From Acidobacteriota bacterium (lineage in GTDB: Bacteria > Acidobacteriota > Vicinamibacteria > Vicinamibacterales > UBA8438): a DNA stretch of 44,746 nt. The position numbers and the translations under genes are program-made. Below are positions 1 to 44,746 of this stretch, in pieces. The stretch lies in NCBI GenBank assembly GCA_002726085.1, contig PBRZ01000067.1:1-44746 (forward strand). The letters run 5' to 3'. The first letter of the stretch is position 1; every line of letters begins with the position of its first letter. The notes under the pieces were generated by a model. That model worked only from the letters and a program-made list of their open reading frames with translations. It ran no database searches and was not told where the DNA came from.

Positions 1-1079
1 TGCTGCTCACCCCCGGACCGCTCAGCACGACCCGGAGCGTGAAGGAGGTCATGCTCCGCGACTGGTGCACGTGGGACGACGACTACAACCAAGGCATCGT
101 GCAGGTCATTCGACGTACGCTGGTCGAGTTGGCCACACGGGCCGAGGGCTACACGACCGTGCTGATGCAGGGGAGCGGCACGTTCGTCGTCGAGGCGCTG
201 GTCGGTACCGCCATCGCTCGTGATGGCAAGTTGCTCGTCCTGGCCAACGGCGCCTACGGGCTGCGTGTCGCTCGAATCGCGCAGGTGCTGGCCATCGACC
301 ACGCGGTCATCGACAGCGGCGAGCGTGATCCCCCCGATTCAGATCAAGTCGACGAGGCGCTGGCCGCGGATCCCGCCATCACCCATGTCGCCATGGTCCA
401 CGGCGAAACCTCGACCGGCATGCTCAACCCTATTGCCGCAGTGGGCGAGGTGGTTCGACGCCGGGGTCGCATCTTCCTCGTCGATGCCATGAGCACGTTT
501 GGCGGGATTCCGTTCGATCTCGATAAGATCGGTATCGATTTTCTCGTGAGCAGCGCCAACAAGTGTATCCAGGGCGTACCCGGGTTCGGCTTCGTTCTGG
601 CCCGACAGCCCGCGCTCGCAGCGTGCGAAGGCCGGACGCGGTCGCTGTCGCTGGACTTGTACGACCAGTGGCGGGTGATGGAGGAGGGCGCCGGCAAGTG
701 GCGCTTCACCTCGCCCACGCACACGGTGCGCGCTTTCGCCCAGGCGCTGGTCGAGCTCGAGGAGGAGGGCGGCGTCGCCAAGCGCGCCGAGCGCTACCGG
801 GAGAACCACCGCGTTCTCGTCGACGGGATGGAGCGTTTGGGCTTCCGGTGCTTCCTCCGCGAGGCAGATCGGTCTCCAATCATCACGACCTTTCACGACC
901 CGGATACGAGCGCCTACGAGTTCACGAGGTTCTACGCCGATCTCAAACGCAAGGGTTTCGTCATCTACCCGGGAAAGGTGACCGAGGCCAATACGTTTCG
1001 CATCGGCACCATCGGCCACGTCTATCCCCGCGACATCCGGTCGCTCGTCGCCGCCGTCGAAGATTCGATCTCCTGGTGA
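1..1079 (+). CDS. phnW: 2-aminoethylphosphonate--pyruvate transaminase (5' truncated by window edge)
   Basis: This PLP-dependent aminotransferase converts 2-aminoethylphosphonate plus pyruvate to phosphonoacetaldehyde plus alanine, the first step of cytoplasmic 2-AEP degradation. The reading frame is open from base 3 and encodes the family N-terminal segment LLTPGPLS before any start codon, so the true start lies a few codons outside the window. A GTG at 39 is internal. Family signatures visible are [10 protein letters not shown] near the N-terminus, the substrate/PLP loop QGSGTF, and SSANKC, whose lysine (codon 561-563) is the expected Schiff-base residue. The visible 358 residues are close to the usual length of about 365. 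The stop codon directly abuts the ATG of the downstream carrier, so the two are probably one operon. Identification is firm. Confidence 0.93.
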
Positions 1080-2432
1080 ATGGCCGTGGTGAGGACCGAT
1101 CCGGTCTACGAGCGATGGCGCTGGCGGATCTTCGGCGTCACCTGGCTCGCCTACGCGGGGTTCTACTTCACACGCAAGGGATTCTCGGTTGCCAAGCTCG
1201 GGATGCTCGAGGACCCGGTGGTCGGGCTCTCGACGATCATGGCGAGCAACATCGACATCGCCTTCAGCGTCGCCTACGGTGCGGGCCAGTTGCTGTGGGG
1301 CGTGTCCGCCGACCGATTCGGCCCCCGGCGCATCGTGCTCGCGGGGATGCTCGCGTCGACCGCCATCGCCGTGGCCATGGGGCTGTCCACCACAGTCGTG
1401 CTCCTCGGCGTCTTCTTCTTCGTTCAAGGGCTGTGCGAGTCTACCGGGTGGGCGCCCCTGACCAAGAACCTGGGATTCTGGTTCTCGTCCAAGGAGCGGG
1501 GCCGGGTGATCGGCGTGTGGAGCACGAGCTACGCCTTTGGCGGGATGGCCGCATCCCCGTTCGCGGGGTGGGTCGCCTACTCGGTTTTCGACGATTGGCG
1601 GTGGGCGTTCTTTTCGGGCGCCGGCGTGCTGTTGCTGACTGCAATCCCGTTCTACCTCCTCCAGCGGGATCGCCCCCGAGATGTCGGGCTCGAAGAGATC
1701 GAACAGTACCGCGGCGAGCGGATGGCCGTCGTCGATGCCCGCGACGTACCTGAAGAGGAGCAGGAGGGATCCTGGGAGCTTATCGGCAAGGTGTTTCGCA
1801 GCCCGCCGGTACTGGTCATGGCGGTCGTCTACTTCCTCTTGAAGCCGACACGCTACGCGATCCTCTTCTGGGGGCCCGTCATCGCCAGTGAGCGCATCGC
1901 CTCCGACAGCTTCGCCCTCGCCGCCACGCTTCCCGCCGCGTTTGAGGCGGCCGGTCTCGTCGCACCGATCGTCATCGGATTCGTGTCCGACACACTCTTT
2001 CAGGCGCGCCGATTTCCGGCGTGCGTGCTCAGCCTGCTCCTTCTGTCGGTCGTCCTGGTCCTTTTCGGGCCGCTCACGAGCTCGGGTAGCAGCCAGGGGA
2101 TGCTTGTCGCATTCTTCCTGATCGGCTTCTTTCTGTACGGCCCGGACTCGATGGTGAGTGCGACCGCTGCTGTCGATTTCGGGACCAACAAGGGCGCAGG
2201 AAGCGCCGCCGGTTTCATCAACGGGTGTGGCTCGTTCGGGCAGGTTCTGGGCGTTGCTCTCCCAGGCTATCTCATGGCGTGGTTCCCAGGTGCTGACACC
2301 ACGCTCATGCTCTTCTACGGCTTTTCGGCTGCCGCTCTCGTTGCCAGCCTGCTGCTCATCCCGTTGTGGAACCAGGTGCCTCCCACTGGCAGACCCACGG
2401 CACTCCAAGCGCGCCCGCCGGTCGCGCCCTGA
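1080..2432 (+). CDS. MFS transporter of the organophosphate:phosphate antiporter type (GlpT/UhpT-like)
   Basis: An inner-membrane carrier of 450 residues with about twelve hydrophobic segments. The N-terminal stretch GFYFTRKGFSVAK resembles the signature of the OPA branch (GlpT, UhpT, PgtP), followed by a central acidic cytoplasmic loop (EEIEQYRGER to EEEQEGSWE) as usual for these carriers. It starts with no gap after the stop of phnW, which implies translational coupling and suggests the substrate is 2-aminoethylphosphonate or a related phosphonate. The substrate is an inference from context, because OPA carriers also move glycerol-3-phosphate and sugar phosphates. The carboxyl end is proline-rich and poorly conserved. 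The family assignment is good and the substrate is uncertain. Confidence 0.83.
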   Translation: MAVVRTDPVYERWRWRIFGVTWLAYAGFYFTRKGFSVAKLGMLEDPVVGLSTIMASNIDIAFSVAYGAGQLLWGVSADRFGPRRIVLAGMLASTAIAVAMGLSTTVVLLGVFFFVQGLCESTGWAPLTKNLGFWFSSKERGRVIGVWSTSYAFGGMAASPFAGWVAYSVFDDWRWAFFSGAGVLLLTAIPFYLLQRDRPRDVGLEEIEQYRGERMAVVDARDVPEEEQEGSWELIGKVFRSPPVLVMAVVYFLLKPTRYAILFWGPVIASERIASDSFALAATLPAAFEAAGLVAPIVIGFVSDTLFQARRFPACVLSLLLLSVVLVLFGPLTSSGSSQGMLVAFFLIGFFLYGPDSMVSATAAVDFGTNKGAGSAAGFINGCGSFGQVLGVALPGYLMAWFPGADTTLMLFYGFSAAALVASLLLIPLWNQVPPTGRPTALQARPPVAP

Positions 2433-2513
2433 GCTTGGCTGGCACAGTCTTGGGCTCAGCAACCGCGCCGCCAACGCTCACGGAACCAGGGCTCGCCAGG
2501 CGCGCCCAGCCCG

Positions 2514-2519
2514 TATAAT
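2514..2519 (+). promoter_or_regulatory. Probable -10 box for the penicillin-acylase gene
   Basis: A perfect TATAAT lies 92 bases before the chosen ATG at 2611, in the context CCCGTATAATTGG. There is no good TTGACA-like hexamer 16-18 bases upstream. The same perfect hexamer also precedes several other genes in this window, which supports it as a real promoter motif. It would give a leader of about 85 bases ending in a Shine-Dalgarno sequence. Confidence 0.5.
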
Positions 2520-2610
2520 TGGCCTGGTTGCCAGAGCCACCATGTTTTCGGCACGCCGACGAAGCCACGAGGTAGGCGGCCACGATTTTCTTGTTTGTTC
2601 GGGAGGTCTC

Positions 2611-4950
2611 ATGATCGTCCTCAGAAGAAGCTTCGTCCGGGTCGCCGTGGTCACGCTGACCGCGGGCCTCGCGGGCTGCGCTGCACCGGCTGCCCCGCCA
2701 CAGTCGCTCGCAGAGCTGGCGAGCACGTCGCTTGCGCAGATCGACGGGGAACTGGAGATCCCGGGTCTGAGAGAGCCGGTGGAGATCATCCGGGACGAGT
2801 GGGGATTACCGCACATCTATGCCCAGAACGATGACGATCTTTTCTTTGCGCAGGGCTACGTGATGGCGCAGGACCGGCTGTGGCAGATGGAGATGTGGCG
2901 TCGGTGGCACGAGGGACGGCTCGCCGAGATTTTCGGACCTGATGCGCTCGACTACGACCGCCGCACCCGGTTGATGATGTTCCGGGGTCCGTTCGACGGT
3001 GAAGAATGGACGAGCTATCACCCCGACGCGGAGCGTCTGTTCACTGCCCACGCCAACGGGGTGAACGCCTACATCGAGCAGAATCGGGACAACCTCCCGA
3101 TGGAGTTTCAGCTCACGGGGATCGTCCCGGCTCCCTGGACCGCCGAGACGGTTGTTCTGCGCTGGGCTGCGCTGGCTGTTCCGAGCGTGAGGGGGCATGC
3201 CATCAACGAGATCCAGCTCGCGATGAACGTCGCACGCTACGGCGCTGAGGAGGCGAATCGGCGCGTCGCCCCGGATCCGTGGGATGACCTCGAGGTTCCA
3301 GAAGGTCTCGACGTCAGCATCATCACCCAGGACATCCTCGACGCGATGCGTGCAGGAGACGCCGACCCGTTTGTCTCTGGGAGACTGCCGCCGTTGGAGG
3401 TGGTCGAGCCCTATCGCAGCCTGATGCCTGGCGTGCAGACAACGCAAGTGTCACCAGGCGAGATCGCGACGGAGGGGAGCAACAATTGGGTCATGAGCGC
3501 AGAACGTTCCCCGACAGGCGCGCCAATTCTCGCCAACGACCCCCACCGGCGAATCGAGATGCCTGCGCTCCGGTACTTCGTGCATCTGGTCGCCCCAGGG
3601 TGGAACGTAATCGGCGGCGGAGAACCTCCGTTCGCCGGCGTCGACGCGGGGAACAACGAGCGCATGGCGTGGGGCTTCACTTTTGCCGGCACTGACATGG
3701 TCGACGTCTATGTCGAGGAGATGCACCCCGAGGACCCCAACCTCGTGCGGTGGCAGGACGACTGGGAGCCGCTCCGCATCATCGAGGAAGAGATCCCCGT
3801 CAAGGGTCGGGCACCGGAGCCGGTCGTACTGAAGTTCAGTCGTCATGGCCCCGTCTTCTACGAGGACGTCGAGAACCGTCGCGCCTACGCCGTTCGGTCG
3901 GTCGTCCAAGAGCCGGGTACCGCAGCCTACAAGGGCAGCTTCCAGCTCGCTCAAGCGGGCAGCTGTGCTGACTTCTTCGATCGCGCGATGCATTGGCTGG
4001 TGCCCACCCATAGCCTGATCTGCGGAGACGTCGACGGCAACATCGCGCTTCAGGTGACGGGGCTCACACCCGACCGAGACGGGTGGAACGGACGGTTGCC
4101 CGTTCCCGGTACTGGAGAATACGAATGGCGTGGATTCCGCAGCGATCTACCGCGCGAATTCAATCCGGAGAGGGGATACATCGCCACCGCCAACAACAAC
4201 GTGCATCCGCCCGGATATGAAGGTCGACCGGTCTTCTACCACTCGTCGAGAGGCGTGGAGACGTCGCGGATCACACGCCTCCACGAGATCTTCGGGTCGG
4301 GCGAGCCGCTCTCGGTCAAAGACCATATGCAGATTCAACACGACGCCCACTCGCTCGCCGCCGAGCGGGACATCCCGGCATTTCAGGGATGGGCCTCGGC
4401 TGACCCCGACCTCGAGTGGGCTCGGGGCCTAGTGGCGGAGTGGGACGCAACGCTCTCGAGAGAGAGCACCGCGGCCGCCATCTACGTGCGGTGGAGCGCC
4501 GAAGTCGACGCGAGGGTACAGGACCCCAGGACGTCAATGACTGCGGACGAACGCCAGAGTCTGGTGGAACAAGGTCTGACGGCAGCGCTGGAGCGCCTGA
4601 CCTCGGAACTAGGGTCCGACCGCACCGAGTGGCGACACGGGAGGGTGCACGCCAGCCAGCTTCCGCACATGATGGCCTCGGCCTTCGACCTGTCCACAGT
4701 CGAGCGGCCCGGTGGGTTTGGAGCGATCAACGCCACGGGCGCCAACTTCCGGAGGATCATCGACCTCGCCGACCTGGACCGCTCGGTCGCCAGCAACTCT
4801 CCCGGTCAGTCTGCTCAGCCGGGCAGCCCGTATTACGGCAATCTCGTGGAGAACCTGGGCAACGGAGAGTACTTCCCGCTGCTCTACACGCGCGACGCCG
4901 TGGAGGAACAGGCGGCCCATCGTCTGCGGCTGCAGCCAGGAAGCCGCTAA
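2611..4950 (+). CDS. Penicillin acylase family Ntn hydrolase, lipoprotein
   Basis: An Ntn hydrolase of the penicillin G acylase/cephalosporin acylase/AHL-acylase family (peptidase S45) that hydrolyses side-chain amides in the cell envelope. The chosen ATG at 2611 follows a Shine-Dalgarno GGAGG and gives a lipoprotein signal peptide ending LAGC (Cys23). The open frame reaches further upstream but without a signal. The alpha-chain motif is REPVEIIRDEWGLPHIYA near residue 55, and GYVMAQDRLWQMEMWRR follows. The beta chain would begin at Ser290 in GSNNW, the classic autocatalytic nucleophile. At 779 residues it is normal for the family. It converges on the nitrilase gene with only 53 bases between them. 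The true substrate (acyl-homoserine lactone, beta-lactam or another amide) cannot be told from sequence. Confidence 0.9.
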   Translation: MIVLRRSFVRVAVVTLTAGLAGCAAPAAPPQSLAELASTSLAQIDGELEIPGLREPVEIIRDEWGLPHIYAQNDDDLFFAQGYVMAQDRLWQMEMWRRWHEGRLAEIFGPDALDYDRRTRLMMFRGPFDGEEWTSYHPDAERLFTAHANGVNAYIEQNRDNLPMEFQLTGIVPAPWTAETVVLRWAALAVPSVRGHAINEIQLAMNVARYGAEEANRRVAPDPWDDLEVPEGLDVSIITQDILDAMRAGDADPFVSGRLPPLEVVEPYRSLMPGVQTTQVSPGEIATEGSNNWVMSAERSPTGAPILANDPHRRIEMPALRYFVHLVAPGWNVIGGGEPPFAGVDAGNNERMAWGFTFAGTDMVDVYVEEMHPEDPNLVRWQDDWEPLRIIEEEIPVKGRAPEPVVLKFSRHGPVFYEDVENRRAYAVRSVVQEPGTAAYKGSFQLAQAGSCADFFDRAMHWLVPTHSLICGDVDGNIALQVTGLTPDRDGWNGRLPVPGTGEYEWRGFRSDLPREFNPERGYIATANNNVHPPGYEGRPVFYHSSRGVETSRITRLHEIFGSGEPLSVKDHMQIQHDAHSLAAERDIPAFQGWASADPDLEWARGLVAEWDATLSRESTAAAIYVRWSAEVDARVQDPRTSMTADERQSLVEQGLTAALERLTSELGSDRTEWRHGRVHASQLPHMMASAFDLSTVERPGGFGAINATGANFRRIIDLADLDRSVASNSPGQSAQPGSPYYGNLVENLGNGEYFPLLYTRDAVEEQAAHRLRLQPGSR

Positions 4951-5003
4951 CGTGGCACGGCCAGGGTTCGGCTGCTCCAGACCAAGCGACGCCCGCGCTC
5001 ATG

Positions 5004-5948
5004 TCACTGCACGGGCGGGTGCGGGGACTCATCGACCTCCAACTTGAACACGTCCGGACGCGCATAGTGGCCGGTGACGTCAAAGTCAAATTTGCTGCGC
5101 GCGATCGCGGTCAGGTCCAGGTTGGCGACCAGAGTCCCCTCCTCGTCCCACAGCGGACCCGCGAGCACGTCACCCAACGGGCCGTAAATCGCGGAACCGC
5201 CTCGACTGAGCACCTCCGGCCAGGCTTCGAGTTCCTCGCGTGTCTCGAGATCATGGGGGTACATGTCCCGGCGCGCATACTGGTTGCAGCCGAGGACGAA
5301 GCACCGACCCTCGAGCGCGATGTGCTGAAGCGTCGACTGCCATCGCTCGCGCGCATCAGCGGTTGGCGCGAGGTAGATGTCGACGCCCTTGCCGTACATC
5401 GCCATGCGCGCCAATGGCATGTAGTTCTCCCAGCAGATCAGACCGCCGACGGTCCCGTGCTCGGTCTCGACCGAGGTGAGTGTGCTACCGTCGCCTTCGC
5501 CCCAGATGAGCCGTTCCGCTGCGGTTGGTTTCATCTTGCGGTGCTTGCCGAGCAGAGCTCCATCCGGGCCGATGTACAGAAGCGTGCAGTAGAGCGTGCC
5601 CCCGCTGTACGTGCTGTCTCGTTCCACAACGCCGACGCAGAGATGAACGGCCGCCTGCTCGGCTGCAACGCCCATGCGCTCGACTTCCGGGCCGGGTACC
5701 TCGATCGCGTTCGACCAGTACCGTTCCCAGACGCGACGTCCCGCCTCCGAGCGGCCACCCACGGCGGTTCCAAAAGCCAGACCCCACGGGTAACCGCCAA
5801 CGTACGCTTCGGGCAGGAGCACCAGCTTCGCACCCTTCACGGCTGCGTCCGCGGTCATCGCACACACCTTCTCGACGGCGGCGTCTCGATCGAACGGCGT
5901 CGCGCTCGCTTGCACCACAGCGACGCGGACGGTCTTGGCTTCGTTCAT
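5004..5948 (-). CDS. Nitrilase / carbon-nitrogen hydrolase
   Basis: A 314-residue cytoplasmic enzyme of the nitrilase branch of the CN-hydrolase superfamily, hydrolysing nitriles to carboxylic acids and ammonia. The catalytic triad is visible: Glu47 in LLPEAYVGGYPWG, Lys138 in GKHRKMKPT, and Cys172 in GGLICWENYMPLAR. The ER...WGEGDGS segment that follows is typical of true aliphatic/aryl nitrilases rather than amidases. There is no signal peptide. The start at 5948 is the first ATG of the frame and gives the standard N-terminus VRVAVVQASATPFD. The gene stands alone, convergent with the penicillin-acylase gene. The substrate is unknown. Confidence 0.92.
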   Translation of the reverse strand: MNEAKTVRVAVVQASATPFDRDAAVEKVCAMTADAAVKGAKLVLLPEAYVGGYPWGLAFGTAVGGRSEAGRRVWERYWSNAIEVPGPEVERMGVAAEQAAVHLCVGVVERDSTYSGGTLYCTLLYIGPDGALLGKHRKMKPTAAERLIWGEGDGSTLTSVETEHGTVGGLICWENYMPLARMAMYGKGVDIYLAPTADARERWQSTLQHIALEGRCFVLGCNQYARRDMYPHDLETREELEAWPEVLSRGGSAIYGPLGDVLAGPLWDEEGTLVANLDLTAIARSKFDFDVTGHYARPDVFKLEVDESPHPPVQ

Positions 5949-6310
5949 GAGCTTTTGGATCCCCTATTCTTCGCGGCCCGAGGCAGGTCGCTCAGCCCGT
6001 CGTGCAGACCAGTTCCGGATTCTGTCACGTCTTCCCTCGGATGGAGTCAGCACGGGTCGATTGCGGCGGGATTTTCACCACAGGCTGCTAGATCCTCATC
6101 TTCTCTCTTGGGCTCCCACGGGTAGATCGCCTGCCAGTCCGTGAAGACTGTCCCACGTCGCGCCGGATCCGGCGATGGGTCCGGGCAACGAGGCGTGATG
6201 TTGCGTCGCCGACAGGCTCCTGAGGCTCAGGCCCCAAATGGCACGTAGGATGCTGGTTTGAGAGGGGGGACACTGTACCCCTAACGTGTGTCCTGAGCGT
6301 CGCTTCTTCC
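5949..6310. other. Intergenic region with palindromes between divergent genes
   Basis: This 362-base gap separates the nitrilase (leftward) and apbE (rightward). It holds no coding frame with recognisable homology. Visible structure includes a perfect 14-base palindrome CGCCGGATCCGGCG at 6161-6174, and a short hairpin with arms CCTGA/TCAGG at 6219-6231. No known riboswitch consensus was matched. Either palindrome could be an operator or part of an untranslated leader. Confidence 0.4.
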
Positions 6311-7333
6311 ATGGCTACTGTCCCGCGGGCTCGTTTGATTTTGATTGGCTACACGCTGGTCCTCGGTGTCGTGGCGGGGTCTGCCTCGGCCGAGCTTGTG
6401 CGCGACGCCAGGCTGAAGATGGGCGCGCGCTTCGAGGTCACCGCTGTGCATGCGGACGCGGCACTCGCGCGGGACGCCATCGAGAACGCGTATCGAGAGA
6501 TCGTTCGGGTCGAGTCACTGATCTCCAGCTGGCGCGAGTCGTCGGAGACCGCCGACATCAATCGCGCCGCCGGGGTGCATCCTGTCACGGTGTCCCGCGA
6601 GTTGTACGCCCTGATCCGCCGCTCGCTCAAGGTCACTGACCTGACGCGCGGGGCGTTCGACATCACCTTCGCCTCGGTAGGCCGCTTGTGGAACTTCAAG
6701 AATCCGGTGCCGGTGCTACCGGATCCCGATCGTCTCGCGGCGGCCATGCGCGCCGTGGGCACGACCCACGTCGTCTTGAACGAAGCGGACAGCTCCGTCT
6801 ACTTGGCACGCCCGGAGGCGCGCATCGGCTTCGGGGCCATCGGCAAAGGATATGCGGCCAACCGCGCCGTCGCGGTGCTCAAGAACAGCGGCATCACGAG
6901 TGGAGTCGTCAACGCTGGGGGTGATCTGCTCGCCTTTGGCCGCCGAGAGGACGGGAAGCCACGGGTCCTCGGAGTGGCCGACCCGCGACGGCCGGATCGT
7001 ACTTTCGCGCATCTCCGATTGGCGGATCTCGCAATCGTGACTTCGGGCGACTACGAGCAGTTCTTCTTGCTCGATGGTCGGCGCTGTGCCCACATCCTCG
7101 ATCCACGGACCGGCTACCCGGTCGATCACTCGCGCAGCGTCACCATCATCTGCCAGGACGCCGAGCTGGCCGACGCCCTGGCGACCGCAGTCTTCGTTCT
7201 GGGACCAGCCGACGGGCTCGCGCTGATCAATCAACTCCGTGGGGTCGAGGGGTTTCTGGTCGATGCCGCGGGACAACTTCGCATGTCGCGCAATCTAACG
7301 ACCTTGTTCGCCAAAGAGGAGGTGTTGCCGTGA
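6311..7333 (+). CDS. apbE: FAD:protein FMN transferase (ApbE)
   Basis: ApbE covalently attaches FMN to Thr/Ser residues of exported flavoproteins, using FAD and Mg2+, outside the cytoplasmic membrane. The 340-residue product has an N-terminal signal peptide (hydrophobic stretch to about residue 27, ending ASAE). Family motifs are visible: MGARFEVTAV after the signal, SSWRESSETADINR, GAFDITFASVGRLW, the GFGAIGKGYAANRAV flavin-binding loop near residue 175, NAGGDLLAFG, TSGDYEQFF, and HILDPRTGYPV. It opens a four-gene operon; its TGA overlaps the GTG of the DUF4266 gene. No clear Shine-Dalgarno is seen before the ATG at 6311. No [ST]GA[TS]-type flavinylation site is evident in the in-frame neighbours, so its target is unknown. 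Confidence 0.93.
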   Translation: MATVPRARLILIGYTLVLGVVAGSASAELVRDARLKMGARFEVTAVHADAALARDAIENAYREIVRVESLISSWRESSETADINRAAGVHPVTVSRELYALIRRSLKVTDLTRGAFDITFASVGRLWNFKNPVPVLPDPDRLAAAMRAVGTTHVVLNEADSSVYLARPEARIGFGAIGKGYAANRAVAVLKNSGITSGVVNAGGDLLAFGRREDGKPRVLGVADPRRPDRTFAHLRLADLAIVTSGDYEQFFLLDGRRCAHILDPRTGYPVDHSRSVTIICQDAELADALATAVFVLGPADGLALINQLRGVEGFLVDAAGQLRMSRNLTTLFAKEEVLP

Positions 7334-7545
7334 GGCTATACATGATTCCGGTCGTCCTGCTGGTCGGCCTCGCCGGCTCCGGCTGCGCCACGGTGCAGTC
7401 GTGGGAGCGAGGCACACACGCGCTGGCGCCTATGCAGGTCGAGGACCCCGCCGCCAAGCTGATCGAGCGCAGCATCGATGTCTATCGCGAGGGGGTCGTG
7501 GGCGCCAACGGTGGCAAGTCCGGTGGAGGGTGCGGGTGCTCCTGA
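7330..7545 (+). CDS. DUF4266 small lipoprotein with C-terminal Cys-Gly-Cys
   Basis: A 71-residue exported protein of the DUF4266 family, of unknown function. A hydrophobic signal is followed by a lipobox-like Cys19 (AGSGC), although position -3 is Gly rather than Leu. The family core is visible (WERGTHALAPMQV, then a YREG segment), and the chain ends in a Gly-rich tail GGGCGCS. The GTG start at 7330 overlaps the apbE stop (GTGA), and the next gene starts inside this one at 7530, so translation is coupled throughout. The two tail cysteines next to a co-encoded thioredoxin invite the idea of redox-active or metal-binding thiols. That is inference. Confidence 0.82.
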   Translation: MRLYMIPVVLLVGLAGSGCATVQSWERGTHALAPMQVEDPAAKLIERSIDVYREGVVGANGGKSGGGCGCS

Positions 7546-8734
7546 CGCTGGTCTCGGCGGTCGTGGCGGCATGGCTGGTGATTCGCCCGGGTGGCGGGGA
7601 CGCGCCCGACGCCGCTCCGTCGCCTGAGCAGTCGCCCCCGCCGGCCTCGGTGTCCGGAGGCGCCGGAGTCGACGGCGAGTTTCTGTTCAACTACTACGAC
7701 CAGGACGGCGACCATTCGCCGGTGACGGGGGGGCTTGGAACCGAGGCGCTCCAGGTGCTGTCTCCGGTCGTCGTGGCGCAGTGGGCCATCAACGACCGGT
7801 GGGCGCTGAACACCTCGCTTGGGCTCGATCAGATTACCTCCGCCTCGACCGACAACATCGACGACGACGTCAGCAGCGCGTCGCGCGTCGACCAGCGGGC
7901 GGTCACGACCCTCGAGCTGGCCCGCGAGTTCGAAACGCAGACCGTCGGTGTCAGCGGCGGATTCTCGAACGAGTACGACTATCGGTCGGTGATGACCGGG
8001 CTGCGGTGGACGCGCGACTTCAATCGCAAGAACACGACGCTGGCTGCCAGTGGTCGCTACTTTGCCGATCAGGTGTCGCTCTACGACATCGACGGCATCG
8101 ACCGGGGATCTGAACGACGGCATACCGCCGACCTGGCACTGAGCGTCACGCAACTGCTGGGGCGTCGAACGGTGGCGACCATCGACGTCGGCTGGACCGC
8201 GCAGCGCGGCTTCCTCTCGACGCCGTTCCACGAGGTGATCGTCGCGCCGTCGCCGGACCTGCCGGTCGACTATCGCGTGGCCGAGCGTCTACCGGACGCG
8301 CGCGACCGCCGCGCGGTCGGTGTGCGGGGCAACCACGCCCTGACGGACTGGCTCGTGCAACGGGGTGGATATCGGTTCTACACCGACACGTTCGGCATCA
8401 CGGCGCACAGTATCGAGAGCGAGACGCACCTGCGTCTGCCGGCCGCGAACGAGATGTGGGTGTTTCCGATTCTGCGTTTTCATCGTCAGTCGGCGAGCCG
8501 CTACCTGGTCTACCCGGGGCACAGACGGTCGATACCGGGTTCTTCACCGCCGACGGAGACCTCAGTCGCTTCGACAGCTGGCGCTACGGCGGAGGGTGGA
8601 AGTGGGTAGGTGCTGGAAACACCACGCTGGGATGGCTGCCGTTCCGCAGCGTAGAGACACGTGTCACGTTCTACGAACGGAGCGACGGGCTCCGCACCGT
8701 CGCATCGTCGGTCGGTCTGGGATGGGGGTTCTGA
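7530..8734 (+). pseudogene. DUF3570 outer-membrane-like protein, interrupted by a -1 frameshift
   Basis: A DUF3570 family protein, probably an exported beta-rich outer-membrane protein. The frame starts at GTG 7530, inside the DUF4266 gene, with a signal-like hydrophobic N-terminus (VLLTLVSAVVAAWLVI). It runs through GEFLFNYYDQDGDHSPVTGG and repeated alternating beta strands. The frame is lost at the GGGG run 8516-8519. Adding one G there restores YLVYPGAQTVDTGFFTADGD and the family C-terminus SRFDSWRYGGGW...VGLGWGF, ending at a TGA (8732-8734) that overlaps the next start. With the correction the protein is about 400 residues; without it the frame ends at 8609 with an unrelated tail. This may be a real mutation or a homopolymer error. 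Confidence 0.8.
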
Positions 8735-9180
8735 TGCAGAAGCTCGGCGCCGTGGGACTGGCTCTGGTGATAGTCACCGTGTGGTCGGTGACGGCCGGTG
8801 CGCAGACCGACCAGCGGGGGGTCAGTCACGACCTGACCCAGCCCGGGCGGGTGACAGTCGTCGACTTCGCGGCGGCCTGGTGCGTGCCGTGCTGGGAGTC
8901 GCTGCCACAGTTGGAGGTGCTGGCCGCGCGACACCCGGACATCGGATTTCTCGTTGTCAGCGTCGACGACCGTGAGGACGGTCGTGACCAGCTCGTAAAC
9001 AAGCTCGCTCCGACGGTGCCCGTCATCTGGGATACGGACCACGTCATCGCCGAGCGCTTCGCGCCGCAGGCCATGCCCGCTACCTTCGTGCTCGATGCGC
9101 GTGGCGCCATCATCTATCAACATCTTGGGTACGACCAGGACACCTGGGCCGCCTTGGTCGACTTTCTCGACGGTTTCTAG
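8734..9180 (+). CDS. Exported thioredoxin-like (TlpA/ResA type) protein
   Basis: A 148-residue periplasmic thiol-disulfide protein. A signal peptide covers residues 1-23 (ending TAGAQ). The thioredoxin fold follows: VTVVDFAAAWCVPCWES with redox motif Cys50-Val-Pro-Cys53, strand FLVVSVDD, the cis-Pro loop MPATFVLD, and a C-terminal helix. ATG 8734 overlaps the DUF3570 stop (TGATG), so it is chosen over the in-frame ATG at 8722. As the last gene of the apbE-DUF4266-DUF3570 operon it probably keeps cysteines of a partner protein reduced. The DUF4266 tail is the obvious candidate, by inference. Confidence 0.88.
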   Translation: MQKLGAVGLALVIVTVWSVTAGAQTDQRGVSHDLTQPGRVTVVDFAAAWCVPCWESLPQLEVLAARHPDIGFLVVSVDDREDGRDQLVNKLAPTVPVIWDTDHVIAERFAPQAMPATFVLDARGAIIYQHLGYDQDTWAALVDFLDGF

Positions 9181-9340
9181 TCAGGCCCTGAGTCACCGAG
9201 CCCGCAACATGCGGTTGGGACGCATGACGGCCGTCATACGGAAGCCACGGCGTCGGCTCTACGCTACCTGCGATCGTCCGGCCAGCCCTGACCCGCCCCC
9301 GCCTCGGAGGCTCGCAAGCCCCCGACGCAGCCGATCCAAT

Positions 9341-12100
9341 GTGACTTGCGTTCTTCTCCACTTCGACCGCATCTTCGCGGGCGCCGTTCTGGCGTTGCTG
9401 GTGGTCTCTGCCGCCAACGCCTCGGGCACCGGTCAATCGGGCACCAGATTCGACCCGCCGTCTTCCCTCGTCGTCGTCACGTTCACCAACGTCAGCGGTG
9501 ATCCCGAGGATGACTGGATGGGGGCAGGCATTGGCGAGACTCTGGCCACGGCGCTCGGAGACGGGGTACGCGTACCCTCCGTCCTGGCCGCCGAGCGCCT
9601 CGGCGCCTCTCGAATCGTCGAGGGGGCCTATGAGCGGGTTGGCACCCGGATCCGCATCACGGCCATGCTGACGCATGTCGAATCGGGCCGCGTCGTCCGT
9701 TCGGCTCTCGTCGACGGCGAGGCGAGCGACCTGTTTGCGCTCCAGGACGAGGTGGCTGCGCAGCTCGCCGGAGCTGCCACGAGCACCGATCCGCCCGGCG
9801 TCTCCGGCTCGGCTCCAGCCACGCCTCCCAGCCGGATCCAGCCCGGCCAGGCCGCAGCGGCGACCGTCGTCTCGACCGGGACCGCGGGCTTTGCCGTCGC
9901 CCCGGGGCCCTTCATCGACGGGCCGCCACCCCCAGCATTACCAGCTATGGTGGCGCGGGACGCGCGTGGCCGGGTCACGATGCGTGCGACACGGTTGACC
10001 GATCCGCTCGTGCTTGACGGTCGGCTCGACGAACGCGCTTACGAGACCGTCCGTTCGGTCAGCGGGTTCATTCAGCAGGAGCCTGACGAGGGCGCGCCGG
10101 CAACCGAGGCGACGGAGGCCTGGGTCTTCTACGACGACAGCACGATCTACATCGCCGCCCGGTGCTGGGACTCCCAGCCGGAGCGAATGGTCGCGAACGA
10201 AATGCGACGGGACAATCAGGGGATCTATCAGAACGAGAATTTCGCGGTGGTCCTCGACACGTACTACGACCGCCGGAACGGCTACCTGTTTCACGTCAAC
10301 CCGCTGGGTGGCATGTTCGACGGGCACGTCACCGACGAGCGGAACATGAATCGGGACTGGAACGGCGTCTGGGACGTCAGGACGGGACGGTTCGATCAAG
10401 GGTGGACGGTCGAGATCGCCATCCCGTTCAAGTCGGTTCGATTCCGCCCGGGCACCGCGCAGACCTGGGGGGTCAACCTGCGTCGGATCGTGCGGTGGAA
10501 GAACGAGACATCGTATCTCACTGCCGTGCCGGCGTCGTTGAACCTGGCTGGCATCATGCAGCTCTCGGCAGCCGGCACCGTCGTCGGCATCGAGGCGCCA
10601 TCCGGTACCGGCAACGTCGAGCTCAAGCCCTACGTGATCTCGGCGCTGACGACCGACCGGGTCGCCAGCCCGCCCCCGGCGAACGCGCTCGACGGCGACG
10701 TCGGCTTTGACGTGAAGTACGGCATCACCGAAGGGCTGACGGCCGACGCCACCTACAACACCGACTTCGCACAGGTCGAGGTCGACGAGCAGCAGGTCAA
10801 TCTGACGCGGTTCAGCCTCTTCTTTCCCGAGAAGCGGGAGTTCTTTCTGGAAGGGCAAGGGATCTTCGATTTCGGCGGCGGCCGGGGTTTCGGCGGCGGC
10901 GGTGGAGGCGCTGCGAGAAACACCCCCATCCTGTTCTTCAGCCGACGGGTCGGCCTCGTGGCGGGCCGGCCGGTTCCGATCGAGGCGGGTGGACGCCTGA
11001 CCGGGAAGGCCGGCCCATTCAGCGTCGGGGTGCTCGACATCCAGACCGGTGACGAGTCGGTCTCGGGCGCGCGCTCGACGAACTTCGCTGTCGTCCGGAT
11101 CAAGCGCGACATGCTCCGCCGCAGCAGCATCGGCGCCCTGGTCACCCACCGTTCGGTGGCGCTCGCGGGGGACGGGTCGAACCAGACGTATGGCGTGGAC
11201 GGGACGTTCCGGTTCTACGACAACGTCAACCTGAACACGTATCTCGCCGGCACCCAGACGCCGGGGCTCGACGGCGACGACATGAGCTACCGCGGGCAGT
11301 TCGACTACAGCGGCGATCTGTACGGCCTGCAGGTCGAGCGGCTGGTCGTCGACGAACACTTCAACCCGGAAGTCGGCTTCCTCCGACGCACTGACTTCCA
11401 GCGCAGCTTCGCGTCGGGCCGGTTCAGCCCGCGTCCGGGCGGCATCGCCTCGGTGCGGAAGCTGTCGTGGAGCGGCGACCTGGACTACGTCACCGACGGC
11501 ACCGGCCGACTCGAGACCCGGATCGCGACCGGCGCATTCGGGGTCGAGATGGAGAACAGTGACCGGTTCCGCCTCGGGTACTCGCGCAACTACGAGTTCC
11601 TCGACGTGCCGTTCGGCATCGCGACCGGGGTCACGATCCCGGTCGGGGGCTACACCTTCAGCAACACGCGCGTCTCGTACACGTTCGGCACCCAACGGCG
11701 GGTCTTCGGCACGGTCTCGGCCTCGCACGGAGGGTTCTTCGGTGGCGACAAGACGAGCGCTGGCTTCAGCCGAGGCCGGGTGGAGCTGGCACGTCGCCTG
11801 TCGGTCGAGCCCAGCATCTCGGTCAACTGGGTCGAGGTCCCGGCCGGCTCGTTCACGACGACGCTCGTAAGCAACCGGGCCACCTTCACCGTGACTCCGC
11901 GGGCGTTCGTCAGTGCCCTGCTGCAGTACAACTCCAGCGCCGAGTCGCTCTCAACCAACATGCGGCTGCGGTGGGAGTATCAGCCCGGTAGCGAGTTGTT
12001 CGTCGTGTACACGGAGCAGCGGGACACGCTCAGCCCGCAGTTTCCCGAGCTGGAGAACCGTGCGTTTGCCGTCAAGTTGAACCGCCTGATTCGGTTCTAG
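9341..12100 (+). CDS. FlgO/TolB-like + CBM9-like + DUF5916 fusion protein, exported
   Basis: A large exported protein of about 919 residues, start uncertain. GTG 9341 is chosen because the signal peptide (FAGAVLALLVVSAANA) begins there; in-frame ATGs lie at 9209 and 9224. Residues about 40-145 look like the TolB/FlgO N-terminal domain (VVVTFTNVSGDPEDDWMG..., ASRIVEGAYERVGTRIRI). A Pro/Ala-rich linker follows. Residues about 215-405 form a CBM9-like domain (DPLVLDGRLDERAYE, YDDSTIYIAARCWDSQPE). The rest is DUF5916, a predicted outer-membrane beta-barrel (YNTDFAQVEVDEQQVNLTRF, FPEKREFFLEG). It ends with alternating strands and a terminal Phe, as expected for a barrel. CBM9-DUF5916 proteins are common in Acidobacteriota; the FlgO-like front end is less usual. 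Function unknown, possibly polymer or peptide uptake. Confidence 0.8.
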   Translation: MTCVLLHFDRIFAGAVLALLVVSAANASGTGQSGTRFDPPSSLVVVTFTNVSGDPEDDWMGAGIGETLATALGDGVRVPSVLAAERLGASRIVEGAYERVGTRIRITAMLTHVESGRVVRSALVDGEASDLFALQDEVAAQLAGAATSTDPPGVSGSAPATPPSRIQPGQAAAATVVSTGTAGFAVAPGPFIDGPPPPALPAMVARDARGRVTMRATRLTDPLVLDGRLDERAYETVRSVSGFIQQEPDEGAPATEATEAWVFYDDSTIYIAARCWDSQPERMVANEMRRDNQGIYQNENFAVVLDTYYDRRNGYLFHVNPLGGMFDGHVTDERNMNRDWNGVWDVRTGRFDQGWTVEIAIPFKSVRFRPGTAQTWGVNLRRIVRWKNETSYLTAVPASLNLAGIMQLSAAGTVVGIEAPSGTGNVELKPYVISALTTDRVASPPPANALDGDVGFDVKYGITEGLTADATYNTDFAQVEVDEQQVNLTRFSLFFPEKREFFLEGQGIFDFGGGRGFGGGGGGAARNTPILFFSRRVGLVAGRPVPIEAGGRLTGKAGPFSVGVLDIQTGDESVSGARSTNFAVVRIKRDMLRRSSIGALVTHRSVALAGDGSNQTYGVDGTFRFYDNVNLNTYLAGTQTPGLDGDDMSYRGQFDYSGDLYGLQVERLVVDEHFNPEVGFLRRTDFQRSFASGRFSPRPGGIASVRKLSWSGDLDYVTDGTGRLETRIATGAFGVEMENSDRFRLGYSRNYEFLDVPFGIATGVTIPVGGYTFSNTRVSYTFGTQRRVFGTVSASHGGFFGGDKTSAGFSRGRVELARRLSVEPSISVNWVEVPAGSFTTTLVSNRATFTVTPRAFVSALLQYNSSAESLSTNMRLRWEYQPGSELFVVYTEQRDTLSPQFPELENRAFAVKLNRLIRF

Positions 12101-12140
12101 CTCTCTATCTGGCACCCCACGGGCGGGTCCTCAGCACCCT

Positions 12141-12166
12141 GCGAGTCGGTCTGTCACGCGACTCGC
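12141..12166. terminator. Hairpin between convergent genes
   Basis: A perfect 8-base inverted repeat, GCGAGTCG and CGACTCGC, separated by ten bases, lies between the ends of the DUF5916 gene (12100) and the DUF1223 gene (12208, opposite strand). Placed this way it can act as a bidirectional terminator. There is no U-tract, so intrinsic termination would be weak, or the hairpin may serve as a 3' end stabiliser. Confidence 0.5.
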
Positions 12167-12207
12167 TGGACCTGGTCTGGTGGGGTCGGATCGGCGGGAA
12201 CGGAGGC

Positions 12208-13041
12208 TCAGGGGATGAGCGAGAGCTGGGCGGCGCCAAGTACCTTGCGGCTGGCCGCCTCTTGGATGAACCCAACGACACGCAGCAGCTCTCGGTTCCA
12301 GCTTGGCTCGAGCGGCACAGCGATGTCGGTCTCGTAGGGCCTCGCCATCACGGCTGGGAGCCGCTCCACACGCTCGAGCCGGCGGGCCACCGCGGTGTGA
12401 CGCAGGCGACGCCGTGCGTTCTCTCCGCGCAAGACGTTCGTGGCGAGCCCGGTCTCCGTCACGGCGAGCCAGAGCTCGGCACTCTCGCCGTCCGGCAGCT
12501 CCGGGAGGCTGGCAATTCGTATCCGGATGGTCAAGACGTCCGACGCCCTCGCTCCCGTCCACTGCACACGCATCTCCGCCTTCTGCGATGCCGCGGCCCG
12601 CGCGATGGTCTGCCGAGCGTCGGCCTCCAGGCTCCCGACGAGTGCAGTCCGGCCATCGACCACCATCTGCGGGGTGTAGTTCGCCGGTTCCCCCAACGCC
12701 CGGCGGTAGATCTCCTGCCGCTCGGTGAATGCTACTGAGGAGAACGGGTCGCGCCAGCCGAGTCCGTTCCAGTAGTCGACATGCTCGCTCAACCCGATGA
12801 TCTGAACGCCCGGCACCGGTTGCTCGGCTTCGAGCCGAATCAGGAGGGCGTCGGCAGGTGGGCAGCTCGAGCACCCTTCGGACGTAAACAGCTCCACGAG
12901 TACCGGAGTACCCAGTTCCTCCTGGCGAGACGCCGACTGCGCCGGCCAGACCGCGCCGCCGACCACCCACGCGACACCAAGCACCGCAGCCAGGGCGACC
13001 GCGGAGCGCGAGGCGGGTCGTTCCCCCTTGTCGAGCGTCAT
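12208..13041 (-). CDS. DUF1223 thioredoxin-fold exported protein
   Basis: A 277-residue DUF1223 family protein of unknown function. An N-terminal hydrophobic signal covers about residues 12-37. The family hallmark ELFTSEGCSSCPPADALL places Cys57 and Cys60 as a CxxC-like redox pair. GLSEHVDYWNGLGWRDPFSS and YTPQMVVDGRTALVGS follow, both characteristic. A probable -10 box (GATAAT on this strand) lies six bases before the ATG, so the mRNA may be leaderless. It is divergent from the small exported protein at 13121. The family is known only as a predicted secreted protein with a thioredoxin-like fold. Confidence 0.88.
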   Translation of the reverse strand: MTLDKGERPASRSAVALAAVLGVAWVVGGAVWPAQSASRQEELGTPVLVELFTSEGCSSCPPADALLIRLEAEQPVPGVQIIGLSEHVDYWNGLGWRDPFSSVAFTERQEIYRRALGEPANYTPQMVVDGRTALVGSLEADARQTIARAAASQKAEMRVQWTGARASDVLTIRIRIASLPELPDGESAELWLAVTETGLATNVLRGENARRRLRHTAVARRLERVERLPAVMARPYETDIAVPLEPSWNRELLRVVGFIQEAASRKVLGAAQLSLIP

Positions 13042-13120
13042 CGGTCCATTATCATCTCATGTCGGCCGCAGAGCAGGGCAGACGAGAAGATTCTGGACGA
13101 AGCCGTCGGAGGGCCATGCC

Positions 13121-13528
13121 ATGAACACCTCGAGTATCATCGTCTTGTTGCTCCTCGCCGGGTCCGTGCCACCGGAGGCGATGACGCAATCGGAACGCCC
13201 GATCGTGTTCTCTCGCGTGTGCAACATCGAACCGGGCCAGGACGCGGCCGCCGCCGCACTCGCTCGGGAGATGGTCGCCCTCGTCAACGAGCGCTACCCG
13301 GGCGCCGAGATGACGGCCCGCACCGGTCGCTGGATGACCGGCTTCCAGTCGCTCGCCGCGCCCGTCAACCAGATCCGCTTCACCGAACAGCACCCCGACC
13401 TGGAGACCCGCGACATATTTACCGCGATCCTCTTGGGTGACGACGACTTCGAGACGCTCCAGCGGAAGGTGGCCGAGGTGATCGATTTCGGCAGCTGCGC
13501 CGACACACAGTTCCGGGCCAGGCCGTAG
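13121..13528 (+). CDS. Small exported protein, possible ferredoxin-like (ABM-type) fold
   Basis: A 135-residue protein I do not recognise firmly. A signal peptide is clear (IIVLLLLAGSVPPEAM). The mature part reads like a dimeric alpha/beta-barrel (NIPSNAP/ABM) protein: a first strand IVFSRVCNIEPGQDAAAAAL, a helix (AREMVALVNERYPG), and strands leading to a second helix (ETLQRKVAEVIDFG). Two cysteines, one in each half, could form a disulfide. The ATG at 13121 is favoured because the signal begins there; the frame is open upstream without homology. It stands alone between divergent DUF1223 and the PadR operator region. Function unknown. Confidence 0.65.
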   Translation: MNTSSIIVLLLLAGSVPPEAMTQSERPIVFSRVCNIEPGQDAAAAALAREMVALVNERYPGAEMTARTGRWMTGFQSLAAPVNQIRFTEQHPDLETRDIFTAILLGDDDFETLQRKVAEVIDFGSCADTQFRARP

Positions 13529-13600
13529 GCGTTTCCTTGGGGGGAGTCGAGCGGCGTGAGCCGATGGTCGATGATCATCCCCTAACAGCCACGAGCACGA

Positions 13601-13662
13601 CTCCCCTTGAAAAGCTACAACAGACGGGTTACGCTGAACGTGTTGTAGCTTTTCTAGGGGAG
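13601..13662. promoter_or_regulatory. Long inverted-repeat operator upstream of padR
   Basis: Two arms, 13601-13622 and 13641-13662, are reverse complements over 22 bases with one mismatch. The inner 13 bases are exact (AAAAGCTACAACA and TGTTGTAGCTTTT), separated by 18 bases. The left arm covers the -35 box, the -10 lies in the spacer, and the right arm covers the Shine-Dalgarno AGGGGAG before the padR ATG at 13667. This is the expected geometry for autorepression by PadR. The same sequence could also fold as an mRNA hairpin that hides the ribosome binding site. Confidence 0.8.
13607..13635 (+). promoter_or_regulatory. padR promoter
   Basis: TTGAAA at 13607-13612 and TACGCT at 13630-13635 are separated by 17 bases, a good sigma-70-type arrangement. 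It is embedded in the inverted repeat, so a repressor bound to the arms would occlude RNA polymerase. The predicted start near 13642 gives a leader of about 25 bases. Confidence 0.6.
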
Positions 13663-13666
13663 AATC

Positions 13667-13996
13667 ATGAGCGAACCGTCCGACGTCCTCCGAGGCACCT
13701 TGGACCTGCTGATTCTGCAGACGCTCGTCCTGGAGCCGAACCATGGCTGGGCAATTGCCCAGCGGATTCAGCAGGTGTCACGCGACCACCTCAAGGTGCA
13801 GCAGGGGTCGCTCTATCCGGCCCTACACCGGCTGGAGCATCAGGGATGGATCCGGTCGAAGTGGGGGAGGTCGGACGAGAAACGCCAGGCTAAGTTCTAC
13901 TCGCTGACGCGGGCGGGGCGGAAGCAGCTCGAGACCGAGACCTCCAAGTGGCAGCGGTTGTCGACCGGCGTCAATCTGGTGCTGGCCAACGAGTAA
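13667..13996 (+). CDS. PadR family transcriptional regulator
   Basis: A 109-residue winged-helix repressor of the short PadR (PF03551) type. The N-terminus SDVLRGTLDLLILQTL is the standard first helix, and the recognition helix and wing carry the signature QGSLYPALHRLEHQGWI...KFYSLTRAGRKQL. The Shine-Dalgarno AGGGGAG sits inside the right arm of the inverted repeat. The next gene, the ADOP permease, begins nine bases after the stop, so the two form one operon. PadR plus ADOP pairs are frequent in Acidobacteriota. The likely role is autoregulation and control of the permease, with an unknown ligand. Confidence 0.93.
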   Translation: MSEPSDVLRGTLDLLILQTLVLEPNHGWAIAQRIQQVSRDHLKVQQGSLYPALHRLEHQGWIRSKWGRSDEKRQAKFYSLTRAGRKQLETETSKWQRLSTGVNLVLANE

Positions 13997-14005
13997 AGGG
14001 ACGAC

Positions 14006-16723
14006 ATGCGTTTCTGGTATCTCGTCGTCGCCCAGGTGAAGTCGCTCCTGCTCCGGCGTCGACGCCAGGACGAGCTCGACGAGGAGCTCCGTCTGCATCT
14101 CGCACAGGAGATTGAGCAGCGCGTCGCGCGCGGGATGTCTCCGAAGGAGGCGCGGCGGTCTGCGCTTTGCGCCTTCGGCGGGGTCGAGAGGACGAAGGAC
14201 GAGTGCCGGGACGCGTGGGGGCTGCGACTGGTGGACCAGCTCGCACGCGACACGCGGTATGCCACCCGGCGGCTGGCGCGCGACTGGCGGTTCTCGGTGC
14301 TCGCGACGCTTATCCTGGCGCTCGGGATCGGCGTGAACACCGCCATGTTCAGCGTCATTAATGCGCTCTACTCCCCTCCGCTCGCGAACCAAGATGCCCA
14401 CCAGCTCGTGAACCTCTACCAGAACGATCGGGACTCAGGCGAGCCAGGGTTCCTGGGCACCTCCTGTCCGGCCTACGAAGACATGGCCGCCTACACCGAT
14501 CTGTATGCCGGGGTGATGGCCACCACGGTCCCCCATCCGGTTCGTATCTACCATGATGAGCGTGTCCTACGGGGGATGGCCGAGTTCGCCACCTCCAGCT
14601 ACCTGGCAGTGCTGGGATTGAGCCCATCGAGAGGACGCTGGTTCACCGCGGCGGAGGACCGGCTCGGCGCAGAGTCGGTGGCCGTCCTCAGTCACCGGTC
14701 CTGGACCACGACGTTCGAGGCGTCGCCGTCGGTGATCGGCGAGACCATGCGGATCAACGGCGTCCCGGTGACAGTGATTGGTGTGGGGCCCGCAGGCCAC
14801 GAGAGCGGCTTCTTCGGCGGGATCGTGACCGACTTCTGGCTCCCGGTCTCGTCCCTCCTGGCGTTAAACGAGACGTCGAACGGTCTGGAGCGCGATGCCC
14901 GTGAGGCGCCGTTTCTGGTAACAGCTCGGTTGCGCGACGGGGTGAGCCTGGCGCAAGCCCAGGCGGGGATGACGGCGCTCGGAGTGCGACTGGCCAGCGA
15001 GTTTCCGGACGAGGATCCGGGGCGCGGCATTTCGGTGTGGCGGACCGAAGACGTGCGCACGCATCCAGAGCTCGATGGTCCGCTGACTGCGGTCGCCTGG
15101 CTGCTCATGAGCGTGGTGGGCCTCGTCCTGGCGATCGCGTGCATCAACCTGGCGACCTGGCTGCTCGTCCGGGGACTGTCGCGCGCCAAAGAGGTCTCGG
15201 TTCGGCTCGCGCTAGGCGCCACGCGCGGACAACTGGTACGCCACCTGCTGGTCGAGAGCACGTTGCTGGCAGGGGCCGGCGGCGTGGTGGGCTGCCTGCT
15301 GGCGATCTGGACCATCCACCTGGTGGCGCTCGTGGAGCTGCCGTTCGACGTGGTCGTCGGCCTCGACTACCGGGTGCTGGGCTTCGCCCTGGCGCTGTCG
15401 CTAGCGACCGGTGTGGCGTTCGGGCTGGCGCCGGCGCTCAAGGCGACCCGGGTCACGCTGACACCTGCGTTGCGAGCCCAGGGGGACATCCCATCGTCAG
15501 GCCGACGTGGGTTCACGCTGAACGACATGTTGGTCGTCGCGCAAGTAGTGCTCTCGTGCGTCTTGCTCGTCGGGGCGGGTGTCTTCCTGCAATGGCTCGC
15601 CAGCATGGAGACAGCGGACGTCGGCTTCCGTGTCGACGGCCTGGCGTTCGTCGAGGCCGACGCCGCCCTCGCGGGGTACTCGCCCGACGAGGCGGCCGTG
15701 CTGTACGAGAGCTGGCGTGCCGGCGTCGCTGCACTCCCCGGCGTCGAGTCGGCGACCCTGGCGGCGGGTCCGCCGACCGGTGGTCTGGACGGGCCGTTTG
15801 CAACCCTCGAACTGGACGTCGACGGGTATGTGCCTAGCGCCGACGAGTTCGTCTGGGGACAGTGGACGTGGGCGGGACCAGGGTACTTCGAGACGCTGGG
15901 ACTGCCGCCGCTGTACGGGCGCACCTTCACCCAGTTCGATCGACCCGGGACCCCTGGCGTCGCGGTGATCAACGAGCGGATGGCTCGTCGCTACTTCGGG
16001 ACGCCGAACGCCGTTGGCGGGCGTTTCCGTGTCGTAGACCGGGCCAGTGGGCCGGAGGACGCGGCACGAGGCGTGGAATTGGAAGTCATCGGCGTCGTGC
16101 CGGACACGCGAGCGTGGGTGCTCAGAGAGCCGCTTCCGACGTTCTACCGGTCGCCCAGTCAAGCGGCGGCGCTGACGCCGACGGTGGTGGCCCGGACTTC
16201 GCTCGATCCGGTCAGCCTGTTGCCACCGATGCGACGAACACTGCGGGAACTCGGCGGTGCGCTCCCGGTCCTCCGGGCGAGGACGATGCCCCAGCACGTC
16301 GCCGCCGCCCTCGGCCAGTCGCGTGCGGCCGGGGCGGTGCTGGGTGGACTCGGTGCCCTGGGGCTCGCTCTCGCCAGCCTGGGACTCTATGCGGTCATGG
16401 CCTTCGGCGTGTCGCGACGGGCGCGGGAGATCGGGATCCGCAGGGCGCTCGGTGCGCAACGCACCCACGTGATCTGGACCGTGTCACGCAACGTCGCGAC
16501 CCTGATCGGGGTCGGTCTGACGCTCGGTCTGGGACTCGGGTGGTTGAGTGTGCAGGGGCTGGCCATGGTGGGGACCAGCCTGACGTTGAGCGTGCCGTCC
16601 GTCGAGCCGCTGACCTTCGGGCTCGTGACGGCGCTCCTGGCTGCCGTCGGACTGGCGGCCGCCTTCTTCCCCGCACGGCGTGCCGCCAAGGCCGACCCGT
16701 TGGTGGCGCTACGTCACCTGTAG
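14006..16723 (+). CDS. ADOP-type permease (FtsX/MacB-like, no ATPase)
   Basis: A 905-residue acidobacterial 'duplicated orphan permease' protein. The cytoplasmic N-terminus (RRRRQDELDEELRLHLAQEIE, ARRSALCAFGGVER) is the family-specific leader. The first membrane segment is FSVLATLILALGIGVNTAMFSV near residue 95, followed by a MacB-type periplasmic domain. Three FtsX membrane helices start near residue 360 (WLLMSVVGLVLAIACINLATWLL). A second periplasmic domain and FtsX unit follow, ending FFPARRAAKADPLVALRHL. No ATP-binding subunit is encoded nearby. Related MacB proteins work in lipoprotein or drug efflux, but ADOP function is unproven. It is co-transcribed with padR. Confidence 0.92.
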   Translation: MRFWYLVVAQVKSLLLRRRRQDELDEELRLHLAQEIEQRVARGMSPKEARRSALCAFGGVERTKDECRDAWGLRLVDQLARDTRYATRRLARDWRFSVLATLILALGIGVNTAMFSVINALYSPPLANQDAHQLVNLYQNDRDSGEPGFLGTSCPAYEDMAAYTDLYAGVMATTVPHPVRIYHDERVLRGMAEFATSSYLAVLGLSPSRGRWFTAAEDRLGAESVAVLSHRSWTTTFEASPSVIGETMRINGVPVTVIGVGPAGHESGFFGGIVTDFWLPVSSLLALNETSNGLERDAREAPFLVTARLRDGVSLAQAQAGMTALGVRLASEFPDEDPGRGISVWRTEDVRTHPELDGPLTAVAWLLMSVVGLVLAIACINLATWLLVRGLSRAKEVSVRLALGATRGQLVRHLLVESTLLAGAGGVVGCLLAIWTIHLVALVELPFDVVVGLDYRVLGFALALSLATGVAFGLAPALKATRVTLTPALRAQGDIPSSGRRGFTLNDMLVVAQVVLSCVLLVGAGVFLQWLASMETADVGFRVDGLAFVEADAALAGYSPDEAAVLYESWRAGVAALPGVESATLAAGPPTGGLDGPFATLELDVDGYVPSADEFVWGQWTWAGPGYFETLGLPPLYGRTFTQFDRPGTPGVAVINERMARRYFGTPNAVGGRFRVVDRASGPEDAARGVELEVIGVVPDTRAWVLREPLPTFYRSPSQAAALTPTVVARTSLDPVSLLPPMRRTLRELGGALPVLRARTMPQHVAAALGQSRAAGAVLGGLGALGLALASLGLYAVMAFGVSRRAREIGIRRALGAQRTHVIWTVSRNVATLIGVGLTLGLGLGWLSVQGLAMVGTSLTLSVPSVEPLTFGLVTALLAAVGLAAAFFPARRAAKADPLVALRHL

Positions 16724-16867
16724 GACCGCGGTCGCACAGCCCGGCGACGGCGATACCGCTTGCGAAGGAGGGTTCGTTCAAGACGTGCACTAGTCCTCGA
16801 CTCCCCCTGCGGTCGGGAGAAGCCGATTTCTCAAAACGCCAAGTTGTCCTGACGCGACTTCCTACCC

Positions 16868-16895
16868 TGAGAAACGGCTGCCCGATATAATCCAA
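16868..16895 (+). promoter_or_regulatory. Conserved 28-base promoter element, copy 1 (leaderless start of DUF4159 gene)
   Basis: The element ends in CCCGATATAATCCAA, with TATAAT at 16886-16891. It matches the elements at 24133-24160 and 30240-30267 in about 24 of 28 positions. The ATG of the DUF4159 gene (16899) begins seven bases after the hexamer, where transcription should start, so the transcript would be leaderless. Unlike the other two copies it has no tRNA-like sequence beside it. There is no TTGACA-like -35 box, so recognition probably relies on the extended -10. Confidence 0.65.
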
Positions 16896-16898
16896 GAA

Positions 16899-17750
16899 AT
16901 GTCTCCTGTTGTCAGGCAACGCTGGATGACGCGGCTCGTGGTCGGCCTGGTCACGGCCGGGGTGCTCGCGGCGGCCGGGTCGGCGCAGGTGCGCTGGGGC
17001 GGGCAGCGGCGCAGCCGGGTGCCGCCACGCTTCAAGCCCGCCGACCATCGCGACAACGGCTTCTCGTTCTGCCGGCTGATGTACACCAGCGTCCGGAGCG
17101 AACGGGAGGGCTACGGCTGGAGCACCGATTACCCGGCCGCCGACCAGAACTTCATGATCCGGCTGTCGGAGCTGACCTCCACCAAGGTCGACTTCGATGC
17201 CCGGGGCAACCCGAACCATTGGGTCGTCGAGATCACCGACCCGGCGCTGTTTACCTGCCCGTTTGTCATCGCCTCGGACGTCGGCACGATCGGCCTCCGC
17301 GGCGACGAGGTGGAGCAGCTGCGCGAGTATCTGCTCAAGGGCGGCTTCCTGTGGGTGGACGACTTCTGGGGCACGCCCGCCTGGAACCAGTGGTCCTCCG
17401 AGATCGGGCGCGTGCTGTCGCCGGCCGAGTATCCCATCATCGACCTGCCGCTGGACCATCCGTTGTTCAGGGCGCTGTACTACATCTGGGAGGTACCCCA
17501 GATCACCAACATCCGCTTCTGGCGTCGGGTCGGGGGCTCGTCCACGTCGGAGCGCGGACTCGACAGCGACGTGGCGCACTTCAGGGCGGTCACCGACGAG
17601 AACGGCCGCATCTTAGTAGCGATGACGCACAACACCGACATTCAGGACTCGTGGGAGCGTGAGGGAGAGGACCCGCGCTTCTTTGAGCAGTTCGCGCCCG
17701 ACGGATATTCGCTCGGCGTCAACGTGCTGCTGCACGCGATGAGCCATTGA
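16899..17750 (+). CDS. DUF4159 exported protein
   Basis: A 283-residue DUF4159 family protein, exported: hydrophobic segment MTRLVVGLVTAGVLAAAGSAQ. The mature part carries the family features FSFCRLMYTSVRSEREG-YGWSTDYPAADQNFM, TDPALFTCPFVIASDVG, and LREYLLKGGFLWVDDFWG. The fold resembles a class I glutamine-amidotransferase-like domain, and no catalytic activity is established. ATG 16899 is preferred because the promoter hexamer lies seven bases before it. A second ATG at 16926 would leave a canonical signal peptide but would need a leader of about 30 bases. In other bacteria DUF4159 genes often sit beside MoxR/DUF58 clusters; here the gene stands alone. Confidence 0.88.
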   Translation: MSPVVRQRWMTRLVVGLVTAGVLAAAGSAQVRWGGQRRSRVPPRFKPADHRDNGFSFCRLMYTSVRSEREGYGWSTDYPAADQNFMIRLSELTSTKVDFDARGNPNHWVVEITDPALFTCPFVIASDVGTIGLRGDEVEQLREYLLKGGFLWVDDFWGTPAWNQWSSEIGRVLSPAEYPIIDLPLDHPLFRALYYIWEVPQITNIRFWRRVGGSSTSERGLDSDVAHFRAVTDENGRILVAMTHNTDIQDSWEREGEDPRFFEQFAPDGYSLGVNVLLHAMSH

Positions 17751-17816
17751 GGATTGACGACGTCACTGCGTCGGCAGCCTCGCCCGAGGACCTACCAGCA
17801 CGCCACAGTCCGGTCG

Positions 17817-18170
17817 TCAGCGTCTCCGGGGGCGCTTGGCGTCGCGGTGCACCGCGGCCGCCGCCTCGAGCACCGGCAGAATCAAGCGGTCCTTCTTACG
17901 GCTTGCCGCGCGCTTGCGGGCGATGATTCGCTCCAAGGACAGCACCTTCACCTGCGTGCGGCCGATCGAGATATCCAGCGTGTGTGCAAGCTCCTCGTCG
18001 AAATCGTTCAGTCCGTCCATCGTGAGCACGATATCGAACAAGGCAACGCTACGCCCCGCAAGCATAGGGGGCGTGGAAGCGGTCGGCGCCACGTACACAC
18101 CGCCAACCCGACGATCATGAACTCCACGCGCTGTCGCACCAGCTCGCGCAGGAACCCTGTTCCTTCTCAG
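17817..18170 (-). pseudogene. Remnant of a nucleotidyltransferase (AbiEii/DUF6036-like)
   Basis: The conserved end of a nucleotidyltransferase-like protein is readable on this strand: ALFDIVLTMDGLNDFDEEL, then VKVLSLERIIARKRAASRKKD and LPVLEAAAAVHR. These resemble the C-terminal half of small nucleotidyltransferases such as AbiEii-type toxins and DUF6036 proteins. About 40 codons upstream, in a different frame, the N-terminal motif FLRELVRQRVEFMIVG appears (18120-18165). The stretch between, which should hold the catalytic Asp residues, is missing and the frames are shifted, so the gene is dead. A 178-residue frame extends to 18353, but its first half has no homology I can see. Confidence 0.6.
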
Positions 18171-18383
18171 TGAAGATCGAGGGCGCGGCCACGTAGCAGG
18201 CTCCGTCGTAATCGCTCCACCGGGTCCTCCCTCAGGAGGGCCAGGGTGTGCCAGACGTCTTCGAAAGCCGCACCGGGACTGCGCCTCACGTGACTCGAGC
18301 AGTGCTGGCGAATCAGGAGCAATCGCAAGCTCTACGCGCTCGAGGGTTGACATCCTGTCCGGCTATGCAGACACTCATATGTT

Positions 18384-18449
18384 ATGGCCAAAGGAGAGGG
18401 ACGGTCGGACATCCTGCAGGGCGCGCTCGACCGTCTGTCCGAAGGGTAG
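18384..18449 (+). pseudogene. PadR regulator stub (first 21 codons only)
   Basis: ATG 18384 opens a 21-codon frame whose first part, MAKGEGRSDILQGALD, is the typical PadR N-terminus. It then runs into an unrelated tail and a TAG at 18447. The rest of padR has been deleted, and the ADOP permease starts five bases later. TTGACA at 18347-18352 may be the old promoter -35 box. By analogy with 13667-16723 this locus was once a padR-ADOP operon. Confidence 0.7.
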
Positions 18450-18454
18450 TCCTC

Positions 18455-21169
18455 ATGTGGGTGCAAGTCGTGGATCTTGTCTCGCGCGTTCGGGACCTGC
18501 TGACGCGTCGGAAGACCGAGCGGGACCTCGACGCCGAGATCGAGATGCATCTCGATCTCCTCACCAGTAAGAACATCCGACGGGGGATGACAACCCGCGA
18601 AGCCCGTCGTGTGGCCCGGGTCGAGTTCGGCGGCGTGACCCAGGTCCAGCAGACACTCCGCGAACAGGCCGGGTTCCCGTGGCTGGAATCGACAGTTCAG
18701 GACATCGGCAGCGCCTTTCGCTATTTTCGACGCAACCGCGGGTTTGTCGCCGTCGCCATCGTGATTTTGGCGCTCGGGATCGGAGCGACGACCGCCGTGT
18801 TCAGCGTGAGTGAGACGTTGCTGCTCCGCCCACTTTCCTATCCCGCGAGCGACCGCCTGGTGGCGCTGCGAAGTGTCGGCACGATGAGCGACTACCCGTC
18901 CACGCGCGCGGCGCCGGGGGTGCTCGCCGACTGGCAACTCAACGCGACGTCGTTCGAGGCGATAGCCGGGTACCGCTGGGCGACCGTTGATGTGATCGAT
19001 GGCGCGCAGAGCGACCGGTTGAATGGGCTCCTCGTCACGCCAGAATTCTTCGACGTGTTCGGCGTGCCTGTTCGCGGACGTCCCTTTCTCGCCGAGGACC
19101 GAGGTGCCGACACGTTGATGCTCGGCAGCGAGGTTTGGCGCCGGCGTTTCAACGCGGACGACGCGCTCGTGGGAAGCACCGTCGATCTCCATATCCTCGA
19201 TCTCTCTCGCGTCGGTCCGACCCGACACACCGTTCTCGGTGTGGCGACGGCACCGGTTCGCTTTCCTCCGATCGAGGCAGATTTCCAGCTCGGAGTCTCC
19301 ACTGTCACCGACACGATCGACTTCTGGATGCCGCAGTTCGTCTCGCCGACCCAGTTGCGCGAGCCGAGCTCGAGGGACTCCTGGTTTGAGGTCGTCGCAC
19401 GGCTGCGCCCAGGCGTGACCCTCGCCGAGACGCAGACCGAGATGGACGGCATCGCCCGCCAACAGACGGAGCAATATCCGGAAACGAACCGGGGCCGGGA
19501 AATCCGGGTCGTGCCATTGCAGATGCATATGGCGGGTAAGTCGCGCAACGGCGTCTTGCTGCTGTCGGTCGGCACCGCCATGCTGCTGCTCATTGCCTGT
19601 GCGAATGTGGCGACGCTGCTGCTCGCGCGCGGCGTCGCACGTCGCCGCGAGGTGGCGATCCGCACGGCGCTCGGTGCGGCCAGGTGGAGAATCGTGCGGC
19701 AGTTTCTGATGGAAGCCGTCATCCTTGCTACGTGTGCCGGCCTGCTCGGCGTCTTGCTCGCGGCGTGGGCCATCAGCGTGGCGAAACCCTGGATGCCGCA
19801 GAGTCTGCCCGCACTCCAGGAGATGGGGATCAACGTGACGGTTCTGGTGTTCGCACTCACCAGTGCCGTCTTCACCGCGTGCATCACCGGCCTCGCGCCG
19901 GCTTTGCGATCCGCCCGGGCCGACGGCGCGCGACTGACCAGTATGGACGGACGCGGTGTCACTCCGGGCGGGTCGCATTCCCGCCTAGTCGGCGTGCTTG
20001 TCTCAGCCGAAGTCGCGCTTACGGTCGTCCTGCTCCTGGGGGCAGGGCTGTTGGTCCAGAGCGCCTTACGGGCCAGTCAGGTGGAGACTGGGTTCAACCC
20101 GGACAACGTGCTGACGATGACCGTCTCGCTGCCGCTCAACAAGTTCGGCTGGGACCACCACGCGGTCTTCGCGCGCGAGGTGATCGACGCGGTTCGGTCA
20201 CTCCCGTCGATCAGGGAGGCGGCGGTGGTGCAAGGTGTGCCGATGCGTGCCGGGAGCTTCCAATCTGATGGAGCGGGCACCATCGAAGGGTACGTGCCTG
20301 CGACCGACACCGAGGAGCTGACCTACCGGATCCGCGTCGTGAGCCCAGGCTACTTTGCCACTCTGGAAATTCCGATCGTCGCCGGCCGACCGTTCGAGGC
20401 GCGCGATGAGGAGGGAGCGCGTGGGGCGGCCCGCAGCATCCTGGTCAGCGACTCTTTCGCGAAGCGCTATTGGCCGGGGCAGGACCCGCTGGGGAGGCGC
20501 ATGACGTTTGGCGAAGCGTACCGGAACTGGATGATGACGGTGGTCGGGGTCGTGGGAGATGTTCAGTATGCGGGTCTCGAGATGGATCCGACCATCGACC
20601 TCTATATTCCTCAAGGCTTGTTCCCGCAAGCGGCGATCACCTTGATTGCGCGAACGAGGGGCGACGCACTCAACGAGGTGTCGGAAGTGCGGGAACGCAT
20701 TCTCGCCGTGGATTAGCACGCCTTCGTGACGGACATTCGCTCGATGGATCAGCTCATCGCCGGTTCGCTAGCCGAGCGTCGTGCTGGGACCCTCCTCGTC
20801 TCGGTGTTCGGGGCGATGGCCCTCGTGTTGGTCGTGGCCGGCGTCTATAGCGTCATCACGCAGGCGGTCGTCCAGCGCCGGCTCGAGCTCGCCATCCGGT
20901 CGGCGCTCGGTGCTGGACCATGGCGGGTTGTCGCGCTGGCGATGCGGACGGCGCTGCAGCCCGCCGCCGTCGGTATCGTGCTCGGCGCGTTGGCCGCGCT
21001 GGGGGTGACTCGCGTCATGACGTCATTACTCTTCGAGGTGCGCGCCTTGGACATCGTGACGTGGGCCGGAGCATGTGCTGCTCTTCTCACCGCCTGTATC
21101 GCGGCGGGATACCTACCTGGGCGACGCGCTGCTCGGATCGACCCGATGGCGGCGCTACGGACCGAGTAG
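18455..21169 (+). pseudogene. Second ADOP-type permease, interrupted by an in-frame amber codon
   Basis: An ADOP permease of 904 codons read through. Leader helix RRKTERDLDAEIEMHLDLL, ARRVARVEFGG, first membrane segment VAVAIVILALGIGATTAVFSV, MacB-type domain, and FtsX helices starting near ILLLSVGTAMLLLIACANVATLLLARG (in part). The frame meets TAG at 20714-20716 (codon 754) and continues in the same frame with HAFVTDIRSMDQLIAG and the last three membrane helices, ending GRRAARIDPMAALRTE. A single substitution, CAG to TAG, would explain it. ATG 18455 is chosen because it gives the family N-terminus. The upstream fragment (753 residues) lacks the final FtsX unit and would probably not function without readthrough. 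A sequencing error is possible. Confidence 0.85.
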
Positions 21170-21316
21170 TTTCGCCCCAGGCGCCAGGGTATGGCTCCGG
21201 TCAAGGAAACAGATCCTGCCTTGTCGCCAAGGGTGGAGTGAACCGTCGCGCGGGAGCCCGGCAGTGTCTGCGCTCGGTCGTGTACGTCAAGGGGTAGCGG
21301 CTCGCATGTCTACACC

Positions 21317-22351
21317 CTATCGCGACCCTTTCGTGGCGGCTTGTGCGGCGACAGCCTCTTGCGCCCGCGCGCCGGCGAGGATGTTCGGGATGGCGTAGTT
21401 TCCCTCGTGGCACGCGTACTCGTAGATCACGTAATCGGGCTCGGCCGTGAGCGGCATCGAGATCGTCCAGGGCTGCGTGTAGACATTCGGATCATCGACG
21501 GTGACCGTCCACATGATCGTGGTCCCCGACACTCGCTCGTACCTCTCGACCACGTGCATTCTCGTGCTCGTCGGGATGCCCTTCAGACGCCGACCTGCGC
21601 CACTCGTCGCGATCCAGCCGCGGTTGTGGAAGTTCCGCGTCTCGACCACGAGCACCTCGCCCTCCCAGTGCCCACGCGCGTCACCCATCCAGAGGCCGAT
21701 GCGGTCGTCGATGTGGGGACGGTCGGACAATGGAATGATCCGCAGGTCGTGAATCATCTCGTGCTGAAGCACGACGTAGTCCGGCGTCTGGACGATGCGG
21801 TGGGTGTTGTTGTAGCCGGCCGGGAGCATCGAGCCCGGGACACCCCGCGAGAGACACCGATCCAGGGTGCTCAGGTATTGATAGTGTTCCCCTTCGTGCG
21901 CAAGGCTGTACGCCCTGGCCTTCAACGCCCATGACTTGATCGGCGCCCGGCCGTTCGGCGGATCGACGATCAGCGAGGTCTGCCCGGTCGAGAGGACGGT
22001 GTCGCCCGAGTCGAGCCAGTAGCTCCCGTAGGCGCCGAGTTGGCCGCCAGCCTCGGTGCGTTGCGCGGGTGCGGCGTCCTGCGCTTGCAACAACAGGATC
22101 CGCTGCCGATTGGCCGCCGCCATTTCTTCATCAGTCAGGTAGGCTGGCCCCTCGGAATCGCGACGCTCCGTCGGCGTGATGGTCTTGTTCCCCCACAGGC
22201 CTTGGAGGTCCGGCTGGCCGTCAGGCGTGCGCGGCGTCGTCCAGGTGGGGTCGGCGATCCGCTCGACCTGGGCCGTAGCCGTCGGCGGGCCGACCAGCGT
22301 GCAGGTGAGGGCAATGACGGCCACGGTGAGCGATGTGATGCGTGTCGGCAT
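21317..22351 (-). CDS. Exported protein of unknown function (family also at 43621)
   Basis: A 344-residue exported protein with signal peptide TVAVIALTCTLVGPPTATAQ. It belongs to a family I know only as uncharacterised and common in Acidobacteriota. Conserved features shared with the paralogue at 43621-44625 include RTPDGQPDLQGLWGNKTITP, AYLTDEEMAA, DRCLSRGVPGSMLPAGYNN, VVLQHEMIHDLRIIPL, WEGEVLVVETRNFHNRG, and the C-terminal YEYACHEGNYAIPNILAGAR. Several conserved His/Glu residues (HEMIH, CHEGNY) suggest metal binding, but no activity is known. The ATG at 22351 gives the signal peptide directly. It is divergent from the amidohydrolase gene. Confidence 0.75.
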   Translation of the reverse strand: MPTRITSLTVAVIALTCTLVGPPTATAQVERIADPTWTTPRTPDGQPDLQGLWGNKTITPTERRDSEGPAYLTDEEMAAANRQRILLLQAQDAAPAQRTEAGGQLGAYGSYWLDSGDTVLSTGQTSLIVDPPNGRAPIKSWALKARAYSLAHEGEHYQYLSTLDRCLSRGVPGSMLPAGYNNTHRIVQTPDYVVLQHEMIHDLRIIPLSDRPHIDDRIGLWMGDARGHWEGEVLVVETRNFHNRGWIATSGAGRRLKGIPTSTRMHVVERYERVSGTTIMWTVTVDDPNVYTQPWTISMPLTAEPDYVIYEYACHEGNYAIPNILAGARAQEAVAAQAATKGSR

Positions 22352-22554
22352 CGAACAACTCCTTCCGCGTCAAGTGACGCGCTGCCCGCGTAAGGTCCTT
22401 TGCATTACGGGGGGCTGCGAACAAGAATCTTACACCCCAACAGGCGCGAGACTCGCCCCGGCCTTGACCTCGACCCTCAGTGGGGGCATTCTCGGCACGA
22501 CGGGTTCGATTGGGGCGGTCATCCTGATTGCTCCGTGCTCTTGAGAGGTTCTTG

Positions 22555-23925
22555 ATGAGACGACTTCATGTGCTGGCGTTTGGGCTGGCCCTGACCCTGA
22601 CTGGTTGTGGAGAGAGCGCGGCGCCTGTCGTCGAGCCCGGCGGACTGGCGCTCGTCGGGGGACAGCTGATAGACGGGACTGGTGCCGCGCCTGTTGCGGA
22701 TTCGGTCGTCGTGATCCGTGATGGACGGATAGCGAGGGCCGGATCCCGGGGTGCCACTGCTGTTCCCGCCGGAGCCGAGGTGATTGACGTCACCGGCAAG
22801 ACCATCATTCCCGGTCTGGTGAACCTGCACGTGCACTATCGCGAGGGACCGGAGGAAATCCAGCGTCAATTCCAGTCGCAGCTCTACTACGGTGTGACCA
22901 CCGCTCGGAGCATCGGCAGTGACTCACCCGAGCGAGTCGCGTTCCTGCTGGAGGCCAATGCCGGTCGACCCGACTTCCCCCGGGCCTACACCGCGGGCCT
23001 GGGATTCTCACGTCCCGGCGGATTCAACGCCGCCGGTCGGAATGCCCCCGAGACCGAAGAGGAAGCGCGGGCGCTGGTGCGGGACCAGATCGCGCTGGGC
23101 GTGCATTTCATCAAGATGTGGGTCAACGCGGTCCCGGAGCCAGGCCTGAAGATCGTCCCCGAGATCCGGACCGCCATCATCGACGAAGCGATCCAGAACG
23201 GCGCCATCCCGGTTGCCCACATCGATGACGAAGTCGATGGTCGCCAGCTGGTCGAGGCTGGTTTGCGGGACTTGCTACACAGCACCGTGTTGACCTTCGG
23301 TCCCGGAGCCGGTGTGCCGGTCGACGATCCCGACCCGTCGCAGGAATTCATCCAGATGTGCCTCGACAACGGCGTGTCGTTCACCCCTACGCTGTCGATC
23401 GTCCAAGGCAACTGGCACTTCGCCGAGCATCCGGAGCTGCTGGATGACCCGGCGTTGCGTGCCGCGTTCGACACCTACAATCCAGATGCGCTGGCCGGAT
23501 GGGACGACCCGGCACGCAGGGCGGGCGTGGTCGACGCGCCGGGATTCGAGGACCGCAAGGCCGCGTTCCGACAGGTGCAGGACTTCGTCAAGACGATGCA
23601 CGACGCCGGGGTCAAGATCGCGCTGGGGAATGATGCCGGGACCCCGAACGTGCCGTTCGGCTGGGGCATGCACCACGAGATGGAGCTGTATGTCGAGGCC
23701 GGTCTGACCCCGATGGATGCGATCGTCGCGGCCACGGCGACCGGCGCCGGGCAGATGCCTCCGGTGGGTGAGGCTGACTTCGGGACACTCGAGGCCGGCA
23801 AGGTCGCCGATCTTCTCGTGCTCAATGCCGATCCCCTGGTCGACATCCGGAACACGTTGGACATTGACCAGGTCATGCGGCTCGGCGAGTGGGTCGAGCG
23901 TGGGGGGGTGCTGTCAACTCCCTAG
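22555..23925 (+). CDS. Amidohydrolase family lipoprotein (imidazolonepropionase-like)
   Basis: A metal-dependent hydrolase of 456 residues. The ATG at 22555 follows GAGAGG and gives a lipoprotein signal ending LTGC (Cys18). The amidohydrolase barrel is complete: N-terminal beta-sandwich (LVGGQLIDGTGAAPVADSVV), metal ligands HVH in PGLVNLHVHYREG, GVTTARS, the lysine in HFIKMWVNA, histidines in PVAHIDDEVDG and DLLHSTVL, and the aspartate in KIALGNDAGTPNVPFG. The C-terminal AGKVADLLVLNADPLVDI closes the sandwich. Such exported members act on cyclic amides, dipeptides (prolidase-like) or lactams. The substrate here is not determined. It is monocistronic, divergent from the unknown exported gene. 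Confidence 0.9.
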   Translation: MRRLHVLAFGLALTLTGCGESAAPVVEPGGLALVGGQLIDGTGAAPVADSVVVIRDGRIARAGSRGATAVPAGAEVIDVTGKTIIPGLVNLHVHYREGPEEIQRQFQSQLYYGVTTARSIGSDSPERVAFLLEANAGRPDFPRAYTAGLGFSRPGGFNAAGRNAPETEEEARALVRDQIALGVHFIKMWVNAVPEPGLKIVPEIRTAIIDEAIQNGAIPVAHIDDEVDGRQLVEAGLRDLLHSTVLTFGPGAGVPVDDPDPSQEFIQMCLDNGVSFTPTLSIVQGNWHFAEHPELLDDPALRAAFDTYNPDALAGWDDPARRAGVVDAPGFEDRKAAFRQVQDFVKTMHDAGVKIALGNDAGTPNVPFGWGMHHEMELYVEAGLTPMDAIVAATATGAGQMPPVGEADFGTLEAGKVADLLVLNADPLVDIRNTLDIDQVMRLGEWVERGGVLSTP

Positions 23926-24062
23926 TCGATGGCGCACACGCTGACGAGCTCGAACACGAACGGGTTGACGGCACGCCGGCTGGGGACGCGATCTACGGGT
24001 CCGTGGCGGAGCGGGGGACGTCAGAACAGGCGATCGCGGCAATCACGATGAGCCAACAGGAA

Positions 24063-24143
24063 TGGGCCGGAGGTGGGGGTCGAACCCACACGAAGCGTAA
24101 GCTCCACGGGATCTTGAGTCCTCCGCGGGCGCTGAGAACCGGC
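24063..24143 (-). tRNA. tRNA-Leu(CAA)-like element, copy A, probably degenerate
   Basis: On the minus strand the 3' half is a good tRNA-Leu: a loop CTCAAGA with anticodon CAA (24114-24116), a long variable arm (GGAGC paired with GCTTC), a T-arm with a perfect GTGGG/CCCAC stem and loop TTCGACC (24073-24089), an acceptor strand CTCCGGC, and CCA. The discriminator base is missing before CCA. The 5' half has GCCGG, which can pair with the acceptor, but no canonical D-arm, and the anticodon stem has only three pairs. Probably a pseudogene or tRNA-derived repeat. Homology with copy B continues past its 5' end through the promoter element to about 24199. Confidence 0.5.
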
Positions 24144-24160
24144 CTGCCGATATAATCCAA
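24133..24160 (+). promoter_or_regulatory. Conserved 28-base promoter element, copy 2
   Basis: TATAAT at 24151-24156 in the context CTGCCGATATAATCCAA, identical in 27 of 28 positions to the element at 30240-30267. It overlaps the 5' end of the antisense tRNA-like copy A and points toward the SMP-30-like gene. The predicted start near 24163 gives a leader of about 130 bases with a CCCTC/GAGGG hairpin at 24164-24180. Confidence 0.65.
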
Positions 24161-24241
24161 CGACCCTCGCAAGTAGAGGGCTATCAGTCCCGGTACCGGC
24201 CTCGGGCACCAACCGTCACCTCGCTCCTTGGGGAGGGCGGC

Positions 24242-24298
24242 ATGCGACCCGTTGTTGCGGACCGGCCGGATCCTGAACGAGGGGGTGGCAGGTCATGA
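24242..24298 (+). CDS. Possible 18-residue leader peptide
   Basis: A short frame starts at ATG 24242 behind a strong Shine-Dalgarno (GGGGAGGGCGGC). It runs 18 codons (MRPVVADRPDPERGG and three more) and its TGA overlaps the ATG of the next gene as ATGA. This layout permits translational coupling or attenuation. It could also be chance in GC-rich DNA, since the peptide has no recognisable regulatory codon run. Confidence 0.35.
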   Translation: MRPVVADRPDPERGGGRS

Positions 24299-25296
24299 GA
24301 GCACTGACGCTACTGGGGCTGTCGTGTGCGTTGTCGATGTGCCTTGGACTCGCCGCACAGAACGCCGCGGCGTGCGACGCGGTAGGGGAAATCAACTTCA
24401 TCTGCGACGTCATCAGTCCCGAAGACCTGGCCATCGTTCCCGGCGAGCAGTGGATCATCGCCTCGGGCGACCAGGAGGGTGGTCGGATCCAGCTCGTCAA
24501 TGTGCGGGACAAGACCGCGACCGTCCTGTTTCCAACACCCACACGGATCGAGCGGCTCGACGCCGCGACCTACCCGACCTGTCCTGGTCCGATTGACCCG
24601 CAGGAGGGCGATGACTTCAGGGCGCACGGTCTCTATCTCACTGCCGGGTCGGGCGGAGTCCATACGCTGCATGTCGTCCACCATGGGTTCCGGGAGTCGA
24701 TCGAGGTGTTCGAGGTGGATGCCCGCGGGACCTCGCCAACGCTGACCTGGGTCGGCTGCGCGGTGGCTCCGGATCCGCTCGGGCTGAACTCGGTAGTGGC
24801 GCTGCCCGAGGGAGGCTTTGTGGCCACGAGCCCGCGGACGGGAGACGTCTGGGAGTGGCAGGCCGACTCTGGCTGGCTGCTGGTACCCGGGAGCGAAGAC
24901 ACCGTGCCGAATGGCCTGGAGATATCGAGCGATGGGCGATGGCTCTACGTGGCCGGGTTCGCGGAGGCCAAGGTGACTCGACTGTCGCGCGGACAGACCC
25001 CCGTGCAGAAGGAGGTCGTCGCACTGGGTTTCCGGCCTGACAACCTGCGGATGTCACTCGACGGCTCGGTGATATTCGCGGCGGGCCCAGGCAACATACA
25101 GACACCGCGAGACGTGTCGGTGGAAACGTCCAACGTGGCGACGATCGACCTGCGGACGGTGGACGTGCAGCCGATCTTTCAGCACCCGTTCATCGACGGG
25201 TTCGCCGCGAGCACCACGGCCATTCAGATTGGAAGCGAGATGTGGCTTGGAACGTATCGCGGGGAGCGGATCGCGTATTTTTCGCGGCGAGAGTAG
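24295..25296 (+). CDS. SMP-30/gluconolactonase-like beta-propeller protein, exported
   Basis: A 333-residue exported protein, signal peptide LLGLSCALSMCLGLAAQ. The mature chain is a six-bladed propeller of the SMP-30/strictosidine-synthase/arylesterase group: PEDLAIVPGEQWIIASG, FRAHGLYL, LHVVHHGFRESIEVFEVD (an arylesterase-like blade), PLGLNSVVALPEGGFVAT, VPNGLEISSDGRWLYVAGF, and FRPDNLRMSLDGSVIFAAG. Acidic and Asn residues at blade starts are the usual calcium/active-site positions. Likely a periplasmic lactonase or esterase; the substrate is unknown. It lies upstream of an esterase remnant and the cytochrome/PQQ operon but has its own promoter. Confidence 0.8.
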   Translation: MRALTLLGLSCALSMCLGLAAQNAAACDAVGEINFICDVISPEDLAIVPGEQWIIASGDQEGGRIQLVNVRDKTATVLFPTPTRIERLDAATYPTCPGPIDPQEGDDFRAHGLYLTAGSGGVHTLHVVHHGFRESIEVFEVDARGTSPTLTWVGCAVAPDPLGLNSVVALPEGGFVATSPRTGDVWEWQADSGWLLVPGSEDTVPNGLEISSDGRWLYVAGFAEAKVTRLSRGQTPVQKEVVALGFRPDNLRMSLDGSVIFAAGPGNIQTPRDVSVETSNVATIDLRTVDVQPIFQHPFIDGFAASTTAIQIGSEMWLGTYRGERIAYFSRRE

Positions 25297-25324
25297 AGCC
25301 AGTCAAGAGATTGATGAACTAGAC

Positions 25325-25569
25325 ATGAAGATCGGCATAGGCGTTGTTTGTTCACTCCCTGTCGTACTGCTCGGCATCGCGGCCTGTGGTGAAAGCCCCG
25401 CGTCCGATGGGTGATGGCTAGCGAGCGCACTGCCGCAGCCCTCAGCGCCAAGGGCTACAACTATCGTTATGTCTTCAGTCGTGCGACCAACCACTGCGAT
25501 CGGCGTGTCTTCGACCAGACCCTGGCCGACACCTTGGTCTGGACGTGGCGCGGCTACGTCGCCGACTAG
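25325..25569 (+). pseudogene. Esterase remnant: lipoprotein signal plus C-terminus, middle deleted
   Basis: ATG 25325 opens a 29-codon frame that is a lipoprotein signal (LPVVLLGIAACGES) and ends TGA at 25412-25414. Overlapping it, ATG 25414 opens 51 codons ending at 25569. These read like the C-terminus of a Fes/enterochelin-esterase-type alpha/beta hydrolase: AAALSAKGYNYRYVFSR, a conserved His-type position (NHCDR), and a final TLVWTWRGYVAD. The whole catalytic middle is absent. It is best explained as one gene with a large internal deletion and a frame change. Expression as two tiny peptides cannot be excluded. Confidence 0.6.
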
Positions 25570-25599
25570 GGCCGGAATCCGTTCCCGGTGTGGCGCAGG

Positions 25600-25605
25600 T
25601 ATAAT
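25600..25605 (+). promoter_or_regulatory. -10 box of the cytochrome c / PQQ dehydrogenase operon
   Basis: A perfect TATAAT in the context GCAGGTATAATCGG, 18 bases before ATG 25624. The predicted start near 25612 gives a leader of only about 12 bases with no Shine-Dalgarno, so the operon is nearly leaderless. The hexamer also decides against the earlier in-frame start at 25588. Confidence 0.55.
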
Positions 25606-25623
25606 CGGGTTCTCCATCTAGCG

Positions 25624-26439
25624 ATGCCTTCCCAATCAGGTGCTCTGCTCGGTCCGGTCGTCCTCACCCAGCCTCGGATATGGTCGAGGGCGACGGGGCG
25701 GGCGGTTGCTGTGGGCACCGTCATCGTTGCGCTCTGGGCTCCCACCAGCGTGGCTCAGACGGGTGAGTTGGAGCAGGGCCGGCGACTCTACGAGAGCCTC
25801 TGCGGAAGCTGTCACGGACCGCTGGGAAATGGCGGCCGGGGCGCGAATCTGGCGCAGCCGCAGCTGCGCCGTGCAACCGACGATCAGGCACTGTCGAACA
25901 TCATTCGTCGTGGCATACGCGGCACCGAGATGCCGGGCTCACCTCTCACACCCAGCCAGCTAGCGAGTGTCGCGGCCTACGTGAAGACACTCGGTCGGGT
26001 CGCGCCCGAGGACATCCCGGGTGACCGTGGCCGGGGGGAAGCTGTCTATGCCGGGCTCGACTGTGTGCGGTGTCACACCATGGGGAGCCGCGGGGGCATC
26101 GTCGGTCCTCCTCTCGATGACATCGGCGCGCGCCGCAGCGCCGCCCACCTGCGAGAGGCGCTGCTCGCGCCCGAGGCATCCGTGCCCAGAGGGTTCCTCC
26201 AGCTGAGGGTCGTCACCCGGGACGGCCGTGTCTTCAACGGGATCAGGGTGAATGAAGACGGGTTCTCGATCCAGTTCAGGGACCTCTCGGGTCGTGTTCA
26301 CTCGTTCTGGAAGGACGAGCTCGAACTGTTCGAACACCAGTGGCGGCGCTCGCCGATGCCGAGCTACGACGGACGACTGAACGCGGCGCAGACGGATGAC
26401 CTCGTCGCGTATCTGGTCTCGCTTGTAGGTGCCCCATGA
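25624..26439 (+). CDS. Di-heme cytochrome c with TIGR02603-type heme domain
   Basis: A 271-residue exported c-type cytochrome. A signal segment (AVAVGTVIVALWAPTSVAQ) precedes a first heme site C60-GSC-H64, with distal GTEMPGSPL giving the Met ligand. A second heme site, C148-VRC-H152, lies in a domain like the planctomycete/acidobacterial TIGR02603 heme-binding family: GGIVGPPLDDIGARRSAAHL, ALLAPEASVPRGF, TRDGRVFNGIRVNEDGFSI, SPMPSYDGRLNAAQTDDLVAYL. Its stop overlaps the start of the PQQ dehydrogenase (ATGA), so it most likely accepts electrons from that enzyme in the periplasm. Confidence 0.88.
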   Translation: MPSQSGALLGPVVLTQPRIWSRATGRAVAVGTVIVALWAPTSVAQTGELEQGRRLYESLCGSCHGPLGNGGRGANLAQPQLRRATDDQALSNIIRRGIRGTEMPGSPLTPSQLASVAAYVKTLGRVAPEDIPGDRGRGEAVYAGLDCVRCHTMGSRGGIVGPPLDDIGARRSAAHLREALLAPEASVPRGFLQLRVVTRDGRVFNGIRVNEDGFSIQFRDLSGRVHSFWKDELELFEHQWRRSPMPSYDGRLNAAQTDDLVAYLVSLVGAP

Positions 26440-28025
26440 AGAATCTCTTGCTCCTGTTCAGCGTGCTCAGCGTGGCGGCACCCGTGGCTGCCCAGGTGCC
26501 CTACGAACGCATCCTGGACGCGGCGGCCGAGCCCGGAAGCTGGTTGACCTACTCTGGATCCTACGGAGCCCAGCGCTACTCGACGCTGGACCGGATCAAC
26601 CGCGACACCGTCAGTGGGCTGCAGCCTGCGTGGATCTACCAGGCCCGATCGCTGCAGAAGTTCGAGGTGTCTCCGCTCGTCGTCGACGGCGTTATGTACA
26701 TCACCGAGGCGCCGAGCGATGCGACCGCGCTCGACTTGCGCACGGGACGTCCGCTGTGGAGCTACCGTCGTGCGCTACCCCCGGGCATCGTGACCTGTTG
26801 CGGACAGGTGAATCGTGGCGTGGCGCTGCTGGACGGCCAGGTCTTTCTCGGCACGGTCGATGCGCATCTGGTCGCGCTCGACGCCAGGACCGGCCGCGTG
26901 CGCTGGGACGTCGAGGTCGCCGACTACGCGATGGGGTACTCGGTGACCGTGGCGCCGCTCGCGCTGAAGGACAAGATCATCGTTGGCATCTCCGGCGGCG
27001 AATACGGCATCCGGGGTTTTCTCGACGCCTATGATCCCGTCACCGGCGAGCGGCTCTGGCGCTTCTGGACCGTACCCGGACCGGGCGAACCGGGTCATGA
27101 CACGTGGTCGGGAGACAGCTGGGAGCGGGGTGGGGCGCCGACCTGGGTGACCGGCGCCTACGATCCGGAGCTCGACCTGTTGTACTGGGGCACCGGCAAC
27201 CCGGGCCCGGACTTCATCGGCGAGGTTCGCGAGGGCGACAACCTGTATTCCGAATCGCTGATCGCACTCGACCCCGACACGGGAGAGCTGCAGTGGTATT
27301 TTCAGTTCCTTCCGCACGACATCCATGACTACGACTCGACTCAGGTCCCGGTGCTCCTCGACGCCGAGTTCGAGGGCGAGCCGAGGAAGCTCGTTGTCTT
27401 CCCGAATCGGAACGGCTTCTACTACGTGCTCGACCGGGTCACGGGTGAATTCCTGGTGGGAACGCCGTTCGCCAGGCAGACCTGGGCCAGGGGGTTGGAC
27501 GAAGACGGCCGACCCATTGAGGCCCCAGAGACGATTCCGAGTCAGGACGGCGCCGTGGTCTATCCAGACGACGATGGAGCCGCCAACTGGTATAGCCCGA
27601 CGTACAGTCCGCAGACCAATCTCATCTATCAGAATGTGCGGGAGAAGGGCGGCGTCTACTACCTTGCTGATGCGACCTACGAGCCGGGCAAGATCTACAT
27701 GGGCGCCAGCCGGCGGGTCGTCTCGGGGGAAGACCCCAAGGGCTTCCTGCGTGCCCTGCACCCCCTGACCGGCGATCTCGTCTGGGAGGTCGCGGTGCAC
27801 TCGCCACCCTGGGCCGGGCTCATGTCGACCGCGGGCGGATTGGTGTTCTCGGGGACGATGGAGGGCGACTTCTTTGCGGCAGACGCGCGAACGGGGGACG
27901 TGCTCTGGAGGTTTCAGACGGGTGGCGCGATCTACGCGAACCCGATCACCTATCTCAGCGAGGGCCGGCAGTTCATCGCCATCGCCGCGGGAAACGCCCT
28001 CATGACGTTCGCGCTGCCCGAGTGA
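26436..28025 (+). CDS. PQQ-dependent alcohol dehydrogenase (quinoprotein)
   Basis: A 529-residue periplasmic quinoprotein dehydrogenase with signal peptide LLLLFSVLSVAAPVAAQ. The eight-bladed propeller signatures are clear: WLTYSGSYGAQRYSTLDRIN, vicinal cysteines C121-C122 (TCCGQ) that form the disulfide above PQQ, GGEYGIRGFLDAYDPVTGE, YWGTGNPGPDF, and repeated W-motifs such as LHPLTGDLVWE. The catalytic region HDIHDYDS has Asp298 followed two residues later by Asp300. That D-x-D arrangement marks lanthanide-dependent enzymes (XoxF/ExaF type) rather than calcium types, by analogy. It is translationally coupled to the cytochrome c gene. The substrate is probably an alcohol, not identified. Confidence 0.9.
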   Translation: MKNLLLLFSVLSVAAPVAAQVPYERILDAAAEPGSWLTYSGSYGAQRYSTLDRINRDTVSGLQPAWIYQARSLQKFEVSPLVVDGVMYITEAPSDATALDLRTGRPLWSYRRALPPGIVTCCGQVNRGVALLDGQVFLGTVDAHLVALDARTGRVRWDVEVADYAMGYSVTVAPLALKDKIIVGISGGEYGIRGFLDAYDPVTGERLWRFWTVPGPGEPGHDTWSGDSWERGGAPTWVTGAYDPELDLLYWGTGNPGPDFIGEVREGDNLYSESLIALDPDTGELQWYFQFLPHDIHDYDSTQVPVLLDAEFEGEPRKLVVFPNRNGFYYVLDRVTGEFLVGTPFARQTWARGLDEDGRPIEAPETIPSQDGAVVYPDDDGAANWYSPTYSPQTNLIYQNVREKGGVYYLADATYEPGKIYMGASRRVVSGEDPKGFLRALHPLTGDLVWEVAVHSPPWAGLMSTAGGLVFSGTMEGDFFAADARTGDVLWRFQTGGAIYANPITYLSEGRQFIAIAAGNALMTFALPE

Positions 28026-28188
28026 GGTCGGGACGGGCAGGCAGAGCCGATGAGCTTGAGACGAGACAACGAGGTATCACCAGGACCTGGGCAGGTGCCA
28101 CTCAACTTGACAAGGCCTGGCCTACGTCGCGGCGCCCGACGGGGTTCAGATCGAATTCGTTCAAGTGAAAAAGTGACGCAACGGTTCG

Positions 28189-29130
28189 CTACTTGATCTT
28201 CTTGATATGGGAATTCCCGCCGTCATAGACGAAGCGCTGGTACATTCCGGGGGCCGTTCCACTTTTTGGCACGAGTCCCGCCCAATCGAGATTCGTGCCC
28301 GCGGTGATTTTCACCACACGCTTCTCTTGATCGAGGGGATGGGGGTTCCCAGTGTTGGAGAAACGTAAAACCATGTCGATGTTTCGCGGATAGACGACGG
28401 CCATATTGTTGATACCGCCGGCGCCGCCCTCGGCGATGATGACGGAGGAATCGTCGCCCCAGGGTTCATCCGTCAGTTCCAGCGCCATGAAGACCTCGCC
28501 ATTCGGACGATGGACGGTCGTCTTTTCGCGCGTAACTTTCATGTCGAAGATTTCTTTTCGAAAGCCCCAGTCGTGGCCCATCATGAGCATGAGCCAATCT
28601 TCGACAGGCATGCTGTGGACATACCAAGTTTCTTCACCGTCGCGAGCGACCGCTTTGAGCATGACCATGCCTTCCCGGTAACGCGTCACCGGATTGGACT
28701 GGTTGTAGTCAACGTTGACGAGCGACACCACGGGTTCCTTGGGCATGTCGAAGTTCTTCGGCAGCAACGCGCGATAGAGTTTGACGTCGGCTGGCTCGAA
28801 GGCGACGAAAATGCCGAACCTACCCACATTTTCGGCGAACGTGCGTTTGGACATGTCCACATTCGCGGGAGTACGCGGACCCGCTCCCCAGTTGTACATT
28901 TCGGTCTGGGTATCGTCCGCAAAGAACGTACGGAGGCGCTGAATGGTCATGCCGCTTGTGTAGGCCTGCTCGGTCTTGGACTTCGGCGCGCTTGCAATGT
29001 CTGCCTGCCACGGGAAGCTCGACACGATGTCGTTTAGTTCGGCTGAACGCGTTGCCCCTGCGGGTAGCCAAGAATGCATTGACGCGAGCGTCAGTACGCT
29101 GATACCCACGACTAGGAGTCTTTTCATCAT
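28189..29130 (-). CDS. Exported protein with acetoacetate-decarboxylase-like domain
   Basis: A 313-residue exported protein, start at ATG 29130 (or the adjacent ATG 29127) behind a GAGAGG Shine-Dalgarno; signal LLVVGISVLTLASMHSWLP. The central part resembles the acetoacetate decarboxylase fold: FGIFVAFEPADVKLYRALLP, VVSLVNVDYNQSNPVTRYREG, WYVHSMPVEDWLMLMMGHDWGFRKEIFDMKV. No Schiff-base lysine can be assigned with certainty, so decarboxylase activity is doubtful. Base composition is less GC-rich than the neighbours, with A/T-ending codons more common, which suggests acquisition by transfer. It stands alone. Confidence 0.68.
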   Translation of the reverse strand: MMKRLLVVGISVLTLASMHSWLPAGATRSAELNDIVSSFPWQADIASAPKSKTEQAYTSGMTIQRLRTFFADDTQTEMYNWGAGPRTPANVDMSKRTFAENVGRFGIFVAFEPADVKLYRALLPKNFDMPKEPVVSLVNVDYNQSNPVTRYREGMVMLKAVARDGEETWYVHSMPVEDWLMLMMGHDWGFRKEIFDMKVTREKTTVHRPNGEVFMALELTDEPWGDDSSVIIAEGGAGGINNMAVVYPRNIDMVLRFSNTGNPHPLDQEKRVVKITAGTNLDWAGLVPKSGTAPGMYQRFVYDGGNSHIKKIK

Positions 29131-29280
29131 TTCGTATGACCTCTCGACCCAGCGTTCGGCTTCCGCCCAATCCGCTCCGACAGGGCGGAGTGGCACCCCC
29201 TCACGCGGACAAGGAAACCCGACCGAGCCTTTCGTGCCGACAGTGGACGCAAGGAGGGCGGATGTCAAGGCCCGATCTGT

Positions 29281-29343
29281 ACACCGAGGCGCACGTCGAG
29301 CGTGCTGACGTCCGAGACGCGTCGGTCAGGCGGGGTCGTCGAC
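29281..29343 (-). repeat. Two-copy inverted repeat, copy 1
   Basis: On the minus strand about 63 bases match 42332-42395 on the plus strand at roughly four of five positions with one single-base indel. The best block is the 18-base core CGTCAGCACGCTCGACGT. In one frame both copies encode VSTLDVR. The identity is unknown; it may be a remnant of a duplicated gene or an insertion-sequence end. The rest of the 370-base gap 29131-29501 shows nothing recognisable. Confidence 0.55.
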
Positions 29344-29501
29344 GGGGTCTGACGGTGGGTCATCCGCCATGCGGTGCCACATTCTGACCCGCGCCTCGTC
29401 CTGCTCATTCTCGAACCTGACGCCTCGGAGAGAATGAAACCCGCCGCCATACGTAGATGAGACAGAGACCAACCGGTAAGGTCGACATCAGAAAGGCCGA
29501 G

Positions 29502-30131
29502 ATGCAACAAGTCCAACCGTATCGAACCGAACGCGGATTGCTGAAGGCCCTGGACAACGGCGGACGGTTCTACAACGTCTTCACCAAGGCCGGAGATAAC
29601 CAGGTCACGCGCGCCGAGCTGGCCGCGGCTGCCGGCGGCGGGTCGGCGGCCAAGGCGGCGCTGTTTTTCGACATGGCGCAGGTCGGACTCGGCGACGCCG
29701 CGCGGGCGCGGGCGAACCGCGCGCTGGGACCGAAAGCCAGCAAGGACTACAAGAAGCACCGGCCCATAACGGTGCGGCCCTCAGAGGTCGATGCCGGCGG
29801 AAAGAACGAGCAAGGCGTCATCGTGCAAGGGGTCCCCCGCTTTCTGCGCGACAAGAGCCAGTTCACGGGCATGATGATGCTGCCCATCTCGACGGGCACC
29901 GTCACGACGTTCATGATGATCCCGCTCTACGACCAGTTCGACGTCTACGAGGTCTTCGACGATCGCCGCATGCGGCGACCGTGCTGCGTCGTGGCCACCA
30001 CGCGGGGTATCGAGTTCGCGGCGAACCAGCCGGTGCGGTTCGCGGGCATCCTCAAGAAGATGGAGGCTGAGAAAGACACAGAACGACGGCATCGGTTCTA
30101 CCTCGAGGCCCACTACTACACCCGCGCGTGA
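29502..30131 (+). CDS. Uncharacterised protein, no signal peptide
   Basis: A 209-residue protein I do not recognise. ATG 29502 is chosen because a fair Shine-Dalgarno (GAAAGG) lies six bases upstream; an in-frame ATG at 29457 has none. The N-terminal part YRTERGLLKALDNGGRFYNVFTKAGDNQVTRAEL has a flavour of an EF-hand-like or regulatory helical segment, followed by a Gly/Ala-rich stretch. The C-terminal part is more beta-rich (GTVTTFMMIPLYDQFDVYEVF, RGIEFAANQPVRFAGIL) and ends RFYLEAHYYTRA. It has no membrane segment. It lies just before the tRNA-like copy B on the opposite strand. Confidence 0.6.
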   Translation: MQQVQPYRTERGLLKALDNGGRFYNVFTKAGDNQVTRAELAAAAGGGSAAKAALFFDMAQVGLGDAARARANRALGPKASKDYKKHRPITVRPSEVDAGGKNEQGVIVQGVPRFLRDKSQFTGMMMLPISTGTVTTFMMIPLYDQFDVYEVFDDRRMRRPCCVVATTRGIEFAANQPVRFAGILKKMEAEKDTERRHRFYLEAHYYTRA

Positions 30132-30165
30132 GCGATCGCGCTGATCGCGAGTGACTCAATGAAAA

Positions 30166-30250
30166 TGGTGCCGGGGGTGGGGGTCGAACCCACACGGAGC
30201 GTAAGCTCCACGGGATTTTGAGTCCTCCGCCCTCGGCGCAGAGAACCGGC
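30166..30250 (-). tRNA. tRNA-Leu(CAA)-like element, copy B
   Basis: On the minus strand this 85-base element has the length of a tRNA-Leu and an intact 3' half: loop CTCAAAA with anticodon CAA (30218-30220), a long variable arm with a perfect GGAGC/GCTCC stem, a T-arm with perfect GTGGG/CCCAC and loop TTCGACC (30177-30193), acceptor strand CCCCGGC, discriminator A and encoded CCA. The 5' end GCCGGTT pairs with the acceptor at only five of seven positions. The anticodon stem has three pairs, and the D-arm lacks the conserved T8, A14 and GG. It may be a decayed tRNA or a tRNA-like regulatory structure. It shares about 140 bases with copy A. Confidence 0.5.
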
Positions 30251-30267
30251 CTGCCGATATAATCCAA
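30240..30267 (+). promoter_or_regulatory. Conserved 28-base promoter element, copy 3
   Basis: TATAAT at 30258-30263 in CTGCCGATATAATCCAA, nearly identical to the element at 24133-24160. It overlaps the 5' end of the antisense tRNA-like copy B and points to the S1-domain gene, giving a leader of about 80 bases. No -35 consensus is seen. Confidence 0.65.
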
Positions 30268-30348
30268 CCACGCTCCAAAGATATGGTGCTCAGTTCCCGG
30301 CACCCGCCTCGGGCACTACGACGTCACTGCCCTCAATTGAGCTCAAAT

Positions 30349-31794
30349 ATGTCGCCCGATGACGAAGCACCCCCGCAGCCAGTCGAGGAAGAAGACTTCG
30401 CCGCGCTGTTTGCGGCGTCGCTCGAGCCCGCCGTGTTCGAGACAGGACAGCTGGTCCAGGGCGTCGTCGTCTTGATCGGTAGAGACGTCGTGTTTGTCGA
30501 TGTCGGCGGAAAAGGCGAGGCGACGATGGACCTCGTAGAGCTTCAGGGCGAAGACGGCCAGCTGACCGTCGAGGTCGGCGCCACCGTCGAGGCAGTGGTC
30601 GTCTCGACCTCCGGCGGGGTCACGCTGTCACACAAACTGGCACGGGGTGCCGCGACGCGGCGACAGTTAGAGGACGCCTATCGCGCCGAGTTGCCGGTGG
30701 AGGGCCGCGTCGAGAAGGCCAACAAAGGGGGCTACGAGGTCAGCGTCGGCGGGCAACGCGCCTTCTGCCCCATCTCGCAGATCGACACCGGATTCACCTC
30801 CGATCCGGAGGTGCACGTAGGCCAGCTCTACACCTTCCGGATCATTGAGTATAAAGAGGAAGGCAAGGACCTCGTCATCTCGCGACGCGCGTTGATCGAA
30901 GAAGAAGAACGCGAGCAGGAGGTCGAGGTTCGCAAGACGATCGTCCCCGGCGCCGACCTTCCTGGTCGAATCGCATCGGTACGGCCGTACGGCGCCTTCG
31001 TCGATCTCGGGGGCGGCATTCAGGGATTACTGCACGTGTCCGAGATGGGCTGGTCGCGAGTGTCGGACCCGACCACGGTGGTCCAACCTGGCGACTCCGT
31101 CACCGTTCGAGTCCTTGGTGTCGATGACGAGAAGGGCAAGATCTCACTCGGGATGAAGCAGCTGCAGACCGACCCGTGGGACGCGGTCGGCCAGTCCTAC
31201 GCCAGCGGGCACCGTCTGACCGGGACCGTGACCCGCGTTCTCGAATTCGGCGCCTTCATCGAATTGCAGCCAGGCATCGAGGCGCTCGCGCATCTCTCGA
31301 CCTTTCCGCCGTCCGGGAAGCGGGACGGCTGGAAAGACACCGTCACCGTCGGCGCGACGGTCGCGGTCGAGATTCTCACCGTGGACCGCGAAAAGAAGCG
31401 GATCGGTGTAGCCGTGATCGAGAAAGACTCGGCGCGGGTCCTGACGATCGAAGCGGGTGCACAGTTGACGGGCACAGTCGAACGCCACGAGCGGTACGGC
31501 GTGTTCGTCTTCCTGAGTCCGGGGCGTACCGGGTTGATGCCCAACGAAGAGACGGACACCGCCTACGGCACCGATCTGAAACAGGCGTTCCCGGTCGGCA
31601 GCGACATCGAGGTTGTTGTTCTCGACGTCGATCCCGAAAGCCATCGGATTCGTCTGAGCCGCAAAGCGATTCGCGAAGTCGAAGAGAACAACGACGCTCG
31701 TGCCTACTCCAAGCGGCAGAGCGAGGGGCCAGAAGCGAGCTTCGGCTCGATGGCCGACAAGCTTCGCGCGGCGTTTCGCCCAGCGGACGAATGA
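30349..31794 (+). CDS. S1 RNA-binding domain protein (ribosomal protein S1-like)
   Basis: A 481-residue cytoplasmic protein built of consecutive S1/OB domains, four to five in number: VQGVVVLIGRDVVFVDVGGKGE, VEGRVEKANKGGYEVSVGGQ, PGRIASVRPYGAFVDLGGGIQGLLHVSEM, LTGTVTRVLEFGAFIELQPGIEALAHLS (in part), and a final VERHERYGVFVFL unit. Motifs such as KGKISLGMKQLQTDPW are typical of S1. ATG 30349 is chosen because the protein begins with an acidic leader (DDEAPPQPVEEEDF) as in other S1 proteins. The Shine-Dalgarno is weak, which is common for rpsA. It is probably a second or variant S1-like protein involved in mRNA binding; whether it is the main S1 cannot be told. Confidence 0.85.
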   Translation: MSPDDEAPPQPVEEEDFAALFAASLEPAVFETGQLVQGVVVLIGRDVVFVDVGGKGEATMDLVELQGEDGQLTVEVGATVEAVVVSTSGGVTLSHKLARGAATRRQLEDAYRAELPVEGRVEKANKGGYEVSVGGQRAFCPISQIDTGFTSDPEVHVGQLYTFRIIEYKEEGKDLVISRRALIEEEEREQEVEVRKTIVPGADLPGRIASVRPYGAFVDLGGGIQGLLHVSEMGWSRVSDPTTVVQPGDSVTVRVLGVDDEKGKISLGMKQLQTDPWDAVGQSYASGHRLTGTVTRVLEFGAFIELQPGIEALAHLSTFPPSGKRDGWKDTVTVGATVAVEILTVDREKKRIGVAVIEKDSARVLTIEAGAQLTGTVERHERYGVFVFLSPGRTGLMPNEETDTAYGTDLKQAFPVGSDIEVVVLDVDPESHRIRLSRKAIREVEENNDARAYSKRQSEGPEASFGSMADKLRAAFRPADE

Positions 31795-31814
31795 CTGCCG
31801 AGGGCGTGCCTCTT

Positions 31815-31960
31815 CTACGGGGGGCCTTCCGCCTGGGCGTCTTCTGTCCTGCCCGCAGCATGCTCCTCCTCTGTGTACAGTGCCTTGTCGGCCAGCCGCT
31901 CAGGGCGTTGGAGCGGGGTGGTGGTGTTGAAGTGCCAGACGCTCTGCAAGTCGGGTCGGT
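31815..31960 (-). pseudogene. Fragment of the unknown exported family (as at 21317 and 43621)
   Basis: On the minus strand DRPDLQSVWHFNTTTPLQR and PERLADKALYTEEEHAA match the N-terminal core of the exported family (GQPDLQGVWDFGSVTPLQR and ASLAGKTFLTEEE in the copy at 43621). The match includes the following AAGR segment, then breaks off near the S1 gene. No signal peptide or C-terminal half is present. It is a truncated third copy. The remaining bases between 31795 and 32080 show nothing else. Confidence 0.7.
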
Positions 31961-32080
31961 CGTCCAGCCTCCGGGGCAGCCCCGCCCGAAAGCCCAAGCG
32001 CGGCCTGGAATGGGCGGTTGCGGTCACGCATCATCAAGGCGAGAATGCACGCAGTCGCATGACGGATGGAGGGCATGAGG

Positions 32081-33181
32081 ATGAGATCGAGGGGGCCGTG
32101 GCGGCTGGCGGCGACACTTGGCGCGTTGGTGCTCGCGGTGGTCGGCCGGGGTGGCCCGGGCGCAGTCAGCGTGCAGGCGCAGGGCAGATACGCGCTGGTC
32201 GAGGGGTGGCCGCAGTACCCCGGCGACATGAAGTTCGAGATGGGCACCGGCATCGCGGTGGGGGCCGACGGGGTCATCTACACGGTCGCGCGGGATGTAG
32301 ATCACTGGGCGAGTCACCCGCTGGCCATGTCGCGCTACAAGGGGCGCGGCTCGATTGCCAGGTGGGATCGTGACGGACGGTTCCTCGGTATGTTCGCGGA
32401 AGAACAGGAGTTCATCGGTCCGCATTCGATGTACATCGACGGCGATGGATTCGTGTGGGTCGTCGACCGGGAAGGACACCAGGTCATCAAGCTGACGCCG
32501 GAGGGGGACAAGATGCTCGCGGTGGGCGAGTACGGCGTGTGGGGAGACGATTCGGGGCACTTCAACGGTCCCACCGGAGTGGCCTTTCTCCCGGACGGTC
32601 GCTTTGTCGTCTCGGATGGATACTGGAACTCACGACTGGTGTGGTTCGCGGCCGACGGCAGCTATCTCAAGGAAGTCGGCGGGCTAGGTACCGAACCGGG
32701 CAAGATGGCGTCCCCCCACGCGATCGCGCTGGCCCCGGACGGCACCCTCATCGTGGCCAACTTCTGTGCTTTGAATGCGCATCCCTACGTCACCTCACCG
32801 GGCCAGATTGCCGAGGAACGCCTGACGGGATTGCCGGGCTGTGTGCAGCGCTATGACGTATGGTCGCAGGAGGGGGAATACCTGGGGCCCTTTGGGGACG
32901 GTATCGCCAACCCCGGACTGGCGTTGAGCGTTGCCGTGTATGGCGACCGGATTTATTTCGGGCACACGGGTTCGCGTCGCGGCCGGCAGCACATCACGGT
33001 CGTCGACGGCGAGACCAAACAGATGATCGAGCGTCTCGAGAACGTCTCTGTGTATGTGCATCAGATGGCGATGGACCCACAGGGAGACATCTATATCGCG
33101 TCGGTTTACCCAGAGCACGGTGGCGAGGCTCGCGGCATCGCAGGACCCTCGTTCCTGCGTTGGGCACGATCCGCTCGATAG
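32081..33181 (+). CDS. NHL-repeat propeller protein (peptidyl-alpha-hydroxyglycine lyase-like), exported
   Basis: A 366-residue exported beta-propeller. ATG 32081 is favoured over ATGs at 32066 and 32075 because GGAGGG lies eight bases upstream; the signal is LAATLGALVLAVVG...VQAQ. NHL-type blades: GIAVGADGVIYTVARD, HSMYIDGDGFVWVVDREGHQVIKL, GPTGVAFLPDGRFVVSDGYWNSRL, SPHAIALAPDGTLIVANF, and HQMAMDPQGDIYIASVYPEHGG. This arrangement resembles the lyase half of peptidylglycine alpha-amidating monooxygenase and 6-bladed NHL proteins widespread in Acidobacteriota. No catalytic role is proven. It ends shortly before a tRNA-Leu fragment. Confidence 0.8.
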   Translation: MRSRGPWRLAATLGALVLAVVGRGGPGAVSVQAQGRYALVEGWPQYPGDMKFEMGTGIAVGADGVIYTVARDVDHWASHPLAMSRYKGRGSIARWDRDGRFLGMFAEEQEFIGPHSMYIDGDGFVWVVDREGHQVIKLTPEGDKMLAVGEYGVWGDDSGHFNGPTGVAFLPDGRFVVSDGYWNSRLVWFAADGSYLKEVGGLGTEPGKMASPHAIALAPDGTLIVANFCALNAHPYVTSPGQIAEERLTGLPGCVQRYDVWSQEGEYLGPFGDGIANPGLALSVAVYGDRIYFGHTGSRRGRQHITVVDGETKQMIERLENVSVYVHQMAMDPQGDIYIASVYPEHGGEARGIAGPSFLRWARSAR

Positions 33182-33355
33182 ACCGCAGTGCCCGCGACAA
33201 GGTGCCGGGCTTGCTCGACCGGGGGTTGCTTGCCGGGGCAGTCGCGGTGCCTTGGCAGGAGCCGGACGCGGCGTTGAGGGGGCACGTATCCGCTATCGTC
33301 ATGACACTGGCGATTCGGCGGTCATCCAACCGAGTCCGTAACTTGCTGAAGAGAA

Positions 33356-33425
33356 TGGTGCCGGAGGTGGGGGTCGAACCCACACGCTCCACCGGATCTT
33401 GAGTGCGGTTGCGCCTTGACGAATC
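33356..33425 (-). pseudogene. tRNA-Leu(CAA) fragment, copy C
   Basis: On the minus strand this has encoded CCA (33356-33358), discriminator A, acceptor strand CTCCGGC, the same perfect T-arm (33367-33383), and an anticodon arm CCGCA-CTCAAGA-TCCGG with one mismatch (33392-33408). The variable arm is shortened to a few bases, and the D-arm and 5' acceptor are missing. It differs from copies A and B upstream and has no promoter element beside it. It may mark the attachment site of a lost or eroded island, since the next 2.2 kb holds unusual DNA and an integrase tail. Confidence 0.6.
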
Positions 33426-33480
33426 GAAGGCGCAATCAGCGGTCCTGCGCACCCTATTTGAGGACGAAGCCGCGTCGTTA

Positions 33481-33888
33481 CTAGGTCACGGGCTCGGCTT
33501 GCTCAGCCGACTCACTCTCGGCCGACCACCTGTCAGCGAGATAGCAGGGCGATACGCCCGCAACGTACGCAACAAGGTCGTACGGGTCGAAACGCCCGTG
33601 ATACAAACCGAGGTATTGACCAGTTTCTAGTAGAAAACAGAACCCGATGACGAACGCTGCGGCGACTTCGGGAGTGAACTGCCTCCAGACGGGCCGAGGG
33701 GACAAGCGTCGATAATGCAGCCCCCGACAGATGATGTATGCCCGGATTGGCCCAGCAATGTCAAAGACGTAGCTACTCGAGAATCCTGGGCGTGGGTAGT
33801 TCTCCGCAGCCAATCCGACGACCATTGCAACCAGGAATGTGAGCCGCCACCGTCCAAACCGGGGGACCTGAATATCTATCGGAGGCAC
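33481..33888 (-). CDS. Small membrane protein, VanZ/DUF2809-like
   Basis: A 135-residue protein with about four hydrophobic segments: WRLTFLVAMVVGLAAEN, the region around SSYVFDIAGPIRAYIICRG, VAAAFVIGFCFLLETGQYLGL, and the C-terminal FDPYDLVAYVAGVSPCYLAD. The last pattern (F-D-P-x-D-L-x-A-Y) matches the VanZ and DUF2809 groups of small integral membrane proteins. Its function is unknown. Base composition is less GC-rich than the surroundings. Together with the adjacent tRNA fragment and integrase tail this suggests a foreign origin. The gap 33889-34152 on its upstream side shows nothing recognisable. Confidence 0.6.
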   Translation of the reverse strand: MPPIDIQVPRFGRWRLTFLVAMVVGLAAENYPRPGFSSSYVFDIAGPIRAYIICRGLHYRRLSPRPVWRQFTPEVAAAFVIGFCFLLETGQYLGLYHGRFDPYDLVAYVAGVSPCYLADRWSAESESAEQAEPVT

Positions 33889-34152
33889 TCGTCTACCTTA
33901 ACTGGTCAAACGCTGTTTGAGCCTCAAAGGTTCCGCTGTTTCTCGCCCTATTCCTGTGTCACGCTCACATTTCCCGCGGAAATACCTCGCCGAAGCCGAA
34001 CTGACCGCCCGACGTGGCAGGCCCAATGGGCCAGCACTTCCGTGACTTCGCCCTTACTGACGGAAGGCGCAATCAAGCAGTACGCATCGGCGTTTTCCTT
34101 GCTCGGGGGGGGCTCGGCGGTCGCGCCGCGTCGTGTCCCTCTACAAGGACCA

Positions 34153-35448
34153 CTAATCACCCGGGGCGAAACGGCTCACAGGGACGGACCCTTCGGGAAG
34201 ATCTTGCGAGGCGGCGGCCTCGACCCCGGCGAAGAAGCGCGCGAGTCGTAGGGAGAGCGAGGGTAGCTTGTTGGCCAAGGAGACGTTCGTGGTCACCGCG
34301 ACGACGATGCCGTGCTCGGGCAGCGTCAGCAACGAGGTGAAACCACCAACCGAGCTTCCACCGTGCCCGAATATCGTCGCCTTCGCCTCCGGACCGAGGG
34401 GGGCGGACCCGACAAACCAGCCGAGGCCGTAACCCGTCGATTCGCCGGACTCGAGCGTGAGCGGCGTTCGCAACAGGTCGAGCGTCTCGGAACGCAGCAG
34501 GCGTCCGTCGAGCGTCGCGAGGCCGAAGCGGACGACGTCGGACGGCGTCGACAGGACCGCGCCCGCCCCCTGGATGCACGAGTTGTCGGCGTCGTTGGCG
34601 TCCTCGACGGCGTTGCCACCGCCAAATGGCCAGTAGAAGTGCGTGCGCCGGGCCGCGGGCCGGAGGACGTCGTCGAACACCGTGTCCCGCATCTCCGACG
34701 GGTCGTAGACTTCGCGCTGCATGAAATCGAGAAACGGCTCGCCCGCGGCCGCCTCGACGACGGCGCCGACCAGCGTCCACCCGTAGCTCGAGTATCGGTA
34801 CCGGGTTCCGGGAGCGAAGCGCAGGGGATCGTCAGCGAAGTGCTCCAGCCCGTCGAGCGGGCTCTCACAGTGGTCGCGCATATACAGGAGCTCTTCGTCG
34901 AAAGGGGGGTGGCGCACGCCGGCGACGTGACCCATCAGCTGGCGCGTCGTGACAGGCCACGCCTTTTCGGGGAAGCCGGGCACGTAGTCGCGCACCGGCG
35001 CGTCGAGATCGAGCAGGCCACGCTCGTGGAGCAGGCCGACGGCCGTAGCGGTCATCGGCATTGCCACGCCCCCGACGCGGAACAGGGTCTTCGGCGTCAC
35101 CGGGCGCCGTTCGTCGAAATCGGCCCAGCCGAAGCCCTCGGCCCAGACGACCTCACTGGCTATGCCCACGGCGAGCGACAGGCCGGGAAGGTTCTCCTCG
35201 ACCACGAAGGCGCGGACGAACAGGCGAGCCCGATCGACGGCGTCGGCGTGCTCGGCTGCCGGGGGCTCGTCGATCTCGGAGTGCATCGCCGAGGCGTCGT
35301 TGCCGTGTATTTCGGCGTAACAGGCACTCCACGAGTTGACTGCGTCGCATATCTGAGTGCAGGCGGGGAGCAACGGTGTGGCCAGCATAAAGATCGCGGC
35401 TGGCGAGAACTGCAGGAGACGGCCGAAACGACTCGTTGCGTCATTCAT
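34153..35448 (-). CDS. Beta-lactamase/D-Ala-D-Ala-peptidase fold protein lacking the catalytic Ser and Lys
   Basis: A 431-residue exported protein of the class C beta-lactamase/esterase family (PF00144). ATG 35448 gives a signal (FSPAAIFMLATPLLPAC); the frame is open further upstream. Family landmarks: LPGLSLAVGIASEVVWAEGFGWAD, LMGHVAGVRHPP, the Y-x-x motif YSS at Tyr219, and the late FGHGGSSVGG motif. The first catalytic motif, normally S-x-x-K in a context like GSVSKPMTA, reads G127-V-A-M130-PMTA. Both the nucleophile and the general-base lysine are gone, so hydrolysis by the usual mechanism is impossible. The rest is well conserved and the frame is intact, so a binding or structural role is possible. 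Confidence 0.82.
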   Translation of the reverse strand: MNDATSRFGRLLQFSPAAIFMLATPLLPACTQICDAVNSWSACYAEIHGNDASAMHSEIDEPPAAEHADAVDRARLFVRAFVVEENLPGLSLAVGIASEVVWAEGFGWADFDERRPVTPKTLFRVGGVAMPMTATAVGLLHERGLLDLDAPVRDYVPGFPEKAWPVTTRQLMGHVAGVRHPPFDEELLYMRDHCESPLDGLEHFADDPLRFAPGTRYRYSSYGWTLVGAVVEAAAGEPFLDFMQREVYDPSEMRDTVFDDVLRPAARRTHFYWPFGGGNAVEDANDADNSCIQGAGAVLSTPSDVVRFGLATLDGRLLRSETLDLLRTPLTLESGESTGYGLGWFVGSAPLGPEAKATIFGHGGSSVGGFTSLLTLPEHGIVVAVTTNVSLANKLPSLSLRLARFFAGVEAAASQDLPEGSVPVSRFAPGD

Positions 35449-35542
35449 GTAGATAACTTGGCAATACAAAGTAACCACCGTCAAGCAGAATCTCGCAGCC
35501 GACAACGGGCGGGCAAGACGCTACCCTGTGGCAGGTGGCCAG

Positions 35543-35671
35543 GCGTGCCCGTTGCACGAGATCCAGAGCTTGATGGGACACGCATCGCTGACGACGACTC
35601 AGCGGTATCTCAATGCCACGGTCGAGTCGCTAGAGGAATCCGTGAAGGTCCTGGAGCAGCAGGTTGGCTGA
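35543..35671 (+). pseudogene. Tyrosine recombinase (integrase) C-terminal tail
   Basis: An in-frame stretch of about 43 codons ends at TGA 35669-35671 and reads CPLHEIQSLMGHASLTTTQR then YLNATVESLEESV. This is the end of a phage-type integrase, with the conserved H in LMGHAS and the catalytic Tyr in TTQRY. The upstream catalytic domain (Arg, His-x-x-Arg) is not present, and no start codon or ribosome binding site fits. It is a remnant of a mobile element. The remaining 35449-35542 and 35672-35765 show nothing else. Confidence 0.75.
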
Positions 35672-35765
35672 CTTCCGGTCATCCTGCTGTCATTCACCGG
35701 AACTCGCCTCGGTTCTGAATCGACCACCCGACAATGAACACACGGATATCTGCTATGGTCTCGTC

Positions 35766-37403
35766 ATGACCCAACGCCTGTTCCTCCCAATGGTGTTCCT
35801 GGTGATCGGTGCGCTCGCAGCCGCGCCGCACGCGCAAACACCGACGGCTGAGACGCGACCGTTTACCCCGGTGTCGGCCGCGCGGCTGCTCAACGCCGAG
35901 GACGAGCCGCACAACTGGCTGATGTACTCGGGCGACTACAAGAGCCAGCGCTACAGCGGGCTCGACCAGATTGACCGGGGCAACGTCGCGGATCTGCAGA
36001 TTCAGTGGGTCCACCAGCTCAGCGTGCTCGACCAGGCCGAGACGACGCCGCTCGTGGTGGATGGCGTGATGTACATCACCGAGTCGCCCAGCACGGTCAT
36101 CGCGGTCGAGGCGGCGACCGGCCGGCCCTACTGGCGATACGAGCATCCGCTGCCCGACGACATGGTCTTCTGCTGTGGGCGGAACAACCGGGGCGTGGCC
36201 GTCCAGGGCGACCACATCATCATGAGCACGCTCGACGCTCATTTGGTGGCGCTCGATCCGAAGACCGGAAGCGTGGTGTGGGAGACGGAAACCCAGGAGA
36301 CCAGCTCGGGCTACAGCAAGACGGCCGCGCCGCTAATCGTCGGTGACAAGGTGTTCAGCGGGGTGGCCGGTGGCGAGTACGGAATTCGCGGGTTCGTGGA
36401 CGCCTACAACATCAACACCGGCGAGCGTGAGTGGCGGTTCTTCACGACACCCGGCCCCGACAACCCGGACAGCCAGACCTGGTCTGGCGACTCGTGGCGC
36501 CGGGGCGGATCGGCCACCTGGATGACCGGCTCCTACGACCCGGAGCTGAACCTGGTCTACTGGGGCACCGGGAACCCGGGGCCGGACTACGACGGCACCG
36601 TGCGCATGGGCGATAACCTCTACTCCGACTCGGTAGTCGCGCTCGACGCTGACACCGGCGAGATGAAGTGGTATTTCCAGTTCACTCCGCACGACATTCA
36701 CGACTGGGACGCGACGCAGATTCCGATTCTCGCCGACACGACGTTCAACGGCGAGCAACGGAAGTTGATGCTCTTTCCGAACCGGAATGCCTTCTTCTAC
36801 GTGCTGGACCGCGAGACCGGCGAGTTCCTGCTCGGCACGCCCTACGCGAAGCAGACCTGGGCCGACGGACTCGACTCGAACGGCCGGCCGATTCTCATCC
36901 CGGGCAAGGAGCCGTCCGAAGACGGCACCGTGGTGTCCCCCGCCATCACCGGCGGGTCCAACTGGTGGTCCCCGTCCTACAGCCCACGCACCGACCTGCT
37001 GTATGTGATGGCCTACGACGCCGAGACGCGGTACTACATCCGCAAGACCGCCTACGATGAGGGTGACAGCTATCGTGCCGGCGGCGGTGAGAGCCCCGAA
37101 TCACCCGAGGGGTATCACCGCGCAGTGCGCGCCCTCTCGCCCCAGACCGGCGAGCTGCGCTGGGAGTTTCCGGTCAATCCGCGGTCGACGTCCGGGTTGA
37201 TGTCGACGGCCGGTGATCTCGTCTTCGGCGGCACGGCCGACGGCTTCTTCTTCGCGCTTGATGCGGAGACCGGCGAAGAGCTCTGGCACAAGTCGGTCGG
37301 TGGGCGTGTCCACGCGGCGCCGATGGCCTATGCGGTCGACGGGAAGCAATACGTCACCATTGCGGCCGGCAACGCCATCTTCTCGTTCGCGCTCCCAGAC
37401 TGA
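35766..37403 (+). CDS. PQQ-dependent alcohol dehydrogenase, second copy
   Basis: A 545-residue periplasmic quinoprotein closely related to the one at 26436. ATG 35766 gives signal LPMVFLVIGALAAAPHAQ. Same signatures: WLMYSGDYKSQRYSGLDQID, C136-C137 (FCCGRNN), GGEYGIRGFVDAYNINTGE, YWGTGNPGPDYDG, and HDIHDWDATQ with Asp313 and Asp315 in the D-x-D arrangement that suggests a lanthanide rather than calcium. It ends KQYVTIAAGNAIFSFALPD. Unlike the first copy it has no cytochrome gene beside it, so it must pass electrons to a cytochrome encoded elsewhere. TATGGT six bases before the ATG may be a -10 box of a leaderless transcript. Confidence 0.9.
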   Translation: MTQRLFLPMVFLVIGALAAAPHAQTPTAETRPFTPVSAARLLNAEDEPHNWLMYSGDYKSQRYSGLDQIDRGNVADLQIQWVHQLSVLDQAETTPLVVDGVMYITESPSTVIAVEAATGRPYWRYEHPLPDDMVFCCGRNNRGVAVQGDHIIMSTLDAHLVALDPKTGSVVWETETQETSSGYSKTAAPLIVGDKVFSGVAGGEYGIRGFVDAYNINTGEREWRFFTTPGPDNPDSQTWSGDSWRRGGSATWMTGSYDPELNLVYWGTGNPGPDYDGTVRMGDNLYSDSVVALDADTGEMKWYFQFTPHDIHDWDATQIPILADTTFNGEQRKLMLFPNRNAFFYVLDRETGEFLLGTPYAKQTWADGLDSNGRPILIPGKEPSEDGTVVSPAITGGSNWWSPSYSPRTDLLYVMAYDAETRYYIRKTAYDEGDSYRAGGGESPESPEGYHRAVRALSPQTGELRWEFPVNPRSTSGLMSTAGDLVFGGTADGFFFALDAETGEELWHKSVGGRVHAAPMAYAVDGKQYVTIAAGNAIFSFALPD

Positions 37404-37489
37404 CCACTCGGGACCGACGGGCGAGCCTATCTGACCAGACCGAATGCCGCACTTGGTGGCGAGTACAACTTCGCCGCGCCGGTTCTTAT

Positions 37490-37633
37490 TCAGTGCTGCC
37501 AAAGTCCGTGGTGGATGCCGCCCTGCATGAAGATGGCGAACGTGCCGTGGCCGGGGATCTTCATCGGCGGGTGCGCGATCTCGTCGCCGGCGTCGACGTC
37601 CTTCGTCACGATCTCAAGGTAGTGGATCTGCAT
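37490..37633 (-). pseudogene. VOC (glyoxalase-fold) protein with internal deletion
   Basis: A 47-codon open frame. It begins MQIHYLEIVTKDVDA, the standard N-terminus of a VOC family protein, and jumps at once to EIAHPPMKIPGHGTFAIFMQ and GGIHHGLWQH, the standard C-terminus. About 60-70 central residues of the usual 110-120 are missing, yet the frame is preserved. It is most likely a dead gene after in-frame deletion; a tiny product could still be made. The rest of 37404-37757 shows nothing recognisable. Confidence 0.75.
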
Positions 37634-37757
37634 GGGCGCGATTGTACCCGCGGCGCCGAGCGTCGAGCCCCACGTTGCGCTGAGGTCCGCCCCCGGACTT
37701 CCGTGCCCACCTTGCGCGGCCGATGGGGTTCTCCGACGTGGTCCGGCTCTTGGCGGC

Positions 37758-38801
37758 TCACGCACCCGACAGGAACCGGCACAGGTGCTCGTCAGCGAGC
37801 AGGCGACGGCCCTGGTCACGCCCCCGGTCAAACGTGCGCATGATGACGGCGGGGTCGAAGCAGAGAAAGCCGGCCTCGACCTCATGGTCGGGATGAATGA
37901 CCAGGAGCGTGTCGTCCGCCAGGGCGCGAGCGACGGCGGGATGGGCGTTCAGCGTGCGCCGTCGCATGCTCGTTTCCCAGAGGCGTCCGTTCGGATCGCA
38001 ACAGCAGACCACCGTCCTTGGCGCGGCCGCCCAGCGTGCTAGATCATGGAAGCGCGGGTCGTCTTCGAAGGTGGCCATTGGCATCTTCAAGGCGAATCCC
38101 CCATCGACGAAGATGGCCGAGGCGTCGTCCGGATGCGCGCCGTCGGGAGAGAGCAGGGCCGGGGAGAGCGCAGGACCCATAGCCAGCGGCACCAGACATG
38201 ACGCCTCGATCACACAGTGATAGTTCTGCCGTGTGAGCGGGCGCACGAACTCCGAGTGCAGCGCGACTGGCAGGTTGGTGGCGAACACCACCGGGTCCAG
38301 GTGGTAGCGCGGCAGGTACTTGAGTGGCCTGGAAAGCTTGCGCGTGGCGGCCATCGCAAACAGTCTGACCAGATCGGCGCGCCCCGTCTGGCGTCCGTCG
38401 AGACGTCGCACCCGCGACGTGAAGACGAGCAGAGTGCGCCGGCCGGCATCGTCGAATACGCCGTCGAGCTCCGCCTCACCCATGACGTAACGGATGGAGG
38501 CGTGCAGGTGGCTGCGAAAGCGGCTGCGCGGCCAGTCGTTGGCCACGAACGAGGCCAGCGGATACCGCCTCGGCATGTCATCGGCGCCCCACGCCGACCA
38601 GCCCTTCAGGACGGTCGCCTCGGTGCCGGTGGCGACATCGGCGGCGGCGTAGCCTCCGGCGGACGCGCCCATCACGACCGCTGGATAGCCCCCCTGCCGA
38701 CGAGTCCATTGCATCAACTCGTACAGGACGCCGCCCTGCCACGCGCCGCGACCGGCGCCGCCGGAATCGAGAATCCACACGCAGGATGTCGACGAGCGCA
38801 T
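37758..38801 (-). CDS. Patatin-like phospholipase
   Basis: A 347-residue cytoplasmic patatin family hydrolase. The oxyanion loop is DSGGAGRGAWQGGVL near residue 12, the nucleophile elbow is G45-A-S47-A-G49 with Ser47, and the catalytic Asp lies in FVDGGFALKMP. The family fold, with the Ser-Asp dyad, cleaves acyl esters from lipids. ATG 38801 is chosen because it sits ten codons before the oxyanion loop; the frame is open upstream to 39026 without homology. No signal peptide. It lies upstream of nothing on its own strand except the glucose/sorbosone dehydrogenase gene, 246 bases away; that gap shows nothing recognisable. Confidence 0.85.
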   Translation of the reverse strand: MRSSTSCVWILDSGGAGRGAWQGGVLYELMQWTRRQGGYPAVVMGASAGGYAAADVATGTEATVLKGWSAWGADDMPRRYPLASFVANDWPRSRFRSHLHASIRYVMGEAELDGVFDDAGRRTLLVFTSRVRRLDGRQTGRADLVRLFAMAATRKLSRPLKYLPRYHLDPVVFATNLPVALHSEFVRPLTRQNYHCVIEASCLVPLAMGPALSPALLSPDGAHPDDASAIFVDGGFALKMPMATFEDDPRFHDLARWAAAPRTVVCCCDPNGRLWETSMRRRTLNAHPAVARALADDTLLVIHPDHEVEAGFLCFDPAVIMRTFDRGRDQGRRLLADEHLCRFLSGA

Positions 38802-39047
38802 CGGTTCTGGTAGATCTACCGCAAACGCCGGGAGACGATCTCGATGAGGGTGCCGGCCCGATTCCGGCCAATCCCCGACGTGATATTTGGTCCTGTACTT
38901 CGGATGAACCTTCGACTTCACCCTGAGATTGTCGGCCAGGGGACGTGGACCTCGCCACCGGATCGGTCGACCGTGGCCTGCCACGAGACTGGACAATCCT
39001 GCACCAGCGCCGATGACCGGCGGCATCGCGCCGGTCGTGCCGAAGCG

Positions 39048-40277
39048 CTACGGAGCGGGCTCGATCCTCAGCACGGCTCCATCTTGCATGTCGGTGGTCA
39101 GATACAGGAACCCGTCGGGGCCCTGCTTGACGTCACGAATTCGCTGACCCAGCTCGGGAAGCAGCGCTTGGCGTCGGCTCTCCAGTTTCTGCGCATTGAA
39201 CATGACCCGGGAAAGTTGTGTGCCGGCGAGCCCCCCTGCGAACAGGTCGCCCTTCCACTCGGGAAACTTGTCCCCTGTGTAGAACGCCATGCCCGAAATG
39301 GCGATGGAGGGCTTGTAGTACGTGAACGGCTCTTCCATGCCCGGTGCGGCGGTTGGCGGCTGGATCGTGGGTGGCGGCAACCCTGACCTCGCGCCTTCCG
39401 GGTCGTTCGAGTACGCCCGTCCATAGGTGACCACGGGCCAGCCATAGTTCAAGCCGGACCGGATGATGTTGATCTCGTCGCCGCGCTGCGGGCCGTTCTC
39501 CGTCTCCCACAGCTGGCCCGTCTGGGGATGGAACGCCATGCCGATGGCGTTCCGGATACCGAGCGCGAAGATCTCCGGCCGATAGCCGGGCCGACCCACA
39601 AAGGGATTGTCCTCGGGCACAGTGCCGTCCTCATTGAGCCGAAGGATCTTGCCGCCGTGGTGGTCCGGGTCCTGCGCCCAGGTCGTTTCACCCAGGCTTT
39701 CCTGGAATCCAGGAGCCCCAATAGCCACACAGAGCTTCCCGTCGGGCCCGAAGATGATCCGTGCGGCGGAGGGGCCGTCGGTCCAGGAGGCGGACTCGAA
39801 GATCTCGCGGACATCGGTGAACTGATGGTCTTCCAGCCGTGCCCGGACGATGACGGCCGTCCGAAGTTGTTCCGCGCCGGGTTTGGGCTTCCAGAAGGCA
39901 ACGTACACAAGTTGATTCTCTGAGAAGCGGGGGTGGACCGCGATGTCTACGCCGGCCGTGTCTCGACGCTGGCTCTCGATACCAGGAGGAAGACCGGTGA
40001 TTGGCGTCGGGTCGAGAACGCCCGCGTGAATCAGGCGAACCGTAGTTCGGCTCTGCTCGGTGACCAGCATGTCGCCGTTGGGCAGAAACGCGAGCGCCCA
40101 CGGATACACGAGCCCCTTGATGGGCACGACCCGTACCCGCCCCGCCGGGCTACTCAAGACTTGAGGCATATCGGGCAGCGAGGTTGGCTCACGCTGCTGG
40201 GCTCGACCCGCTGGGAGCGCGAGCCCGACGGTCAACGTCACGACGGCGGCGGCCGAGATCCTCAATGAGCTCAACAT
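39048..40277 (-). CDS. PQQ-dependent glucose/sorbosone dehydrogenase-type protein (Yli-like), exported
   Basis: A 409-residue soluble quinoprotein of the GSDH family (PF07995), a six-bladed propeller that oxidises aldose sugars in the periplasm. Signal peptide ISAAAVVTLTVGLALPAGRAQ. Conserved features: LVYPWALAFLPNGDMLVTEQ, GVDIAVHPRFSENQLVYVAF, AARIIFGPDGKLCVAIG, HHGGKILRLNEDGTVPEDNPF, YRPEIFALGIRNAIGMAFHP, GDEINIIRSGLNYGWPVVTYG, and PSIAISGMAFYTGDKFPEW. The second H of HHGG and the GIRN loop are the expected PQQ and substrate positions. Start at ATG 40277. It forms no operon. Confidence 0.9.
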   Translation of the reverse strand: MLSSLRISAAAVVTLTVGLALPAGRAQQREPTSLPDMPQVLSSPAGRVRVVPIKGLVYPWALAFLPNGDMLVTEQSRTTVRLIHAGVLDPTPITGLPPGIESQRRDTAGVDIAVHPRFSENQLVYVAFWKPKPGAEQLRTAVIVRARLEDHQFTDVREIFESASWTDGPSAARIIFGPDGKLCVAIGAPGFQESLGETTWAQDPDHHGGKILRLNEDGTVPEDNPFVGRPGYRPEIFALGIRNAIGMAFHPQTGQLWETENGPQRGDEINIIRSGLNYGWPVVTYGRAYSNDPEGARSGLPPPTIQPPTAAPGMEEPFTYYKPSIAISGMAFYTGDKFPEWKGDLFAGGLAGTQLSRVMFNAQKLESRRQALLPELGQRIRDVKQGPDGFLYLTTDMQDGAVLRIEPAP

Positions 40278-40390
40278 GTGTTACCTCGCATCGGCGCGGC
40301 GCGCACCGCTGGTTCCCCGGCCTGCCGACGATCGGCTGGATTATAGAGGGAATCGACGGGCGGCGGTGACGACCTCCCTTTCCAGAGCTG

Positions 40391-40486
40391 GTGATGGCAC
40401 ATGGCGCGGACGGCACAGCGACGCGCGAGATCGTCCTCGCCCAAAACTGGTTCGACGAACTCCAGCGCCTCGTCCCCACCCCGTAG
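40391..40486 (+). pseudogene. C-terminal tail of an acidobacterial Ser/Thr kinase-WD40 protein
   Basis: An in-frame segment ending at TAG 40484-40486 reads ATREIVLAQNWFDELQRLVP. This resembles the closing segment of large acidobacterial kinase-TolB/WD40 fusion proteins (QNWFEELKRLVP-type). Nothing of the kinase or propeller precedes it. The region 40278-40711 otherwise holds only a GAGACG/CGTCTC hairpin at 40512-40533, placed as a terminator after this tail. Confidence 0.5.
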
Positions 40487-40711
40487 CGGCGTCTCGAAAA
40501 CTAGGGTCTTAGAGACGGGGACCCCTGCGTCTCGATATGGACCGCTGCCTCTGATCCACCTGCTCCTGGCATACGGCGCCCCCTGGTCCGTGGCCGTGGA
40601 CATGACGCCCGTCATGGCAGGGTGGCTTAGCTTCCATCAACGATCGGAATCTCAGATCGTATATCCACAGGTGCCGTGCACAGGTGCGGCGCTCGCTGGC
40701 CCAGGAAGCCA

Positions 40712-40879
40712 ATGGCTCTTGCCCCCGGCACCCGGTTGGGTCCCTATGAGGTCGCAACTCTTATTGGTGAGGGCGGCATGGGGGAGGTCTACCAGGCTCG
40801 AGACACCGAGCTCGGCCGGGACGTGGGTCTCAAAGTCTTGCCCGATGTCTTCACCAGCGATTCCGACCGCCTCGCGGCT
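40712..40879 (+). pseudogene. Ser/Thr kinase N-terminal stub 1
   Basis: ATG 40712 opens a frame reading LAPGTRLGPYEVATLIGEGG and MGEVYQARDTELGRDVGLKV, then LPDVFTSDSDRLAAF, the N-lobe of a PknB-type kinase with the glycine-rich loop and the AIKVLP-like strand. The usual catalytic lysine strand reads VGLKV, so the lysine is present. At codon 56 homology stops abruptly. The frame continues to 41011 through sequence that makes sense only on the other strand (peptidase fragment). Confidence 0.75.
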
Positions 40880-41041
40880 TTCGGTCCGGGAGGCGGTCAA
40901 GCACCTTGTCGCGGAACCGAGGGAACAACGTTCGTCGGACAGTACCGTGGCCACTACTTCGTACACGTCGTCGGTGCTCCGGAACAGCCGGCCGCTCGCG
41001 AACGTACGTAGATCGAGCCGGTCGATGAAGGGGCGGGTCAC
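40880..41041 (-). pseudogene. S9 (prolyl oligopeptidase) family fragment, antisense to kinase stub
   Basis: On the minus strand RPFIDRLDLRTFASGRLFR and STDDVYEVVATVLSDERCSL resemble a propeller blade segment of acidobacterial S9 peptidases (RPFLDRLDLKT...RLFRC...YE.VVALL-DD). The segment ends where the kinase stub begins, so the two were joined by a rearrangement near 40880. No N- or C-terminal parts are present. Confidence 0.5.
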
Positions 41042-41101
41042 GCACAGGGGGGTCGCTCACGAACGACCTCTGGGTTGATCACGGACAACAGGGAGGTTCA
41101 C

Positions 41102-42079
41102 ATGGACGACGGCACCCGCAGGGACTTCATGCAACAGGCGGCGGCGTTGGGCGGTGGTATCGTCGCCGGAGCCGTTCCAGCACTAGCCGCGACGTCAAGC
41201 CAGGTAACCTCGCAGACCGAGTCTCGTCCGATGTCGAAAACCTCGAAGCTTCGAGACCTGCTGCGGAGACCGGACATCACGGTCGTGCCCGAAGCCCACA
41301 GCGTGTTCGCCGCCAGATTGGCCGAGATCAACGGGTTCGAGGCGATCTATGTCGGCGGCAACATGATGGCTGCGATGTATCTCGGGGTCGAGGACTGGGG
41401 CTTGATTCAGACGAGCGAGCTGGTGGACATCGGGGGGCGGATTGCCGGCGGCGTGTCCGTTCCTGCAATCGTCGACGCCGATCAGGGCGGCGAGACGTCG
41501 CTCAATGCGTACCGCGCCATCCAGGCCTATGAACGAGCCGGCATCGCCGCGTTCCACATTGAAGACACGCTCAACCCGAAACACATGGGCGAGGGCCGCA
41601 GCGAGCTCATGCCCCTGGACGAAATGCTTCAGCGGATCTCGGCGGCTGTCGATGCGCGAACGGATCAGGATTTCGTGATCGTGTGCCGCACCGACTGTTT
41701 GATCCTCGGTCCGAATCGCGGCGAGACCGATGAGGCGATTCGCCGAGGCGTCGCGTTCGCCGAGGCGGGCGGAGACGCCTTCTTCGTGGTCGGCATGCGA
41801 CCCGAGCAGGCCGAGCGGATTGCGCGCGAGGTTCCGCTGCCTCTCATCTCGCTCAACATTCCCGTGCCCGAGGCTCGCGACGCGGGCGTTAGGGTGGCTA
41901 TACACGCCGTGCAGGTGTATCAGCCGGTCATGAAGCTGTACGAGACGATGATTCTGGGGCTCAAGGGGGAGGGTCGGTTTCCGAGGCAGGAACGCCTGTC
42001 CCGGGAGACTGTGGCACAGGTGATGCGAACGGCCGAGTATCAGAGGCTTGCCGAGCAGTGGAGTGAGATCCGAGGCTGA
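41102..42079 (+). CDS. Tat-exported isocitrate lyase/PEP mutase superfamily protein
   Basis: A 325-residue protein of the ICL/PEPM family (methylisocitrate lyase, PEP mutase, oxaloacetate hydrolase). ATG 41102 follows a strong GGGAGG and yields a twin-arginine signal TRRDFMQQAAALGGGIVAG; this is odd because family members are normally cytoplasmic. The barrel motifs are present: VPAIVDADQGGET (Mg2+ ligands) and AAFHIEDTLNPK. The lyase loop K-(R/K)-C-G-H reads K-H-M-G-E, so the catalytic Cys is replaced by Met. That argues against (methyl)isocitrate lyase activity. RTDCLILGPNRGETDEAI and PLISLNIPVPEARDAGV follow the family. Activity is unknown; hydrolase or C-P/C-C chemistry on an exported keto acid is possible. 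Confidence 0.82.
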   Translation: MDDGTRRDFMQQAAALGGGIVAGAVPALAATSSQVTSQTESRPMSKTSKLRDLLRRPDITVVPEAHSVFAARLAEINGFEAIYVGGNMMAAMYLGVEDWGLIQTSELVDIGGRIAGGVSVPAIVDADQGGETSLNAYRAIQAYERAGIAAFHIEDTLNPKHMGEGRSELMPLDEMLQRISAAVDARTDQDFVIVCRTDCLILGPNRGETDEAIRRGVAFAEAGGDAFFVVGMRPEQAERIAREVPLPLISLNIPVPEARDAGVRVAIHAVQVYQPVMKLYETMILGLKGEGRFPRQERLSRETVAQVMRTAEYQRLAEQWSEIRG

Positions 42080-42100
42080 AGGGCGCAACGGTAGCTTGCG

Positions 42101-42150
42101 GTCGGCATGGGTGAAGTCTACAAAGCTCGCGACACCCGCCGGGACCGCGT
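42101..42150 (+). pseudogene. Ser/Thr kinase N-lobe stub 2
   Basis: A short in-frame match, GMGEVYKARDTRRDR, covers the glycine-rich loop end and following strand of an acidobacterial PknB-type kinase. It lacks a start and everything downstream. It lies 21 bases before stub 3, so the two are separate remnants in tandem. Confidence 0.55.
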
Positions 42151-42170
42151 TGACTGCGTTGGATTGAACC

Positions 42171-42335
42171 GTGCCGCTTGATGCCGGTACGCAGCTCGGC
42201 CCGTACGAAATCCTCGCCGAAGTCGGCCACGGCGGCATGGGCGTCGTCTGCACGGTCCAGGACCCGCGCCTCGACCGCGGTGACGATCAGGGTCCTACCG
42301 CCCGAACTGACCCGGGACGAGACGGCCAAGCGTCG
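42171..42335 (+). pseudogene. Ser/Thr kinase N-terminal stub 3, frameshifted
   Basis: GTG 42171 opens LDAGTQLGPYEILAEVGHGG then MGVVCTVQDPRLDR, the kinase N-terminus. The continuation VTIRVLPPELTRDETAKR is in the next frame (around 42280), so an indel separates them. The usual lysine of AIKVLP is Arg here. Homology stops at about codon 55, the same point as stub 1, and runs into the two-copy repeat at 42332. Confidence 0.7.
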
Positions 42336-42395
42336 ACGACCCTGCCTGACTCGCCCCGTCTCCGGCGTCAGCACGCTCGACGTTCGCGTCGGCGT
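42332..42395 (+). repeat. Two-copy inverted repeat, copy 2
   Basis: The plus-strand partner of 29281-29343, sharing the exact core CGTCAGCACGCTCGACGT. It begins exactly where kinase stub 3 loses homology, so it may be involved in, or a marker of, the rearrangement. The following 42396-42585 shows nothing recognisable. Confidence 0.55.
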
Positions 42396-42585
42396 GCGGT
42401 GGTGTTGAAAGGTCAGTTGTGGCCACCAGCGCGGTGAGGCTACTAAGATCGGGTTCGTCGTGAGTGTGGATTGTGCTTCTGCTCGAATGGTCGAGACCCC
42501 GTGTGGCGCATGGCACACGCATCGGTCGACCAGTTATGGTCGAACGATCAGACTTGTGCGAGGATAAGCGGGACGGGGGACGACC

Positions 42586-43569
42586 ATGAGCAACTGGCTG
42601 CCGCGGATCTTGATCGGGACGATACTCGCCACGCTACTGGGAGCGGCGACCCAGGCCGCACAAGAGACGGACCCCGTGGAGGTGCACCGCGCGGCGGCTC
42701 GCGCGGCGGCGGGCGAGGAGCACCTGGCCCTGCTCGAGACGGTGTGCCGCGTGCCACGACCCATTCAGACTGGCGCCGCGAACGCCTCGCGGCCCCCTCG
42801 AGCGGTGCCACCTCCCGAGGACTGGTACGCCGAACCGGCACAGGTATTCGACAACCTCTACTTCGTCGGCACCCAGGACCATGGCGCCTGGGCCGTTACG
42901 ACGTCGGACGGGATCATCATCATCGATGCGCTCTACGACTACGCCGTCGAGGCCGCCGTTGTTGACGGCCTGAGAAAGCTGGGACTCGACCCCGAGGACA
43001 TCACCCAGGTGGTCATCAGTCACGGCCACGGTGACCATCACGGGGGTGCCAAATATCTGCAGGAACAGTTCGGGGCCCAGATTGTGATGGGTGCTCCAGA
43101 CTGGGACCTCGTCGAGCGCAGCACTCGTGACCCGATTCCGAGCCGGGATATGGTCGCGACCGACGAGATGGAGATCAGGCTTGGTGAAACGACCGTCACG
43201 CTCTACCTGACGCCGGGGCACACTGCGGGCACCGTTTCGACGATGATCGAGGTTCGCGACCGAGGCCGGTCACACCTGACCGCTTCCTGGGGCGGCACGT
43301 CGTTGTTCGCCACCACGTCCCAGGAATCGATTCAGGCCTACATCGACTCGGCGGTGCGCTATCAGCAGCTCATCGAGACGCGTGGCGCGGACGTCCTGAT
43401 CGCCAACCACACCAGCTTCGACCGCACACCCGACAAGCTCGCGGCGCTCGCGGACCGCCAGCCCAGCGATCCGCATCCGTACGTCATTGGCACAGACGCG
43501 GTGCGGAGTTACGTGAAGGTGGCCGAGGAATGCGCCCGTGCCGAGCTTGCGCGACGGATGGCGGAATAG
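42586..43569 (+). CDS. Metallo-beta-lactamase fold hydrolase, exported (subclass B3-like)
   Basis: A 327-residue exported MBL-fold protein. ATG 42586 follows GGGGGA and gives signal ILIGTILATLLGAATQAAQ. The zinc site is complete: H146-G-H148-G-D150-H151 in SHGHGDHHGG, H212 in TPGHTAGT, and H275 in IANHTSFD. The layout (HxHxDH, late His, no B1-type Cys) resembles subclass B3 beta-lactamases and related exported lactonases. An extra N-terminal helical region (residues 28-75) precedes the fold. Substrate unknown; beta-lactamase activity is possible but many relatives act on other esters or lactones. It stands alone, 51 bases before the next gene. Confidence 0.87.
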   Translation: MSNWLPRILIGTILATLLGAATQAAQETDPVEVHRAAARAAAGEEHLALLETVCRVPRPIQTGAANASRPPRAVPPPEDWYAEPAQVFDNLYFVGTQDHGAWAVTTSDGIIIIDALYDYAVEAAVVDGLRKLGLDPEDITQVVISHGHGDHHGGAKYLQEQFGAQIVMGAPDWDLVERSTRDPIPSRDMVATDEMEIRLGETTVTLYLTPGHTAGTVSTMIEVRDRGRSHLTASWGGTSLFATTSQESIQAYIDSAVRYQQLIETRGADVLIANHTSFDRTPDKLAALADRQPSDPHPYVIGTDAVRSYVKVAEECARAELARRMAE

Positions 43570-43620
43570 AATCTTGCGGGCCGTGATCGAGCCGTGTGGC
43601 TGGTTCAAGGAGGGGTTTAG

Positions 43621-44625
43621 ATGAGCGTTCAACGTGTCACGAGCGGTCGTGTTCTCGGCGTCCTGATTGTGGTTGCGTCCCTGTCCCTGTCGCCGGCATC
43701 TGCCGTCGCGCAGCCGTCATCGTCCGCTGGGACATCCGTGCCACGTACGGCCGACGGGCAACCGGATCTTCAGGGCGTCTGGGATTTCGGTTCCGTGACC
43801 CCGCTGCAGCGACCCGCCTCGCTGGCCGGAAAAACGTTTCTGACTGAGGAGGAAGTGTCTGCGCTGGAAACCCAGGCGGCAGCAGGGCGAGTCGACCGCC
43901 CACCGCGCGCCGGCGACCCCGGCAGCTACAACCAGTTCTGGTTTGCCGGGGGCACGAAGGTCTCTGGGACCAGGCGAACGTCACTGATTTCCGATCCGCC
44001 AGATGGGCAACTGCCTGCCTATACCCCAGAGGGAGAGGCCCGGATGGCCGCCCGCGCGGATGCGCGACGTCGGAACGCGGGTCCGGAGGACCGCGACGTC
44101 GACGAACGGTGCATCCTAGGTTTCAATTCCGGACCCCCGATGCTGCCGGGTGCGTACAACAACCTCGTCCAGGTGTTTCAGGTTCCAGGATACGTCGTGA
44201 TTCTCAACGAGATGGTGAACGACGTGCGCGTCATCCCGCTGGACGGGCGTCCGGCGCTCCCCTCGCATATACGGCAGTGGAAGGGCGATTCACGCGGCCG
44301 CTGGGAGGGCGAAACGCTGGTGGTCGAGACCCGGAACTTCAGGGACCTTGGCACCGGACACCCGGCGCCCAACATGGAACGCCTCGAAGCCCTGGGCCCG
44401 CAACTCCACCTGACCGAGCGCTTCAGCCGCCTCGACGGCGACACGCTTTTCTATGCGTTCACGATTGACGAGCCGACCGCGTTTGCACGGTCCTGGACCG
44501 TTGAGACGACGATGACGAAGACGGCGGACCCGCTCTACGAGTATGCCTGCCACGAAGGCAACTACGGACTCCTCAATATCCTTGCCGGCGCTCGGGCCGA
44601 AGCTCGTGCCACCGACGCTCGGTAA
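43621..44625 (+). CDS. Exported protein of unknown function (paralogue of 21317-22351)
   Basis: A 334-residue exported protein behind a strong GGAGG, with signal VLGVLIVVASLSLSPASAVAQ. It shares the whole layout of the protein at 21317: RTADGQPDLQGVWDFGSVTP, FLTEEEVSALE, DERCILGFNSGPPMLPGAYNN, VVILNEMVNDVRVIPLDGRP, WEGETLVVETRNFRDLG, and YEYACHEGNYGLLNILAGAR. The position of HEMIH in the other copy is NEMVN here, so that possible metal motif is not conserved, while CHEGNY is. No function is known. The following 121 bases to the window end show nothing recognisable. Confidence 0.77.
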   Translation: MSVQRVTSGRVLGVLIVVASLSLSPASAVAQPSSSAGTSVPRTADGQPDLQGVWDFGSVTPLQRPASLAGKTFLTEEEVSALETQAAAGRVDRPPRAGDPGSYNQFWFAGGTKVSGTRRTSLISDPPDGQLPAYTPEGEARMAARADARRRNAGPEDRDVDERCILGFNSGPPMLPGAYNNLVQVFQVPGYVVILNEMVNDVRVIPLDGRPALPSHIRQWKGDSRGRWEGETLVVETRNFRDLGTGHPAPNMERLEALGPQLHLTERFSRLDGDTLFYAFTIDEPTAFARSWTVETTMTKTADPLYEYACHEGNYGLLNILAGARAEARATDAR

Positions 44626-44746
44626 TCAGACAAGACTCAACCCTTTTTCCATTCACCGCTCCGTCCTGGCGCGTCGCTTCGCGGGCCTCGCCGGCGCCAT
44701 CTAGGCGGGTCTGATCGGCTGATTCGCAGCGGCGTATGCCTCTAGC

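Follow-up and report, generated by a model that had tools for sequence, protein, structure and literature searches.

Introduction

Displaced 3′ fragments of tRNA genes with a crossover in the anticodon loop are a common, catalogued product of genomic islands. In the Islander catalogue (PMC4383910), a 3′ fragment was recorded for 3760 of 3919 islands, and 2083 were anticodon-centred. Partial tRNA genes have also been ascribed to the attR sites of integrated elements and are expected to be pervasive in prokaryotes (PMC9897764). Copies A and B and fragment C, described here, are very probably a fresh example of this product. They lie in one window, the whole 44,746-nucleotide stretch that was analyzed (contig PBRZ01000067.1 of assembly GCA_002726085.1), from an acidobacterial genome of the order Vicinamibacterales.

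These sequences resemble the displaced fragments of Islander in being 3′ fragments, in their break at the anticodon loop, in having the orientation of the tRNA and, as synteny would place them, its 3′ side, and in that an integrase, or what remains of one, adjoins the tRNA in relatives. They differ in that the putative islands have decayed, the window has no intact integrase, another contig carries the intact gene, and a dead kinase gene forms the flank on the island side. They are likewise of the same kind as the partial genes of PMC9897764, which stem from mobile-element integration and are mistaken for tRNA genes; those genes, however, surfaced through a tRNAscan-SE listing, whereas A and B were not called by ARAGORN.

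Three tRNA-Leu(CAA) 3′ halves in the window

24061–24119, minus strand: tRNA part of copy A, bases 31–88 of tRNA-Leu(CAA), very probably a displaced 3′ half
30160–30223, minus strand: tRNA part of copy B, bases 31–88 of tRNA-Leu(CAA), very probably a displaced 3′ half
33351–33404, minus strand: fragment C, very probably a third displaced 3′ half of tRNA-Leu(CAA), its variable arm shortened by a deletion

The initial annotation had described an antisense tRNA-Leu(CAA)-like sequence recurring within a unit of about 140 bases. The tRNA-derived sequence is real, repeated, and on the minus strand, and searches of the genome and the order exclude chance, with tRNA-Leu matches found both in this genome and in relatives. 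The repeat unit also stands, but it is longer than proposed: homology between A and B (E = 7.7e-39 in the genome search) covers 24030–24226 and 30132–30334, with 164 of 204 alignment columns identical. Fragment C, moreover, was missing from the earlier list of two copies.

All three sequences correspond to the 3′ portion of a tRNA gene of which this genome also has an intact copy, located at a contig end elsewhere (C3:54794–54881), and each has the orientation of the tRNA. Identity to the intact gene is 93% for the tRNA part of copy A (55/59 columns; E = 1.3e-17), 97% for that of copy B (57/59 columns; E = 5.7e-23), and 47 of 57 columns for fragment C (tRNA positions 32–88; E = 3.4e-12). At the level of sequence, these alignments establish the origin of the fragments from the 3′ half of tRNA-Leu(CAA).

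Read on the minus strand, A and B comprise the anticodon loop, variable arm, T-arm, and 3′ end of tRNA-Leu(CAA). The variable arm and T-arm noted earlier were recovered in both copies, and the reported clean CCA is present in B, which ends in CACCA, but lost from A, which ends in GGCCCA. The lack of a normal D-arm was correctly noted: the 5′ half of the tRNA is missing from the copies, leaving neither a D-arm nor a complete cloverleaf with an acceptor stem. Because this half is absent, ARAGORN called no tRNA gene at A or B. No Rfam family reached its threshold at either copy, and neither qualifies as a functional tRNA, which sets them apart from an ordinary tRNA gene; their tRNA part is now most likely without function.

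At permissive thresholds, the best Rfam match was tRNA-Sec (24–25 bits versus a cut-off of 47), and the mycobacterial sRNA ncrMT1302 scored 16–18 bits versus a cut-off of 45; both were set aside. An intron-bearing or permuted tRNA was dropped from consideration, given that an intact tRNA-Leu(CAA) exists and that the 5′ flanks of the fragments are mostly unrelated to one another. What seems to be the 5′ acceptor partner in copy B is not tRNA sequence but kinase codons read in reverse complement (CCCGGCACC), so that its acceptor-strand appearance is a coincidence between these codons and the tRNA 3′ end. Elsewhere in the window, ARAGORN reported an undetermined 'tRNA-???' at 36858–36952, inside a PQQ-dehydrogenase gene and on the opposite strand, which is probably a false positive.

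A dead kinase gene as the source of the promoter half

24120–24226, plus strand: kinase part of copy A, a promoter block (TATAAT at 24151–24156) and frameshifted first codons of a Ser/Thr kinase
30224–30334, plus strand: kinase part of copy B, a promoter block (TATAAT at 30258–30263) and the frameshifted first 17 kinase codons

The TATAAT reported on the strand opposite the tRNA is present in both copies, on the plus strand within CTGCCGATATAATCCAA; the proposed overlap of the tRNA 5′ end with this promoter is not, as the stretch concerned is not tRNA sequence. When up to three mismatches are allowed, the genome contains 11 occurrences of CTGCCGATATAATCCAA and one of a reversed control; at contigs C76 and C1 the block stands immediately 5′ of Ser/Thr kinase genes starting MALNPGTRLGVYEVAAKIGEGGMGEVYQARD and MALSPGTQLGVYEVTAKIGEGGMG. 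A by-eye reading combined with alignments places ∼25 kinase codons in A and ∼17 in B on the 3′ side of the TATAAT, with a frameshift in each. When aligned with an intact kinase locus, 79 of 114 columns were identical for the kinase part of copy A, with the alignment extending to about 24247, and 65 of 88 for that of copy B.

Since the same block and the same first codons are found at intact kinases, the promoter half represents the start of a kinase gene that is now dead. Its counterparts are the acidobacterial MALSPGTRLGVYEV-type Ser/Thr kinase genes, which share both the promoter block and the first codons with A and B, although in A and B only the promoter and 17–25 frameshifted codons survive. 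A scan for the sigma-70-type consensus found no consensus −35 box at a spacing of 16–18 nt from the TATAAT.

The kinase N-terminus has 51 matches in the genome, many in short broken frames and clustered in places (contigs C48, C14, C127, and C157). Two more Ser/Thr kinase 5′ ends occur in the window, at 40712–40882 and 42177–42278, both in short frames; one shares 79% identity with an intact kinase across 57 residues. A further TATAAT block, at 16869–16895, lies immediately 5′ of a DUF4159 gene (16899), and the block is therefore not restricted to kinase genes. An integron attC site, suggested by the GTTRRRY-like GTTGGAT, was dropped because the stretch is kinase promoter.

A common break point and integrases at tRNA-Leu in relatives

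Fourteen tRNA-Leu fragments from this genome and its relatives share one break on the 5′ side of the anticodon loop. They match the intact gene at 92% on average across the 16 nt on the 3′ side of this break and at 29% across the 31 nt on its 5′ side; seven intact genes reach 99% and 99.5% in these two intervals. The 5′ flanks mostly differ, and most of the fragments adjoin unrelated DNA; three of the flanks, in genomes G009 and G002, have a common end sequence. In G010, G028, and G080, an intact tRNA-Leu is followed downstream by a fragment on the same strand, at a distance of 8.1, 3.2, and 2.4 kb, respectively. Genome G092 carries two related units, each an element end joined to a tRNA half, 5.0 kb apart and identical in 343 of 453 columns, and this pair is an independent parallel to A and B. 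Gene pairs encoding DUF433 (assigned by eye) and DUF5615 (Pfam-confirmed), which resemble toxin–antitoxin modules, adjoin tRNA-Leu fragments in two families (L079 in G028, 2286–2811; L156 in G002, 1395–2030).

A tyrosine integrase adjoins the 3′ end of tRNA-Leu(CAA) in several relatives: it is Pfam-confirmed in G043 and G012 and represented by shorter frames, taken as relics, in G022 and G041, and in G080 a relic lies between the tRNA and the fragment. The G043 locus (L192, 264–4435), where a full tyrosine integrase stands next to tRNA-Leu(CAA) and the neighboring frames look phage-like by eye, is a candidate intact island at this tRNA gene.

Synteny ties the window to the tRNA-Leu locus of G022 through three features.

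22528–23925, plus strand: amidohydrolase gene to the left of copy A (Pfam Amidohydro_1), the synteny anchor with the G022 tRNA-Leu locus
30349–31794, plus strand: S1-domain gene downstream of copy B (Pfam S1), syntenic with the G022 tRNA-Leu locus
35540–35668, plus strand: relic of a tyrosine integrase C-terminus, matching the G022 relic that adjoins tRNA-Leu(CAA)

The order in G022 is amidohydrolase, S1-domain gene, integrase relic, and tRNA-Leu(CAA) on the minus strand, and the first three follow in the same order in the window. DNA identity to G022 is 82% for the amidohydrolase (23438–23927) and 90% for the S1-domain gene (30347–31798). The integrase relic, which was detected only with the G022 integrase protein as query, matches its G022 counterpart at 79% over 43 residues and 83% over 145 bases of DNA (35549–35693); a search of the whole genome for the integrase family found no intact copy on this contig. 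This synteny would put A, B, and C on the 3′ side of the tRNA, with the intact gene itself on contig C3, whose tRNA upstream stretch is shared with G010 (74% over 1.6 kb). On the simplest reading of these sequences, the end of C3 and the window would be the two sides of one old tRNA-Leu locus between which islands accreted. Two PQQ-dehydrogenase genes 9.4 kb apart (26970–27269 and 36345–36644; 71% DNA identity over 300 bases) flank copy B and fragment C.

Probable island integration scars and alternative explanations

The common break point, the integrases at tRNA-Leu(CAA) in relatives, and the synteny with G022 all point to displaced attachment-site fragments. Very probably, A, B, and C are 3′ halves of tRNA-Leu(CAA) displaced by serial tyrosine-integrase islands. 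The flank of A and B is a decayed kinase gene. Islands would have inserted successively at the anticodon loop of tRNA-Leu(CAA), in a number and order that we infer; every island would have supplied its own tRNA 3′ half, restoring the gene, and each new one would have displaced the older half outwards. The kinase gene would have been island cargo, its promoter and first codons forming the island side of the break in A and B. Several observations count against this reading: the window has no intact integrase, the intact tRNA lies on C3, so that tRNA, island, and scar are not found in one piece, and a check of gene content found no genes recognizable as belonging to a mobile element in the DNA between A, B, and C.

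The kinase flank common to both also counts against it, since A and B are then not independent insertions into naive DNA and one of them could stem from the other through a local duplication. A single island insertion may thus have created the junction of tRNA half and kinase, with the second copy arising by local segmental duplication or recombination, a course of events that we regard as possible rather than probable. It would account for the bases that A and B share and tRNA-Leu lacks (ACGCT in the variable arm), for the kinase flank, and for ∼28 shared bases past the tRNA end, a flank whose score was reached in 9 of 1000 shuffles. It fits less well with the kinase stretch being longer in A than in B and with surroundings that share nothing outside the ∼200-base unit. 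Under it, one copy would have a different history, but the scar would be no different in kind.

That the same fused unit occurs twice, before unrelated genes, had led to the proposal of a mobile tRNA-derived module carrying a promoter. The link to mobile DNA and the promoter-like block hold up; the unit as a mobile module does not. A search of 162 genomes of the order located the tRNA/promoter junction at A and B, on the same contig, and nowhere else; none of the other 161 genomes had the whole fused unit. A junction restricted to two sites argues against a spreading module. Both halves also occur apart: relatives have the tRNA 3′ half next to other sequences, and the promoter block lies before kinase genes, where it runs into kinase codons as it does in A and B. 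Both copies are, moreover, tRNA-oriented and, by synteny, on the tRNA 3′ side. We therefore consider a small SINE- or MITE-like module with its own promoter, copied to two sites, highly improbable. A junction pattern scan of named public genomes gave seven matches in scattered taxa, which we took as chance.

Least probable of all is a tRNA-like RNA with a regulatory job, such as a decoy or a 5′ leader structure: nothing was found in support of this earlier suggestion beyond the well-kept variable arm and T-arm of B (97% identity to the gene), while the 5′ half and D-arm are missing, no tRNA is called, Rfam scores are far under threshold, the clean CCA is lost in A and part of the variable arm in C, the TATAAT is directed away from the tRNA part, and the fusion is not conserved in relatives.

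A relic promoter in front of an S1-domain gene

The promoter block of copy B lies in front of the S1-domain gene, whose protein has 89% identity in G022 and G010 and whose similarity to relatives starts at the ATG (30349). From its position, this block probably drives the S1-domain gene. The S1 gene of G012 is preceded by the same kinase relic, with the same junction and without a tRNA half; the relic promoter can thus stand at S1 independently of the tRNA scar, and it is probably the older of the two. The S1 gene of G010, G017, and G001 instead follows the end of another frame, PQQ-type dehydrogenase-like by eye.

Kinase genes near tRNA-Leu fragments

Kinase starts also lie near tRNA-Leu fragments in relatives, at ∼0.28 and 0.9 kb in G002 (contigs C96 and C93) and ∼0.15 kb in G082, each in the divergent orientation seen in A and B. 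From the kinase density of this genome only, the expected number of kinase starts so oriented within 1 kb is about 0.005 per fragment. As the G002 C93 locus was fetched for its kinase match, only two of the three cases are unbiased, and the association of kinase genes with tRNA-Leu fragments is suggestive. It is conceivable, though unlikely, that tRNA-Leu(CAA) islands in this order regularly carry an inward-reading kinase gene by their far attachment end, whose promoter outlives decay and serves the next gene, the S1-domain gene being a case in point.

Implications

A known process very probably explains the odd fused unit. The scar at A and B is of an ordinary genomic kind with a mild twist, in that the promoter of a dead gene now stands before another gene. 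The analysis also points to repeated insertion on the 3′ side of tRNA-Leu(CAA) in an acidobacterial order that has received little study, and it offers a testable case of a promoter from a dead, putatively mobile gene placed before an S1-domain gene, for which G012 has an ortholog with the same relic promoter and without the tRNA scar.
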